Positions 1 to 51,855 of a DNA stretch of 51,855 nt are shown one piece after another; the stretch's first letter is position 1; each line of letters begins with the position of its first letter. Position numbers and translations under genes: made by a program. The notes below the pieces were generated by a model that did no database searches, was not told where the DNA came from, and saw only the letters and a list, made by a program, of their open reading frames with translations. This DNA comes from Bdellovibrionota bacterium (lineage in GTDB: Bacteria; Bdellovibrionota_G; JALEGL01; DATDPG01). The stretch lies in assembly GCA_035292885.1 (NCBI GenBank), contig DATDPG010000021.1:1-51855 (forward strand). Direction: 5' to 3'.

Positions 1-822
1 CTTCCCAAGCCGCCCAAAGCGTACCGGAACATGGACTTCATCGACAGCCCGGAAGCCCGGCCGGTGCGAATCCTGGCGGAATTCTTGGAACCTCAAGTCC
101 GTTTTAGGAAGTATCACGTGACCGACACGATCGTTTTCTTCGGTTCGGCTCGCGTGGTGCCGTCGGATAAGGCGAAGGGGGATTTGGAGCGCGCAAAGGG
201 AGAGTCGGGGGAGAGCCGGGTTCACGGGGAACGCTTTAAACATGCCGAGCGCATGGTTCAGATGGCCCGTTACTACGACGAGGCCGTCGAGCTGGCCCGC
301 ATGATGACGATTTGGTCGAAGGGACTCGGCAAAGGGCAGCGGCGTTTCATTATCTGTTCCGGCGGAGGCCCGGGAATCATGGAGGCGGCCAATCGCGGCG
401 CCATCGAGGGAAAAGGGCTGTCGATCGGGTTTAATATTTCGATTCCGTTCGAGCAGATGCCGAATCCCTATATTTCCCCGGAACTCAACTTCGAGTTTCA
501 CTACTTTTTCATCCGCAAATATTGGTTCGCTTATATGGCCAAGGCGCTGGTCATTTTCCCGGGAGGGTTCGGGACCCTGGACGAATTGGCCGAAGTGCTT
601 ACGCTGATTCAGACCGGAAAGATTCGAAAGAAGATCCCGATCGTGATCTACGGCTCCGAGTATTGGAACAAGGTCATCAACTTCCATAAAATGGTGGAGT
701 GGGGAACCCTGAGCCCGGAGGATTTGGACCTGTTCCGCATATGCGACACCCCCCAACAAGCTTTCGATTACTTGACCCAGGAATTGAAAAGACTTTACGT
801 CAACAAAGGAGAGCAAGAATGA
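1..822 (+). CDS. LOG-family (lysine decarboxylase-like) nucleotide hydrolase, 5' end outside window
   Basis: Rossmann-fold protein of the LOG/TIGR00730 family, whose known members hydrolyse nucleoside 5'-monophosphates (cytokinin riboside phosphoribohydrolase activity) in the cytoplasm. The two hallmark motifs are visible: GGGPGIMEAANRGA in the middle and PGGFGTLDELAEVL (the PGGxGTxxE signature) further on. The frame is open to the first base of the window, and the residues before the first ATG at position 31 (LPKPPKAYRN) read like the N-terminus of this subfamily, so I infer that the true start lies upstream. The stop overlaps the start of the next gene by 4 bases (ATGA). The substrate is not predictable; the family is often loosely annotated as a decarboxylase, which is unlikely to be right. 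Confidence 0.9.
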   Translation, partial: LPKPPKAYRNMDFIDSPEARPVRILAEFLEPQVRFRKYHVTDTIVFFGSARVVPSDKAKGDLERAKGESGESRVHGERFKHAERMVQMARYYDEAVELARMMTIWSKGLGKGQRRFIICSGGGPGIMEAANRGAIEGKGLSIGFNISIPFEQMPNPYISPELNFEFHYFFIRKYWFAYMAKALVIFPGGFGTLDELAEVLTLIQTGKIRKKIPIVIYGSEYWNKVINFHKMVEWGTLSPEDLDLFRICDTPQQAFDYLTQELKRLYVNKGEQE

Positions 823-1628
823 CACGGCGGTTAGCATCGATCTTGCTGGCGGTGACTTTGTGGACCGGCGTTTCGTATGCAGAGGAGGGGGGGACGAACG
901 CGGAATATTTGTGGACGAAGGAAACCACCGTCGAAACCTTTTTCGAAGCTCAAATGGGCTTCGGGCTGCTGGATGATCCGGGCTTTACCGGGGGACGGGG
1001 GACGCCGATCACGGACTTTTTCGGCGCCGCATATGCCTTTCTGCCGAATTTCGGCATGTCGATCGGGCTTCCTTTGGCCGGATCGCTCTCGTCCGGGGCC
1101 GACGATTATGGAATCGGCAATATCGTTTTGGGAGGCAAGGTTGTCATTCCGATGGAACGGCTCCGCTTTGCGTTGGGAATGGACATCGCGCTACCCACCG
1201 CGCAATCGAGCGCAGCCATTGGAATTTTTACCCGGCCTTACTCCTACTTCGTGGACGATCAATTCGCAATTTCTCCGTATGCCGCGGTGAGTTTTACTCG
1301 AGACCGGCTGACGCTGTCGGTGGACGCGGGGACCGATTTCCAGATTTATTCGACGGCGCCTGCGGGGGCGGGTGATTTCGAAGACGTGATCTTTTACGAC
1401 GCCGCCGTGGCGATGGCTGTGTACGAGAATATTTGGACCACTGTGGAATTCGGGGGCTATTCGCGGGTGACGTACGACAACTTTCGCAACCAGTTTTTCG
1501 CCGGCCCCGGGATTCGATATCAGGACCACGAGCTTTCGCTCGGCTCCCACATCGCCGCTCCATTTCGATCCCCGGATAAGGACACGATCGACTTCCAGGT
1601 CATTTTTGATTTTCGCTTGCTATTCTAA
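819..1628 (+). CDS. secreted outer-membrane beta-barrel-like protein
   Basis: Predicted 269-residue exported protein. The start at 819 is chosen because it overlaps the previous stop (ATGA), has a good ribosome binding site (AAAGGAG about 8 bases upstream) and is followed at once by a signal peptide (TRRLASILLAVTLWTGVSYA, probable cleavage after SYA). The mature part is rich in Gly, Phe and Tyr with alternating hydrophobic residues and ends in FDFRLLF; a terminal aromatic residue is typical of outer-membrane barrels. There are no cysteines or recognisable enzyme motifs. The 40-residue upstream extension of the frame lies within the LOG gene and is not credible. Function unknown; a transporter or structural outer-membrane role is inference only. 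Confidence 0.75.
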   Translation: MTRRLASILLAVTLWTGVSYAEEGGTNAEYLWTKETTVETFFEAQMGFGLLDDPGFTGGRGTPITDFFGAAYAFLPNFGMSIGLPLAGSLSSGADDYGIGNIVLGGKVVIPMERLRFALGMDIALPTAQSSAAIGIFTRPYSYFVDDQFAISPYAAVSFTRDRLTLSVDAGTDFQIYSTAPAGAGDFEDVIFYDAAVAMAVYENIWTTVEFGGYSRVTYDNFRNQFFAGPGIRYQDHELSLGSHIAAPFRSPDKDTIDFQVIFDFRLLF

Positions 1629-1683
1629 GTTAACGCCGCCCCGCGTGACGACCCCAGAGGCTTCTGTTATATAGCGCGCCCAT

Positions 1684-2946
1684 ATGGCGAACTTTGAGTA
1701 CCTCGAACTCCGCCCCGATTACCATCAGGCGATGGTCGCCTGGAGGGAGAAAAACTTCCCGGAATTTGCGTTATTGGAGAAGAACTGGTCGAAGCATTTC
1801 GGAAACCAGGTTCAGTTTCGTCTGGCCGCCAAAGTGGCGAAGCTCAAGAACGATGATATTGAGTTAGGCGAACTGCGGGGCCGGCCCAAATATGTAAATG
1901 CGGGAGAAATGGTCGGCAACATGTTCTATTCCGCCCGCGATATCATTCGCGCGCAATGTTCGACCGAGTTGGGGTCGATTCAACAGCACCGGTTGACGCT
2001 GGATGCGGCCATCTCGGACGAAGCCAAGTACGCCGTCCTGAGAATCATGGCGGAGGAACTTCGCCACGCGTACCAAATGTTTTGGGTGTTGGACCACGAC
2101 GCCTCGTGGAACAAGCGCGGGCACAGCAATTCCGCGAAGGAAACGATGGAGGAGCTGCTGTTGATGGAGACCGGGAGCCACGTCCTCGATGCCTTTAACA
2201 TTGAATTCAAAACGTTCTTGGACAACTCCGTATTCGCCACGATCATCGATTTGGTCGGAAAATATCAGCTCGAAATGCAGCGGATTTTCAGCTATGCGCC
2301 GATGGCGCAGAGCATGGTACCGATGCTGGTGGAAGAGAACTTCCACATGGCCTCGGGCCGAAACGTCGTTAAAGAATTCGCGTTAAAGGCGGCGGCGGGG
2401 ACGGGGGAGCATTCCCTCGAAGATCTCCAGAAAACGCTTAATCAGTGGTTCGCCCGGGGTTTGGAAATGTTTGGAAGCGAAATCGGCGGCTATACGGCGG
2501 TTCATTTTGGATTCAAAGACAAGCCGAATGCGCAGGCCCAAGCGGAATACATCGACGAAGTGAAAGGGATCTTCGAAGACATTAACGTCGCTGTCGTGTG
2601 CCTGAAGCTCGATTCCACCGATCGCGAGGAGGCGCGCCGAATCGTCCGTGAAGTGGCGGCCCATGGTAATGCTCTTCAAGGCATTCGCCCCGAGGACATT
2701 TTGCACGTACCGAGCCCAAAATTTTTCCGCCGCCGCGGTTTGGAGGAATACACGTTCAGACCGTACGACGTTTTAGGAGAGCTTCTGACGGAGCGTGGGG
2801 CACCGATCAAAGCGGATCAATATCTAGAATATCTTCGAAAGGTTCTTCCGGCCACGTACCAAAAGACAAGAGACTTTAAGAATTTCGAAGCCGGGTATCG
2901 CGAGCGAGAAACGAGCGGCGGCCGACTTCAAGGGTTTTTTGTCTGA
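1684..2946 (+). CDS. ferritin-like diiron protein, PaaA/BoxB-like oxygenase component
   Basis: A 420-residue mostly helical protein with two ExxH motifs of a four-helix diiron centre: E125-x-x-H128 (in AEELRHAY) and E218-x-x-H221 (in VEENFHMA). Extra acids at E95 and E162/E174 could complete the metal site. The pattern and length suit the phenylacetyl-CoA/benzoyl-CoA epoxidase superfamily (PaaA, PaaC, BoxB), in which a diiron subunit epoxidises an aromatic CoA thioester using O2 and a reductase partner. No PaaBCDE or BoxA partner is seen nearby, so substrate and reaction are open. It starts 55 bases after the barrel gene. Alternatives are another ferritin-like oxidase or a stress-related diiron protein. 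The fold and metal site are well supported; the aromatic role is inference. Confidence 0.7.
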   Translation: MANFEYLELRPDYHQAMVAWREKNFPEFALLEKNWSKHFGNQVQFRLAAKVAKLKNDDIELGELRGRPKYVNAGEMVGNMFYSARDIIRAQCSTELGSIQQHRLTLDAAISDEAKYAVLRIMAEELRHAYQMFWVLDHDASWNKRGHSNSAKETMEELLLMETGSHVLDAFNIEFKTFLDNSVFATIIDLVGKYQLEMQRIFSYAPMAQSMVPMLVEENFHMASGRNVVKEFALKAAAGTGEHSLEDLQKTLNQWFARGLEMFGSEIGGYTAVHFGFKDKPNAQAQAEYIDEVKGIFEDINVAVVCLKLDSTDREEARRIVREVAAHGNALQGIRPEDILHVPSPKFFRRRGLEEYTFRPYDVLGELLTERGAPIKADQYLEYLRKVLPATYQKTRDFKNFEAGYRERETSGGRLQGFFV

Positions 2947-3128
2947 GCGTTCGCTCGCGATCTCAATTTCCAGAGAGTGTAACTTGGGATACGCCTTCCG
3001 CGGAACCCAGGTTGCACCTGCCGAAGAACGGCTGGATCCAAATTAAGATAAGTTCCTGAAATTATTAATATAGCGTTCTTATCAAGCAAGGCACGATACT
3101 TGCTCCACTACGCCCAGAGAGTGTTGTT

Positions 3129-3473
3129 ATGAGAAGTGAAAACTTGATCGAAAGACAATTGAAAACTCTTCCCGCCCGGGTTTGGGCGTCATTACTCGGA
3201 ATCGCCATTTTGATTTCGTACTCGGCGCATTTCAGCCTGATCGACAAGAAACCAATAGACTCGAACGCGAGGAGCATCGTCCGGGCCGAGCTGGCCAAAG
3301 CGGCGAACGCAGGAATCGATACTCCCGGTGTGAATTCGCTGGCGTCGCTTCGATTCCAGAGCGAAACCGCGGATCCGTCTTTGAATGCAGCGTACAACGT
3401 CGACCCGCATGTACGGTCCATTCTCCAATTGATTTTGCATCCGCGCGAAACACTCGCGACCAGCCGCAAATAA
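3129..3473 (+). CDS. small single-pass membrane protein, unknown
   Basis: A 114-residue frame with one likely transmembrane helix (RVWASLLGIAILISYSAHF, residues about 18-36), a short basic N-terminus and a polar C-terminal part of about 75 residues. It fills the space between the diiron gene and the converging cation transporter, whose stop is the next base. The ribosome binding site is poor (AGAGAG about 8 bases upstream). An overlapping minus-strand frame runs over part of the transporter gene and is less likely. I do not recognise a family; it may be a lineage-specific inner-membrane protein. Confidence 0.45.
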   Translation: MRSENLIERQLKTLPARVWASLLGIAILISYSAHFSLIDKKPIDSNARSIVRAELAKAANAGIDTPGVNSLASLRFQSETADPSLNAAYNVDPHVRSILQLILHPRETLATSRK

Positions 3474-4373
3474 TTACGATTTTGGGAGTATGATCCGGGG
3501 ATTCGTATCGTCGTCCGGATAGGGTTCCGTGTGAATGATGACATCGCGAATGCCGTCGATGTGCGATTTGATTCGCATTTCCGCATTGTGGACGATGGCG
3601 TGGGCGGCGGCCGTGGTGGTCTCGGGCTCGATCTGAACGTGTAAATCCACGAAGATATTTCCGTGTCGTCCGCGAGTTCGGACTCGATGGCAGCTCAAAA
3701 TCCCGGGGACATCCAAGACCAGCCGTTCGATCTCCCGCGGATCGACGAACGCTGCGTCCGAAAGATCGAGAACATTGTCGCTGACGACCTTGTAGGCGAT
3801 ATATGCAAAATAAATGGCGATTCCCAACGAAACCACAGGGTCGACCCATGCCCAGTCGAATCTGACGGCGATCAGCGTGACGACGACGGAGAGAGAAACC
3901 CAAAAATCACTGGCCGTGTGATACGCGTCCGCCGTCAATATGCTACTGCGGTATTCTCTTCCTTTTTTCCGTTCGTATTTCGACAGGCCCAAATTGACGG
4001 CCATGGTTACGAGCATGATCCCGAGGCCGGACGGGTGAAACTCGGGGTGCTCCAAATCGGTGAGTCGATGAATTGCGTTCTTCAGAATCTCCCAGCTGGT
4101 TAGGGCAATGAAACCGCCGATTCCCAACGCCGCGAGCGTCTCGTATTTGTGATGTCCGTAGTGATGGTCGTTGTCCGAAGGACGGACGGCGAAATGGACG
4201 GAAACGAGGCCCATGATGCTGGAGCCGGCATCCGTCAGCGAATGGGCCCCATCGGCGATCATCGACAACGTTCCGGTCATCAAGCCGTACGTGGCTTTAG
4301 CGGCGGAAACGACGATGTTCATAAAGAGAGCGATCCAGAGGATTCGCTTTACCTCTCGACCGTGATCGATCAT
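3474..4373 (-). CDS. cation diffusion facilitator family metal efflux transporter
   Basis: A 299-residue CDF transporter, an inner-membrane proton antiporter that exports divalent metals such as Zn, Fe, Co, Cd or Mn. About six transmembrane helices precede a cytoplasmic C-terminal domain. The paired metal-site motifs are present: ADGAHSLTDAGSS (HxxxD) in helix 2 and ADAYHTASDFW (DxxxHxxxD) in helix 5. The His-rich HHYGHHKYE loop between helices 2 and 3 and the His-containing cytoplasmic domain (HVQIEPE, IHTEPYP) also fit. Its ATG overlaps the stop of the upstream 109-residue gene (ATGA), so it is probably the last gene of the exporter operon. Metal specificity cannot be read reliably. Confidence 0.93.
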   Translation of the reverse strand: MIDHGREVKRILWIALFMNIVVSAAKATYGLMTGTLSMIADGAHSLTDAGSSIMGLVSVHFAVRPSDNDHHYGHHKYETLAALGIGGFIALTSWEILKNAIHRLTDLEHPEFHPSGLGIMLVTMAVNLGLSKYERKKGREYRSSILTADAYHTASDFWVSLSVVVTLIAVRFDWAWVDPVVSLGIAIYFAYIAYKVVSDNVLDLSDAAFVDPREIERLVLDVPGILSCHRVRTRGRHGNIFVDLHVQIEPETTTAAAHAIVHNAEMRIKSHIDGIRDVIIHTEPYPDDDTNPRIILPKS

Positions 4374-4699
4374 ACCGATGGGGCGGAAGGAGACGGCAGA
4401 GTCGAACGGGACGCAACCGCATCTTTTTCAGCGGAAGTTTCGTCATCTACGGCGGCCAAACGAGCGAAAGCCTCCTTCAATTTCCACTGTTGTTGGGAGT
4501 CCAGTTGATTCACGTTCGATTCAATTCTTGCCCAAGTCGCCGGGTCGGTTTTTCGCTTCCACATGGCCGTGAATCGACCCCAGTCGTTCATTCGCGCGCA
4601 CAAAATAAGCTGGTTCGCGTTTACGCGCGTGTACCGCGTCTCCGGCGAGTTATCGAGGTGAAGGCCCAGTTCACCGTTTTGGTATGCGATCAGCTCCAT
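4370..4699 (-). CDS. hypothetical 109-residue protein
   Basis: Unrecognised soluble protein lying between the DUF1302-like barrel gene (15-base gap) and the CDF gene (4-base overlap), so it is probably translated as part of that operon. It starts MELIAYQNGELGLHL, contains a Trp-rich middle (NDWGRFTAMWKRK and DPATWARI) and ends in a low-complexity Ser/Pro/Ala tail. It has no signal peptide or membrane helix. The tight coupling on both sides is the main reason to accept it; no function is proposed. Confidence 0.6.
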   Translation of the reverse strand: MELIAYQNGELGLHLDNSPETRYTRVNANQLILCARMNDWGRFTAMWKRKTDPATWARIESNVNQLDSQQQWKLKEAFARLAAVDDETSAEKDAVASRSTLPSPSAPSV

Positions 4700-4714
4700 G
4701 CGACGCCCAATTTG

Positions 4715-6046
4715 TCAGAACAAAACCTTCGCCGCAACAAAGACTTGATCGTCGTTCGAAACGAGGCCGAAGAGGGAATCGGCGTCCCCGCCCCAGACGT
4801 TTCCTCCCAGAGCCAGCTCCCAGGTGGCGGTTGGGCGGTAGATCAACCGAGGTCGGATCAGGTAGGCCGCCTGATTGAGAACGGTCGTTCCCTTCAGTTC
4901 AATCGTCCAAGTACGGGCGTCGAAATTAAGAACGGCGGCGGGCGAAAGCATGTACTGGCTCCGATCGCGGAGAAAAAAGTCGGGCGATGAATCCCCTAGA
5001 ACGCGGTCCTGAGAAAATTCCAACGTGAATAGCTGCCTGAGCTCCCAATCGTAGTCGACGCCGGCGGACCAAATGAGGGATGAGTCGCGCAGTCGGTTGA
5101 GCTGGGAGTCATAGTAGGTGGCTTCGTGCTGGTACAAGGCCTCCCCCTTTAGAGTGAATCCATTGTCGAGAACGGCGCGAACCGTTGCGCCGACCAAATG
5201 ATCCCGAGGAAACGTGGAAATCACGCTTGAGCTCGAAGGCGATGCCGTGGAGGCTGGAATGAGGCCGGAAAGCCCGCCCGGGAAATCGGTGGAAGGGAGA
5301 GTCTCGCGCTTGTTCAAATATAGGACGCCGACATCGATCTTGTTGCAACTCCAGCCGATCCGGAGACCGCCTTCTCCTGTCAGAGGATTATCGTCGGGAT
5401 ATTGAAGATTGAGAGCGTTATTCTGCACGTCTTCCTCCGATCCGTCGTCGATTTGGGCGCCGGCGTCGACAAAAGGGATTCCGAACAGTCCGGCAAGAGA
5501 AGGGCGATAGATCGCGGCGTCCCATCCAAACAAAAAGAAACGCGAGGAGCGAAAAAACGGTTGGTAGATTCCTTCGAACGTGACCGAACCGCTGTTTACG
5601 ATCGATCGAAATAGGAGCACCGGAAGATAGGTGTCTTCGACTTCGGGGTCGATCAGCAGCCGGAGGTCCCGGGGATTGATGGCGTCCGTGGGACTCACGT
5701 ATTCCATCACTCCCCATCGAACGACACGTTGCCCCGCTTCGATCGAGAAAGTGTGAGATGCCCAACGAACGTAAGCTTCGTAGAGATCGGCGTCGTACGA
5801 TTGCTTGGTGTCGTTCGGATCCGCCAGCTGGTGACGGAGCAGGAACGATATCGTACCGCTCCACTCCTCTGCCGAGGCACGCCCCTCGGCAAACAACCGA
5901 AGCTCTTGCTGGTAGAGATGTTCAACATCGTCGTCCTTTTCCGTGTCGGCGGCGAATATGCCTCGGGCGTTGCCTCGGACGGAAGCGTCCATGGAATAAG
6001 CGCTAGGTAGGAAAGCGAAGAGAGTGAAAACGAGGATCGGTTTCAC
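4715..6046 (-). CDS. DUF1302-like outer-membrane protein
   Basis: A 443-residue exported protein. I place the start at a GTG overlapping the stop of the LolA-like gene (GTGA) because a signal peptide follows directly (KPILVFTLFAFLPSAYS). The longer frame upstream lies wholly inside the LolA-like gene and is rejected. The mature part resembles DUF1302-type barrels: a RWG-x-x-x-x-VSPTDAINPRDLR stretch near residue 125, an FFLFGWDAAIYRP segment, and alternating strands to a terminal Phe (DQVFVAAKVLF). DUF1302-like barrels often sit beside LolA-like proteins and FtsX- or MMPL-type exporters, as here, suggesting the outer-membrane part of a lipid or envelope export system. The exact substrate is unknown. 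Confidence 0.75.
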   Translation of the reverse strand: MKPILVFTLFAFLPSAYSMDASVRGNARGIFAADTEKDDDVEHLYQQELRLFAEGRASAEEWSGTISFLLRHQLADPNDTKQSYDADLYEAYVRWASHTFSIEAGQRVVRWGVMEYVSPTDAINPRDLRLLIDPEVEDTYLPVLLFRSIVNSGSVTFEGIYQPFFRSSRFFLFGWDAAIYRPSLAGLFGIPFVDAGAQIDDGSEEDVQNNALNLQYPDDNPLTGEGGLRIGWSCNKIDVGVLYLNKRETLPSTDFPGGLSGLIPASTASPSSSSVISTFPRDHLVGATVRAVLDNGFTLKGEALYQHEATYYDSQLNRLRDSSLIWSAGVDYDWELRQLFTLEFSQDRVLGDSSPDFFLRDRSQYMLSPAAVLNFDARTWTIELKGTTVLNQAAYLIRPRLIYRPTATWELALGGNVWGGDADSLFGLVSNDDQVFVAAKVLF

Positions 6047-6822
6047 TGACCGAGCGCGGACGTTTGGAAAAGGTTTTCGTCCAACGGAACGTCGTATTCC
6101 ACTCGGCTGGCTTCGTAGAGCGTTTTTCGATTCGATGTGGTGTTTTTCATTTCCATCCGGATCTGCGTCCAGATTCCTTGAATCTGCTCCGCTTTTTCGG
6201 ATTGCAGCGTCTTTATCTTCCGTCCGTCGCGGGCGTAAAGATCCATGAGATGGAGGAGGAAAGTTTCTTTGTCGATCCAGGCAACGGTTTTTCCATACTG
6301 CGATCGCACCCCTTTTTTCGTTGTCGAAATAATTTTGTAACACAGGCGGTCGTTGATCGTCTCCTCGCGTTCGAGGTCATGGTCAGCGTCGTCGAGTTTC
6401 CGCCGTTCCATGTCCTCATAACTGAAGTCGGTGTCGGCGAACTCCTGACTCTTTAAACTTCCGCGGATTCTGCGGACCCTTCGGAGCGCGGGCGTGTAAA
6501 GATGTTGATCCGTTCCGCCGTTGGGGCGATCCAAAATCAGTAGGGCCATGCCCTTCACGTCGGGCGGCGCGAGAAATTCGATCCGGACGCGATCGAGCCC
6601 CGACAGCACTTTTCGGCGGTACGACATTTCCCGCGTTCGGACCTCCTTTTCGTTTTCAACGACCTGAATCGTAATTTCGCTTCGAACGGAGCGGTTGCCG
6701 TCCAGGTGCAACGATTTGTAGAGGATATCCTTGGCCGAAAGGTCGGCCGGCGAAGCAGGCCAAGGGAAGAGAAGCATTGCAGAAAGGAAGAAAAGTCGTC
6801 CCGGATTCCTATTCATATTCAA
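6043..6822 (-). CDS. outer membrane lipoprotein-sorting protein (LolA-like)
   Basis: A 259-residue periplasmic protein with an N-terminal signal peptide (RLFFLSAMLLFPWPASPA) followed by the LolA-like half-barrel domain of the 'outer membrane lipoprotein-sorting protein' family. Typical segments are LSAKDILYKSLHLDG at the N-terminus, ADTDFSYEDMERR in the middle and YDVPLDENLFQTSAL at the C-terminus. It overlaps the permease gene by 14 bases and the barrel gene by 4 bases. Members carry a lipid or lipidated cargo across the periplasm. Here it probably works with the ABC permease encoded just upstream and the DUF1302-like barrel. It is not the classical LolA. Confidence 0.88.
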   Translation of the reverse strand: MNMNRNPGRLFFLSAMLLFPWPASPADLSAKDILYKSLHLDGNRSVRSEITIQVVENEKEVRTREMSYRRKVLSGLDRVRIEFLAPPDVKGMALLILDRPNGGTDQHLYTPALRRVRRIRGSLKSQEFADTDFSYEDMERRKLDDADHDLEREETINDRLCYKIISTTKKGVRSQYGKTVAWIDKETFLLHLMDLYARDGRKIKTLQSEKAEQIQGIWTQIRMEMKNTTSNRKTLYEASRVEYDVPLDENLFQTSALGQ

Positions 6823-9376
6823 TCGCTCTTACGAGGTTCAATCGGGCCGCTTGGCGGGCGGGATAATAAGCCGCGAACATCGAAAGCACGAGTCCAATCG
6901 ACGCTACAACGGAAATGCGGAGCCAAGGGATCGAGAGGGTTAGGTACCAGCCGGTCGATTGCGGGAGAATCACCGAAAAGATGACTTCCGTCAGGCCCAC
7001 ACCGAGCAGAAAGCCGAGGAACATGCCTCCCAAAGTCAGGTACGCTCCTTCGGCGATCACCATGCGGCCGATCTGCCGGCGCGTCGCACCGATCGCCCGC
7101 AAAACTCCGAGTTCCCGAGTTCGTTCGAGGATCGACGCCAGAAGCGTATTGACGATTCCGAGCAAAGAAACCAAGACGGCGATGATTTCCAGTACACGGA
7201 TCACTTTGTACGTTTCGTCAATGATCCGAAAGATCTCCGTTTTCATTTCTTGGTTCGTCAGTGCAAAGAGCGTCAGTTCGGCGGAATATTTGTTCAGGAT
7301 GCGCTGACGGACCGATTCAATCTTGGATTTATCCCGGACATACACATCGAAGGAATCCACCAACCGGTCGTCGAAGTGGGCGATGAATTGGTTGCGGCTG
7401 ATCGCCACGAGGCCCCGGTCGGAGGTATAATCCTCAATCGCGCCGATGATTTCAAAAGATACGATTCCCCGAGGCGTTTGTATCGGGACGGTATCGCCCA
7501 GTTTCTTGTGGAAGCGGCGCAAAAAATTGTCGGCCACGACAGCGACGAGGTCCTTGTTCATTCGGGCCAAAGCCTCCGCCTTGGTTCCCAGAATGAAATC
7601 CCGCTGGACGTGCGTCAAATAGACTTCGGGGATGTTCGCAATGAGCGGCACATCGGTATCCCCGACTCGCACGTCGATCGTTCGTACACGGTCAACGGCT
7701 TCGACCTCCGGCCATTGCAAAAGGTCGTCGGCGAGAGTTTCTCGGATCGGCGTGTTCTGGCGATAGGCCAACTTCGTCCCGGACGTCACGAAAATATCGG
7801 CTGGAATCGACTGCGCCACCCAGCGCTGAACGGTGTGCTTCAGGCTGCCAATATAATTGGCGATCTCTACCACCATTCCGAATCCGATCATGATGGCGGC
7901 GATCGTGACGGCGGATCTGGAAACTTGCCGCTGGATCTGGTCGAACGCGAGGCGCTCTGCCGGGCCTGAAAGTCGATGGACCACAGGGCGCAAGAGTCTC
8001 CCAACGGAAACCAAGAGCGTTGGAGCCAAGAATGCAAAGGCGAAGATCATCGCCAGCTGGGCTCCGTAACCCCAGTAGAGGCTCTGTCTGTCGGGCGCGA
8101 TCCAGCGAAGAACGAGCGCGAGAGCGGCCAGTCCGTACGAGATTCGTGCGTTGATCGTGAAAAACGTCGGCCGGAAGTGACGTGCCCGGCTTTCCACTCG
8201 AATTCCTTCCACCGGTGTGACGGAAGCAGCGCGGCGAGCGGGTCCCAGCGCTGCGATCACCGCCGAAGCGACGCCCGCGAGGAAGCCAAGACCCAAAATC
8301 GCCGGCGTCACGTACACCTCGTCGGGATTTACTTTAAGAAAATGCATCGAGACGGCGCCACTCACGGTGGCGAGAAGCCCGCGCGCCAACCACAAACCGA
8401 CCCCCACACCGATCGCGGAACCGAGGATCCCCAACGTCAGCGATTCGCCGATGAAGAGAAAAATCATGTCCCGCCGCCGGGCGCCGAGAGCGCGGGCGAT
8501 TCCGATCTCCTTTTGGCGTTGAGCCACGGCGATCTGCATCGTGTTGTATATGAGAAAGAGGCCGACCAATAACGCGACAAAACCTCCCACGCTCAAGCCG
8601 ACCTGAAAAGAAGTGAGGAGTTTCGTCGCGTTCTCTCCTCGCGCGCGGGGTAGGTCGACGGTAAAGTCGTTCCCCAGCGCCTGTCGAATTTCCGTTTTGA
8701 CCGATTGAATATTCGGTTTTTCCTCGACGATCAGATCGAAGCGGTCAAATTTGCCATCGCGTCCCCAAAAAGCTTGCGAGGCGTAAATATCCATGACGGC
8801 CAAGCTCCCGCCGAATGCCTTGGCCGGGCCTTCTTCCCGTAACAGGCCGCGCACCCGAAGGGATCTCCGGGCGTCGGCCGCAAGGACTGAAAGTGTGTCT
8901 CCTTCCTTCACGTAGTATCGCTTGGAGAGCCGCTCCGAAATGAGAATGGCGTCCGGATCGTTCAGAAAGGCGAGGGGATCGTCGACGCGGGCTCCCTCCT
9001 TCGAGAAGGTGTAGTCACGAAACTTCTCATCCCCCGTGAAATCGATTCCCATCAAGAGAATCGTCTCGTTTCCCAATTGCGGGATCCGAAGAGTCTGCTG
9101 GAGAATGGGCGTTACGTATTGAACATGGGGGAGCTTTTCCAAACGTTCCCATAATTCTTCCGGGACTCCGGCGGCACCGGCGGTGACTTCCAAATTGGCT
9201 CTGCCGGAAATGGAGTCGACCATTTTTCGAAAGCTCTCCAGAATAGAATAGTTCACGGCTTGTATCGCGATGACGACCGCCACGCCGAGCGCCACGCCGC
9301 TGACGGTCAACAACGTTCGAGGGAAATGTTTTCGGGCGTGCCGGAAACTGAGATATCGGATTAGAACCGGGCTCAT
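6809..9376 (-). CDS. ABC transporter permease with two FtsX domains
   Basis: An 855-residue inner-membrane permease of the MacB/LolCE/FtsX superfamily. It has an N-terminal helix (LTVSGVALGVAVVIAIQAVNY), a periplasmic domain, an FtsX domain with three helices (near residues 270-400), a repeat of the same unit, and a final FtsX domain with the characteristic RTRELGVLRAIGATRRQIGRM and YPARQAARL segments. Such fused permeases pair with a LolD-like ATPase, here the next gene upstream. The ATG at 9376 lies inside the terminal inverted repeat of the 179-bp palindromic element, so its first codons (Met-Ser-Pro-Val-Leu) come from the element. The same frame is open further upstream, but only across the element and antisense to the ATPase gene. 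Confidence 0.88.
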   Translation of the reverse strand: MSPVLIRYLSFRHARKHFPRTLLTVSGVALGVAVVIAIQAVNYSILESFRKMVDSISGRANLEVTAGAAGVPEELWERLEKLPHVQYVTPILQQTLRIPQLGNETILLMGIDFTGDEKFRDYTFSKEGARVDDPLAFLNDPDAILISERLSKRYYVKEGDTLSVLAADARRSLRVRGLLREEGPAKAFGGSLAVMDIYASQAFWGRDGKFDRFDLIVEEKPNIQSVKTEIRQALGNDFTVDLPRARGENATKLLTSFQVGLSVGGFVALLVGLFLIYNTMQIAVAQRQKEIGIARALGARRRDMIFLFIGESLTLGILGSAIGVGVGLWLARGLLATVSGAVSMHFLKVNPDEVYVTPAILGLGFLAGVASAVIAALGPARRAASVTPVEGIRVESRARHFRPTFFTINARISYGLAALALVLRWIAPDRQSLYWGYGAQLAMIFAFAFLAPTLLVSVGRLLRPVVHRLSGPAERLAFDQIQRQVSRSAVTIAAIMIGFGMVVEIANYIGSLKHTVQRWVAQSIPADIFVTSGTKLAYRQNTPIRETLADDLLQWPEVEAVDRVRTIDVRVGDTDVPLIANIPEVYLTHVQRDFILGTKAEALARMNKDLVAVVADNFLRRFHKKLGDTVPIQTPRGIVSFEIIGAIEDYTSDRGLVAISRNQFIAHFDDRLVDSFDVYVRDKSKIESVRQRILNKYSAELTLFALTNQEMKTEIFRIIDETYKVIRVLEIIAVLVSLLGIVNTLLASILERTRELGVLRAIGATRRQIGRMVIAEGAYLTLGGMFLGFLLGVGLTEVIFSVILPQSTGWYLTLSIPWLRISVVASIGLVLSMFAAYYPARQAARLNLVRAIEYE

Positions 9377-9541
9377 AAATGGATTCGTCGCGAGACCGAG
9401 CGAAAAGCCCGTGATCGAGGCCGCAGAGTCAAAATGCCCGGAAGCGTACTTAATAGGTACGTTGAGGACATTTTGACCCGAGAACAAAGAGCACGGGCTT
9501 TGCAGCCGGTCGCTGCAGAATACATATATGAGTCCGGTTCT
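9363..9541. repeat. palindromic MITE-like element, family A, copy 1
   Basis: A 179-bp element flanked by near-perfect terminal inverted repeats: AGAACCGGGCTCATAAATG at the left and, read on the minus strand, AGAACCGGACTCATATATG at the right. It is almost wholly self-complementary around a CGTAC...GTACG centre near 9450. A second copy in opposite orientation lies at 19524-19703 with about ten differences by eye. Both copies are bounded by TA dinucleotides, as expected for IS630/Tc1-mariner-type insertion. This copy separates the ABC ATPase and permease genes. Its ends form part of the ATPase stop codon and contain the permease start codon. Confidence 0.85.
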
Positions 9542-10238
9542 AGGCCCATGCGGTCGCCGTGGAGTTGGATCGATCCGTAAAGATATTTCCGTCGCGGAGT
9601 TCCAGGAATCGCCGGCCGAATAGAGCGGCTTCGCGGTCGTGCGTGACCATGACGATCGTCTTTTTTTGCTCTCGATTGAGCGTCTGAAGGAGCGTGAGAA
9701 TTTCTTTGCCCTTTTGCGAGTCCAGGTTCCCGGTCGGTTCGTCGGCCAATAAGATCGGCGGATCGTGGATGAGAGCGCGCGCGATAGCCACGCGTTGCAT
9801 TTCTCCGCCGGAGAGTTGATCCGGAGTATGCGCGGTCCGTCTTTCCAGGCCCATCCGGGCAAGCAGCTCATGTCCACGCAAACGCGCCTTTTGGGTGGAT
9901 GTCCCGTCCAACAGGGCGGGGAAGATCACGTTTTCTAATGCCGTGAGCGTTGGAAGAAGATGAAAAAACTGAAAGACAAAGCCGATTTTGTGCCGGCGCA
10001 AAAGGGTTCGCTGGTCGTCGTTGAGTGCGGAGAGGGACGCGCCCGCAATCTCGATTTCGCCCGAAGTCGCCTCGTCGAGCGTGCCCATCAGGTGGAGAAG
10101 CGTCGATTTTCCGGAGCCGGACGGCCCAGCGACGACGACGAATTCGCCCTCACGGACATGCAGGGAAACATTTTGCAGTGCGCGAACAGGTTCTGCGCCT
10201 CCTTCGTAGACCTTCGAGACGTTATTGAAACGAATCAT
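9540..10238 (-). CDS. ABC transporter ATP-binding protein (LolD/MacB-like)
   Basis: A 232-residue ABC ATPase with Walker [10 protein letters not shown] (residues about 38-46), Q-loop [14 protein letters not shown], signature [15 protein letters not shown], Walker [14 protein letters not shown] and switch His in MVTHD. This set is typical of the LolD/MacB/FtsE-type group that energises FtsX-like permeases by mechanotransmission. It is followed by the palindromic element and then the permease, so the two were probably a contiguous operon. The stop codon TAG overlaps the element end, so the last residues (NSTATAWA) may have been altered by the insertion. It starts 24 bases after the pyruvate kinase stop. 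Confidence 0.92.
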
Positions 10239-10262
10239 GGCGAAAGCTCCGTCGAAAATCGG

Positions 10263-11699
10263 TTAAAGAGATTCACCGATCTGATGGATTTTAAGAATGT
10301 TTGTGGCTCCCGACGTCAGCCGCGTGCCGGCCACGACGACGACGCGATCGTTGAGGCGCAGCCCGGTGTGCCGGAGCAAAATGCGATCTCCACGGTGGAT
10401 CATGTCATCGACCGATTTCCCTTGCGGACTGATGAACGGCTGGACGCCCCAAATAAGGCTTAATAGGCGATACGTGCGGGGCTGTGGAGTCAACGCCAAG
10501 ATCCGCAATCTTGGACGGAGTTTGGATAGACGAATCGCCGTCGATCCCGTGTGTGTATACGTGACGATCGCCCGATGGCGGGTGGGATTACAGGCTCGTA
10601 CGGCCGCCTGTAGGACCGTTTCCGCATCGGAACGGGCATCGCGGGCCTCCGGCGCCATCCATTGAAAATCGGGGCGCGATTCCGCCTCTTCGATAATTCG
10701 GGCCATCGTTTTGACGGTTTCGACCGGATACCGGCCGGTCGCGGTTTCTCCGGAGAGCATGACGGCATCCGTGCCGTCCCAGATTGCGTTGGCGACATCG
10801 GAGGCTTCGGCCCGCGTCGGGCGAGGCGTGTTGATCATTGATTCCAGCATCTGAGTTGCCGTGATGACCGGTGCGGACATTTGCGCGGCTAAATGAATTA
10901 ATTGCTTCTGCGCCACCGGCACCTCGGCGGTGGGAACTTCAACTCCCAAATCCCCACGCGCGATCATCATTCCGTCGGCGCGCCGCAGAATCGCGTCGAT
11001 GTTGTCGAGCGCTTCGCGATTTTCGATTTTGGCGATCACGGAAATCTGGTCGGCTCGTTTGGCGCCTTGACGGTGCATCCAGCGCCGAGCCATTTCGATG
11101 TCGGAGGGGCGCCGCACAAAGGAGAGGCCGAGAAAATCGACGCGCATCCTCACGGCGAACGCAATCAACTCTTTGTCCCGGGGGCTTAATGCCGGCGTTC
11201 GAAGCCTCCGACCCGGAAGGTTGATCCCTTTGTGTTCCTTGAGTTCGCCTCCTACGATCACTTGGCAAGCCACGTCGCGGTCGCGCACACGCAAAACTTT
11301 TAACTCGAGTAGACCATCGGCCAAAAGAACGCGGTCGCCTTTGCTGACCAGTCGGGGGAATCCCGGGAATTTGACCGCCACCATGCCGACCGTTCCTTGG
11401 ATCGGACGGGTCGTCAATGTGCAGGCGGTTCCACGGCGCAAATAGACCGGTCCTCCGCCCACCAATTCCCCGGTTCTCATTTTGGGGCCGGGCAAATCCG
11501 CCAGAACGCCGATCGACTTTCCAAGTTTTTGTGAAAGGGCTCGAACGGTTTGAATGGAGCGCGTATGTTCGTTCAACGTCCCGTGGGAAAAATTGAGCCG
11601 AACCACGTCCGCGCCCGCTTTTATCAGGCGCTCGATCATTTTCGGCGAGGATGTGGCCGGACCGAGCGTAGCGACGATTTTCGTGCGTCTTGAGTTCAT
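10263..11699 (-). CDS. pyk: pyruvate kinase
   Basis: A 478-residue cytoplasmic glycolytic enzyme converting phosphoenolpyruvate and ADP to pyruvate and ATP. Recognisable segments are the N-terminal RRTKIVATLGPATSSP, KIENREALDNIDAIL, the active-site MIARGDLGVEVP, ITATQMLESMINTPRPTRAE, and DAVMLSGETATGRYPVE. The C-terminal domain has the usual length. I choose the ATG at 11699, giving MNSRRTKIV; ATG 11708 is an alternative. It is divergent from the next plus-strand gene and precedes the ABC exporter genes by 24 bases, which may reflect cotranscription rather than a shared role. Confidence 0.96.
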   Translation of the reverse strand: MNSRRTKIVATLGPATSSPKMIERLIKAGADVVRLNFSHGTLNEHTRSIQTVRALSQKLGKSIGVLADLPGPKMRTGELVGGGPVYLRRGTACTLTTRPIQGTVGMVAVKFPGFPRLVSKGDRVLLADGLLELKVLRVRDRDVACQVIVGGELKEHKGINLPGRRLRTPALSPRDKELIAFAVRMRVDFLGLSFVRRPSDIEMARRWMHRQGAKRADQISVIAKIENREALDNIDAILRRADGMMIARGDLGVEVPTAEVPVAQKQLIHLAAQMSAPVITATQMLESMINTPRPTRAEASDVANAIWDGTDAVMLSGETATGRYPVETVKTMARIIEEAESRPDFQWMAPEARDARSDAETVLQAAVRACNPTRHRAIVTYTHTGSTAIRLSKLRPRLRILALTPQPRTYRLLSLIWGVQPFISPQGKSVDDMIHRGDRILLRHTGLRLNDRVVVVAGTRLTSGATNILKIHQIGESL

Positions 11700-11743
11700 A
11701 CCCGGGCCCATTAAGCTACCGGTTTGGCTGGGGAGAGGCAAAG

Positions 11744-12922
11744 ATGAGGAGAGATGTCGCGCGAGCGGCTGAGCGGCTTTGGCAATCGGCGATCGGTGCC
11801 GGAGCCATGCAACGCCTTTTTATCGGTGTTGGAGATTCCGTCGCTCGAGATGAACTCTGCAAGTGCCTGAACGAATTGGGAGCCGATGTCATTGCGGGAG
11901 AACTTTCCGCGATGCAGTTGTTTCCCGGTCCTTATCTTCGGCATCAAGGAGCGCATTTCAACACTAAACTGTTCTTGCTGAATGGTTTGGATTCACTGTT
12001 TGAATCTCTCGGCGATGAACTTTTCCGCCGCCTTCAGTTCCAACAAGGGACGTTTCGGCGGGCGGCCACGTGGACGCTTCTTTGGATCGAGCGTTTCGAC
12101 GTGGCGGCGCAGTTTCGGCGGATCGCGCCGGAGTTGTGGCGAAGTGCGGATCGTTCGGTCTTATTTTCTTCGCCGGATGCTTTGAGTGACATGAAGTTTG
12201 AGCCTGGAACGGCTCGGTCGAACGTTACGAGTCCTCTGGGGGAGGTTCCTATCCCTGCCGCAATCGCTGCGATGCCGCTTTCGGCCGTGATGAATGAGGA
12301 GAAGGATAATTCGATTCGTGTGTGGGGAGACTTTTTGCGACTGTCTCCGAACGATTTCTTTCTTACGTATATGGAACTTGTTCACGAGCGCCGTGGTATT
12401 CCGGTGGAGTTACGTGCAGCCGTGGAAAATCTCGCACAACAACTTGAAATGAAGATCCAGATGAGCGGACCCACAACGGTGAAACTCGGTTTGGCCGAAC
12501 CGCCAAGAGGTTTTCGTGACCTGCAGAATCTTTTTCGTGAAATGAAGAACCGTGGCGAATGGGTGGGGTTCGGGGAGGTCGCGCTGAGACTGGCCGACCA
12601 GACTCTCGGGGCGGACGGCGCTACGGAGGCTATTCGTTGTCTCGACGATTTGTTGGAAGGGGAGAGGGGGTGGCTACAGCTTTCGGCAAATTTGTTAGCC
12701 GATCGTCCCCTTCGTATGAGAGCGATGCTTTATCGAGCAGCCGGTGAAACCACACGAGCGGCTTCGGACATCGACCGATGCGAAGAAAATGCGATTCGGT
12801 CGGGTCTCGACGCGTTCTTGGCCAAAGCGTTTGAGGCACGGGCGCAACATGTCGGAGAACTGGGTGACGAGGCGCAGGCAAGAAAATGGCGCAATAGAGC
12901 TCAAACCCTGAGTCGACAATAG
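11744..12922 (+). CDS. hypothetical 392-residue protein
   Basis: I do not recognise this protein. The start at 11744 has a fair binding site (GGGGAGAGGCAAAG upstream); the frame begins slightly earlier but overlaps the pyk start. The N-terminal 130 residues contain RLFIGVGDSVARDELCK and a hydrophobic LLWIERFDVAAQF strand that recall a degenerate nucleotide-binding fold, but I see no Walker motifs. The C-terminal third (from about 265) is helical with alternating Ala/Leu, for example DIDRCEENAIRSGLDAFLAKAF, and looks like TPR-type helical repeats. It has no signal peptide. It converges on the SDR gene with a 6-base gap. Confidence 0.7.
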   Translation: MRRDVARAAERLWQSAIGAGAMQRLFIGVGDSVARDELCKCLNELGADVIAGELSAMQLFPGPYLRHQGAHFNTKLFLLNGLDSLFESLGDELFRRLQFQQGTFRRAATWTLLWIERFDVAAQFRRIAPELWRSADRSVLFSSPDALSDMKFEPGTARSNVTSPLGEVPIPAAIAAMPLSAVMNEEKDNSIRVWGDFLRLSPNDFFLTYMELVHERRGIPVELRAAVENLAQQLEMKIQMSGPTTVKLGLAEPPRGFRDLQNLFREMKNRGEWVGFGEVALRLADQTLGADGATEAIRCLDDLLEGERGWLQLSANLLADRPLRMRAMLYRAAGETTRAASDIDRCEENAIRSGLDAFLAKAFEARAQHVGELGDEAQARKWRNRAQTLSRQ

Positions 12923-12928
12923 TTGTTT

Positions 12929-13753
12929 CTAATTCGTTCCCGAAGCCGCTTGCGTTCCATGCATTTTGCGACGCATGTACAGGGCGATGATGGCGTCGGT
13001 GAGTCTGGGTGAAATTCTCTGAAGCGTGAGCATGATTTTGCCGTTCATCGTCAGCGTAACCTCACGTTTGTTCCGTTCCACAGCGCGGAAAATCGCTCGC
13101 CCGACTTTCTCCGGCGACATCCCCATCTGATTGGGGACCGGCGGGCCGGAACCCTCCACGCGGACGGCGTTGGTTTGGAAATCGGTCGTCGTCAAACCTG
13201 GGCAGACGTGAGAAACGCCGATGCCGTGCGATCGGACTTCCAGGCGTAGACTTTCATCGAATGCCCGCATCGCAAACTTGGTCATGCAGTACGCCGACAT
13301 AAACGGGATCGACCGCCCTGAAATGATCGTCGAGACGTTAACGATATGACCCCGATTCTGTTTTTTCATCTGCGGGAGGACGGCCTGCGTACACCAGATC
13401 GTGCCGTAAAGGTTCGTCCGAAAGATCTGATCCAGCTTTTCGGTCGAGAGGTCTTCGACCGGCGAGTAATAGCCGAAACCGGCGTTATTGATCAAAATAT
13501 CGATCCGGCTAAAACGTGCGAGTGTCCTTTTCGCGAGTTCCTGGCAGCTTTTCTCGACCGCCACGTCGCAAGCGACGACCATAGGCTCTCCACCCGCTTC
13601 CCGGACACGATCCGCCACCTCTTTCATCTTCGCCTCGTCTCGAGACGCGACGACGACTTTGGCCCCTCGTTTTGCGAACTCGATGGCAGCGGCTCGGCCG
13701 ATGCCGCGCGAGGCTCCCGTAATGATGACGACGCTGTTTCGATCGATCCGCAT
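12929..13753 (-). CDS. short-chain dehydrogenase/reductase (classical SDR)
   Basis: A 274-residue classical SDR using NAD(P)(H). It has the glycine motif TGASRGIG near the N-terminus, the stabilising NNAG, and a catalytic Ser/Tyr/Lys set (STIISGRS, then AYCMTK, the Y-x3-K pair). The basic residue in the SRD stretch after beta-2 suggests NADP preference. The C-terminal tail (LQRISPRLTDAIIALYMRRK) is amphipathic and could touch the membrane. I use the ATG at 13753; a TTG three codons upstream is possible. The substrate is unknown. Confidence 0.88.
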   Translation of the reverse strand: MRIDRNSVVIITGASRGIGRAAAIEFAKRGAKVVVASRDEAKMKEVADRVREAGGEPMVVACDVAVEKSCQELAKRTLARFSRIDILINNAGFGYYSPVEDLSTEKLDQIFRTNLYGTIWCTQAVLPQMKKQNRGHIVNVSTIISGRSIPFMSAYCMTKFAMRAFDESLRLEVRSHGIGVSHVCPGLTTTDFQTNAVRVEGSGPPVPNQMGMSPEKVGRAIFRAVERNKREVTLTMNGKIMLTLQRISPRLTDAIIALYMRRKMHGTQAASGTN

Positions 13754-13892
13754 AGCCGGCAATGTAGCAGAAAGTGGTCGCGTCGCTGAAACTTACCGCT
13801 TGATCTATGGGCTCACGAGGTTAGCATCGCCGATTTCAACCTTTTGACAGCCGGTTTGGGCGCGGTTAGAGATAGCCTCGGACAGGAGAAGC

Positions 13893-14696
13893 ATGGTTAA
13901 TAATTTCAAGGACTTGGACGGAAAATGGGCGTTGATCTTGGGGGCCTCGAGCGGATTCGGCGGAGCGACTTCGCTCGCCCTCGCGCGAGCGGGGATGCAC
14001 ATTTGCGGTGTGCATCTCGACCGAAAGGCGACGATGGAAAATGTGGACCGCGTGGTCAACGGAATCCAGGAAGCCGGTCGGGAAGCGCTTTTTTTCAACG
14101 TCAACGCGTCGGACGAAGCCAAGCGGAAAGAAGTTTTGGACGCCCTGGCGCCGAAGCTCGGAAAGAACGGGCAGGTATCGGTGCTTCTTCACTCGCTCGC
14201 GTTCGGTACGCTGAAACCGTTCATCGGACCCGAAGGCGAAATGATCAACAAGACTCAAATGGAGATGACGCTCGATGTGATGGCGCACTCGTTGGTTTAC
14301 TGGGTGCAGGATTTGCTGATGCGAAATCTTATGGGGAAGGGGAGCCGGATTTACGCGATGACGAGCGCCGGGGGAGAGCGGGTGTGGCCGACGTACGGAG
14401 CCGTTTCCGCCGCAAAGGCGGCTCTCGAGTCGCACATTCGGCAGCTCGCGCTTGAATTGGCTCCGAAAGGGATCACCGCCAACGCCGTTCGGGCGGGCGT
14501 CACCGATACGCCGGCACTCCGAAAGATTCCGGGAAATGAAAAGATGATTGAAATCGCAACCGCCAAGAACCCGGGAAAACGTTTGACCACGCCCGAGGAT
14601 GTGGCTCAAGCGATCGTCGCCTTTTCTTTGCCGCTCACGGATTGGCTGAATGGGAATGTTCTCGGCGTCGACGGCGGCGAAAATATCGTGGACTAA
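13893..14696 (+). CDS. enoyl-ACP reductase-like SDR (FabI/FabL type)
   Basis: A 267-residue divergent SDR. The nucleotide motif is GASSGFGGATSLAL and the catalytic pair is Y-x6-K (YGAVSAAK), the spacing of FabI/FabL enoyl-ACP reductases rather than the classical Y-x3-K. LLHSLAFGTLKPF matches the FabI-type 'HS(I/L)AF' strand, and GNVLGVDGGENI closes the domain as in FabI. It would reduce the trans-2 double bond in fatty acid elongation. An AGGAGAAGC site lies just before the ATG. An alternative is a related SDR acting on another enoyl thioester. It precedes greA by 30 bases. Confidence 0.82.
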   Translation: MVNNFKDLDGKWALILGASSGFGGATSLALARAGMHICGVHLDRKATMENVDRVVNGIQEAGREALFFNVNASDEAKRKEVLDALAPKLGKNGQVSVLLHSLAFGTLKPFIGPEGEMINKTQMEMTLDVMAHSLVYWVQDLLMRNLMGKGSRIYAMTSAGGERVWPTYGAVSAAKAALESHIRQLALELAPKGITANAVRAGVTDTPALRKIPGNEKMIEIATAKNPGKRLTTPEDVAQAIVAFSLPLTDWLNGNVLGVDGGENIVD

Positions 14697-14726
14697 ACGA
14701 TGTTGAACTCCGGCCAAGGATCGCGC

Positions 14727-15203
14727 GTGAGTAAACGCGTACCTATGACGGCCTCGGGCAAGATCAAGCTTGTCGAAGAATTAACCCGTCTGAAGGCCGT
14801 GGAACGGCCGAAGGTTGTTAAAGAAATCGAAGAGGCGCGCGGCCACGGGGACCTGAGCGAAAATGCGGAATATCACGCCGCCAAAGAGAAGCAGGGTCAT
14901 ATTGAAACCAGAATTCGGATGCTCGAAGACGTGGTCGGCCGTGCGGAAGTGGTGGATCTCTCTAAAATCGACGGATCGAAAGTGGTTTTCGGCGTGACGG
15001 TCCGACTCTATGACACGGACGCGGAAAAAGAATTGCGTTACAAAATCGTGGGGGAATTGGAAGCGGATATTTCAAAGGGGCTGATCTCGATTTCGTCACC
15101 CATTGCAAAAGCCTTGATCGGAAAAGAAGCGGGAGACGAGGTCACGGTTCAGACGCCGGGCGGCTCCCGGGAATTGGAAATCATCGAAATTTGTTTGGAG
15201 TAG
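14727..15203 (+). CDS. greA: transcription elongation factor GreA
   Basis: A factor that binds the RNA polymerase secondary channel and stimulates cleavage of backtracked RNA. The N-terminal coiled coil carries the acidic tip (EEARGHGDLSENAEYHAAKEKQ) and the C-terminal FKBP-like domain follows (VFGVTVRLYD to GGSRELEIIEI). I choose the GTG at 14727, giving VSKRVPMTASGKIKL, because this yields the standard 158 residues and has AAGGA 7 bases upstream. The ATG at 14700 adds nine residues not expected in the family. It lies 30 bases downstream of the enoyl reductase-like gene. Confidence 0.95.
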   Translation: MSKRVPMTASGKIKLVEELTRLKAVERPKVVKEIEEARGHGDLSENAEYHAAKEKQGHIETRIRMLEDVVGRAEVVDLSKIDGSKVVFGVTVRLYDTDAEKELRYKIVGELEADISKGLISISSPIAKALIGKEAGDEVTVQTPGGSRELEIIEICLE

Positions 15204-15230
15204 GTCCTGGCGTCCCGAGTACGACTCTAA

Positions 15231-15776
15231 TCAAGCGGAAGCGCGGCTCACTCTTCCTTCGGGATAAACGCGCGTCAGGACCTCTCGCAGGACATTCAGG
15301 CCGCTCTGCGTGAAATCGGTAAACATGATTCCGATGCCGGCCCGATTATCCGCGGAACGTCCGGTCTGATGGCGGATGACCTGGCCCCGGAGTTTCAGAT
15401 GGGAACCGGTGGCGTCGCCGAGGGAGAACTCCAAATCGACCATTGTACCGATCGGTAGCAACGTACCGGTCAACACGAATACGCCGCCCGGGCTCCAGTC
15501 GCCGATTTTTTCGAGAAGAGGTGGGGAATTGCCCCGCTGGTAAACTTTCACGGGGATATCGATGAGAATGCGCCGGTAGAGGCGCTCGTTTCGAATTTTC
15601 TTCCACTCCAAGCGGAGCCGGTCTACCCACCACATACCCAAGATCAGTATGCCCAAGTTGATGGTGCGACGTCCAGTGAGAACGGTTTTTAGAAGTTTCG
15701 TTCCGGCCGTGGAATGGGTAAAGTACGGCGCAAATTCAAGCGGAGAGGTTTTCGGTGTCGGGAATTCGTTGTGCAA
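15231..15776 (-). CDS. PilZ domain protein with N-terminal hydrophobic segment
   Basis: A 181-residue protein with a hydrophobic stretch (TINLGILILGMWWVDRL, about residues 38-54) that could anchor it, followed by a PilZ domain. The c-di-GMP-binding signatures are visible: an arginine cluster (RNERLYRRILI) and D-W-S-P-G-G (the D/N-x-S-x-x-G motif) about 25 residues later. PilZ proteins relay c-di-GMP levels to motility, pili or envelope functions. The start overlaps by about 22 bases with the divergent zinc-ribbon gene at 15755, so a later start is possible but would remove part of the N-terminus. Confidence 0.82.
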   Translation of the reverse strand: MHNEFPTPKTSPLEFAPYFTHSTAGTKLLKTVLTGRRTINLGILILGMWWVDRLRLEWKKIRNERLYRRILIDIPVKVYQRGNSPPLLEKIGDWSPGGVFVLTGTLLPIGTMVDLEFSLGDATGSHLKLRGQVIRHQTGRSADNRAGIGIMFTDFTQSGLNVLREVLTRVYPEGRVSRASA

Positions 15777-15934
15777 AATGTGGAGCGGAGTGTGCCGAAG
15801 GGGCTCGTTTCTGTACGGAATGTGGCAGCCGCATGTCGTCCTCCGGTATCGATCCTCGTGTTACGGCCATAAACAATCTGCTTCTTTTGGGAATTGCGCT
15901 GCTCCTTCTGGCCTTGGTGATGCAGGGGGTCTGA
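15755..15934 (+). CDS. 59-residue zinc-ribbon membrane micro-protein
   Basis: A small frame starting at GTG with CGGAGAGG about 8 bases upstream and ending in TGA that overlaps the proline dehydrogenase ATG (TGATG), a sign of translational coupling. The protein begins SGIRCAKCGAECAEGARF and continues CTECGSR: a two-knuckle zinc ribbon (CxxC...CxxC, with one further Cys between). It ends in one hydrophobic helix (NLLLLGIALLLLALVMQ) at the C-terminus. Zinc-ribbon plus tail-anchor proteins of this kind are common but poorly characterised. The ribbon would face the cytoplasm. Confidence 0.72.
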   Translation: MSGIRCAKCGAECAEGARFCTECGSRMSSSGIDPRVTAINNLLLLGIALLLLALVMQGV

Positions 15935-16785
15935 TGGGGACGCTTTCCTTTCTAGCGCGCCGGTTTGTCGCGGGGGAGACTCTGGAAGAGGGTATCGACG
16001 CCGTACGAACTCTGAATGTCGGCGGCGTGATGGCCACATTGGATGTTCTGGGGGAGAATGTTTCAAACGAGCGCGAAGTTGAGGCGGCGGCGGCATCCTA
16101 CATTGAGCTCCTACGGGCCATCGGCCGGGCAAAGATTCAATCGAACGTTTCTCTGAAGTTGACCCAAATGGGCCTCGACATCGGGGAAGACTATTGCCTT
16201 GGCGTTATGCGCAGAATTGTCGCGGAGGCGATGCAGCACAACAATTTCGTTCGGATCGATATGGAAGGGTCGGCTTACACGGAGCGCACCCTGCACCTAT
16301 TTCAAGAGCTGTATTCGAAGTTTCCGAATGGCGTAGGCATCGTTCTCCAGTCCTATTTGCACCGAAGCGAGGAAGACGCCCGAAAAATGGCCTTGCTCCG
16401 CGCGCCGGTTCGTGTTTGCAAAGGAGCCTATAAAGAACCGACGTCGATCGCCTATCAGGACATGGACGACATTCGGCGAAGTTACCGATCGATGGTCGAG
16501 GTTCTCTTAAAAGGGGGTTCCCACGTGGGGATCGCGACGCATGATGAACGATTGTTACGATGGGTCGTTGAATGGACGGGTAAGGAAAATGTTCCTCGCT
16601 CCCAGTTTGAGTTTCAAATGCTCTACGGCTTGCGGCGCAAAAGAGCTCGAGAGTTGGCCTCCCAAGGTTATGCGGTTCGCTCGTACGTCCCTTTTGGGAC
16701 GCACTGGCTTCCTTATTTCGTTCGCCGACTTCGCGAGCGAAAGGAAAATATTTTCTTTGTTCTAAAGAGCTTGGTCACGGATTAA
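15934..16785 (+). CDS. proline dehydrogenase
   Basis: A 283-residue monofunctional FAD-dependent enzyme oxidising L-proline to pyrroline-5-carboxylate and passing electrons to quinone. The TIM-barrel family segments are present: RRFVAGETLEEGIDAVRTLN, SNVSLKLTQMGLD, VRIDMEGSAYTERTL, VGIVLQSYLHRSEED, VRVCKGAYKEP, GIATHDERLL and FEFQMLYGLRRK. The ATG at 15934 overlaps the zinc-ribbon gene stop. The open frame extends further upstream but across a different real gene. No pyrroline-5-carboxylate dehydrogenase is seen in the window. Confidence 0.92.
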   Translation: MGTLSFLARRFVAGETLEEGIDAVRTLNVGGVMATLDVLGENVSNEREVEAAAASYIELLRAIGRAKIQSNVSLKLTQMGLDIGEDYCLGVMRRIVAEAMQHNNFVRIDMEGSAYTERTLHLFQELYSKFPNGVGIVLQSYLHRSEEDARKMALLRAPVRVCKGAYKEPTSIAYQDMDDIRRSYRSMVEVLLKGGSHVGIATHDERLLRWVVEWTGKENVPRSQFEFQMLYGLRRKRARELASQGYAVRSYVPFGTHWLPYFVRRLRERKENIFFVLKSLVTD

Positions 16786-16792
16786 GCCGTTT

Positions 16793-17650
16793 CTACATTT
16801 CCGCCTCCGCCGGTTTATCGAATCGCGGAATCTGAGTGGCCACCAGGCCGCAAGATATGATGAGAACGGCGCCTGCCAAAGAGACGGCATCCGGCCGTTC
16901 CCCGAAAAAGAGGACCCCGAAGATGAATGCCAAGAACGGGATGCCGTAAAAAAATAAACTGATTACGCTGGCTCTCTCCAACTTGTAAGCCCGTGTCATC
17001 GTCAGTTGCGCCAAAGTCCCAAAGAACCCGCCGCCGAGAAGCAAAATCGCCGTGCGGTAGTTGAAAGGACGCCAACCGATCCAGGCCAAGGGAAGCGACG
17101 CGAGGGTGGCGATGAGATGAAAATAAAAGACGATCGTGATCCCCCGGTCCCTCTCGCTCAGTTTTCGGACCGACAGATAGGCAAGGCTTCCCAGGAAGCC
17201 GGCTCCGATCGCCGCCAGGTGGGGCAAGAGATCGCGATGGGCCTGGGGTCTGACGATGAGTGCGATTCCGGTGATGAAAAAAGGGAGCAACCAAAAAATC
17301 TTTCGGGACACTCGCTCGCCCACGATCGGAAAGGCCAGAAAGGCCACAAAGATCGGCGAAGTGGCCTGTAGAACGGCGGCGTTTCCATATGGAATTCTCA
17401 CCAGGCTGAAGAAATAGAGCGCGAGCGAGAAAAAACCGATGATCCCGCGAGTCACCAGTAATGGAGACCGCGATCCCAACAGCGGTGCTTTCCAACGCCG
17501 AGCCAGCAAGACAAGAATGGGCAAACCCACGACGCTTCGAAAGAACAGGATTTGGCCGGTGGATGCCGCGCCCGAGGCGGCCTTTGCGCACGCGCCCATG
17601 CACGCGAACAGGAATACAGCCACGAGCATCCAGGAAATGCCACGATTCAT
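16793..17650 (-). CDS. EamA/DMT-family transporter
   Basis: A 285-residue inner-membrane protein with about ten hydrophobic helices in two EamA repeats. The conserved feature is PYGNAAVLQATSPIFVAFLA at the end of the first repeat, with its counterpart in the second (YKLERASVISLFFYGIPFLAF). Such transporters export amino acids, nucleotides or other metabolites; the substrate is unknown. Its start lies 6 bases from a palindromic element (17656-17822) that separates it from the pilin-like gene on the same strand. It converges with proline dehydrogenase. Confidence 0.88.
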   Translation of the reverse strand: MNRGISWMLVAVFLFACMGACAKAASGAASTGQILFFRSVVGLPILVLLARRWKAPLLGSRSPLLVTRGIIGFFSLALYFFSLVRIPYGNAAVLQATSPIFVAFLAFPIVGERVSRKIFWLLPFFITGIALIVRPQAHRDLLPHLAAIGAGFLGSLAYLSVRKLSERDRGITIVFYFHLIATLASLPLAWIGWRPFNYRTAILLLGGGFFGTLAQLTMTRAYKLERASVISLFFYGIPFLAFIFGVLFFGERPDAVSLAGAVLIISCGLVATQIPRFDKPAEAEM

Positions 17651-17655
17651 GCTTT

Positions 17656-17822
17656 AGTGTCCCGAGCCCGACATATCTTGATAGACGGCCGCCGCTGAAT
17701 CCCGGCTGGCTGCGTTGTTCCTCGTCGGCGTGCAGCCTTGCAAGTACGCCTTCGTCGTCACGCCTTGCCATCCGGGCGCAGCGGCGTCCTTTGTTATCAA
17801 GCTATCTCGGGTTCGGGACACT
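17656..17822. repeat. palindromic MITE-like element, family B
   Basis: A 167-bp element whose ends are inverted repeats: left AGTGTCCCGAGCCCGACATA and, on the minus strand, right AGTGTCCCGAACCCGAGATA, both followed by (T/G)CTTGATA. The similarity continues inward through GCCGCTG...CCCGG blocks to the centre, so the whole unit is an imperfect hairpin. It shares an AAGTACGC motif at its centre with family A but no other sequence. It contains no gene and fills the gap between the EamA gene start and the pilin-like gene stop. Only this copy is in the window, so mobility is inferred from structure alone. Confidence 0.7.
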
Positions 17823-17832
17823 GGGAGAGGCG

Positions 17833-18585
17833 TTAACCGCCAGAGCCTTTAAGCGACGTGGCCAAGTAGGGCTTCTCCGTATCGATCGGAAGGAAGTAAC
17901 CGCTGTTTGCAGGGTCCGGCTGATAGGGGACGACGATCACGCCTTGGACAATTTTCCGGCGGCCGCCGGCGTCGGTTGAAATCGCGTTGACCAACAACAT
18001 TCCTGCGCGACCTGTGCCGGAGACGAAATCGCTCCTTCGTACGAGAACCACTTGGGTGTTGGGAAGCGCCGACCCCATGAAGTTACAGATGACGTTCTTG
18101 CTGCTAAGGATCGCATCGAGATCGCTCGATGGATCGAATGAACTCGGGCATGGAGGATCCCAGGTCGAGCTCGAGCCGCAGCAAGCGGGGTAACCCCCCG
18201 AATTGCACGTACAGGCGGGTTTACCGCCTGTGTCGCAGGTGGAACCGGGATCCTCCGGTATGCACATGCTTCGAACCAGAAAATTGATGTCCTTCTCCTG
18301 ACCCGGGGAATACAGGCTCTTCAATGAATCGGTAAGTCCCGGATCGACGATCTCCTGCACACGTTGAATGGTCTTCTGAATTCCGGTCTCCGCGCCGTAC
18401 TGGGTGGCCACCGACGCTCGGTAGAGGCCGGCCTTTAGGATCCCTTGGCGAGAGGAAGAAAGCCCCCAGATCCCAACCAAGGCAGCCACGACGATAATAA
18501 TCATCAGGATCACCAGCGCCGTACCGTTCTCAGACGAATGCGCGTGCGAATGTTGTCGTCGGACAAGGCTCAATTGGGTTCCCAC
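17833..18585 (-). CDS. PilX-like type IV pilus accessory protein
   Basis: About 250 residues with one N-terminal hydrophobic helix after a short basic leader: ENG then TALVILMIIIVVAALVGIWG, followed by an amphipathic helix (YRASVATQYGAETGIQ). This is the PilX N-terminal pattern, in which the usual Glu at +5 is absent. The central region has seven cysteines in Gly/Ser-rich sequence (for example CDTGGKPACTCNSGG), probably disulphide bonded outside the cell. It starts at GTG 18585 or TTG 18573 (TTGA), overlapping the adenosyltransferase stop. Other pilin-like genes are far away at 49-52 kb. Confidence 0.68.
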   Translation of the reverse strand: MGTQLSLVRRQHSHAHSSENGTALVILMIIIVVAALVGIWGLSSSRQGILKAGLYRASVATQYGAETGIQKTIQRVQEIVDPGLTDSLKSLYSPGQEKDINFLVRSMCIPEDPGSTCDTGGKPACTCNSGGYPACCGSSSTWDPPCPSSFDPSSDLDAILSSKNVICNFMGSALPNTQVVLVRRSDFVSGTGRAGMLLVNAISTDAGGRRKIVQGVIVVPYQPDPANSGYFLPIDTEKPYLATSLKGSGG

Positions 18586-19127
18586 GGTACGTCCGATATT
18601 CCGGCTCGATGGTTCGCCGAACGCGCCATCACAAAGAGCCAGTCCGACAGCCGATTCACAAAAACCAGAATAGCCGGATTCGCTTTTCCTTCGCGCACTA
18701 ACGGGGCGATCCGCCGCTCCGCACGCCGGCAAATCGTGCGGCTCAAATGAAGAAGTCCGGACGCGCGGCTTCCGCGCGGCAAGATGAACTGACGGAGCGG
18801 TTTAAGTTTCGCTTCGGCGGTGTCAATTTCCTGTTCCAATCGTTGCGTGGGTTCATCCGAGAATCGGACGATTTTTCCAGAAAGGGAATTGCCCCCCGAG
18901 TCGTAGGGCGCGGCCAAATCGGTCCCGACGCCAAAAAGCTCGTTCTGAATTCGCGTGAGGGCTTTTCGAAGGGAGGCGTCGATATCTTCGCTGCTCAATA
19001 AACCGAGACTCGCGTTCAGTTCATCGATCGTTCCATACGCTTCGAGGAGCCCATGGTCCTTGGGAACCCGAGTGTCTCCTAGGAGCCCTGTATCTCCGCG
19101 ATCTCCGGCTTTCGTGTAGATTTTCAC
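18570..19127 (-). CDS. PduO-type cob(I)alamin adenosyltransferase
   Basis: A 185-residue enzyme that transfers the adenosyl group of ATP to cob(I)alamin, making adenosylcobalamin. Family hallmarks are [17 protein letters not shown] at the N-terminus, [52 protein letters not shown] and [14 protein letters not shown]. Length is normal. It overlaps the pilin-like gene downstream, an odd pairing that probably reflects gene packing. No B12-dependent enzyme is seen in the window. Confidence 0.94.
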
Positions 19128-19233
19128 AAAAAAATTATCATATCATGCCAAGCCCCGGCCCCAAGTTTTGCGGCCTTCGCCCGCCGGGGTCGATTTGAAT
19201 GGGTGGAGGAATCCTGATAATTTGAAAGCGTCT

Positions 19234-19482
19234 ATGGCGTACATCATCTGCCAGCCCTGCGTGGGCGTGAAAGACAAGGCGTGCGTGGAAGTCTGCCCGG
19301 TCGATTGCATCAAAGGGAAAGAAGAGGACAAACAGCTCTACATCAACCCGGATGAATGTATCGACTGCGGCGCATGCGAGCCGGTTTGTCCCGTCACCGC
19401 GATCTTTATCGAAGAAGAAGTCCCCGATAAGTGGAAAGACGACATCGCGAAGAACAAGAATTATTTTAAGTCCCCGGGATAG
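19234..19482 (+). CDS. 7Fe/8Fe ferredoxin
   Basis: An 82-residue cytoplasmic electron carrier. The first motif is [21 protein letters not shown] (a C-x2-C-x7-C-x3-CP arrangement typical of [3Fe-4S]/[4Fe-4S] ferredoxins) and the second is [16 protein letters not shown], a full four-cysteine set. The start MAYIICQPC at 19234 is family-typical; an upstream in-frame ATG at 19168 adds unrelated residues. Candidate partners in the window are 2-oxoglutarate:ferredoxin oxidoreductase (32-35 kb) and the hydroxybenzoyl-CoA-reductase-like enzyme. Palindromic element A copy 2 begins 41 bases after the stop. Confidence 0.93.
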
Positions 19483-19523
19483 TTTCTTCGAGAGAACACC
19501 GTTCCTTCGCTATTTGAATAAGT

Positions 19524-19703
19524 AGAACCGGTCTCATAAATGTTTTCTGCTGCGACCGGCTGCAAAGCCCGTGCTCTTTGTTCTCGGGTCAAAACGTCCT
19601 CAACGTACCTATTCAAGTACGCTTCCGGGCATTTTGACCCTGCGGCCTTGATCACGGGCTTTTCGCCCGGTCTCGCGACGAATCCATTTATGAGACCGGT
19701 TCT
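19524..19703. repeat. palindromic MITE-like element, family A, copy 2
   Basis: A 180-bp element, inverted relative to the copy at 9363-9541. Its 19-bp terminal repeats are perfect here: AGAACCGGTCTCATAAATG at the left and its exact complement at the right, flanked by T and A (TA...TA). Both arms pair along most of their length (for example AAGCCCGTG and GGGTCAAAA in each arm) around CGTACCTATTCAAGTACG. It sits between the ferredoxin stop and the TPR gene stop, which is 3 bases from its right end, so it may also act as a bidirectional hairpin terminator. Confidence 0.88.
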
Positions 19704-19705
19704 AA

Positions 19706-20188
19706 TTATTGAAGCTGGGTTTCGAGGTTATCTAGGGCTTCTTGCGCGACCGTATATTCAGGGTTGGCGACCAATGCTTTCTTCAGCTCGTCCCCTGCTT
19801 TGTGAAGCATTCCCTTCTTGGTGTAAATGCGGCTGAGATTGAAGTGTGGAAAACAGGGGCTTTCGTATCGTCGCGCTTGTGTGGCGCGCTCCAAATAGGG
19901 AATCGCCTCGTCGTCCCTTCCCATTTCAATGAGGTACGCGCCGATGTCGTTCCACGGGTTTCCAAATTCAGGATCGATCGCAATGGCCCGCTTGCACTCC
20001 GCGATCGCTTCCTCGTATCGTCCCAAAAAACTGTAAGCCCAGCCTAAAAACGTGTGCGCTTCTGCAGTGGGGTCGAGTTCGATCGAACGTTTGTACATGG
20101 CGACCGCTTCATCCAGCTGTCCCTGCATCTGGTATTCGTACGCCTTGGCAAAGAGCGTACGGGCATCGACCTTTCGAGCTTCGCTCAC
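19706..20188 (-). CDS. tetratricopeptide repeat protein
   Basis: About 160 residues with three to four TPR units: AKAYEYQMQGQLDEAVAMYK, then a unit from AHTFLGWAYSF to YEEAIAECKRA, then NPWNDIGAYLIEMG to DEAIPYLERA, and a final unit to the C-terminus. TPRs form helical protein-binding scaffolds. The start is uncertain: I use GTG 20188 (VSEARKVDAR). The frame is open to 20290, but the extra part looks non-native and would overlap the divergent flavin reductase-like gene. Its partner is unknown. Confidence 0.8.
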   Translation of the reverse strand: MSEARKVDARTLFAKAYEYQMQGQLDEAVAMYKRSIELDPTAEAHTFLGWAYSFLGRYEEAIAECKRAIAIDPEFGNPWNDIGAYLIEMGRDDEAIPYLERATQARRYESPCFPHFNLSRIYTKKGMLHKAGDELKKALVANPEYTVAQEALDNLETQLQ

Positions 20189-20257
20189 GGATGGTGAGCT
20201 GTGTATCAACGCATGGGAAAGGTGTAAAGGGCGAGAAGCTCGCTCGCCACGTGGCGC

Positions 20258-20758
20258 ATGACATGGTATAAGCTCCGCGTGGCCGGACATGACGCAGAGC
20301 TCGCAGCGGCGCTGGGTAAAGTCGCAAGCGGTATCTTTGTTGTGACGACTAAAATAGGGCCGGAGGAGTCCGTCCTGCTGGCGTCATGGGTTCAACAGGC
20401 GTCTTTCCAGCCGCCGACGTTGACGGTGGCCGTTCACAAGAATCGTTCAATCGGATCCTTCCTCGGCCGAAAGGCGCATTTTGCCGTTCACGTCCTCTCG
20501 AAGGACAATCGCGATCTTTATCAACGCTTCGTAAAGGGCGTTCCAGTGGGGGAAAAGCCCTTTAAGGGCCTGAACGTGAAGGAGGGCGCGTCGGGCATTC
20601 CGATTTTGATCGACGCCCTGGCGGTGCTCGAATGCAGGGTTCGAGATCATGTGGAATGTGGCGATCATCGACTGATCATCGCCGATATTGAGTCGGGCCG
20701 TATCCTGAACGACGGAGAAGCTTGGGTGCATATTCGGAAGAACGGATTTGGATATTAA
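20258..20758 (+). CDS. flavin reductase-like (FMN-binding split barrel) protein
   Basis: A 166-residue protein of the flavin reductase domain family, binding FMN on a split beta-barrel. Recognisable segments are LGKVASGIFVVTTK near the N-terminus, the SWVQQASFQPPTLTVAVHK strand pair, and the CRVRDHVECGDHRLIIADIES region that contains the family's conserved Gly-Asp-His. Members reduce flavins for a partner oxygenase or act as flavoredoxins. It lies 1 base before the isoaspartyl peptidase gene. The diiron oxygenase-like gene at 1.7 kb could need a reductase, but linkage is not close. Confidence 0.85.
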   Translation: MTWYKLRVAGHDAELAAALGKVASGIFVVTTKIGPEESVLLASWVQQASFQPPTLTVAVHKNRSIGSFLGRKAHFAVHVLSKDNRDLYQRFVKGVPVGEKPFKGLNVKEGASGIPILIDALAVLECRVRDHVECGDHRLIIADIESGRILNDGEAWVHIRKNGFGY

Positions 20759-20759
20759 G

Positions 20760-21641
20760 ATGCCCGGGCGAGGTTCGAATTTGCCGGCCCTGGTGATTCA
20801 CGGGGGAGCGGGCAGGAAGCTAGCTTTGGTCCTTCGCGAAGAAAGGGTGCGAGAATCACTCCATCGAATCGTTACGGAAACGTTCCATCGTCTTCGGACC
20901 CAGAGCGCCCTCGATTGTGTGGTCTGGGCCGTGACGCAACTTGAGGACGATCCGCAGTTCAACGCCGGGACCGGAGGCGCGTTACAGCGTGATGGCGTAG
21001 CGCGTCTGACGGCCGGGATCAGCGACGGGGAGAGCCGCAAGTGTTCGGGCGTGATCAATGTGGAAAAAGTGAAAAATCCGATCCTGGTGGCTCGCGCGCT
21101 TCTGAAAGAGCAAGATCGAGTCCTATGCGCCGAAGGAGCGCGGAAATATGCCCGCACGCGGAAATTCGGCGCGTACAATCCGGCGACGGAGAAGACATTG
21201 AAAGAGTGGAGATCAAGTGTCGAAGGACGGCACTTCACTTCCGAGGAACGATTCGGAACCGTGGGGGCTGTAGCCGTCGACCGCCGGGGCCATGTTGCCG
21301 CGGCCACTTCGACCGGTGGAAAGGGAATGGAGGTCGTGGGCCGTGTCAGCGATTCCGCCACCGTGGCGGGAAACTATGCCTCGAGAAAAGCGGCGGTTTC
21401 GACCACGGGCGTCGGCGAGGAGATCGTCGAGGCGGCGCTCGCCGCGCGTATCGTGACCCGTGTGGACGACGGCCGCACGCTTACCGCAGCGTTTCAAAAG
21501 ACATTTCGCGAGCTCCGAGCCATGAAGGGACGAGGCGCCGCTATCGGCGTGGACTGGCATGGACACGTCGCCGTGGATGCGACGACCCAATGTGTTTTGC
21601 ACGCAATTCACACTCCGAAGAGGATTGAGATTTATCCGTAG
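20760..21641 (+). CDS. isoaspartyl peptidase/L-asparaginase (Ntn hydrolase)
   Basis: A 293-residue plant-type asparaginase. It is made as a precursor that cleaves itself before Thr167 (in FGTVGAVAVD), which becomes the N-terminal nucleophile of the beta subunit. Other hallmarks are HGGAG near the N-terminus, the NAGTGGALQRDG loop and, after the cleavage site, TSTGGKGMEVVGRVSDS, which holds the substrate-binding residues. It removes isoaspartyl dipeptides from protein turnover or hydrolyses asparagine. I use ATG 20760 rather than the TTG four codons upstream that overlaps the previous gene. Confidence 0.93.
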   Translation: MPGRGSNLPALVIHGGAGRKLALVLREERVRESLHRIVTETFHRLRTQSALDCVVWAVTQLEDDPQFNAGTGGALQRDGVARLTAGISDGESRKCSGVINVEKVKNPILVARALLKEQDRVLCAEGARKYARTRKFGAYNPATEKTLKEWRSSVEGRHFTSEERFGTVGAVAVDRRGHVAAATSTGGKGMEVVGRVSDSATVAGNYASRKAAVSTTGVGEEIVEAALAARIVTRVDDGRTLTAAFQKTFRELRAMKGRGAAIGVDWHGHVAVDATTQCVLHAIHTPKRIEIYP

Positions 21642-21652
21642 GGACCGGAGAA

Positions 21653-23485
21653 ATGTCGTCGCCTGAAAACATCGAGGTACTGGTAGTCGATTCGGATGCG
21701 ACGCTCGCTCAAGCGATGCATACGATTTTGACGACGGAAGGTTTCCGGGTGGCCGTGGCCCGTGACGGCGAAGAGGGGCTTAAGAAGTTTCAGGAGCTTT
21801 CTCCGCGGGTCGTAGTATTGGAGGGGCTCATTCCCAAATTGAACGGCGTGGACCTCGCCAAAGCCATTCGATCCACACCCGCCGGCGTAAACGTCGGTAT
21901 CCTGATGGTGTCCGCTGTTTACAGCGGGGTGAAATTTCGTCCTCAGCTTCGAGAAGCGGGCATCGGTGATGTGTTGGCGAAGCCGTTTAGGCCGGAAGTC
22001 TTGGCGGAACGGGTCCGAGCACTCGACGCAAAATCGGCGCTACAGCCGGCAAAAACCGTCCAAGAACTTAGATCCCGGCCTTTCGATCACAAGGGTTCGA
22101 TTCAAGATGTCCCGTTCATCCGAATTGTATTTGTTCTTCACACGTCGCACGATACCGGCACCCTCCGTCTGGAACAGGGCTCAACGAAAAAACTGGTCAC
22201 GTTTGAAAATGGCGAACCGAAACTCGTCGTTTCGAATCTCGAGCGCGAGTGCCTGGGGCAACTCTTGGTCAAAAAGGGGCGTTTGACGACAGAAGAGTGC
22301 CAGCGATCCATCGAGATGATGTCCAAGATGAAGAAGCGTCAGGGTGAAACGCTGATTCAGATGGGTTTGTTGGAGCCGTTTGAACTGGAGGAGACCCTTA
22401 AGCAACAGGCCCGTGAAAAATTCTGTGAGATTTTTGCTTGGCGAGAGGGGACGTACTTGTATGTACCGGGGCGTGTCTTTCGAAAGGAATTAACGCCGGT
22501 CGATCTTTCCGTGCCTCAGCTCTGTCTACGGGGAGTCAAGGAGCATTACAGTCTCGCCGGCCTCCAACAGGAATTGGCGGGCTGTCTCGACCGAGCCGCT
22601 AAGATTCCAAAAGGGACCCCTTATCAAACCGATGAATTTAAATTGGCGACCTGGGATACCAAGATTGTCCAACAACTTCGCCACGGAAAGACGGTAAAAC
22701 AAATTCTCCAGGCGCGGCTGGCTCGGGATCTGGACGTTTACCATTTGGTCTACACGTTTTTCATGCTCGGAATGATCGAGTTTGAAGGGGGGGCGACGAA
22801 GGTTGAGCACCCCCCCGCAGCCGAACCTCGTCCGTCCACGCCGTTTGAACTGCTGGGCATCTCCGCGGAAGCATCCGATGAGGAAGTCCGCAGGGCCTTT
22901 GAGGCCAAAGTCAACGAGGTTGGAGACGACCCCGCTCGGTCGGCCCGGACGCGCGAGTTGCGCGAGGCCTATGCTGCGATTGCAACGGCGCAAGGGCGTC
23001 GTGACTATTTCATACGGTTGTACGAAAAAGGAGAAAAACTTCCCCCTGAAGGACGAGACAGTTTTGCTCCCCGCGAATTGATCGACATCGGGAAGAAGTA
23101 TCTGGAGAAGAAGGATTTTAAGCGCGCTCGCCAAGTGTTCACCGACGCCGTGAATTTTTTCCCCGACGAGGGACTTCCGTGCACGTATTTGGGGTATAGC
23201 GTGCTCCGCGCAGCGGCAGCCGGTGAAACCGTGGACAACACGGAAAAGGAGAGGGCCAAGAAAGCGATGATCCGAGGCACGCAGCTATCTCCCAACGATG
23301 CGGAAACGCACTACCTCGTGGGGCGAATCTTCGCGCTGGAAAAGAACTACGAAAAAGCGCTGGCGGCATTCCGAAAAACGCTCGCCGTGAAGCCGAATTT
23401 CTTGGAAGCGGCGTCCGAGCTGCGTCTGATCGAACGCCGAATGGAAAAGGAAAAAGAAACGAGCTTTATTAAATGGAAACGCTAG
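21653..23485 (+). CDS. degenerate receiver + DUF4388-like + J-like + TPR signalling protein
   Basis: A 610-residue cytoplasmic mosaic. Residues 7-125 form a response-regulator receiver with the acidic pair D13/D15, S87 and K110, but the phosphoacceptor position is Glu57 (VVVLEGLIP) instead of Asp. Residues about 130-390 resemble the DUF4388/PATAN-type region (GSIQDVPFIRIVFVLH, LGQLLVKKGRL). Residues about 393-460 resemble a J-domain (PFELLGISAEASDEEVRRAF) without the HPD motif, and two TPR units follow to the end. Related mosaics occur in Deltaproteobacteria and are linked to motility and polarity signalling; that link is from family knowledge. It starts 11 bases after the peptidase gene. Confidence 0.85.
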   Translation: MSSPENIEVLVVDSDATLAQAMHTILTTEGFRVAVARDGEEGLKKFQELSPRVVVLEGLIPKLNGVDLAKAIRSTPAGVNVGILMVSAVYSGVKFRPQLREAGIGDVLAKPFRPEVLAERVRALDAKSALQPAKTVQELRSRPFDHKGSIQDVPFIRIVFVLHTSHDTGTLRLEQGSTKKLVTFENGEPKLVVSNLERECLGQLLVKKGRLTTEECQRSIEMMSKMKKRQGETLIQMGLLEPFELEETLKQQAREKFCEIFAWREGTYLYVPGRVFRKELTPVDLSVPQLCLRGVKEHYSLAGLQQELAGCLDRAAKIPKGTPYQTDEFKLATWDTKIVQQLRHGKTVKQILQARLARDLDVYHLVYTFFMLGMIEFEGGATKVEHPPAAEPRPSTPFELLGISAEASDEEVRRAFEAKVNEVGDDPARSARTRELREAYAAIATAQGRRDYFIRLYEKGEKLPPEGRDSFAPRELIDIGKKYLEKKDFKRARQVFTDAVNFFPDEGLPCTYLGYSVLRAAAAGETVDNTEKERAKKAMIRGTQLSPNDAETHYLVGRIFALEKNYEKALAAFRKTLAVKPNFLEAASELRLIERRMEKEKETSFIKWKR

Positions 23486-24113
23486 TTCCCCAGAGGATTT
23501 TATGAAGCTGGGGCTGCAGCCGCACCGCTAGTCCGCAACTTCGCACCCACTCCGCCAGTGTAACGAGGGGAAGTACCTCCGATACGGCGGAAAAAAGAAC
23601 GGGGCAACGACGGGTGAGCTCATATCGTTGCACGACCTCCACGGACCAATCGAAGTCCTCCCGATTTCCGATCACGAATTTCACCTCATCTTTGGATCGA
23701 AGGTGCTCGATGTTTTCCCAGCGGTTGTGCCGGGCCATTCGACTCGATGGGCATTTTATATCGACGATACGAATCACGCGGGGATCGCATCGAGATATGT
23801 CATGCGCCCCGGACGTTTCCAGCAAAACGGTCTTCCCCTCGTCTGCGAGCTGTTTGAGTAGGACGTGGACGTTCTTCTGAAGCAGCGGTTCTCCTCCCGT
23901 AATCTCGACCAGCGGCGTCCCGCATTTATTTACTGTCCGGAGGATTTCCTCCAGCGACATGCTTTTCCCTTGGTAGAACGCGTACTCCGTATCGCAGTAC
24001 GTGCATCGAAGATCGCATCCGGTGAGGCGGACGAAGACGCAGGGAAGCCCTGCCCACGTGGATTCCCCCTGAATCGACGAATAGATCTCGTTAATGGTCA
24101 GCTCGGTAGGCAT
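23469..24113 (-). CDS. queE: 7-carboxy-7-deazaguanine synthase
   Basis: A 214-residue radical SAM enzyme making CDG from carboxytetrahydropterin in the queuosine/preQ0 pathway. Hallmarks are INEIYSSIQGESTWAGLPCVFVRLTG at the N-terminus, the cluster motif CDLRCTYCDTEYAF (C-x3-C-x2-C) and VEITGGEPLLQ. The start MPTELTINEIY at 24113 is family-typical; the frame extends 50 codons upstream but over a different gene. The product feeds QueC, not seen here; queG, the last step of the pathway, is at 35.7 kb. The 3' end overlaps the signalling gene by 17 bases in convergent orientation. Confidence 0.93.
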   Translation of the reverse strand: MPTELTINEIYSSIQGESTWAGLPCVFVRLTGCDLRCTYCDTEYAFYQGKSMSLEEILRTVNKCGTPLVEITGGEPLLQKNVHVLLKQLADEGKTVLLETSGAHDISRCDPRVIRIVDIKCPSSRMARHNRWENIEHLRSKDEVKFVIGNREDFDWSVEVVQRYELTRRCPVLFSAVSEVLPLVTLAEWVRSCGLAVRLQPQLHKILWGTSVSI

Positions 24114-24171
24114 GCGGAGTTTTGCTCGATATCCTGAAATGGCCGTACTTGACAATAGGAGGTATGCTAAT

Positions 24172-24399
24172 TTGGTGCCGAGTTTCTTTGCCTCCCTTTC
24201 CGAGCAGTGGGAAGTGGGGGACGTTATCTTCTTGGTCTCTCTGGCGATTTCGGTTCTGACCATCCTCTACGCGATATCGCTCGTACATCGGAAGATCCGT
24301 TTGATTGAAGGCGAAATCCAAGCGATGCGAAAGGACCAAACGGTCATCAGCGAGGAGCTTGAACTGATCGCTTCCGCCAAGGGTGGCCGGCGTACGTAA
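24172..24399 (+). CDS. small membrane protein, unknown (75 residues)
   Basis: A frame with one transmembrane helix (VIFLVSLAISVLTILYAI) followed by a basic and then coiled-coil-like cytoplasmic tail (RKIRLIEGEIQAMRKDQTVISEELE). An exceptionally good AGGAGG lies 9 bases before TTG 24172, so I choose that TTG start (LVPSFFASLSEQW) over ATGs further upstream that run into queE. GTG 24175 is an alternative. The stop overlaps the MocA-like start (GTG 24383) by 17 bases. No family recognised. Confidence 0.6.
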   Translation: MVPSFFASLSEQWEVGDVIFLVSLAISVLTILYAISLVHRKIRLIEGEIQAMRKDQTVISEELELIASAKGGRRT

Positions 24400-25060
24400 A
24401 AAGCGGTTTCGACCGATCATCGCCGGATTGATTCTGGCCGCCGGCGAATCCAAGCGGTTCGGTCGCCCTAAAGCCCTTGCGCAATTCGGCTCCCAAACGG
24501 CGCTATCTCTTTTGGTTGGCGCGGCTCGAGCCGCGAAACTCGATCCTCTTTTTGTGATCGTCGGGCATCATGCGGAAGACATTCGGGAGGAATGTCGATC
24601 TTTGGGCGTGCGCGCCGTCGTGAATGACGAGTGGAAGTGGGGTCAGCTTTCGTCGCTGCAGGCCGGTCTGCGCGCTCTTTCTTCGTCTGTACAGGCGGTC
24701 GCGATGTTTCTGGTCGATCACCCGCTCGTACCGGAAGAGACGATCAAGCAATTGATTCGCAGCTATAAATCGGACCCCTCCAAAGTTTATCGACCGGTGG
24801 TGGGTAGAAAGGGGGGGCATCCGGCGCTTTTTCCCCGGTTATTCTTCGATGAATTGCTTCGACTGGATCCCCGAGAAAAATCGGCACGAGACGTATTTTT
24901 CAAGCCCGGTCGGTGCGTGGATTTGAAGGTAGAGGACGCCGGCGCGACTCTGGAATTCGATACGGAAGAGGGTTACCGAGGGTTGCAGCGGATATATGGG
25001 CAAAAAAAAAGCGACAAGCGACAGAACGCACGTAAAGAGGTTTCGCTTTTCGAGGAGTGA
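24383..25060 (+). CDS. MocA-like molybdenum cofactor cytidylyltransferase
   Basis: A 225-residue MobA-like nucleotidyltransferase. The nucleotide-binding LAAGESKRFGRPKALAQFG loop, the metal-binding VDHPLVPEET strand and GGHPALFPRLFFDELLRLD are typical of MocA-type enzymes that attach CMP to molybdopterin, making the MCD cofactor used by xanthine-dehydrogenase-family hydroxylases. Such a hydroxylase is encoded 1.4 kb downstream on the same strand, which supports the role. It starts at GTG, overlapping the small membrane gene. A general NTP transferase is the alternative. Confidence 0.82.
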   Translation: MAGVRKKRFRPIIAGLILAAGESKRFGRPKALAQFGSQTALSLLVGAARAAKLDPLFVIVGHHAEDIREECRSLGVRAVVNDEWKWGQLSSLQAGLRALSSSVQAVAMFLVDHPLVPEETIKQLIRSYKSDPSKVYRPVVGRKGGHPALFPRLFFDELLRLDPREKSARDVFFKPGRCVDLKVEDAGATLEFDTEEGYRGLQRIYGQKKSDKRQNARKEVSLFEE

Positions 25061-25069
25061 GCTACACGT

Positions 25070-26185
25070 AAGGTCGATAAAGTCCTGTTGCCAGGCCCCA
25101 TCTTCCGCCCTCGTGGTTTTCGTGCGCTATAGAGATTTAACGACTGCCGGTCTAGGAAGCTTATGGCTTGCTTCCAACCCTTACGCTCTTCGGTTTCCCT
25201 GAGCCCTAGGGCACTCAACCAGAAGCCGGCCTGAAGCCTTATCGCTCAGCTTCAGTTTGTCCTCTTCTGCGCTTCGACGCCACCTCGGCGTTTTACCCCT
25301 ACGCTCGCTGCTTTTCTACCGACGTCCCACGTCGACCGTGATCCGCCTTCGGAAGCACCTCGCATAAGCTTTTTGACCCTACAGCATATCCGGATGAAGA
25401 AGCTCTTTTGTTCATCTTCCTTTTGAGAAGACGTCCTGCAGGTTTTGCCCTTCCCGCAGGAAGCCCCGCTCGCAGGGTTTGGCTACCCTCACAGCGGACT
25501 TTGTCTCTCCATCCTTGGAAGCCTCTTTCAGCTCCCAACGCTCGTGGGTTTCGCCCTTCAGAGCTTTAACCCCTCTCTTGGTGGTCGAAACGACGTTTCC
25601 GTCATCTCTATTCGCTCTTGCGCTTTTCTGCATAACCTCGTCGGCCACGCATCGGCGCTTCAGCGCGTTCATCCCACCCAAAAAGCCGAACCCCTTGTTG
25701 CTACCCGGAGGGTTAGTCCAGGTCGGGATCGTATGCTCTCTTGGGCTTTGCAGCCTTCCAGGTGCTCTCTCTCCGCGGACGGTTCAAAGATCATCTCCCT
25801 CTCTGAACTCCCCTCGCATCCTTATTCTCTCTCCACCTCGCAGTGGAGAGATTCGTGGATCTCAGGGGTTTACGTACCACGAAGATTGGCTTTCCCCTTA
25901 CGGGGCGCCGACCTGCCTGGCCTTTTCGGCCGACTGTCACCGCCATCTCTTCGAAAAGGTAACTCGCCGCGGACTATTTTTTCACCTCGGAGGACCGAAG
26001 AATCTTTCAATCCCTCAGCATCTCCTCTTAGCGGCCAGCCCCTTCTCTCCTTTCGGGAGATAGTGGCCTGTTTCCGGCCCCTCTTCCGGCGATCTCTCGC
26101 CTGTCGAGGCGGACCATATTCATGTCACCTCACCGGGTCAACGACTCGATTTGTTCCCGTTCGGTTTTTTTTCGAGTCTTGTATT
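25070..26185 (-). ncRNA. candidate large structured noncoding RNA
   Basis: About 1.1 kb without a credible gene. The minus strand is purine-rich and full of short stem-loops. Four have GNRA loops on that strand: 25084-25095 (loop GCAA), 25829-25850 (9-bp stem, GCGA), 25894-25905 (GTAA) and 26046-26060 (GAAA). Others are 25155-25175, 25231-25255 (7-bp perfect stem), 25320-25334, 25655-25666 (TGAA) and 25919-25931. In the 25829 stem one pair is G-U on the minus strand but C-A on the plus strand, which fixes the sense. Nine T residues at 25010-25002 (minus) could end transcription. I do not recognise a known family; boundaries are approximate. Confidence 0.5.
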
Positions 26186-26512
26186 TTCAACGACTTAGAG
26201 GTCCGTTCGAAAAATCGTTTTGTGATGGATCAGAGGCGATGGTGCATTGAACCGCCAGGGGACCCGTATGATTTCGAGACAGCATCGAAGTAAGCTTTCA
26301 AGCGGTGATTGTTAAGGGACGAGCCGTACGGTCTTCAGGGAACCATTGAACGATAAGAAATTCCCGACGTTCAGTAGAGATCTCTCAGCGGAGCAAGGGA
26401 GGCAGCGCTGGTTTTCAATAGACGTAGGAATGGTTGGGAAAATTTACTGAAAAAAATCCGCCGAAATTGAATTTGACGTCAATCGAACGGCGTGTGAATT
26501 TACGGGCCCCCG
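26186..26512. other. intergenic region before the molybdenum hydroxylase genes
   Basis: About 330 bases without a gene, between the 5' side of the candidate RNA (minus strand) and the hydroxylase operon (plus strand), so it should hold two divergent promoters. I cannot point to a convincing -35/-10 pair on either strand. There is an A-rich stretch at 26449-26456 and a GGGCCC just before the hydroxylase ATG. Nothing else is recognised. Confidence 0.4.
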
Positions 26513-27019
26513 ATGTCTTTCAAAGCTACGAGCAAGGTGCGCGAGCGCGTCCACGGCATGTTCAACGTCAATGGAGAACGGGCGGAAATCGCGTTTGCGC
26601 CCCACAAGACGCTCCTGGAACTCCTGCGCGAGGATCTTGGGCTCACAGGTACGAAACATGGATGTGAATTGGGCGAATGCGGTGCTTGTGCCGTACTCGT
26701 CGATGGTAAATCTATCCTCTCTTGTCTCGCCCTGGCTTTGGAATTTCAGGACAAAGAAATTACGACCGTCGAAGGATTGGCCGCAGACGCAAACCTGCAT
26801 CCTCTGCAGGAAGCCTTTGCCGATCTTGGGGCGGCCCAATGCGGATATTGCACGCCCGGAATTCTCTGCACGGCCAAGGCACTGCTGGACAAGAATTCTC
26901 ATCCCTCGCCGGGAGACATTCGGGAAGCGTTATCGGGAAATCTCTGTCGTTGTACGGGGTACTTGCAGATTCTTGAAGCCGTGCAGGCGGCCGTCCAGAA
27001 AATCGCCCAAAAGCGATGA
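26513..27019 (+). CDS. [2Fe-2S] small subunit of molybdenum hydroxylase (HcrC-like)
   Basis: A 168-residue subunit carrying two [2Fe-2S] clusters that pass electrons between the molybdenum site and FAD. The plant-type cluster motif is CELGECGACAVLVDG...SC and the helical-domain motif is CGYCTPG...CRCTG. Order small-large-medium and 4-base overlaps with the next gene indicate one operon. The start at 26513 gives an N-terminal extension; ATG 26558 (MFNVNGERAEIAF) matches the family start better and is a real alternative. The enzyme type is set by the FAD subunit (see its entry). Confidence 0.93.
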   Translation: MSFKATSKVRERVHGMFNVNGERAEIAFAPHKTLLELLREDLGLTGTKHGCELGECGACAVLVDGKSILSCLALALEFQDKEITTVEGLAADANLHPLQEAFADLGAAQCGYCTPGILCTAKALLDKNSHPSPGDIREALSGNLCRCTGYLQILEAVQAAVQKIAQKR

Positions 27020-29442
27020 AAAACAAGTTTAAAATCATCGGCCGGGCCCGCCGGCGCGTCGACGCGCGCGCGAAAGTGACGGGCCAGACCCGATTCGCCG
27101 ACGACATCTTTCTTCCCCGGATGCTTTATTGCCGGCTTTTACGTTCCGAAGTTCCTCACGGTCGTATCGTGTATATCGATGTTTCTAATGCCAAAAAGGT
27201 CGACGGCGTCAAACTCGTCCTGACGGGCGAGGATTTTCCGATCGCGTACGGCATCCTGCCGGTGAGCCAGGACGAACATGCCCTTTGCCGGGAGAGGGTC
27301 CGTTTTGTCGGCGATCCTGTAGCCGCGGCGATCGCTCTCGATGAAGACACGGCCACGGAAGCTCTGGATCGCATCAGGGTGGAATACGAACCGCTCATGA
27401 CGATATCGGATCCGGAGGATGCCTTGTCTCATCCGGAACCGCGCATTCATGACTACGGTGACGAAGGAAACATCCATAAATTGGTCTCGCTTCAATTCGG
27501 CGACGTCGACAAGGGATTTGAAGAAGCGGATCACCTGTTCGAGGACTGTTTTTTCTATGAAGGGAACACGCATCTCGCGATCGAACAGCACGCTTCGGTT
27601 GCTGCCCTCGATCCGGACGGAAAACTGGTCGTCTGGTCGAGCACGCAGACGCCTCATTACGTCCATCGCGCTCTTGCGAAGGCGTTGGCTATGCCGGCTG
27701 CCCATATTCGCGTCATCGCGACGCCCAACGGCGGCGGATTCGGGGGAAAGAGCGACCCGTTCAATCATGAAATTGTCGTCGCCAAAGCCGCGCTCTTGAC
27801 CGGCCGACCGGTGAAGATCTGCCTGACCCGCGAGGAAGTGTTCTATTGCCACCGGGGGCGCCATCCGGTCCTCATGCAATTTAAAACGGGCGTCAAAAAG
27901 GATGGTTCGATTACGGCGATGAAGCTTCGAACGGTGATCGACGGGGGTGCGTACGGCTCCTACGGCGTGGCGAGCACGTTTTACACCGGGGCTCTCCAAA
28001 CCGTGACGTATAAAATCCCGAGGTATCAATTCGAAGGGTGTCGCGTGTTTACGAACAAGCCGCCGTGTGGTCCGAAGAGAGGTCACGGCACACCGCAACC
28101 GAGGTTCGGACAAGAAGTTCAAATCGACAAGATCGCTGAGGCACTGAAAATGGACCCGGCCGAACTTCGCCTTCGCCAACTGGTGGAACCGGATTCGCTG
28201 ACGGCGAACTATCTTTATGTGAATACGATCGGTCTTAAAAGTTGTATCGAAAAGGTGGTCGAAGGTTCTCGTTGGAAAGAGAAATTTCGAAAATTGCCGA
28301 AGGGGAGGGGACTCGGGCTCGCCTGCTCCTCGTATTTGAGCGGCGCCGGGCTCCCGATCTATTGGAACGCGATGCCGCATTCGGGCGTCCAGCTCAAATT
28401 GGATCGCGGGGGCGGAGTGACGGCATTGTGCGGAGCGACGGAGATCGGACAAGGTTCGGACGACGTTCTGGCCGCGTGCGTGGCCGAAGTCCTGGGCGTG
28501 GATCCGTACGACATCCGTCTCGTCACGGGAGATACCGACCTGACGCCGGTGGATCTCGGTTCCTATTCGAGCCGCGTGACACTGATGATGGGAAATGCCG
28601 CGATTCAGGCCGCGGACCGTGCCCGGGAAATGCTAGCGCAAGCCGTATCGGAAAAACTGAATGTCCCGCTTTCGCGTCTTCATTTCGAAAAGCGGCGCGT
28701 ATTCGATCTCGAACGTCCGGAAAGCGGCGTGGATTTCGCCGAAGCGGTGATTTTGGCGGAATCGAAATTCGGGACGATCGGGACGGTCGGTTCGTATCGT
28801 CCGCCCGATTCTGCCGCCAAATATAAGGGAGCGGGAGTGGGGCCGTCCCCCACGTATTCGTATAGTGCTTGCGTCGTGGATGTGGAAGTCGATGTCGATT
28901 CCGGTTGGATTCATATCCCTAAAGTATGGATCGCTCACGATATCGGCCAATCGATCAATCCCACGTTGGCCCGTGGTCAAGTTGAAGGCAGCGTATACAT
29001 GGGGCTAGGTGAGGCGTTGATGGAAGAACAGGTGTTCAGGCGTCTGCCCAACCATCTTTCCAAGGCACTCGTACATAAGAACCCTTCGATGCTGGAATAC
29101 AAAAGCCCGACGTTTTACGAAATGCCGGAGGTGGTGACGTATTTGATTGAAGAGGGAGACAGCCGGGGGCCCTTCGGCGCCAAGGAAGTGGGCCAGGGGC
29201 CGCTCCTTCCCGTGCCACCGGCCGTGGCGAACGCCGTGTATGACGCTGTCGGTGTGCGAATCGATGAAATCCCGGTCACACCGGAAAAGATTCTTAAAGC
29301 TCTCGAACAGAAGGCGAAGGGAAACGCAGGGCGCTACGGGCCAAAATCGATTCCGTCGGTACCGTGGCCGAAACCGTTACATGTGACGCTTCCCTGGGAG
29401 GGCGGAGACGGCCGGGCCGTGGGGCAGGAGAAACGAAAATGA
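27016..29442 (+). CDS. molybdopterin large subunit, 4-hydroxybenzoyl-CoA reductase-like (HcrA-like)
   Basis: An 808-residue xanthine-dehydrogenase-family subunit binding the molybdopterin cytosine dinucleotide cofactor. Motifs in order: GRARRRVDARAKVTGQTRFADD at the N-terminus, GGGFGGKSDPF (239-249), TEIGQGSDDVLAACVAEVLG, and near the end GAKEVGQGPLLPVPPAVANA containing the catalytic Glu724. In 4-hydroxybenzoyl-CoA reductase the enzyme runs in the reductive sense and removes the para hydroxyl from the aromatic CoA ester. Assignment to that subfamily rests on the partner FAD subunit; xanthine or another hydroxylase cannot be excluded from this subunit alone. Confidence 0.9.
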   Translation: MKNKFKIIGRARRRVDARAKVTGQTRFADDIFLPRMLYCRLLRSEVPHGRIVYIDVSNAKKVDGVKLVLTGEDFPIAYGILPVSQDEHALCRERVRFVGDPVAAAIALDEDTATEALDRIRVEYEPLMTISDPEDALSHPEPRIHDYGDEGNIHKLVSLQFGDVDKGFEEADHLFEDCFFYEGNTHLAIEQHASVAALDPDGKLVVWSSTQTPHYVHRALAKALAMPAAHIRVIATPNGGGFGGKSDPFNHEIVVAKAALLTGRPVKICLTREEVFYCHRGRHPVLMQFKTGVKKDGSITAMKLRTVIDGGAYGSYGVASTFYTGALQTVTYKIPRYQFEGCRVFTNKPPCGPKRGHGTPQPRFGQEVQIDKIAEALKMDPAELRLRQLVEPDSLTANYLYVNTIGLKSCIEKVVEGSRWKEKFRKLPKGRGLGLACSSYLSGAGLPIYWNAMPHSGVQLKLDRGGGVTALCGATEIGQGSDDVLAACVAEVLGVDPYDIRLVTGDTDLTPVDLGSYSSRVTLMMGNAAIQAADRAREMLAQAVSEKLNVPLSRLHFEKRRVFDLERPESGVDFAEAVILAESKFGTIGTVGSYRPPDSAAKYKGAGVGPSPTYSYSACVVDVEVDVDSGWIHIPKVWIAHDIGQSINPTLARGQVEGSVYMGLGEALMEEQVFRRLPNHLSKALVHKNPSMLEYKSPTFYEMPEVVTYLIEEGDSRGPFGAKEVGQGPLLPVPPAVANAVYDAVGVRIDEIPVTPEKILKALEQKAKGNAGRYGPKSIPSVPWPKPLHVTLPWEGGDGRAVGQEKRK

Positions 29443-30473
29443 TGCGCCTTCCGAAATTTCGGTACGTTGGTCCGAAAACCATCGAAGAAGCTGCGCATAT
29501 TCTTCAGAGCGAAGGTCCCGACGCGATGCCTCTGGCGGGCGGGACCGATCTCTTTCCCAACATGAAGCGGCGGCAGCAGACACCCAAAGTAGTCGTCGGG
29601 TTACGCGGAATTGAATCGCTCTTTCGAACCAAGGTGGATCGGAGCGGAATTCAGCTCGGGCCGATGCTGAGTTTGACCGATGTGGTTGACAACCATGGCG
29701 TTCGAGAAGCTTATGGAGCGCTTTACAAATCAGCGGTTCAGGTCTCTACACCCCAACTTCGGAACATGGGGACGCTGGGGGGCAATCTTTGCCTGGACAC
29801 GCGCTGTAATTATTACGATCAAGGATACGAATGGAGGAAAGCGATCGACTTTTGTATGAAAAAAGACGGAAAGATCTGTTGGGTCGCACCCTCCAGTCCC
29901 CGCTGCTGGGCCGTTTCGTCCACCGACACGGCGCCCGCACTCATCACTTTGCGCGCGAAAGTCACGCTGGTCTCGAGACAAGGGGAACGGACGATCGATC
30001 TGGATCAGTTCTACGCGGATGATGGTATGAGCTATTTGACGAGAAAGCCGGGCGAGCTTCTTGCCAATGTGTCGATTCCGGATTCCAGCGGCTGGAAGAG
30101 CACGTATTGGAAGCTCCGGCGACGCGGATCGTTCGATTTTCCAGTTCTATCCGTGGCCGCTGCGGTCAAGGTGTCGAAAGGAATCGTGGAGGAGGCTCGA
30201 ATCGTTCTCGGCTCGGTGGCATCAAGCCCGCTTTGGCAGAAAGAGGCCGGAGAAATACTTCGAGGGAAAAAACTGACGGATGATGCGATCGCCGCCGTAT
30301 CCGAATCGTGCTTCAAACCTTCTAAGCCGATGGACAATACCGATTTCGAATTGGCCTGGAGAAAGAAAATGGTCCGTTTCTTTGTGTCGGGTGCATTTAA
30401 AGAACTCCGCGGCGACGATATTCGTGACATCAAGAATCGATCGATGCGCACCGAGCTTCCTACGCACGCGTAG
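29439..30473 (+). CDS. FAD subunit with extra [4Fe-4S] loop, 4-hydroxybenzoyl-CoA reductase-like (HcrB-like)
   Basis: A 344-residue FAD-binding subunit of the CoxM/XDH-medium type (LAGGTDLFPNMKR, then NMGTLGGNLCLDTRCNYY). Unlike ordinary medium subunits it has an insert of about 40 residues after NLCLDTRC, with cysteines at 118, 123, 139, 147 and 156. The spacing 123-139-147-156 equals that of the four ligands of the extra [4Fe-4S] cluster in Thauera HcrB as I remember it (122, 138, 146, 155). That cluster is the mark of 4-hydroxybenzoyl-CoA reductase, fed by ferredoxin. The start MMRLPKF at 29439 overlaps the alpha-subunit stop and has AGGAG upstream. Confidence 0.88.
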   Translation: MMRLPKFRYVGPKTIEEAAHILQSEGPDAMPLAGGTDLFPNMKRRQQTPKVVVGLRGIESLFRTKVDRSGIQLGPMLSLTDVVDNHGVREAYGALYKSAVQVSTPQLRNMGTLGGNLCLDTRCNYYDQGYEWRKAIDFCMKKDGKICWVAPSSPRCWAVSSTDTAPALITLRAKVTLVSRQGERTIDLDQFYADDGMSYLTRKPGELLANVSIPDSSGWKSTYWKLRRRGSFDFPVLSVAAAVKVSKGIVEEARIVLGSVASSPLWQKEAGEILRGKKLTDDAIAAVSESCFKPSKPMDNTDFELAWRKKMVRFFVSGAFKELRGDDIRDIKNRSMRTELPTHA

Positions 30474-30553
30474 AAGGTCGCTTGGAACTGAATCTTATCG
30501 TTAGACGTAAAATTTCGCTCCCATATCAAGGTATTGTAAGTCTAGTTTCTAAG

Positions 30554-30569
30554 TGATATCATGATATCA
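30554..30569. promoter_or_regulatory. tandem 8-bp palindromic operator
   Basis: TGATATCATGATATCA: the self-complementary octamer TGATATCA repeated twice without a gap, so the 16 bases are also one perfect palindrome. It lies 3 bases before the ATG of the gene encoding a ribbon-helix-helix fusion. RHH dimers such as MetJ bind tandem 8-bp boxes cooperatively, so this is the expected form of an autoregulatory site. It would cover the translation start as well. Confidence 0.65.
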
Positions 30570-30572
30570 ATC

Positions 30573-31145
30573 ATGGCCGCTCAAAGAAACGGACGGATTC
30601 TTCTTCGAATCCCAGGGGAGCTCCACGGCAAGCTTCGAGACGCCTCCCGCCGGGAAGAAATCTCCCTGAATGGACTACTAAACCGGATCATTGCACGCGG
30701 AACTTCGATTCCGACGCACGCTTCGGAAGTCGATCAACCTAATAATGAACTCGTACGACGTATACGCCACTCGCTCGGTGACGATCTGGAAGCGATCGTT
30801 CTCTTTGGTTCGGCGGCCCGAAGAGAAGAGTCAGCACTTTCCGACGTTGATCTTCTCATCGTGTTATCGGCTGGGAAAAATTTAACTTCCGACCTCTACC
30901 ACCGTTGGGCACATGCCTTTTCACAACCTTCAGATCGCCGGTTATCTCCCCATTTTGCCGCCCTCCCCCTCGATGTTCAAAAGGTCGGAAGCCTCTGGTT
31001 CGAAGCCGCTCTTGAAGGGGTCGTCCTTTGGGACCGCTCCGAAAGGACAGGAAAGCTGCTCATGGATCTTCGAGGACAGATGGCGGAACAAAAGCTCCTT
31101 CGGAAATGGTCTCACGGGCATCCGTATTGGGTGAGGACCGAATGA
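30573..31145 (+). CDS. RHH-MNT fusion antitoxin-like nucleotidyltransferase
   Basis: A 190-residue two-domain protein. Residues 6-41 (GRILLRIPGELHGKLRDAS, then REEISLNGLLNRII) look like a ribbon-helix-helix DNA-binding fold. Residues about 58-185 are a minimal nucleotidyltransferase with the active-site motif GS-x10-DxD (G79, S80, D91, D93). MNT proteins of type VII toxin-antitoxin systems inactivate a HEPN toxin by adding AMP to it. Here a HEPN gene follows with a 4-base overlap. ATG 30573 is chosen because an ATG at 30561 lies inside the palindromic operator. The fusion suggests the antitoxin represses its own operon. Confidence 0.82.
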   Translation: MAAQRNGRILLRIPGELHGKLRDASRREEISLNGLLNRIIARGTSIPTHASEVDQPNNELVRRIRHSLGDDLEAIVLFGSAARREESALSDVDLLIVLSAGKNLTSDLYHRWAHAFSQPSDRRLSPHFAALPLDVQKVGSLWFEAALEGVVLWDRSERTGKLLMDLRGQMAEQKLLRKWSHGHPYWVRTE

Positions 31146-31549
31146 AAAACCGGTCCCTCACCAAAGATTATTTAATCCGGGCCGAGCATCGCTTGGCGGC
31201 GGTGGACCTCCTCTTTTCGCGTGGCGCATTCGCCGATGTTGTTCGAGAGGCACAGGAAGCCGTGGAGCTGATGCTCAAAGCCCTCCTTCGAACGGGACGG
31301 ATTGAGATTCCAAGAATTCACGACGTGGGGGATATCCTTCTCGAAAATCGGCAGCGATTTTCTAAAGATGTTCAACCCCATCTTGAACGCTTTGCCGAGA
31401 TTTCACGGCAGATGAGGCGAGATCGAGAACTCGCGTTTTACGGATCGGAAGATCTAACGCCGAGCGAGTTCTATAAGAAGGCGGACGCCGAGCGAGCGCT
31501 GGGAGACGCACGGTTCATTTGGGAAAAACTGCGCCCCTTCGCAACGTAA
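31142..31549 (+). CDS. HEPN domain protein (putative toxin)
   Basis: A 135-residue helical protein of the HEPN superfamily, translationally coupled to the MNT fusion (ATGA). Typical features are a first helix with YLIRAEHRLAAVDLLF, a second with DVVREAQEAVELMLKALL, and the PRIHDVGDIL turn. The usual HEPN ribonuclease motif R-x4-6-H is not obvious: the corresponding place reads RRDRELAFYG, with Tyr rather than His. It may therefore be a diverged toxin, or a substrate and binding partner without RNase activity. Function by family and context only. Confidence 0.75.
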   Translation: MKNRSLTKDYLIRAEHRLAAVDLLFSRGAFADVVREAQEAVELMLKALLRTGRIEIPRIHDVGDILLENRQRFSKDVQPHLERFAEISRQMRRDRELAFYGSEDLTPSEFYKKADAERALGDARFIWEKLRPFAT

Positions 31550-31564
31550 CCCGCAACGGTAGAA

Positions 31565-31783
31565 TCAGTCGCCTTTAAGCGCGACTTTGCAGGAGTCCGA
31601 AAGCGTCTCCTGCTTTTTCAAACATTGAAGTATTCGGCCTCCGCCCGGTTCGACTCCCTTGCAAAGCGTGTCGGCGTCTTTTTGGCATGGCCCCATCTCT
31701 TCCGCTCGGGACGGCGGAGCCGGCATCTCGAGACAGGCCGAGATAAGTGCGAACATAAATATAGAGCCCAATTTTTTCTTCAC
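31565..31783 (-). CDS. small secreted cysteine-rich repeat protein
   Basis: A 72-residue exported protein starting at GTG 31783, 11 bases after the CBS gene stop, with a signal peptide (KKKLGSIFMFALISACLEM). The mature part has four cysteines in one copy of the cysteine-rich (GLG1-type) repeat: CQKDADTLCKGVEPGGG followed by ILQCLKKQETLSDSC. Such repeats occur in small periplasmic proteins of proteobacteria; the role is unknown. The Cys in SAC could make it a lipoprotein, but the lipobox is poor. A longer in-frame start lies inside the CBS gene. Confidence 0.65.
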   Translation of the reverse strand: MKKKLGSIFMFALISACLEMPAPPSRAEEMGPCQKDADTLCKGVEPGGGRILQCLKKQETLSDSCKVALKGD

Positions 31784-31793
31784 GGTGTTCTCT

Positions 31794-32291
31794 TCAAAAG
31801 ACATAACGCAAGACATCGTGGACGGAAAGCGTGTAGAACGAACCGTCCGATTTTTCAATCGGCACATGTCGAAAATTCCCCATCGCCATTTTGTTCAATG
31901 CGTATGCGATCGTGTCGTCCTCGCTCAGCACTTCCGGGGAAGCCGTCATCATTTGTTCGACCGCATAATCCGATAGATCGACACCGGGGCGGCCCAATTT
32001 ATGAAGAAGATCCCGCTCGGTGAAGATGCCGGCCAGTTTTCCGTCCTCCATGACCAAGACGCAGCCGTTCCCCGTTTCTTTCATCTTCTGAACGACCTGC
32101 TTGACCGTGCCGCTCGGTTTGGTGATCAGAGGTTCACGGACACCGACCTTCCGAATCGTGTCTTTCATGATCTTTTTCTGCCATCCCTCCGTCGGGTTCG
32201 GCATTCCCCCTTCATGCGTGAGCGAGGCTTGGCATTCATCGCAATGATCGGCCCCCTCCAGATTCTCGTACCCGCAGAAGGAACAGAGCAT
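31794..32291 (-). CDS. zinc-ribbon CBS-domain protein
   Basis: A 165-residue protein starting with a zinc ribbon (C3-x2-C6 and C17-x2-C20) and followed by two CBS motifs (from about residue 45: TKPSGTVKQVVQKMKETG and [13 protein letters not shown]; then MMTASPEVLSEDDTIAYAL and GNFRHVPIE). Paired CBS motifs sense adenine nucleotides. It is 1 base from the korB stop, and a second CBS protein lies at the other end of korAB, suggesting energy-dependent control of the oxidoreductase. That regulatory role is inference. Confidence 0.85.
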   Translation of the reverse strand: MLCSFCGYENLEGADHCDECQASLTHEGGMPNPTEGWQKKIMKDTIRKVGVREPLITKPSGTVKQVVQKMKETGNGCVLVMEDGKLAGIFTERDLLHKLGRPGVDLSDYAVEQMMTASPEVLSEDDTIAYALNKMAMGNFRHVPIEKSDGSFYTLSVHDVLRYVF

Positions 32292-32292
32292 G

Positions 32293-33309
32293 TTACTTAA
32301 CCTCCCAGGTTTCGGAACCGCGGAGGAGCTTGCCGAGATCGCCCTTGCCCTTCATGGTTTTCACTTCTGCGATCTGGCCGTGGAGCATTTCCTCGTACGT
32401 CGGCTTTTGGACGCTCCGCACGACGCCGATCGGCACCGGATAATTCGGGTAGTCCATCCGCGTCAGCATATAGGCGATCGTCGGGTTCTCGGCATGTTCG
32501 TCATGAACGAGGATGTCGGCTTCCGTCACGCCGTTCTCCCCGATCGTCACAATTTCCGGTCGGTTGTCCTTCAGGCGGATTCCTTTTTTCCGATCCGCTC
32601 CGAAAAGCATCGGCTTTCCATGCTCCAATGCCAACAACCGATCGTCACGAAATTCACGTTCGGTGAGGTTCTTGAAGGCGCCGTCGTTGAAAATATTGCA
32701 GTTCTGGTAAATCTCGACGAACGATACCCCTTCGTGGCCCGCCGCTCTGCGAACCGTCTCGGTGAGATGTTGGGTATGGACGTCGATCGTTCGCGCGATG
32801 AACGTAGCCTCGGCAGCCAGGGCCAGAGAAAGCGCGTTGATGGGGTAATCGATCGATCCGTACGGAGATGATTTGGTCTTCTTCCCCTTCTCCGAGGTGG
32901 GGGAATACTGGCCTTTCGTCAAGCCGTAGATCCGGTTGTTGAACAGAAGGATGTTGAGGCCGACGTTTCTCCGCAGGCAATGGATGAAATGATTCCCGCC
33001 GATGGAAAGTGCGTCGCCGTCTCCGGTGACCACCCATACCGTTAATTCCGGCCGGGATACTTTTAGTCCCGTGGCAAGAGTCATCGCCCGCCCGTGAATG
33101 CTGTGGAAGCCGTACGTCTTCATATAATAAGGGAAACGGCTGGAACACCCGATCCCTGAGATGAACACGTGGTTTTCTTTCGGAATGTTCAACGTCGGCA
33201 TCAGACGCTGGATCGACGCCAAAACAGCGTAGTCGCCGCACCCGGGGCACCATCGGACTTCTTGATCGGAGACGAAATCGTCTCGGGTCAAATTTAGAGG
33301 TTCAGTCAT
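32293..33309 (-). CDS. korB: 2-oxoglutarate:ferredoxin oxidoreductase, beta subunit
   Basis: A 338-residue thiamine diphosphate-binding subunit. [15 protein letters not shown] near the N-terminus holds cluster cysteines, [25 protein letters not shown] follows, and the TPP motif [20 protein letters not shown]...[16 protein letters not shown] is intact. With KorA it converts 2-oxoglutarate and CoA to succinyl-CoA and CO2, reducing ferredoxin. It overlaps korA by 4 bases. This is the two-subunit form without separate delta subunit. The ferredoxin could supply TCA flux or low-potential electrons for aromatic reduction. Confidence 0.92.
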
Positions 33310-35198
33310 ATTAGTTTTTCCACCGCCTCTTTCACTTCCGCAATTTTAAACGGCTGTCCCTGGACCTTGTTCAGTCCGATCGCATCGACCAGGAATTTGT
33401 GTCGAAGCACGAGTTTCAACTGCCCTAGGTTCAGCTCGGGAACGAGTATCTTTTCGAAGCGCTTTAGGACTTCGCCCAGGTTCTTGGGCATTGGATTCAA
33501 ATAACGGATGTGAATACTGGAGACCGCTTTCCCTTCTTGCTGAAGGGCCTCAACGGCCGTCGTGATCGCGCCGTACGTACTGCCCCATCCGACCACCAAT
33601 ACTTTTCCCGATGGCTTCCCGTAGATTTCGATGTCGGGAATGTCCTGTGCGATTCGCTCGATCTTGGCCGCCCGTAGACGGACCATCTTGTCGTGGTTGA
33701 TCGGGTCGTAGCTGACGTTTCCGGTGATGTCCTGCTTTTCCAAGCCGCCGATCCGGTGTTCCAACCCCTTTGTCCCGGGCACTACCCAGGGCCGTGCCAG
33801 GGTCTTCTCATCCCGTTGGTAGGGTTGGAAATTTTTCGCATCCACCAGATGTTTGATCTCAAACTTCTTGAGCGACTCAACCGAGGGGACTTTCCATGGC
33901 TCGGCGCCATTGGCGAGATAACCGTCCGAGAGAAAGAATACCGGCGTCATGTACTTGGTGGCGATCCGAAACGCCTCGGTGACGAACGAAAAGCATTCGC
34001 CGGGAGTTCCCGGAGCGACGACCGCAACGGGGCATTCGCTGTTCCGCCCGTACAACGCTTGCAGAAGGTCCGCCTGTTCGGTCTTCGTCGGAAGGCCGGT
34101 ACTGGGTCCTCCTCGCTGAACGTTGATAATAACCAAAGGAAGTTCCGTCATGACGGCGAGGCCGATCGCTTCCGACTTGAGAGCGACGCCCGGTCCGCTC
34201 GTTCCGGTCACACCGAGGTGCCCGCCGAACGAAGCACCGATCGCGGCGCCGATCGCCGAGATTTCATCTTCCGCTTGAAACGTTCGGATGTCGAAATGCT
34301 TCTGTTTGGAGAGTTCATGCAGGATGTCGCTGGCCGGCGTAATCGGATAGCTGCCGTAAAAAATCGGCTTTCCCGACAGCTGAGCGGCCGCAATCATTCC
34401 GAGCGCGGTCGCTTCGTTTCCCGTAATTTGGCGATAAAGGCCGGGGGCCAATGGCGCCTCGGGAACGCGGTAATGCGTGCCGAAGGCCTCGGCGGTCTCG
34501 CCGTAATAGTAGCCCGCCTTCAATGCCCGGCGGTTCGCTTCGGCGATCGCGGGAACTTTGGAGAATTTGTCGTCGATCCACCGCAGCGTCGGCTCCATCG
34601 TTCGATCGTAGAGCCAGAACATGAGTCCGAGTGCGAAAAAATTCTTACAGCGGTCCTGTTCTTTTTTGGAGAGACCCAAGTCTTTGAGCGACTCCTCGGT
34701 CAGCTTGTTCATCGGGATTTCAAAGACCCGGTAGCCGGAGAGCGACTCATCCGCCATGGGGTTCTTGTCGTACCCCACTTTTTTGAGATTTAGTTCCGTG
34801 AAGCTGTCGGTGTTGACGATCAAAATTCCGCCCTTCTCCAGATCGCGGAGATGAACTTTGAGTGCGGCCGGATTCATCGCGACCAGGACGTTCGGCTGAT
34901 CGCCCGGCGTTCGAATATCATGGCTCGAAAAGTTGAGCTGAAATCCGCTTACACCGGGGAGCGAACCGGCGGGTGCGCGGATTTCCGCGGGGAAATCCGG
35001 AAACGTGGCGATGTCGTTTCCGATGATCGCCGAGGTCTGCGTGAACTGAGTTCCCGTGATTTGCATCCCGTCGCCGGAATCACCGGCGAATCGGATCGTC
35101 ACGGAATCAAGTTCTTGAGTAACCGTCTTTTTCGACGAACGCGCCTGTGCGGCCTTCACGTCCTTGGCTTGGCCTGGGTCCGACATAATTCGATTCAT
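33306..35198 (-). CDS. korA: 2-oxoglutarate:ferredoxin oxidoreductase, fused gamma-alpha subunit
   Basis: A 630-residue fusion. Residues about 27-220 are the gamma domain ([17 protein letters not shown], then [19 protein letters not shown]). Residues about 260-600 are the alpha pyrimidine and transketolase-like domains ([73 protein letters not shown]). This architecture belongs to KorA of the two-subunit enzymes. It overlaps the upstream CBS gene by 4 bases and korB by 4 bases, so the order CBS, korA, korB, CBS reads as one operon. Confidence 0.92.
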
Positions 35199-35626
35199 CC
35201 TCCTTCGGGGGTCAGCATTTTTTGGTTCAATCTGGGCGGAAGATTCATGACTTCGGCGGGAAAATGTTCCGCCAGGAGTCGAATGATATTTCGTACCGAC
35301 AACACGCCGAGCAGCGAATCATCCTGTTCGAAGATCGGTATGTGTCGAATGTTTTTCTTCCGCATGACGTAAATTGCTTTTCGAAGCGGTTCGTCGGCTT
35401 TCATGAGTGTTGCGGGGGAGGTCGCAAACTTCCGGACCGGTTCGTTCCAGGTGATCGCTTCATTCATCACGCGAATCAATAGATCCCGTTCCGTAAAGAT
35501 CCCAACGACCTTGTTCGCGGCGTTTCCTCGGGAGATGACGACCACTGAACCGACCTTTTCCTTCCGCATCGATTCCACCACTTCTTCGAGGGGTGCGTCC
35601 TCCCGCGCCACCACCCCTGGCGCCAA
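35195..35626 (-). CDS. CBS-domain pair protein
   Basis: A two-CBS-motif protein of about 143 residues: [20 protein letters not shown] with [15 protein letters not shown], then [22 protein letters not shown] with [18 protein letters not shown]. It ends overlapping korA by 4 bases. The only ordinary start is TTG 35626, yet the frame stays open to 35713 and the residues just upstream (KLLHNYLIRQLN) look plausible for the family, so the true start may be a rare codon upstream. Probably an adenylate-sensing regulator of KorAB; inference from context. Confidence 0.78.
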
Positions 35627-35713
35627 ATTCAGTTGGCGAATCAGGTAGTTATGCAGCAGTTTTTCCGGTGTTTTTGTCGTAGAAATCCCGTTTTTTCGGC
35701 GAAAACTATACGC

Positions 35714-36697
35714 TCACCGTGCCGGAGCGCAATCCCGCCTGCCCGAGCTCCGCATTTCAGCAAATGAGCCGCAATCTCGAAGGGCCGCTTTTGCGTTCCG
35801 GGCGAGGGCGGATCTGCCGATTCTTCGAAAACTCGTGGAGTCAAAGTGTCTGTGAAAATCGTCTTCTGACAGCGTACAAAGTTCCTGAAGGGAAAGACGG
35901 AGATGCGGCAGAGGACGCAGGGCTTCCAATCGCATCGGAAACGGTTCGTGATTCCAGGGGCAGACCTCCTGGCAGATGTCGCAGCCGGCAACCCAGCCGT
36001 TTAGTCGCTGAGCGATCGGTTCAGGAATCTCGCCGTTTCGATTCTCGACCGTCTGGTAGGAGATGCAGCGGTCGGATCGAAGTTGATACGGCGCTTCCAA
36101 CGCTTGGGTCGGACAGGCGTCCAGACAACGCGTACACGTCCCGCACCGGTTGAGCGCCGGCGCGTCCGTCGGAAGATCGAGCGTCGACAGAAGTTCACCC
36201 AAATAAAGATAAGAGCCGGTCTCTTCACTCATCAGGCAGGTGTTCTTGCCGATCCATCCGATTCCCGCCCGCTCGGCCAGGCTTCGTTCGAGAATCGGCC
36301 CGGTATCCACGTACGTCCGATATCGAAACGGCGCATCGACTTGTTCTGACAGCCAAGCGGCGAGCTGTTCCAATTTTTCAAGAACGACCTTGTGATAATC
36401 GAGTCCCCAAGCATAACGAGCGAACTTGGCGTTTGTAGGTTGGTGGTTGCTTTGCGGCGCATATGAAATGGCGCCGACAATTACGGTCCGGACGCCGGGC
36501 AGGACTCGCTGAAGGTCCCTCCGTTTTTCGACTCGGGAAGGTTCGGTCAGATACCAAAGATCGCCTGCGCCGCCTCGTTCTATCCAGTCGAGGTAACGGC
36601 GAAAGTCCGCGGGAGGGTCCGCCGTTGTGATGCCAATGCGGTCAAAGCCGATGGAAAGGCCGTATTCCTTTAAAGTTTCGGCCCCGGAGCGTTTCAC
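35714..36697 (-). CDS. queG: epoxyqueuosine reductase
   Basis: An enzyme of about 327 residues making the last step of queuosine in tRNA. It binds cobalamin and two [4Fe-4S] clusters. Hallmarks are FDRIGITTADPP near the N-terminus, YHKVVLEKLEQLAAWL, the catalytic-site VDTGPILERSLAERAGIGWIGKNTCLM, then cluster motifs CGTCTRCLDACPTQAL and GCDICQEVCPWN. I use GTG 36697 (VKRSGAETLKEYG); TTG 36733 is in frame and possible. queE at 23.5 kb belongs to the same pathway. B12 use fits with the adenosyltransferase in the window, although QueG uses cobalamin without requiring adenosylation. Confidence 0.93.
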   Translation of the reverse strand: MKRSGAETLKEYGLSIGFDRIGITTADPPADFRRYLDWIERGGAGDLWYLTEPSRVEKRRDLQRVLPGVRTVIVGAISYAPQSNHQPTNAKFARYAWGLDYHKVVLEKLEQLAAWLSEQVDAPFRYRTYVDTGPILERSLAERAGIGWIGKNTCLMSEETGSYLYLGELLSTLDLPTDAPALNRCGTCTRCLDACPTQALEAPYQLRSDRCISYQTVENRNGEIPEPIAQRLNGWVAGCDICQEVCPWNHEPFPMRLEALRPLPHLRLSLQELCTLSEDDFHRHFDSTSFRRIGRSALARNAKAALRDCGSFAEMRSSGRRDCAPAR

Positions 36698-36818
36698 GGG
36701 AACGAGAATGTCGTGGCCGGATTCATTCAGCAAGTCCAGGGCAATTACGCTTGCGAAAAAGTTGCGGAGTCCTAAAACCTTCTTGCGGACGGAACTCTGG
36801 TTTCTGGGTGGAATACTC

Positions 36819-36824
36819 TATAAT
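36819..36824 (+). promoter_or_regulatory. possible -10 element before the 12-haem cytochrome gene
   Basis: A perfect TATAAT in otherwise GC-richer sequence, 110 bases before the cytochrome ATG and close to the divergent queG start. No good -35 box lies 16-18 bases upstream (TCTGGT at 17), so this is a weak call and may need an activator. Confidence 0.25.
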
Positions 36825-36933
36825 TTCAAGCATATTATATGCGAGTAGCTTGTCTGTTTCTTGCAAAAGAAACCAAAACCTTCGGATGGACCAGGGGTAC
36901 CCAGATGAAGAGAACGTAAAGGCGACTCGGATT

Positions 36934-38010
36934 ATGACTAAACGAGTACATTGCCGGATTCTTATAGCCGGACTCGGCCTGATTTTTTCGGGATGTTCTC
37001 TCTCGTCTTCTTCCAACAGAGACTCAGAACTTACGAATGGTGCGGCTTCGACCGACAACCATTCTCGATTCCCTGTCAATGCGGCCAGCGTCCACGCTTC
37101 GACGACATGCAACGACTGCCACGGGAACTTTGACACTTTTTTACAGTTTTCATGTATCGATTGCCACGAGCATGAACAGCTTTCGACAACGTCCAAACAC
37201 TCGGGGATTTCCGGATTCACATACGATAGCAATGCTTGTTACAGCTGCCACCCCGACGGTACCTCCGCGGCCATCAACCACGAAACGTTTTTTCCGATTA
37301 GTGCGGGTACCATACATGCGGGAATCGATTGCTCCACCTGTCACTTGGATGCCACCAAACGATCGGTTCTCGGATGCGCGACCGAAGTGTGCCATCCAAA
37401 GGCAACGACGGACGGAGATCATACGGCGATATCGGGCTATTCGTATGATGGCTCATCCTGCTACGGATGCCACCCAAAAGGCACGGCCGACGCCTCGTCC
37501 ACAGTCAATCACGCTCTGATTTTTCCCATCGCGCCTGGAACAACGCACGTTGTGGCGAGTTGTTCGAACTGCCACGTCGATCCGGCGAATCGTCAAGTTG
37601 TTGCATGTGTGGATTGCCACATGTCGGATGGTTCGACGGAACATAGCAAGCCCGAAACCGACCTCCAACACGTGAATCCGAATATCCTGCTTTCGGTTAA
37701 AGACTATGCTTTCTTGACGCCGGATTGCCTCGACTGTCATCCCGATTCGAACGTCGCGCGAGTAAGCACCCATCTCCCTTTTGAAATTCAGAAAACTTCC
37801 GCCAGCAAACCCGGAAGCACGCCCAAGCACTACAATCGAGAATGCCGGAAGTGCCATAACAGCAGCCAGGCAAGCAAACCGTTCGAAGCGACCGATTTTA
37901 ATGTTTACTCTTGTCTCCCTTGCCACAATAGCGGCCATACCCAAAGCTATAACAATGTCGCCGCCACCTGCACTCAGTCAGGTTGTCACGAAACCGGATG
38001 GAGGCCCTAA
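36934..38010 (+). CDS. 12-haem c-type cytochrome lipoprotein
   Basis: A 358-residue lipoprotein: a signal peptide ending in the lipobox LIFSGC, then 12 haem-binding motifs. Ten are CxxCH (for example CNDCH, CIDCH, CYSCH, CRKCH) and two are the wider CX4CH (CATEVCH and CTQSGCH). A repeated unit starts with SGYSYDGSSCYGCHPKGT and ends with INH or VNHA...FPI, with many free His for bis-His ligation. It is likely on the outer membrane, possibly exposed. It is the outermost candidate of an electron conduit with the neighbouring barrel and cytochromes. ATG 36934 is chosen for the signal peptide; longer frames begin inside queG's upstream region. Confidence 0.85.
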   Translation: MTKRVHCRILIAGLGLIFSGCSLSSSSNRDSELTNGAASTDNHSRFPVNAASVHASTTCNDCHGNFDTFLQFSCIDCHEHEQLSTTSKHSGISGFTYDSNACYSCHPDGTSAAINHETFFPISAGTIHAGIDCSTCHLDATKRSVLGCATEVCHPKATTDGDHTAISGYSYDGSSCYGCHPKGTADASSTVNHALIFPIAPGTTHVVASCSNCHVDPANRQVVACVDCHMSDGSTEHSKPETDLQHVNPNILLSVKDYAFLTPDCLDCHPDSNVARVSTHLPFEIQKTSASKPGSTPKHYNRECRKCHNSSQASKPFEATDFNVYSCLPCHNSGHTQSYNNVAATCTQSGCHETGWRP

Positions 38011-38447
38011 TTGTTTGGAGCGCTGTCGTTGATCCAGGTTCGAATTTGATCGATCCTAGAATTCGCGAGACCGGATGTATTCCTCGGCATCACCTCCCCC
38101 TCGTCCGGCTCGAGAGTAGAGTCCAACTTTTGAACGAGAAAACTGTTGACCGGATCTCCCGGAACGACACGGACCTTTCCACGAGCCGCGGCATTTACTT
38201 GCTGAGCCGGGACATTGATCAACTGAGCGTACGAAACCGCTGCGGACGTAAGATCCAGCCCGCCACCCGCGGAGGAATCGTGGCAGGTCGACTGGGTACA
38301 AGATGGAGTGAAGATTTCGGATTGGATCGTGGAAAAAGTCACAGGTTCGGTGGGTGTCGGAGTCGGAGTGGGGGTGGATCCGTCGTTCGAATCCGAACAA
38401 CTGCTCACCAGCAAAATGCAGACGACCCGAGAGAGTGTGACTCTCAC
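38007..38447 (-). CDS. small lipoprotein with single CX4CH haem motif
   Basis: A 146-residue protein with signal peptide and lipobox (CILLVSSC), a Thr/Pro linker of (TP) repeats, and one motif CTQSTCH in IFTPSCTQSTCHDSSAGGG. The rest (LDLTSAAVSYAQLINVP, then RVVPGDPVNSFLVQKL and EVMPRN) matches the cytochrome-c-like domain found in many secreted proteins of Planctomycetes and Deltaproteobacteria, where Met of EVMP is the likely sixth ligand. The CX4CH spacing is again unusual. It converges on the 12-haem gene with a 4-base overlap and is divergent from the barrel gene. Confidence 0.75.
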   Translation of the reverse strand: MRVTLSRVVCILLVSSCSDSNDGSTPTPTPTPTEPVTFSTIQSEIFTPSCTQSTCHDSSAGGGLDLTSAAVSYAQLINVPAQQVNAAARGKVRVVPGDPVNSFLVQKLDSTLEPDEGEVMPRNTSGLANSRIDQIRTWINDSAPNN

Positions 38448-38489
38448 GTCAACAATGATGGACTAACCGAGAAACCGTCGCAATAATTG

Positions 38490-40334
38490 ATGGGCACCAT
38501 GCGGACGTTCCCACTTTCTTTCTTGGTTTTGGCACTCTTTCTTCCAAATTCAGCGAGAACGGAGCCGAGGACCGTCACCGTCAACAATTTGCCGGTATTC
38601 GCCGAACCCAATTCCAAAAGCGAAGTGTTGCTACGATTGCAGAAGAACCAGATGGTGGATCGTCTCGAGACTCGAGGCCCCTGGTCCAGAATCAGGGTGA
38701 ATTTTGGAGGTATGAAATTCGAAGCGTGGGTCCCGACTAAGGCATTAATTTCCGGCCAGAAAGAGAATATTCAAGACCAAAAGACAATTTTCACACCCAA
38801 AAGGACGCGAAAGGCCATCGAAGCAAGGGTGGTCTATGTAACGATTCATGAAGCCTATATCGATGTCGGGAGCTTGGACGGCGTCGTGACGGGAGTTGAG
38901 TTGAGAGCCCTTTCGGGTCGCGCCGCGCCCGCACCGTGCCGTGTGTCCCAAGTGTCCGACCGTTCCGCTATGTGTGTCGGTTTTCTTCCTCGTGTTGGCG
39001 ATCGCCTTCAGGGGTGGGGGGAAGTCCCCATTCCGGAAACCGTGGAACGCTCCACAACGCTCCCCATCGAAAGCTCGGAGGAAATCCGGCGGAGAAACCA
39101 AATCAGTTCGGCGGTTTTTCAAAAAATCACGTACGTCCACAGGGAAGTGCTGGCGGGAAAGTTCGTTCCGATCCCGGTCAGTGGGTCGGTAGGCCACGAC
39201 ACCTGGTATTCGACCGGCTCAACGTCTTATCAACGGGAGCAGGCGAACATTTCGGTCTTTAGCGCTTCTCTCGGCAAAGGCTGGGACGCATCCGTGGATC
39301 TGTCCACGTGGTTCTGGAGCCAACGGCCGGATACGCGTCGCTTCCGCCCGGGCGATTCGGTTCAGCTTTATTTGTGGCAAGCGTTGGTCGAGCATCGACC
39401 GACGACGGATCCGTTCCGTGTCGCCGCCGGCCGGATGCGGCCGTACGCGCTACCCGGAATAGTCATGTTTGACGGGATCCAGAGTGGATATCGGATTCAC
39501 CGTGGAGCTGAAGTGGGAATCTACGGAGGATTACTTCCCGATATCACCACGCTTTATCCACAAAAGAACCCTTGGCTCGCTGGCGCCTACTATCAACAGG
39601 ATATCGTCATGACCAAGGACCTCCTTGTGAAAGAGGATTTTCGTGTCGGTCTTGCGAAGTCGGACGATTTCGGCAATCGCGTGGAACTGCAAACGTTATG
39701 GACCGCCTCATGGAAACGCTGGGTCGATTTTGGAGTCGACGCAAAGGCCGGTCTAACTGGCGGGGATCTTGGCGGACCGACATTCGATGCGTTACGGGTC
39801 GACATCGGCTTTCGTCCGATCGATCCGCTCCGTATATTGTTGGACGGCCGTCTCTTGCAACGGCAAACCGTCGAGGTGGGTGCGCCGGTCGCTGAAGGCT
39901 CACGGCACACAGACGGGACCATTTTATACGATCTTTATTCGTGGATGACCCTGGGACTGATGGGTGGGTACGCGAGTGAGAAAGGAGGGGATTCGCTCGA
40001 TCGTTATTATGCAGGGCCGGAAGGCCGTTTTTCCAACGTGATGGGATCAAGAAGCCAGGTTACGCTCGGGGTTCAGGAAGAATTTGGGTGGCTGCGTGGA
40101 AGAATGTTCTATCTCTCCCCTCAAAAAGAATTTACGAAGGAATTTCGTTGGATGGGCCGCGCCTCGTATTCCCAGGAAGCGGAAGCGGATCAAGTTACGG
40201 ACGAATGGGGTGCCTACTCGGCATTCGATCTCTCTCTGCTTTCGTGGCTTTCCGGCCGCATTTACGCCGACCTTCGGGATGGCAGCGGACCGTTCGGTGT
40301 CATCGCCGGTCTCGAATTCTCCGGCCGACTTTAG
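38490..40334 (+). CDS. outer-membrane beta-barrel with N-terminal SH3-like domain
   Basis: A 614-residue exported protein: signal peptide (RTFPLSFLVLALFLPNSART), an SH3b-like domain (residues about 28-90: VNNLPVFAEPNSKSEVLLRL and GPWSRIRV), a small second beta domain, then from about 200 a barrel-like region of some 400 residues with alternating strands, ending AGLEFSGRL. The barrel part (RVAAGRMRPYALPG, VMFDGIQSGYRI) is of a size that could hold a cytochrome, as MtrB/PioB barrels do. No haem motif or CxxC is present. Placed among four cytochrome genes it is the best candidate for an outer-membrane sheath, by inference from context. Confidence 0.72.
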   Translation: MGTMRTFPLSFLVLALFLPNSARTEPRTVTVNNLPVFAEPNSKSEVLLRLQKNQMVDRLETRGPWSRIRVNFGGMKFEAWVPTKALISGQKENIQDQKTIFTPKRTRKAIEARVVYVTIHEAYIDVGSLDGVVTGVELRALSGRAAPAPCRVSQVSDRSAMCVGFLPRVGDRLQGWGEVPIPETVERSTTLPIESSEEIRRRNQISSAVFQKITYVHREVLAGKFVPIPVSGSVGHDTWYSTGSTSYQREQANISVFSASLGKGWDASVDLSTWFWSQRPDTRRFRPGDSVQLYLWQALVEHRPTTDPFRVAAGRMRPYALPGIVMFDGIQSGYRIHRGAEVGIYGGLLPDITTLYPQKNPWLAGAYYQQDIVMTKDLLVKEDFRVGLAKSDDFGNRVELQTLWTASWKRWVDFGVDAKAGLTGGDLGGPTFDALRVDIGFRPIDPLRILLDGRLLQRQTVEVGAPVAEGSRHTDGTILYDLYSWMTLGLMGGYASEKGGDSLDRYYAGPEGRFSNVMGSRSQVTLGVQEEFGWLRGRMFYLSPQKEFTKEFRWMGRASYSQEAEADQVTDEWGAYSAFDLSLLSWLSGRIYADLRDGSGPFGVIAGLEFSGRL

Positions 40335-40345
40335 ATTCAATAAAT

Positions 40346-41152
40346 TCAATTGTTAGCGTGGTGGCAGGAATAACATTTCTGATCCTTATATTGATATCCC
40401 GCCACGCTTTTATGTTTGTCGTCCATTTTCGATTGAGAATGCGCGCTCGTATGGCAATTTCCGCAGAAAAACGTCCCGGTTGAACAGGCTCCTGAGACGG
40501 TGATACCCGCCAGTGAGCTATGGCATTCAAGACAAGCAAATTTCGAGTGCGGACCGCGCGTGATTGGGAAGCAACTGTTGTGCCCCGGGAACGTGGCCGG
40601 CCTCCATCGCGTGGGGTGGTGGCAGTCGCGGCAATTCGTTCCAAAACCAAACGCCACATGGTCAAGACTGCGGGAGGCGGTAGCTAAGTAGTCCGTCTGG
40701 TGGCAGGCGTAACATTCAAGCGCCGCGCGCGAGAATGTTTTTTCACGCTTTTCCATATGACATTCCTCACACGGAATTAGTGCGTGCCGGCCGGTGAGAG
40801 GGAAATTGGTTCTTCGGTGCGCTTCGGGCCCGAAGTTGCCAATCCAGCTGTTCTCATCATGGCATTTCTCGCAGTTCATTCCGAGCTGGCCGGCATGAAT
40901 ATCCTGATGACACGCACGGCACGTCTGATCAATGCGTTTTTCGTAGGCACCGCTTTCATGACATCGCCGGCACAAAACGGCCTGATGTTTCCCTTTGAGG
41001 AGAAAACCGGTTTTCGAATGATTGAACGCGGCGAATTCCCAGGCCGAAGAGCTATGGCATTTTTCGCACGGTTCAACCGAAGAAGTCTGCGCGAGCGCGC
41101 GCGAACCCATGAGTCCAAGACAGAGAACAAGATATTTAAACGTGGTCCTCAC
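40346..41152 (-). CDS. 10-haem secreted c-type cytochrome
   Basis: A 268-residue periplasmic protein with signal peptide (FKYLVLCLGLMGSRALA) and ten CxxCH motifs, from CEKCH at about residue 29 to CYSCH close to the C-terminus. It carries the same module as its upstream neighbour: F-x-L-x-G-x-H, about six residues, CxxCH, then CxxCH-x-D-x-H-x-G-Q (TNFPLTGRHALIPCEECH; CHQDIHAGQLGMNCEKCH). Its ATG overlaps the 20-haem gene stop (ATGA), so both are made together. Probably a soluble periplasmic electron carrier or wire. Confidence 0.88.
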   Translation of the reverse strand: MRTTFKYLVLCLGLMGSRALAQTSSVEPCEKCHSSSAWEFAAFNHSKTGFLLKGKHQAVLCRRCHESGAYEKRIDQTCRACHQDIHAGQLGMNCEKCHDENSWIGNFGPEAHRRTNFPLTGRHALIPCEECHMEKREKTFSRAALECYACHQTDYLATASRSLDHVAFGFGTNCRDCHHPTRWRPATFPGHNSCFPITRGPHSKFACLECHSSLAGITVSGACSTGTFFCGNCHTSAHSQSKMDDKHKSVAGYQYKDQKCYSCHHANN

Positions 41153-42960
41153 GGGAGAAAATCCTTGAACGCTCCCTTATGCGGATCGACATGACATCCC
41201 TCGCAAATCCGCGGGAACGGTTTGTATTTAACCGCTCTTACATTCGTGGCGACGGTCACGGAGAAGTGACACTTCTCGCATTTAACAGACGAATGTTTTC
41301 CTTCTAGGGCAAACGTCGTGAAACGCTTGTCGTTATGATCAAAGAGAAGTTTCTTCTTAAAATCCTCAGTCGTGTGGCAGCGTTCGCAAACTCCCGCGGA
41401 AGAAGTTTGCGCCTTGAATTGCCCCAAATGAACGTCGCGGTGGCAGGTTTCACACGCGAACGCGATGGGCCGATATCTCGCTCCCTGCTTTTCGGAGGGA
41501 TGGCAACCGGCGCAGGCGATCTTTGCATGCTTTCCGGTCAACGGATAGCGGCTGTCCCGATTGTGGTCGAATCGGAGCTCTTTAAACGAGGTCACTTGAT
41601 GGCATTGATCGCACCGTTTTACCGGATTGGTTTGAAAGAATTGTCCTTTGTGCGGATCGACGTGACAGGTTTCGCAAACTTGTAACGATTTTGTGTAATG
41701 GAACAGGGCAAGGCTTACCTTCAGTGGCCGGCCTTGGTTCTTTAGGGACCTTTTTGCGGTCTCAGGAACCATTCGAGCCAATTCTTTCTTTTGAGCGTGG
41801 CAAAGAGGACACGCGATCGCTCGATGTCCACCTTCCAACGGATATCGCGTTCTCATATGATCCGGTAGATCGAATTCCACCGGCAAAAAGGAATTTACGT
41901 TGTGGCAATCGCTGCAATCTTTCCAGAGAGCAGCTGTGAGCTGGCCCACATGGGCATCGATATGACAATCCGAACATCTTTCAAACTTGAGCCCCTTGAA
42001 TTTCGCCGGCGTCTTTCCGAAGGGGCCGTGGCACGAGCGACATTCGACCGACGCGTGCGCGCCGCGCAACGGGAAACGAGTTTTCTCGTGAAACTCTCGC
42101 CCTTTCACCTTTTTATTGATCAGTTCGTGCCAGTCGTTTGGCGTGTGGCAGGTTTCACAAGTCTTGCCGAATTTTCCTTCATGCACGTCCCGGTGGCAGC
42201 TCTCGCAACTGGAAAACGGCATTCCATTCAGTTCTAAGAATTGTTTCCGAAGCGGTGTGGGAAAGGACTTCGCCGGCGTTGTCGTGTCCTTTTGCCATGG
42301 ATGGCATTTTTCGCAAGGGACGGGCCGATGCTTGCCCACTAGAGGGAACCGGGTCGTCCGGTGGTTGAATTTCTGGGCTTTCTTCCATTCATTTTCGTCG
42401 TGACAGCTCTCGCATGTGGCGGACAGTTGGCCTCGATGCTCATCGAAATGACACGAAGCACAGGCCGTAGTCAGACCGAGATAGGTTTCCTTCCCGGGAT
42501 TTTTGGCAAGGATCTCCCTCACGATCGAATCTTTAATTCGCCGGATATCGTGGCACCCGGCGCACGGAACCTTCGCGTGCCCTCCTCGAAGCGAATATCC
42601 GGTATCTTCATGGCTGAAATTCTCTTTTCCTTTTTCCCAATGAATCAATTTGAACGTGCGTCCCGCATGGTCGGGATGGCACTTTCCACATCGGTCGGCG
42701 ACCTGGTCTAACCGCCCGTGGTAGCCCTTTGTCTGGCGGATTCTTTCTTGCAGCTCGGTATGGCAGGTCAGGCATTCGCCGCCCACGACCTGTTTTCCCT
42801 CTTGGTGGCATTTCAGGCAGTTCCCCTCTCCTTCGACAAACGCGTGCGGTTGGGCCAAAGGACCCGGCGAGATGAGGTTGAACTCCGCAAAAGTTTTTGT
42901 CGGCAACAATCCGAATACGATTAGAAAGAGAAGCGCGTATCGCCAGTTTAGAAAATCCAC
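41149..42960 (-). CDS. 20-haem c-type cytochrome with repeated modules
   Basis: A 603-residue exported protein with 20 CxxCH motifs. GTG 42960 is chosen because it is followed by a signal peptide (DFLNWRYALLFLIVFGLLPTKTFA) and overlaps the end of the upstream gene by 13 bases. At least six copies of a module are seen: R-(F/Y)-P-L-x-G-x-H-x-x-(V/I)-x-C-x-x-C-H followed by CxxCH-x-D-x-H-x-G-Q-F. Examples are TRFPLVGKHRPVPCEKCH, TRFPLRGAHASVECRSCH and SRYPLTGKHAKIACAGCH. The conserved His in GKH is a likely distal ligand. A long haem wire in the periplasm is the natural reading. No porin or catalytic domain is seen. Confidence 0.9.
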   Translation of the reverse strand: MDFLNWRYALLFLIVFGLLPTKTFAEFNLISPGPLAQPHAFVEGEGNCLKCHQEGKQVVGGECLTCHTELQERIRQTKGYHGRLDQVADRCGKCHPDHAGRTFKLIHWEKGKENFSHEDTGYSLRGGHAKVPCAGCHDIRRIKDSIVREILAKNPGKETYLGLTTACASCHFDEHRGQLSATCESCHDENEWKKAQKFNHRTTRFPLVGKHRPVPCEKCHPWQKDTTTPAKSFPTPLRKQFLELNGMPFSSCESCHRDVHEGKFGKTCETCHTPNDWHELINKKVKGREFHEKTRFPLRGAHASVECRSCHGPFGKTPAKFKGLKFERCSDCHIDAHVGQLTAALWKDCSDCHNVNSFLPVEFDLPDHMRTRYPLEGGHRAIACPLCHAQKKELARMVPETAKRSLKNQGRPLKVSLALFHYTKSLQVCETCHVDPHKGQFFQTNPVKRCDQCHQVTSFKELRFDHNRDSRYPLTGKHAKIACAGCHPSEKQGARYRPIAFACETCHRDVHLGQFKAQTSSAGVCERCHTTEDFKKKLLFDHNDKRFTTFALEGKHSSVKCEKCHFSVTVATNVRAVKYKPFPRICEGCHVDPHKGAFKDFLP

Positions 42961-45209
42961 CGATACCCCAACCGTGTTGAAGTATAAATATGAAGCGCGA
43001 TCACGACCACGAGAAAAACCGCCAATACGACGTGAATGGCTCGCCACCACGAGAGGAATCCCTTAACTTTGCGAAAGAAGAACTGCTGGCGCCGCATTTT
43101 GGAGAGGCGCCGAACCGTATTCTTGAAATCGTTGAATGCCAGCCTGTCGGCAAATAGGCGTCGGCAGGAATGGAGATGTCTCCGCAAGGTGAGATTTTCG
43201 AACGGTCCGGAGACAAGCGTTCCGAAAAACGAGGCTGACGCGGGAATAGGCGCGGTAGCTGATTGCAGGAGTTCGTGGACGAGTTTGGGTTTCCCCATTT
43301 GCTCCAAGTAGGGATTGAGGTGGTTTGCGAGCTGCTCCATCCTCGATCGAAGTTCGGCAGCTTCCAAATATCTTCCGCCCTCCACCGGAATCAGGCCATA
43401 GATGAATCGACCGACGATTCCCGAGCTGACCACCAGGAGTACGGAGACATAGGAAAGCGTGGCCACCATGTTGTTGGATTGAAACGCCGCGTGAAACAAA
43501 ATCACGATCGGGCTCATTAAGCCGACAAACATGTGAAACGTCAGCCAGTTCCGGATCGATTTCTTTCCCTTCATCCATCGCGCATGTTTGCGAATGGGAT
43601 AGAGAAAATTAGAAAGCATGACGAGCGTGGCGACGATACCGACTCCATGCCCCCAGTTTCCTCCGGGTCGCAACGATTCATGGAGCGGAGAGCGGACCCT
43701 CTCCGCGATCGGGAGGCGATAGTAGTTCAACCCGACGTAGGTGAGATACCCGACAATGAGAATGCCGAAGACGGTTAGGCCGACGATCATTGACCGCCTC
43801 TTCTTCTCTTCCAAGACCACTTCTTGGGTGACCCGCGAAAGATCGAGCGAGGAGCCGGACGGTCTTCGCGCCGTCGGTATTCGCTCGGTTCCGAAATATC
43901 GCTTGATTTCGATTCCCAATTGCTTGAGGTACTCGGTGGGGACAATCCCTCCCGCCTGGACGATCACGAAATCGTTGGGAAGCTCGACCGAAGATCCCCG
44001 GACATCCAATGTGACCGCTTTCGGGCGGACCGCTTTCACATTGGAACTCATCAATGCGCGGATTTTTCCTCGCGCGATCAAGGCATCCATCTTTTCTTTG
44101 TTCGCCGGCCGACAGCGCCCGAACGCTGGACCGCGGTACGAGACGGATACCTTCGCGCTCGATTGTTCGGCCAACATGATCGCGCACTCGAGCGCCGAAT
44201 CTCCTCCTCCGACCACGAGAACGTTCGCCCCGTTGTATTGTTCCGGGTCGATGAGGCGGTAGGTCACTTTTTCAAGCTCCTCGCCAGGCACATCCAACTT
44301 GCGCGGCGTGCCCATTCGGCCGATGGCCAGCACCACCTTTCGTGCCCGAAGAGCCCCTTTGTTCGTGACGACCTTAAAGGCTCCGTCCTGACCTTGAATG
44401 CCGGTCACCGCGATGCCGGTATGGGCCTGAACCTCGCCGGCACGCAATGCCTTATTCCAAGTCGAGAGCAAATCTTCTTTTGAAATTTCCGGCCGGCCAA
44501 ACCATCCCAAGTAGGGAAGTTTCACCTTTTCCGTCATGACCAACTTCTGGCGGGGATAATTCGCGATCGTGCCTCCGAATTTTTCTTCCTTTTCCAGAAG
44601 TCGGAACTTGAGCCCCGCTTCCTTGCACGCCAGTGCCGTCGCCATTCCGGCTGGGCCGGCCCCGATGATGGCCACGTCCGTCGTACCTTCCTCGTTCGAC
44701 CGACCCAGGATCTTCTTGAAATGCGCTGCAACCTGTAATCCTTGGGTGATGGCGTTCTTGATAAGTCCCATTCCACCCAATTCACCGACGACATGAACGC
44801 CGGCCCGACTGGTTTCGAAGAATTGGTCGATTTCCGGAAGGTCCACGCCGCGTTCGCTCGAACCAAAGACCAGGCGGATCGCGTCCACGGGGCATTCGAG
44901 TTCGCAGCGCCCGTGGCCGATGCAGTTGGACGCTTCAATGAGAGCGGCTTTTCCTTCGACGATTCCCAGGATGTCTCCCTCGGGGCAGACTTTGATGCAA
45001 GATAGGCTGCCGATGCACGTGTTCGGATCGATCACCGGATGGAGGGTAGGGGCGATGTGCAACTGTTGCCGGACCGATTCTTCATATGTCTGCGTGTCGC
45101 GCTTTTGGCGTACCATTCTCCGAGCCACAAACCAGAGCATTCCCGCCGCAACGGTTATGGTAGAAGCAAAAAGTATCGCTTCATGGCTGACGCCCAGAAA
45201 TTCTTCCAT
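42948..45209 (-). CDS. membrane-bound ferredoxin/FAD-NAD(P)/cytochrome-b-like fusion oxidoreductase
   Basis: A 753-residue fusion. An N-terminal membrane helix (11-30) is followed by two iron-sulphur motifs that each lack the second Cys: C65-IGS-LS-C71-x3-C75-P and C96-IGH-GR-C102-x3-C106-P. Then come a thioredoxin-reductase-like FAD/NAD(P) domain (GAGPAGMATALA near 183, VVGGGDSALECA near 340) and, from about 480, five membrane helices with His pairs (FHMFVGLMSPIVILFHAAF; IHVVLAVFLVVVIALHIYTS) suited to b-type haem. The order predicts electron flow from NAD(P)H to the membrane haems and on to the 20-haem cytochrome encoded next. Confidence 0.85.
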   Translation of the reverse strand: MEEFLGVSHEAILFASTITVAAGMLWFVARRMVRQKRDTQTYEESVRQQLHIAPTLHPVIDPNTCIGSLSCIKVCPEGDILGIVEGKAALIEASNCIGHGRCELECPVDAIRLVFGSSERGVDLPEIDQFFETSRAGVHVVGELGGMGLIKNAITQGLQVAAHFKKILGRSNEEGTTDVAIIGAGPAGMATALACKEAGLKFRLLEKEEKFGGTIANYPRQKLVMTEKVKLPYLGWFGRPEISKEDLLSTWNKALRAGEVQAHTGIAVTGIQGQDGAFKVVTNKGALRARKVVLAIGRMGTPRKLDVPGEELEKVTYRLIDPEQYNGANVLVVGGGDSALECAIMLAEQSSAKVSVSYRGPAFGRCRPANKEKMDALIARGKIRALMSSNVKAVRPKAVTLDVRGSSVELPNDFVIVQAGGIVPTEYLKQLGIEIKRYFGTERIPTARRPSGSSLDLSRVTQEVVLEEKKRRSMIVGLTVFGILIVGYLTYVGLNYYRLPIAERVRSPLHESLRPGGNWGHGVGIVATLVMLSNFLYPIRKHARWMKGKKSIRNWLTFHMFVGLMSPIVILFHAAFQSNNMVATLSYVSVLLVVSSGIVGRFIYGLIPVEGGRYLEAAELRSRMEQLANHLNPYLEQMGKPKLVHELLQSATAPIPASASFFGTLVSGPFENLTLRRHLHSCRRLFADRLAFNDFKNTVRRLSKMRRQQFFFRKVKGFLSWWRAIHVVLAVFLVVVIALHIYTSTRLGYRWIF

Positions 45210-45630
45210 CGATCGCCGTACCGGATTCTACACGTCCGACCTGCGAATGCCCTCAGATCATGCGGAGTTGTAACAGCGTTGAGGCTTCGCAAACCTCGGA
45301 CGAATCTTTTCCACGGTACGCAAAAAGTTTCCCGACCAAAAGGGTCTTGTGATGCTTGAATTCGATCAAGAAGGATTTGACGCCATGGACCAGCGGACCT
45401 TAAGTACCATCATCGGAAAGTTCGACGGGGCCCCGTGGGCCTCGACACGCCTTCTTCCTCGATCAGCGGGGAAAGCGATACCGCTGGATTCCATCGGGGG
45501 AATCTATGTTTCGAACGGCTTGTCAATCGTGGCTTCAAGGAGTAAGCAATTCGAGGTTATGAGATGATGCGAAACGCGTAAGCGCAAAACTTCCGACGTA
45601 TCAACATCCTTAGGTAAGGGAGGTACCGGC
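45210..45630. other. intergenic region between the electron-transfer operon and a barrel gene
   Basis: About 420 bases between divergent genes, so it should contain both promoters. It holds one low-confidence frame (45352-45567, listed separately) and a small GAGG-CTTCGCAAA-CCTC hairpin near 45280. A strong ribosome binding site, GGGAGG, lies at its right end for the next gene. Nothing else is recognised. Confidence 0.4.
45352..45567 (+). CDS. doubtful hypothetical protein (71 residues)
   Basis: An ATG frame with AAAGGG about 9 bases upstream. It begins MLEFDQEGFDAMDQ and contains LDSIGGIYVSNGL. No family, signal peptide or membrane helix is recognised, and it could be a chance frame or a gene remnant in the divergent promoter region. 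Confidence 0.22.
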   Translation: MLEFDQEGFDAMDQRTLSTIIGKFDGAPWASTRLLPRSAGKAIPLDSIGGIYVSNGLSIVASRSKQFEVMR

Positions 45631-46221
45631 GTGCATTCGCCGACAACAACATACGTGTGCGCAGGGATTTTGGCGCTTTTCGCTGGAACCGCGCAGGCGG
45701 AAGTATTCCGGAGCGCACCTCTGAACGGTGGAAAGTTTTCGCTTGGGATGGAACCTGAAATTGCATTCAACGGCGACACGGACGCTTCGTTTTTCCTTCA
45801 TGGTGGCTTTGGCGTCGGCCGCGGATATGGACTTCACGTAAAGATCGGGTTCGGACGCAGCCAGTTTAACGACGACGACGTCTATTTCGGGGGAATGCTC
45901 GATATTCCTCTCGTCCGGGACGGGCGAGGATATCCCGGCCTCTATGTCGCCGTGGGGGGAAGCACGCTGGGAGAGGGGGCGATCGATAGTCATTTGATCG
46001 TTCACAATGACTTCGGGAGAGTCACGCTCTACGGCGGGATCGACGACGCCGTGGTGTTCGTCGACAACCCGAGCGGCAACGATGTCGCTTTTCCGGTGGA
46101 GGTGGTGTTTGGGGCGGAGTTTACGGTAAGCGGACCCTTCCATCTCCTTCTGGAAGGCGGGATCGATCTTCACGACAGCGCGAACTTTATCAGCGGCGGG
46201 ATGAAATTCTATTTTCCGTGA
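45631..46221 (+). CDS. small outer-membrane barrel-like protein
   Basis: A 196-residue exported protein starting at GTG with GGGAGG 7 bases upstream. The signal peptide (TTTYVCAGILALFAGTAQA) is followed by Gly-rich alternating strands (KFSLGMEPEIAFNG, FFLHGGFGVGRGYGLHVKIGFG) and a terminal aromatic/proline end (MKFYFP). Length and pattern suit an eight-stranded barrel. Function unknown; it converges on the DUF4230 gene. Confidence 0.72.
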   Translation: MHSPTTTYVCAGILALFAGTAQAEVFRSAPLNGGKFSLGMEPEIAFNGDTDASFFLHGGFGVGRGYGLHVKIGFGRSQFNDDDVYFGGMLDIPLVRDGRGYPGLYVAVGGSTLGEGAIDSHLIVHNDFGRVTLYGGIDDAVVFVDNPSGNDVAFPVEVVFGAEFTVSGPFHLLLEGGIDLHDSANFISGGMKFYFP

Positions 46222-46238
46222 GAGGCTCCTTGCCCGGC

Positions 46239-46844
46239 CTACGAAGGCGGTGTGAGCTTTTTCAATTGAATCTGCAGGCCGTACACGGTCGCGAAGTCGG
46301 TCATGAGTTCCTGCGCTCGCTTCTCGACGCCCGATTTCAATTCCGGACTCAACAGGTCGCGTCGAACCTCAATCTTCACCGCCTCCAGAATCTTATTTCG
46401 GTCGCCGGGTGTAAGGCGACGCAAAAAGGTGTCTTCCTCTTGAAGAAAGTGGAAGTCGAGGTCGATCGACAAGATTTCCGGCTCCGGCAGCTTTGCCTCT
46501 ACCTTTTTTGACGCCAAATCGGAGATGATTTCGGCCTTTTCAAGATTGTAGCCAATTTGGGCAGTACCCTTGGTGGCGATGACGCTTCGCTGTCCGGTCC
46601 ACGGGACCGGGAGCTGTTGGATTTTCAAATTTTCTCTGCGGACTTCGTAAATTTGCGAAACCCGCGCTTCAATGACACCGAGTTTTAGAATGTTTTTGAC
46701 TTGTTGGACGGCATCCAATCTGGCGACCTGTGGCTCCCTCGGCGTCCGGGAGGGGAGACGTAGGTATAACGCGACGCTGAGGGCGGCGACCACGCCGCAC
46801 AGAAAAAACAAGGCATTTAGCTTTGCAGAGCCGGCGGGAGTCAT
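46239..46844 (-). CDS. DUF4230 domain protein
   Basis: A 201-residue protein with an N-terminal membrane anchor (LNALFFLCGVVAALSVALYL) and a periplasmic DUF4230 domain: ILKLGVIEARVSQIYEVRR, RSVIATKGTAQIGYNLEKAEI, and LPEPEILSIDLDFHFLQEE. The last part is helical (KILEAVKIEVRRDLLSPELK). ATG 46844 is used; the frame stays open for 87 more codons upstream, but that part does not look coding. Members are widespread and uncharacterised. It converges with the small barrel gene. Confidence 0.8.
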   Translation of the reverse strand: MTPAGSAKLNALFFLCGVVAALSVALYLRLPSRTPREPQVARLDAVQQVKNILKLGVIEARVSQIYEVRRENLKIQQLPVPWTGQRSVIATKGTAQIGYNLEKAEIISDLASKKVEAKLPEPEILSIDLDFHFLQEEDTFLRRLTPGDRNKILEAVKIEVRRDLLSPELKSGVEKRAQELMTDFATVYGLQIQLKKLTPPS

Positions 46845-47065
46845 GCAGCCGATTATCCTATCGCTTCCGGGTGCGATCCGGAAATGAAAGGGGGGATATT
46901 CCAACCTGCGGTGGGTGCTAGCCATGAAGGTCACACGGCGTCGGATACGCCCGCACAAAGGCTCCGTACGGGTCGTGGAGCAGGCGAAGCGGAGGGCTTT
47001 GATGAAAGACCCGGGTCCGGAATTCGACGGAGAGATGTTGACGACACACGAACGCTCGGGCATGA

Positions 47066-47203
47066 ATCCGTCGTGAGCTTTTAACGGGGAACTATCCGGA
47101 GTCAATCGCTCTGGCTGACTTCAATGGGGACCAAGAAATTGATTTCGCCACCGCGGATCGAGGCGATAACATCGTATCTGTTCTTCTCGCGCGCTACGAA
47201 TAG
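47066..47203 (+). pseudogene. remnant of a VCBS/FG-GAP repeat protein (C-terminal fragment)
   Basis: In the gap between the DUF4230 and PilZ genes one frame reads GNYPESIALADFNGD, then QEIDFATADRGDNIVSVLL and a stop at 47201-47203. This is a textbook VCBS/FG-GAP repeat (the DFNGDG-x-x-D calcium loop followed by 'DN-V-VLL'), normally part of long secreted proteins. A stop lies just upstream at 47063-47065 and no start codon is present, so only a 45-residue tail survives. The remaining bases 46845-47065 hold a 50-residue frame (46924-47076) that I do not trust. Confidence 0.6.
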
Positions 47204-47209
47204 ATAACT

Positions 47210-49096
47210 ATGGACCTAAGCCCTCTTCGCCTCAAAGCTACCATCGCTTCCCCTGGAGCGAAATCGACCGAACTCGACTGGTTCGGGGGGGAAGAAGATC
47301 AGATCGTTCTCGCCCCTCTCTTCACCTTGAGCGAAGGGAACGGCGGAAAGGTGACCTTCTCCCTTCCGCAGGACTTTGAGCTCGAGCATTTAACCCGGGA
47401 TCTTTCAGTCCCGGTGACCGTCGAGCAGAGCGAGATCACCGGGCTCGTCCTCCGCATTGAGGAATTTGAACTCTCCGAACAAAACCGATGGACCCAGCTT
47501 CTCAAACATCTGCAAGAGCGCATGGGGCAAATGGCGCGCGTTCATCCGCGTGTTATGGCCCCGGAATTCAATATCGGCGTTTGGTTAACGGGAAAAAACA
47601 GCGGAAAGGGGAAGATGTTCGACATCAGCCTCGGCGGTATGCGCGTGGTTTCCGATCTTACCGTTAGCGCGGGAGAAAAGATCGAGTTTCGATTTGAAAT
47701 CCTCGAATCGCTCGATTGGGCCTCATTCGCGCAGGGGCTCTCGTGGAACGGAATCGTGAAAAGCACGCAGCCGCGCGGGTTCAGCATCGAGTTTTCCGAA
47801 AATCCGCCCTTCCGAGAATCGATGAAAAAACTGGTCGACGCTCTCACGAAGCGCCGAATGCGGCGCCTCACCTATCCACGCTATAACATCCACGAGTTTA
47901 ATATCGAGGGCGTCGTGCAGCCCCTTCTCGAGAAAGTTCGACTCAAGGATATTAGCGTCTCGGGAAGTTACGTCCTCACGGAAAACATTTTGCCGATTGA
48001 TTCCGCTGTTCTTCTCCAAATTCAAAAATCCCATCAGTTCAAAAGCTTGAACGAAGGTTTCGATTTCCATGGCCGTGTCGCGCGGATTACACCCGACGGG
48101 ATGATCGTCGCCTTTATGGATATGCAGAAAGGGGACCAAGCACGGCTATCGGCGTGGACCGCGGAAGTCGCCGCGAAATTCCGCAAAGAGTCCGCTCCCA
48201 GGGAAGAAGGTCCGGCGCCGAAGTATACGCTTTCCGTGTCGTACGGAAGCGATCTCTTGTTCATCCGTGAATACCTCTACAACTTGAGCTCCGGCGGTCT
48301 TTTCATGCCGGGGGTTCCTCCCATCGACAAGGGGGAAGTGATTCGATTCGTTCTCGATCTTTCGGGAACATCGTTGGCCGAGAAAATTCCCAACCCCCCC
48401 AGTTTTCTCGGGACCGTGGTTCGGGCCACCGACACAGGCATCAGTGTTCAATTCTTGGACCCGGATAAAATTCGCGCGGAACTCGAAACCGTCATGGTCG
48501 ATGTTCTGCGAAATCAGCAGCCACCGGATCGCACGAGCGCCGCCGAGCAAATTGCGGATGACATGTTACAGGACCTGGAACCTCAGTCTTCGCATCCCGT
48601 TCCGTTCCTCTCTCCCACTTCCGCCATTATCATGACGACCATTTCGATTATATTTATCGGTCTTACGATTCTCTACTATCGGCGAACACCACAGCCGATC
48701 GTTGTGGATCTGGACAGCCTCGCCGCGGGGCGGAAATCAACTGCGCCATCCGCCCCTTCGGAAACGGCGGCTGAAGCGGGGGCCGAGCATCCCGAAGAGG
48801 TTATGTTGATCGATGGGCCGTTCATGTTCCCCGTAAGGATAGCGGACATCGACGACGTTACGTATGACCCTAAGACAGGAGTGCGCGTTAAACTCAAGCA
48901 GGGTGCAGACATACCCGGCGAAGGATTGGCACCCTACCTTCCACGCGAACTCGCTCAGAAGTTAGGCCGACTCGAGGCTGAAGCGCTCCAGAGAAACGCC
49001 TCGCAAGCTGATTTAAATTCAATTTACCTCAAGCACGCCCCACCCCAGAGATGGAAACGATCTCCGGAATCTCCTTCAATTCCCTCGAAACGATAG
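47210..49096 (+). CDS. membrane protein with three PilZ-like domains
   Basis: A 628-residue protein with three PilZ-like units, each with the D/N-x-S-x-x-G core: DISLGGMRV (near 139), DISVSGSYV (near 247) and NLSSGGLFM (near 360). Arginine-containing strands precede the first two (RVHPRV; RRLTYPRYN). A single membrane helix (SAIIMTTISIIFIGLTILYY, about 467-486) and a C-terminal domain of about 140 residues follow. There is no N-terminal signal, so the PilZ units face the cytoplasm and the C-terminal part the periplasm. Linkage to pilin-like genes suggests c-di-GMP control of a pilus or export system; inferred. Confidence 0.78.
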   Translation: MDLSPLRLKATIASPGAKSTELDWFGGEEDQIVLAPLFTLSEGNGGKVTFSLPQDFELEHLTRDLSVPVTVEQSEITGLVLRIEEFELSEQNRWTQLLKHLQERMGQMARVHPRVMAPEFNIGVWLTGKNSGKGKMFDISLGGMRVVSDLTVSAGEKIEFRFEILESLDWASFAQGLSWNGIVKSTQPRGFSIEFSENPPFRESMKKLVDALTKRRMRRLTYPRYNIHEFNIEGVVQPLLEKVRLKDISVSGSYVLTENILPIDSAVLLQIQKSHQFKSLNEGFDFHGRVARITPDGMIVAFMDMQKGDQARLSAWTAEVAAKFRKESAPREEGPAPKYTLSVSYGSDLLFIREYLYNLSSGGLFMPGVPPIDKGEVIRFVLDLSGTSLAEKIPNPPSFLGTVVRATDTGISVQFLDPDKIRAELETVMVDVLRNQQPPDRTSAAEQIADDMLQDLEPQSSHPVPFLSPTSAIIMTTISIIFIGLTILYYRRTPQPIVVDLDSLAAGRKSTAPSAPSETAAEAGAEHPEEVMLIDGPFMFPVRIADIDDVTYDPKTGVRVKLKQGADIPGEGLAPYLPRELAQKLGRLEAEALQRNASQADLNSIYLKHAPPQRWKRSPESPSIPSKR

Positions 49097-49105
49097 AGTG
49101 TCATC

Positions 49106-51682
49106 ATGGTAATAAAAATGCATTTCGGTCCACAAGGGTTCTCGTTCATCGAACTCCTTGTCGGGATTACGCTTTCGGCGATTCTTGGCGCCTTTGCGTA
49201 CAAGGTATTTACCAGCACGCTATCGGTCCAAGTCAGTCAAAAAGACCTTTCCACATATCAAGGAACGGCGGCGGAAGCCCTGGAGGGCATTCGACGCGAC
49301 ATCAAGTTCGCGGACATCAGCCTTATAAAATCCGGTTTTCCTTCCATCTCCGTCCTTAATTACTCCACCAGTCCAAATATTCCGTACACTCCAAACCAGC
49401 GCCTGAGCGTTTGGTTTCCCGAACGAACCAAAAAGTTATTTACATTGACTCAGCCGTATGACTGGGCCGCGGGATTAAATCCTCTCAGTCCGACCCCTCC
49501 TTTTTTGGGTGGCGTGGGCTGGTGCGTGCCGATCTCGCCACTGGTCGATGCGACGGACCTATTTTCCTATGTCCCAGGCACAACTTATCCGAACTGGACA
49601 ATCCTCTGGGCCCCCGGCTTAAGCCTCAACTACTACAGCAACCTGACGAGCTGCCACACCGATTCTGTGACTGGAAAGACCGATGGGGGAAATATTGTAT
49701 CGTTGCCTGCTCAGTCACCGAACGACGGGCGAACGCGTTACATCCCCGCAAACGCGCTGATTGGCCGTCAACTCACCAGCCGAGCGGTCGGGTTGGTTTT
49801 TCCATTATCCGGAATTGGCGGCCTTGCCCCCGTCGCATCCGATATCGGCTCGATTTACACATACGTGAGTTCGTCCGCGACGTTAGGTGTGGACACCTCC
49901 TCCTCCCTCCCGGCCCGGACGTTGAGTTTCACGTTCGATGTCGCCGGGACTGAAAAGGCGAGTCTTACCACGGATAAGGATAAACGAGACGTTACGGCCA
50001 TCAACATTAACGTCGGAGGGGCCGTGGAAACCCGCACCACCGACGGAAAACGAAAGGTGGTCGACGTTCCGTTTAAGTTCAAAGTGAAATTCGATTCGCG
50101 CAGCAATACGGACGCCTTTCCGACCGATACCAACCTCTTGACCCCGAATCTCGCGACCATTTCCGGGCGTGGTGTCGGCCAGCTTGCGGTCGATGACAAA
50201 GGAGGGAATGTTTATCTTTACGTGCCGACGGTCGAATGGTCGGCACTCGCCAATCCGATCGAAAGTTCAATCGGTCATATTACGGTGATCGATTCTACGG
50301 ACGGCTCGGTGAAGAAGGATTGGATTCTGAAATGGAACTCCGTCAGCAACCCAGGAAACCCGCTTAACTTTATTCCCATGAAAGCTACAGTGGCCTCCTC
50401 CGGCATCGTCATCGGCGGTTACGCGAGAGACATGGACGCGGGACGAACACGCAGAGCCATTCTTTTTCACATTCCCCGAGAAGGTTTCGATCCAAACAAC
50501 AAAATCAATTGGAGCGCTACCCCTACGTATCAAGTTCTTGGTGACGAAAACGCGACACAGCCCCCGGCTGTCAATGCCCCCGCTCGCTCCGGACAGCACC
50601 TCTATTACATGGCCGATACGAGCAACGTTGCGGTTACCGGTAACACGATCTATTTCGGGAGCTATACAAGAACCGCGGCCATCCTTTTAGATGATTTCTT
50701 TAATCGATCCCAGGTCTATCAAACGACGGTCGTTAACCCAACGAGTGCACCGACCGTTTCGGCGACGTATTCGATTATCGACGAATTTCCCGACATGTGG
50801 CCGCTCGCGAATTTGAATTATCTGTCCGGAAAACTATTGTCGGCCATGGCCATCAACGCTTCGGGGGACCATCTTTATAAATGTTACGATTGGGATTACC
50901 CGACCTGGGCCAATAGTTGGACAGATTTGAAGGGGGCACTCTATTCCGGTAACCCATTGACATCGACGTTTCAAGACGACAAAGGATCGCCCCCCGAATA
51001 CGCTAAACTGGGGAGCTACGCAGAATTTTACGCTCAGGACGGAACGTGCACCGGAATGGATGTCGACAGCACGAACCGGCTCATTTTTACTAGCAAATTC
51101 AATTTTTACGTTTTCTCGCAAAGTCATATCGATGCCATTGTTACCGCTGTTGCGAATGGCACCACTGTCATCACTCGCCTCCTCTCTATGAACCCCGGGG
51201 CTGGGGGCGGATGGGCCACGGAATACAATGTGGGGGCGGATAATTTAAGCGAGGAGTCCGGACTCACGAGTTATGTTTTGCGCGGTGTCCAAGGGCTTGG
51301 TATCCGGAAACCGACCCCCGTGGGGCAAGCCTACGCTGAACTTTATTATTCTGAGGTTTCGTCTCCCGATCCCGCCGCGACCAGTAAGATCGGCAAATTC
51401 ACCCACGAACCGATGGGATCGGTCCCCCGTTTTGTGATGGCGCTCGCCCCCGTAAAAACAGCCTCCCTCATGAATCAGGCGGCTCTAACCACGATGAGCC
51501 GCCAACCGGACGATCTCGGAATCTACGGCATGTTGATGCCTCCGTCTGGAGTCAGTTCTACAAACGCCCTCAGTCATGAGCCGTTCAATTGCGCGCCGCA
51601 CGATCCTTATCCACCTTACACGGTAGCTACCGACCCATGGGACGACTGCATACGAAAGAAGCTCGGCGGACAATCACTCTAG
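49106..51682 (+). CDS. giant type IV pilin-like protein (858 residues)
   Basis: The N-terminus is a class III signal: a short basic leader, then QG|FSFIELLVGITLSAILGA with Glu at +5, cleaved by prepilin peptidase. After the usual amphipathic helix (QGTAAEALEGIRRDIKFAD, as in PilW-type minor pilins) comes about 780 residues of extracellular beta-rich sequence with repeats of 'S-G-x-x-V-I-G-G-Y' and 'G-N-T-I-Y-F-G' style. These resemble propeller-like blades (for example VGQLAVDDKGGNVYLYVP). Ordinary pilins have 130-350 residues. The next pilin-like gene overlaps its 3' end. A tip adhesin comparable in role to PilY1 is my inference. Confidence 0.78.
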   Translation: MVIKMHFGPQGFSFIELLVGITLSAILGAFAYKVFTSTLSVQVSQKDLSTYQGTAAEALEGIRRDIKFADISLIKSGFPSISVLNYSTSPNIPYTPNQRLSVWFPERTKKLFTLTQPYDWAAGLNPLSPTPPFLGGVGWCVPISPLVDATDLFSYVPGTTYPNWTILWAPGLSLNYYSNLTSCHTDSVTGKTDGGNIVSLPAQSPNDGRTRYIPANALIGRQLTSRAVGLVFPLSGIGGLAPVASDIGSIYTYVSSSATLGVDTSSSLPARTLSFTFDVAGTEKASLTTDKDKRDVTAININVGGAVETRTTDGKRKVVDVPFKFKVKFDSRSNTDAFPTDTNLLTPNLATISGRGVGQLAVDDKGGNVYLYVPTVEWSALANPIESSIGHITVIDSTDGSVKKDWILKWNSVSNPGNPLNFIPMKATVASSGIVIGGYARDMDAGRTRRAILFHIPREGFDPNNKINWSATPTYQVLGDENATQPPAVNAPARSGQHLYYMADTSNVAVTGNTIYFGSYTRTAAILLDDFFNRSQVYQTTVVNPTSAPTVSATYSIIDEFPDMWPLANLNYLSGKLLSAMAINASGDHLYKCYDWDYPTWANSWTDLKGALYSGNPLTSTFQDDKGSPPEYAKLGSYAEFYAQDGTCTGMDVDSTNRLIFTSKFNFYVFSQSHIDAIVTAVANGTTVITRLLSMNPGAGGGWATEYNVGADNLSEESGLTSYVLRGVQGLGIRKPTPVGQAYAELYYSEVSSPDPAATSKIGKFTHEPMGSVPRFVMALAPVKTASLMNQAALTTMSRQPDDLGIYGMLMPPSGVSSTNALSHEPFNCAPHDPYPPYTVATDPWDDCIRKKLGGQSL

Positions 51683-51855
51683 CAGCCGTAACGTTGCTCG
51701 AGCTGATGGTTTCCCTGACGATCGCGGGAATTATTCTCTGGCTGGGGATTAGTGTCATGACGGGGTACATACCGCGGCAGAAATTGAACTCCCAGGCGCA
51801 AAAACTCAGAAATTTCCTCGTGGCAGCGCAGGACCGGGCCAAGAATTCTCAACAG
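51637..51855 (+). CDS. type IV pilin-like protein, 3' end outside window
   Basis: A frame open to the last base (73 codons seen). After the leader GRLHTKEARRTITLAA comes VTLLELMVSLTIAGIILW, the class III prepilin helix with Glu at +5. The residue before the cleavage site would be Ala rather than Gly, which prepilin peptidases sometimes accept. The part after the helix (QKLRNFLVAAQDRAKNSQQ) matches pseudopilin/FimT-type minor pilins. The start overlaps the giant pilin gene by 46 bases in another frame. Confidence 0.75.
   Translation, partial: MGRLHTKEARRTITLAAVTLLELMVSLTIAGIILWLGISVMTGYIPRQKLNSQAQKLRNFLVAAQDRAKNSQQ

Follow-up and report, generated by a model that had tools for sequence, protein, structure and literature searches.

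A modular structured noncoding RNA of about 1.1 kb in a Bdellovibrionota genome and in distant bacteria

The locus and a second copy in the same genome

The window analyzed here is a stretch of 51,855 nucleotides (assembly GCA_035292885.1, contig DATDPG010000021.1, positions 1 to 51,855) from a Bdellovibrionota genome of 3.1 Mb in 214 contigs. Between positions 24383 and 30473 it carries a gene for a MobA-like NTP transferase and, next to it, three genes that form a molybdenum hydroxylase cluster of the xanthine/CO dehydrogenase type. The RNA gene described here (25002-26106, minus strand) lies between the MobA-like and hydroxylase genes, in the opposite orientation. Farther along, at 30561-31549, adjacent nucleotidyltransferase (Polbeta/NTP_transf_2) and HEPN genes resemble an MNT/HEPN toxin-antitoxin pair. 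An initial annotation of the window had suggested that the minus strand of 25002-26190 encodes a structured RNA, about 1.1 kb long and not previously described. Further copies, covariation, and the lack of any Rfam match bear this out within narrower limits: 25002-26106 is the whole RNA gene, terminal U-tract included, with its start near 26106, and 26107-26190 is upstream DNA outside the RNA that holds a promoter-like site.

The purine bias and dense stems that had drawn attention to the minus strand were confirmed. On that strand, 25012-26106 is 61% purine, and its minimum free energy is -477.9 kcal/mol, compared with -371.5 kcal/mol for the plus strand and -385.5 ± 6.8 kcal/mol for dinucleotide shuffles (z = -13.5). 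The seven near-full-length copies introduced below are each about 60% purine and have fold z values from -4.1 to -13.5, which are rough since they come from 12 shuffles per copy.

A second copy in the same genome (contig C8, C8:9804-10908) is 71% identical to the window copy (hereafter W; 25002-26106, minus strand, contig C21) over 1,118 nt. The two share both ends, the 5′ end carrying GACAGGCGAG and the 3′ end GCTTGTC and then a T-run. When W and C8 were folded together with RNAalifold, the minus strand yielded -814.7 kcal/mol and 331 pairs, of which 53 are changed on both sides and none is broken, whereas the plus strand yielded -606.6. Column shuffles preserving local conservation reached -556 ± 11 (best, -581), a z of about -24. 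Four hairpins that the initial annotation had read as closing with GNRA loops are real in W, and two of them keep their loops in C8. The hairpin at 25084-25095 is CCUG-GCAA-CAGG in W and UCCG-GCAA-CGGA in C8, and that at 25829-25850 retains its GCGA loop, the stem covarying in both. At 25894-25905 the C8 loop is UUCG, another stable tetraloop, and at 26046-26060 it is not GNRA.

Long plus-strand frames of 282 and 194 amino acids exist in this region, and one could suppose that a protein gene or pseudogene lies there, with the fold as its by-product. The frames are stop-poor because the RNA strand opposite them is purine rich. The MAFFT alignment of W and C8 contains seven internal gaps, all of a single base except one of two bases, so that every frame is broken; coding is ruled out by these single-base gaps. 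Stops occur in all frames, nothing matches Pfam, and the minus strand far exceeds the plus strand in the strength of both fold and covariation. The W/C8 alignment thus already refutes a coding reading, to which we assign a negligible probability.

Relatives in distant genomes

Copies beyond the source genome were found with covariance models; their E-values are rough, coming from shortened calibrations. A model of module B (25376-25549, described below) built only from W and C8, R2, matched a viral contig, L082 (IMGVR_UViG_3300028420_000243; E = 2.2e-12), and genome G004 (G4), from another family of the same five-genome phylum (E = 4.9e-12), in which the whole RNA is present. A four-sequence model, R3 (W, C8, L082, and G4), matched a third, divergent copy in the source genome, C202 (E = 8e-4), and three genomes outside the phylum: G176 (1.5e-13), G352 (1.2e-11), and G122 (8e-8). 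We hold these matches to be genuine because an architecture absent from the models recurs at them; the matched relatives sit in otherwise gene-poor stretches of about 1 kb. The relatives thus comprise two more copies in the source genome, the RNA of one further genome in the phylum, those of three genomes beyond it, and a single module on a phage contig.

The RNA is therefore present in at least 5 of 385 genomes, sampled mostly at family level; the count is a minimum, since scoring was confined to each genome's best candidates. At the covariance-model sensitivity used, no match was obtained in three genomes of the same order, from which it follows that loss or transfer of the gene is probably frequent. 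Other searches returned little. Plain BLASTN across the 385 genomes found chance matches only, as did exact patterns (GCTTANGCGAGGTGCTT and later ones) in viral contigs, L082 excepted. A 19-mer scan of genome contigs gave 53 chance matches, all within long open frames, and model R1 (25258-25390, inside domain C) found nothing convincing beyond its two source copies. No similarity was found for W, G4, or G176 in phage and plasmid collections, for L103 (the G352 locus) in plasmids, or for L104 (the G122 locus) in phages; positions 1-150 of L082 matched nothing meaningful among phages and plasmids.

In L082, module B occupies the contig start (L082:1-148) and is immediately adjoined by the latter half of an interrupted portal gene of the lambda type (137-970), where the PF05136 match picks up again at position 191 of the 354-position profile. 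This contig has neither domain C nor the closing helix. The arrangement may reflect a chimeric contig, a truncated copy, or mobility, and a purely chromosomal scaffold does not account for it. The C202 copy lies near a tRNA-Val(cac) gene (L097:4155-4229) and near a recombinase-like open reading frame fragment (L097:3705-4223) that has no Pfam match, surroundings hinting at an integrated element.

Joined ends and tandem modules

The two ends of W are predicted to pair in a long-range closing helix, P0, between CGACAGGCGA (26097-26106, minus strand) and TCGCTTGTCG (25012-25021, minus strand). Such a helix was found in six of the seven near-full-length copies (W, C8, G4, G176, G352, and G122), with a different sequence each time and with spans between its ends of 1095, 1101, 1053, 996, 1033, and 1070 nt, respectively; it was not resolved in C202. 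In G4, whose RNA is 1053 nt, it comprises 17 bp, or 20 bp when extended with G-U pairs.

A putative promoter (26113-26141, minus strand) consists of TTGACC (26141-26136), a 17-nt spacer, and TATGGT (26118-26113), and its end lies 6 nt short of the RNA's first base. It is the only sigma-70-like site on either strand in a scan of 24950-26550. Upstream of the RNA, G352 has TTGACA-17-TAAAGA and G122 has TTGACA-17-TAAACT. In W, G352, and G122, the promoter-like site ends 6 to 7 nt before the first paired base and scores above about 99% of shuffles. Weaker promoter-like hexamers precede the RNA in C8 and G4, and no convincing site was found upstream of it in G176.

At the other end, the run of nine T's at 25010-25002, which the initial annotation had placed in the end of the MobA-like gene, is indeed there and follows the closing helix as a U9 tract (minus strand), the probable end of transcription; C8 has U8 at the equivalent place, and G176 has CTTTTT immediately 3′ of P0. 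The U-tract directly abuts the closing helix in W, C8, and G176, and in G352 a T7 run lies a few bases past it. No local terminator hairpin scored at the U9 tract of W, and in W, C8, and G176 the paired 5′ and 3′ ends of the RNA may themselves provide a terminator. In G122, a terminator-like hairpin stands apart, past the closing helix (L104:7893-7930; AACCCCCGGTTAAACGGGGGTTTTTT; CCCCCGGTTAAACGGGGG then T6). Because promoter-like sites lie upstream and the RNAs end in U-tracts or terminator-like structures, the RNA most likely forms a transcription unit by itself, as judged from these signals. Transcription would start from the promoter at 26141-26113 and end at the U-tract once the closing helix has formed.

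Between the joined ends of W, all on the minus strand, five domains follow one another in tandem. Domain Y, the 5′ domain (25923-26096), is less well resolved and is delimited by the two-sequence fold of W and C8. Module Z (25752-25922; motif-chain scan), closed by GGCC/AGG/CAGGU...ACCUG/GAA/GGCU, has a similar motif in C8, G176, and G352. Module A (25553-25746) is closed by GCCC/AAG/AGAGC...GCUCU/GAA/GGGC, and module B (25376-25549), the best conserved, by ACCC/ACG/AGCGU...AUGCU/GUA/GGGU. Domain C, the 3′ domain (25045-25369), is closed by GCUU/AUG/CGAGG...CCUCG/AA/AAGC. Short linkers separate Z from A (GCAAA, 25747-25751), A from B (GAA, 25550-25552), and B from C (CAAAAA, 6 nt, 25370-25375). 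Since Y, Z, A, B, and C lie in tandem between joined ends, the RNA is predicted to form a giant central junction with related arms.

The closing motif shared by Z, A, B, and C consists of a short outer helix, a purine-rich internal loop that is typically 3x3, and an inner helix (for example, CCC-AAG-GAGC...GCUC-GAA-GGG), with arms joined by A-rich linkers of 3 to 6 nt. A scan for it recovered tandem Z-A-B chains in W, C8, and G176 with linkers of 3 to 5 nt and nearly constant offsets from the 5′ end (Z at about 180, A at about 330 to 360, and B at about 520 to 560); chain scores were 14 to 45, against shuffle means of 3 to 9. In G352, the scan found Z and B, and folding set the limits of module A; in G122, Z, A, and C were not clear. 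We considered a kink turn at the ends of the modules but rejected it, since the loop is symmetric, 3x3 (AAG/GAA, AYG/GUA, or GAG/GAG), and the required bulge is absent.

Module A was also reached from module B. In C8 (E = 6.5e-4) and in G4, matches to the module B model R3 coincided exactly with the boundaries of module A; weak sub-threshold matches occupied the equivalent position in C202 and a nearby one in W. Single-sequence folds of Z and A in G176 and G352 have the same topology, matching that of B: a closing helix with a 3x3 loop, a three-way junction with a hairpin, and an arm with an A-rich internal loop, followed by a nested helix-3x3-helix and then a hairpin. This internal repetition suggests that a large RNA can grow by module duplication. 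Across members, a hairpin loop of 8 nt in module B stays close to UGAAAYAA (e.g., L102:7545-7692, L103:7784-7930, and L082:1-148) and could make a tertiary contact or a contact with protein.

In W, C8, G4, G176, and G352, exactly 6 nt separate B from domain C, which in these copies is 289 to 328 nt long and ends 23 to 33 nt before the end of the RNA. Its helix strands, which were first picked by eye, are GCCU/AAG/GAAGU..ACUUC/GGA/AGGC in G4, CCCC/ACG/GGAG..CUCC/GAA/GGGG in G176, and CCCU/AUG/AGAG..CUCU/GGA/AGGG in G352, so the sequence differs among copies while pairing is preserved in each. A blind 3x3 scan recovered this closing helix only in G4, G176, and G352. It missed W and C8, in which the loop is 3x2, and did not recover the helix in C202 or G122.

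Covariation in the stems is overwhelming. Among eight sequences of module B, in an alignment fitted to the structure, 26 of 38 pairs are changed on both sides, a count reached by 0 of 500 shuffles, and 93.6% of cells are paired, compared with 33 to 50% when the structure is slid by 1 to 3 columns. For module A the MAFFT alignment of six sequences was not fitted to the structure, which was obtained from RNAalifold on that same alignment; there, 24 of 45 pairs are changed on both sides (again reached by 0 of 500 shuffles), and 87.0% of cells are paired, compared with 42 to 47% when slid. At the level of sequence and predicted structure, the minus-strand fold, the helix joining the ends, the tandem related modules, and conservation across distant bacteria are established. 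The modular repeats and the broad distribution go beyond what the initial annotation had proposed.

Genomic setting, known RNA families, and a possible scaffold

The 3′ end of the RNA overlaps the MobA-like gene by about 58 nt, antisense to its end, as might be expected of a cis-acting element, whether an antisense or 3′-end regulator of that gene or a leader of a neighboring one. At most loci, the neighbors differ (MobA-like and xanthine dehydrogenase type, HD-GYP/PilZ, HPr kinase-like/Fur, DUF711, or PIN-PhoH), so that the other copies adjoin unrelated genes in varied orientations, and in the window the RNA is directed away from the xanthine dehydrogenase-type genes. Because the neighbors change from copy to copy, we regard a cis-regulatory role as very unlikely.

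The initial annotation had been reminded of GOLLD, ROOL, and OLE by size and loop content while recognizing none of their motifs, and the RNA proved to be none of the three. Rfam includes models of OLE, ROOL, GOLLD, HEARO, and introns. No Rfam 15 family matched any copy at gathering or relaxed thresholds, in a search whose sensitivity is indicated by the recovery of SRP RNA and tRNAs in the same loci. In particular, the OLE model matched no copy at E ≤ 10 or E ≤ 1, and the ROOL and GOLLD models matched none even at relaxed thresholds. No description of the RNA was found in a literature search, with mostly open-access coverage, that turned up papers on OLE, ROOL, and GOLLD.

A very divergent member of OLE, ROOL, GOLLD, or HEARO would share with the RNA a similar size range, intergenic isolation, GNRA loops, and joined ends, and the module in a phage contig recalls GOLLD, for which phage contigs are a known setting. 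Against such kinship, no Rfam model scores any copy even at relaxed thresholds, and to our knowledge a layout of repeated modules is not a feature of any of these classes; we consider it improbable. ROOL and GOLLD, like the RNA here, are large intergenic RNAs of bacteria and phages, noncoding, with many stems, GNRA loops, and strong covariation. At about 580 nt (ROOL) and about 800 nt (GOLLD), both are shorter than the RNA described here (about 1.0 to 1.1 kb), to which they have no sequence or covariance-model similarity. Their symmetry arises from 8 and 14 separate chains, whereas here related modules stand in tandem in one chain. OLE, of about 600 nt, is found mostly in Bacillota and has known protein partners; the RNA here has no Rfam match, and no such partner was found. 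OLE is likewise stand-alone, highly structured, and chromosomal, and it serves as a ribonucleoprotein scaffold (PMC12286853, PMC9723947).

Several observations would fit a ribozyme, or the RNA at the core of an intron-like or insertion-type mobile element that spreads in genomes: three copies in one genome, a patchy distribution, the module at the exact interruption of the L082 portal gene, and C202 near a tRNA-Val gene and a recombinase-like fragment without Pfam match. The hub-like layout also recalls group II introns, whose domains radiate from a central junction with short linkers. Unlike those introns, the RNA has no intron ends and no reverse transcriptase, and six of seven copies end in a paired closing helix; no group II model in Rfam matched, hence no domain V/VI or D1-D4. 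Group I and HEARO models gave no match either. HEARO/omega RNAs are also large and structured and can lie inside interrupted genes, but they are under half the size and tied to IscB/IsrB-type nucleases; no IscB, IsrB, or TnpB gene was recognized among profiled open reading frames beside full-length copies, and neither was an endonuclease, transposase, or reverse transcriptase. The copies lie between genes and have promoter-like and U-tract ends of their own, W and C8 differ by 29% with compensatory changes, unlike the products of recent transposition, and L082 lacks domain C and the closing helix. On this evidence we judge a ribozyme or mobile core unlikely, though less so than the other alternatives.

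The region at 25002-26106 almost certainly encodes a genuine class of structured noncoding RNA. The class is uncatalogued, with W as a founding member, and it has the properties of a large architectural RNA, being conserved, covarying, noncoding, hundreds of nucleotides long, and encoded by its own gene. Taken as a whole, the reading that we favor, and hold to be probable, is that of a stand-alone structured noncoding RNA of about 1.1 kb, built as a modular hub, transcribed on its own, and acting as a scaffold like OLE, ROOL, and GOLLD. Its role would then be that of an architectural RNA, not of a ribozyme or messenger. The scaffold role taken by itself, which rests on architecture and on analogy with these three RNAs, is put forward tentatively as one that the RNA could well have. 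Repeated module ends would give a pseudo-symmetric, multivalent particle, and these ends might offer a series of docking sites, either to several copies of a single protein or to the same module surface of sister RNAs.

The structures of ROOL, GOLLD, and OLE have been described as homo-oligomers, with ROOL and GOLLD forming RNA-only cage assemblies of 8 and 14 chains and OLE a dimer (PMC12286853). More speculatively, the RNA might represent a new class of giant RNA in which a single chain, with diverged copies of a module around a junction, forms a pseudo-symmetric particle by itself, spans distant lineages, and touches phages. Such a particle would be a covalently fused analogue of the homo-oligomeric cages of ROOL and GOLLD; we see this joint reading as possible but rather doubtful. 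The RNA offers a compact target on which to test modular RNA evolution and RNA-only assembly, and the seven near-full-length copies provide starting alignments and constructs. Bacterial RNA classes longer than 500 nt are few, and the ones that are understood have turned out to be ribozymes, ribonucleoprotein cores, or RNA assemblies.

No partner protein is conserved beside all copies. The only recurring neighbor is a PIN-PhoH ATPase gene (Pfam PIN_4 and PhoH), which immediately precedes the RNA, in the same orientation, in G176 (L102:5432-6763) and G352 (L103:5572-6882), genomes of different families. Because PhoH proteins of this type act on RNA, the PIN-PhoH protein is a candidate partner, and these two loci weakly point to it as a possible functional one.
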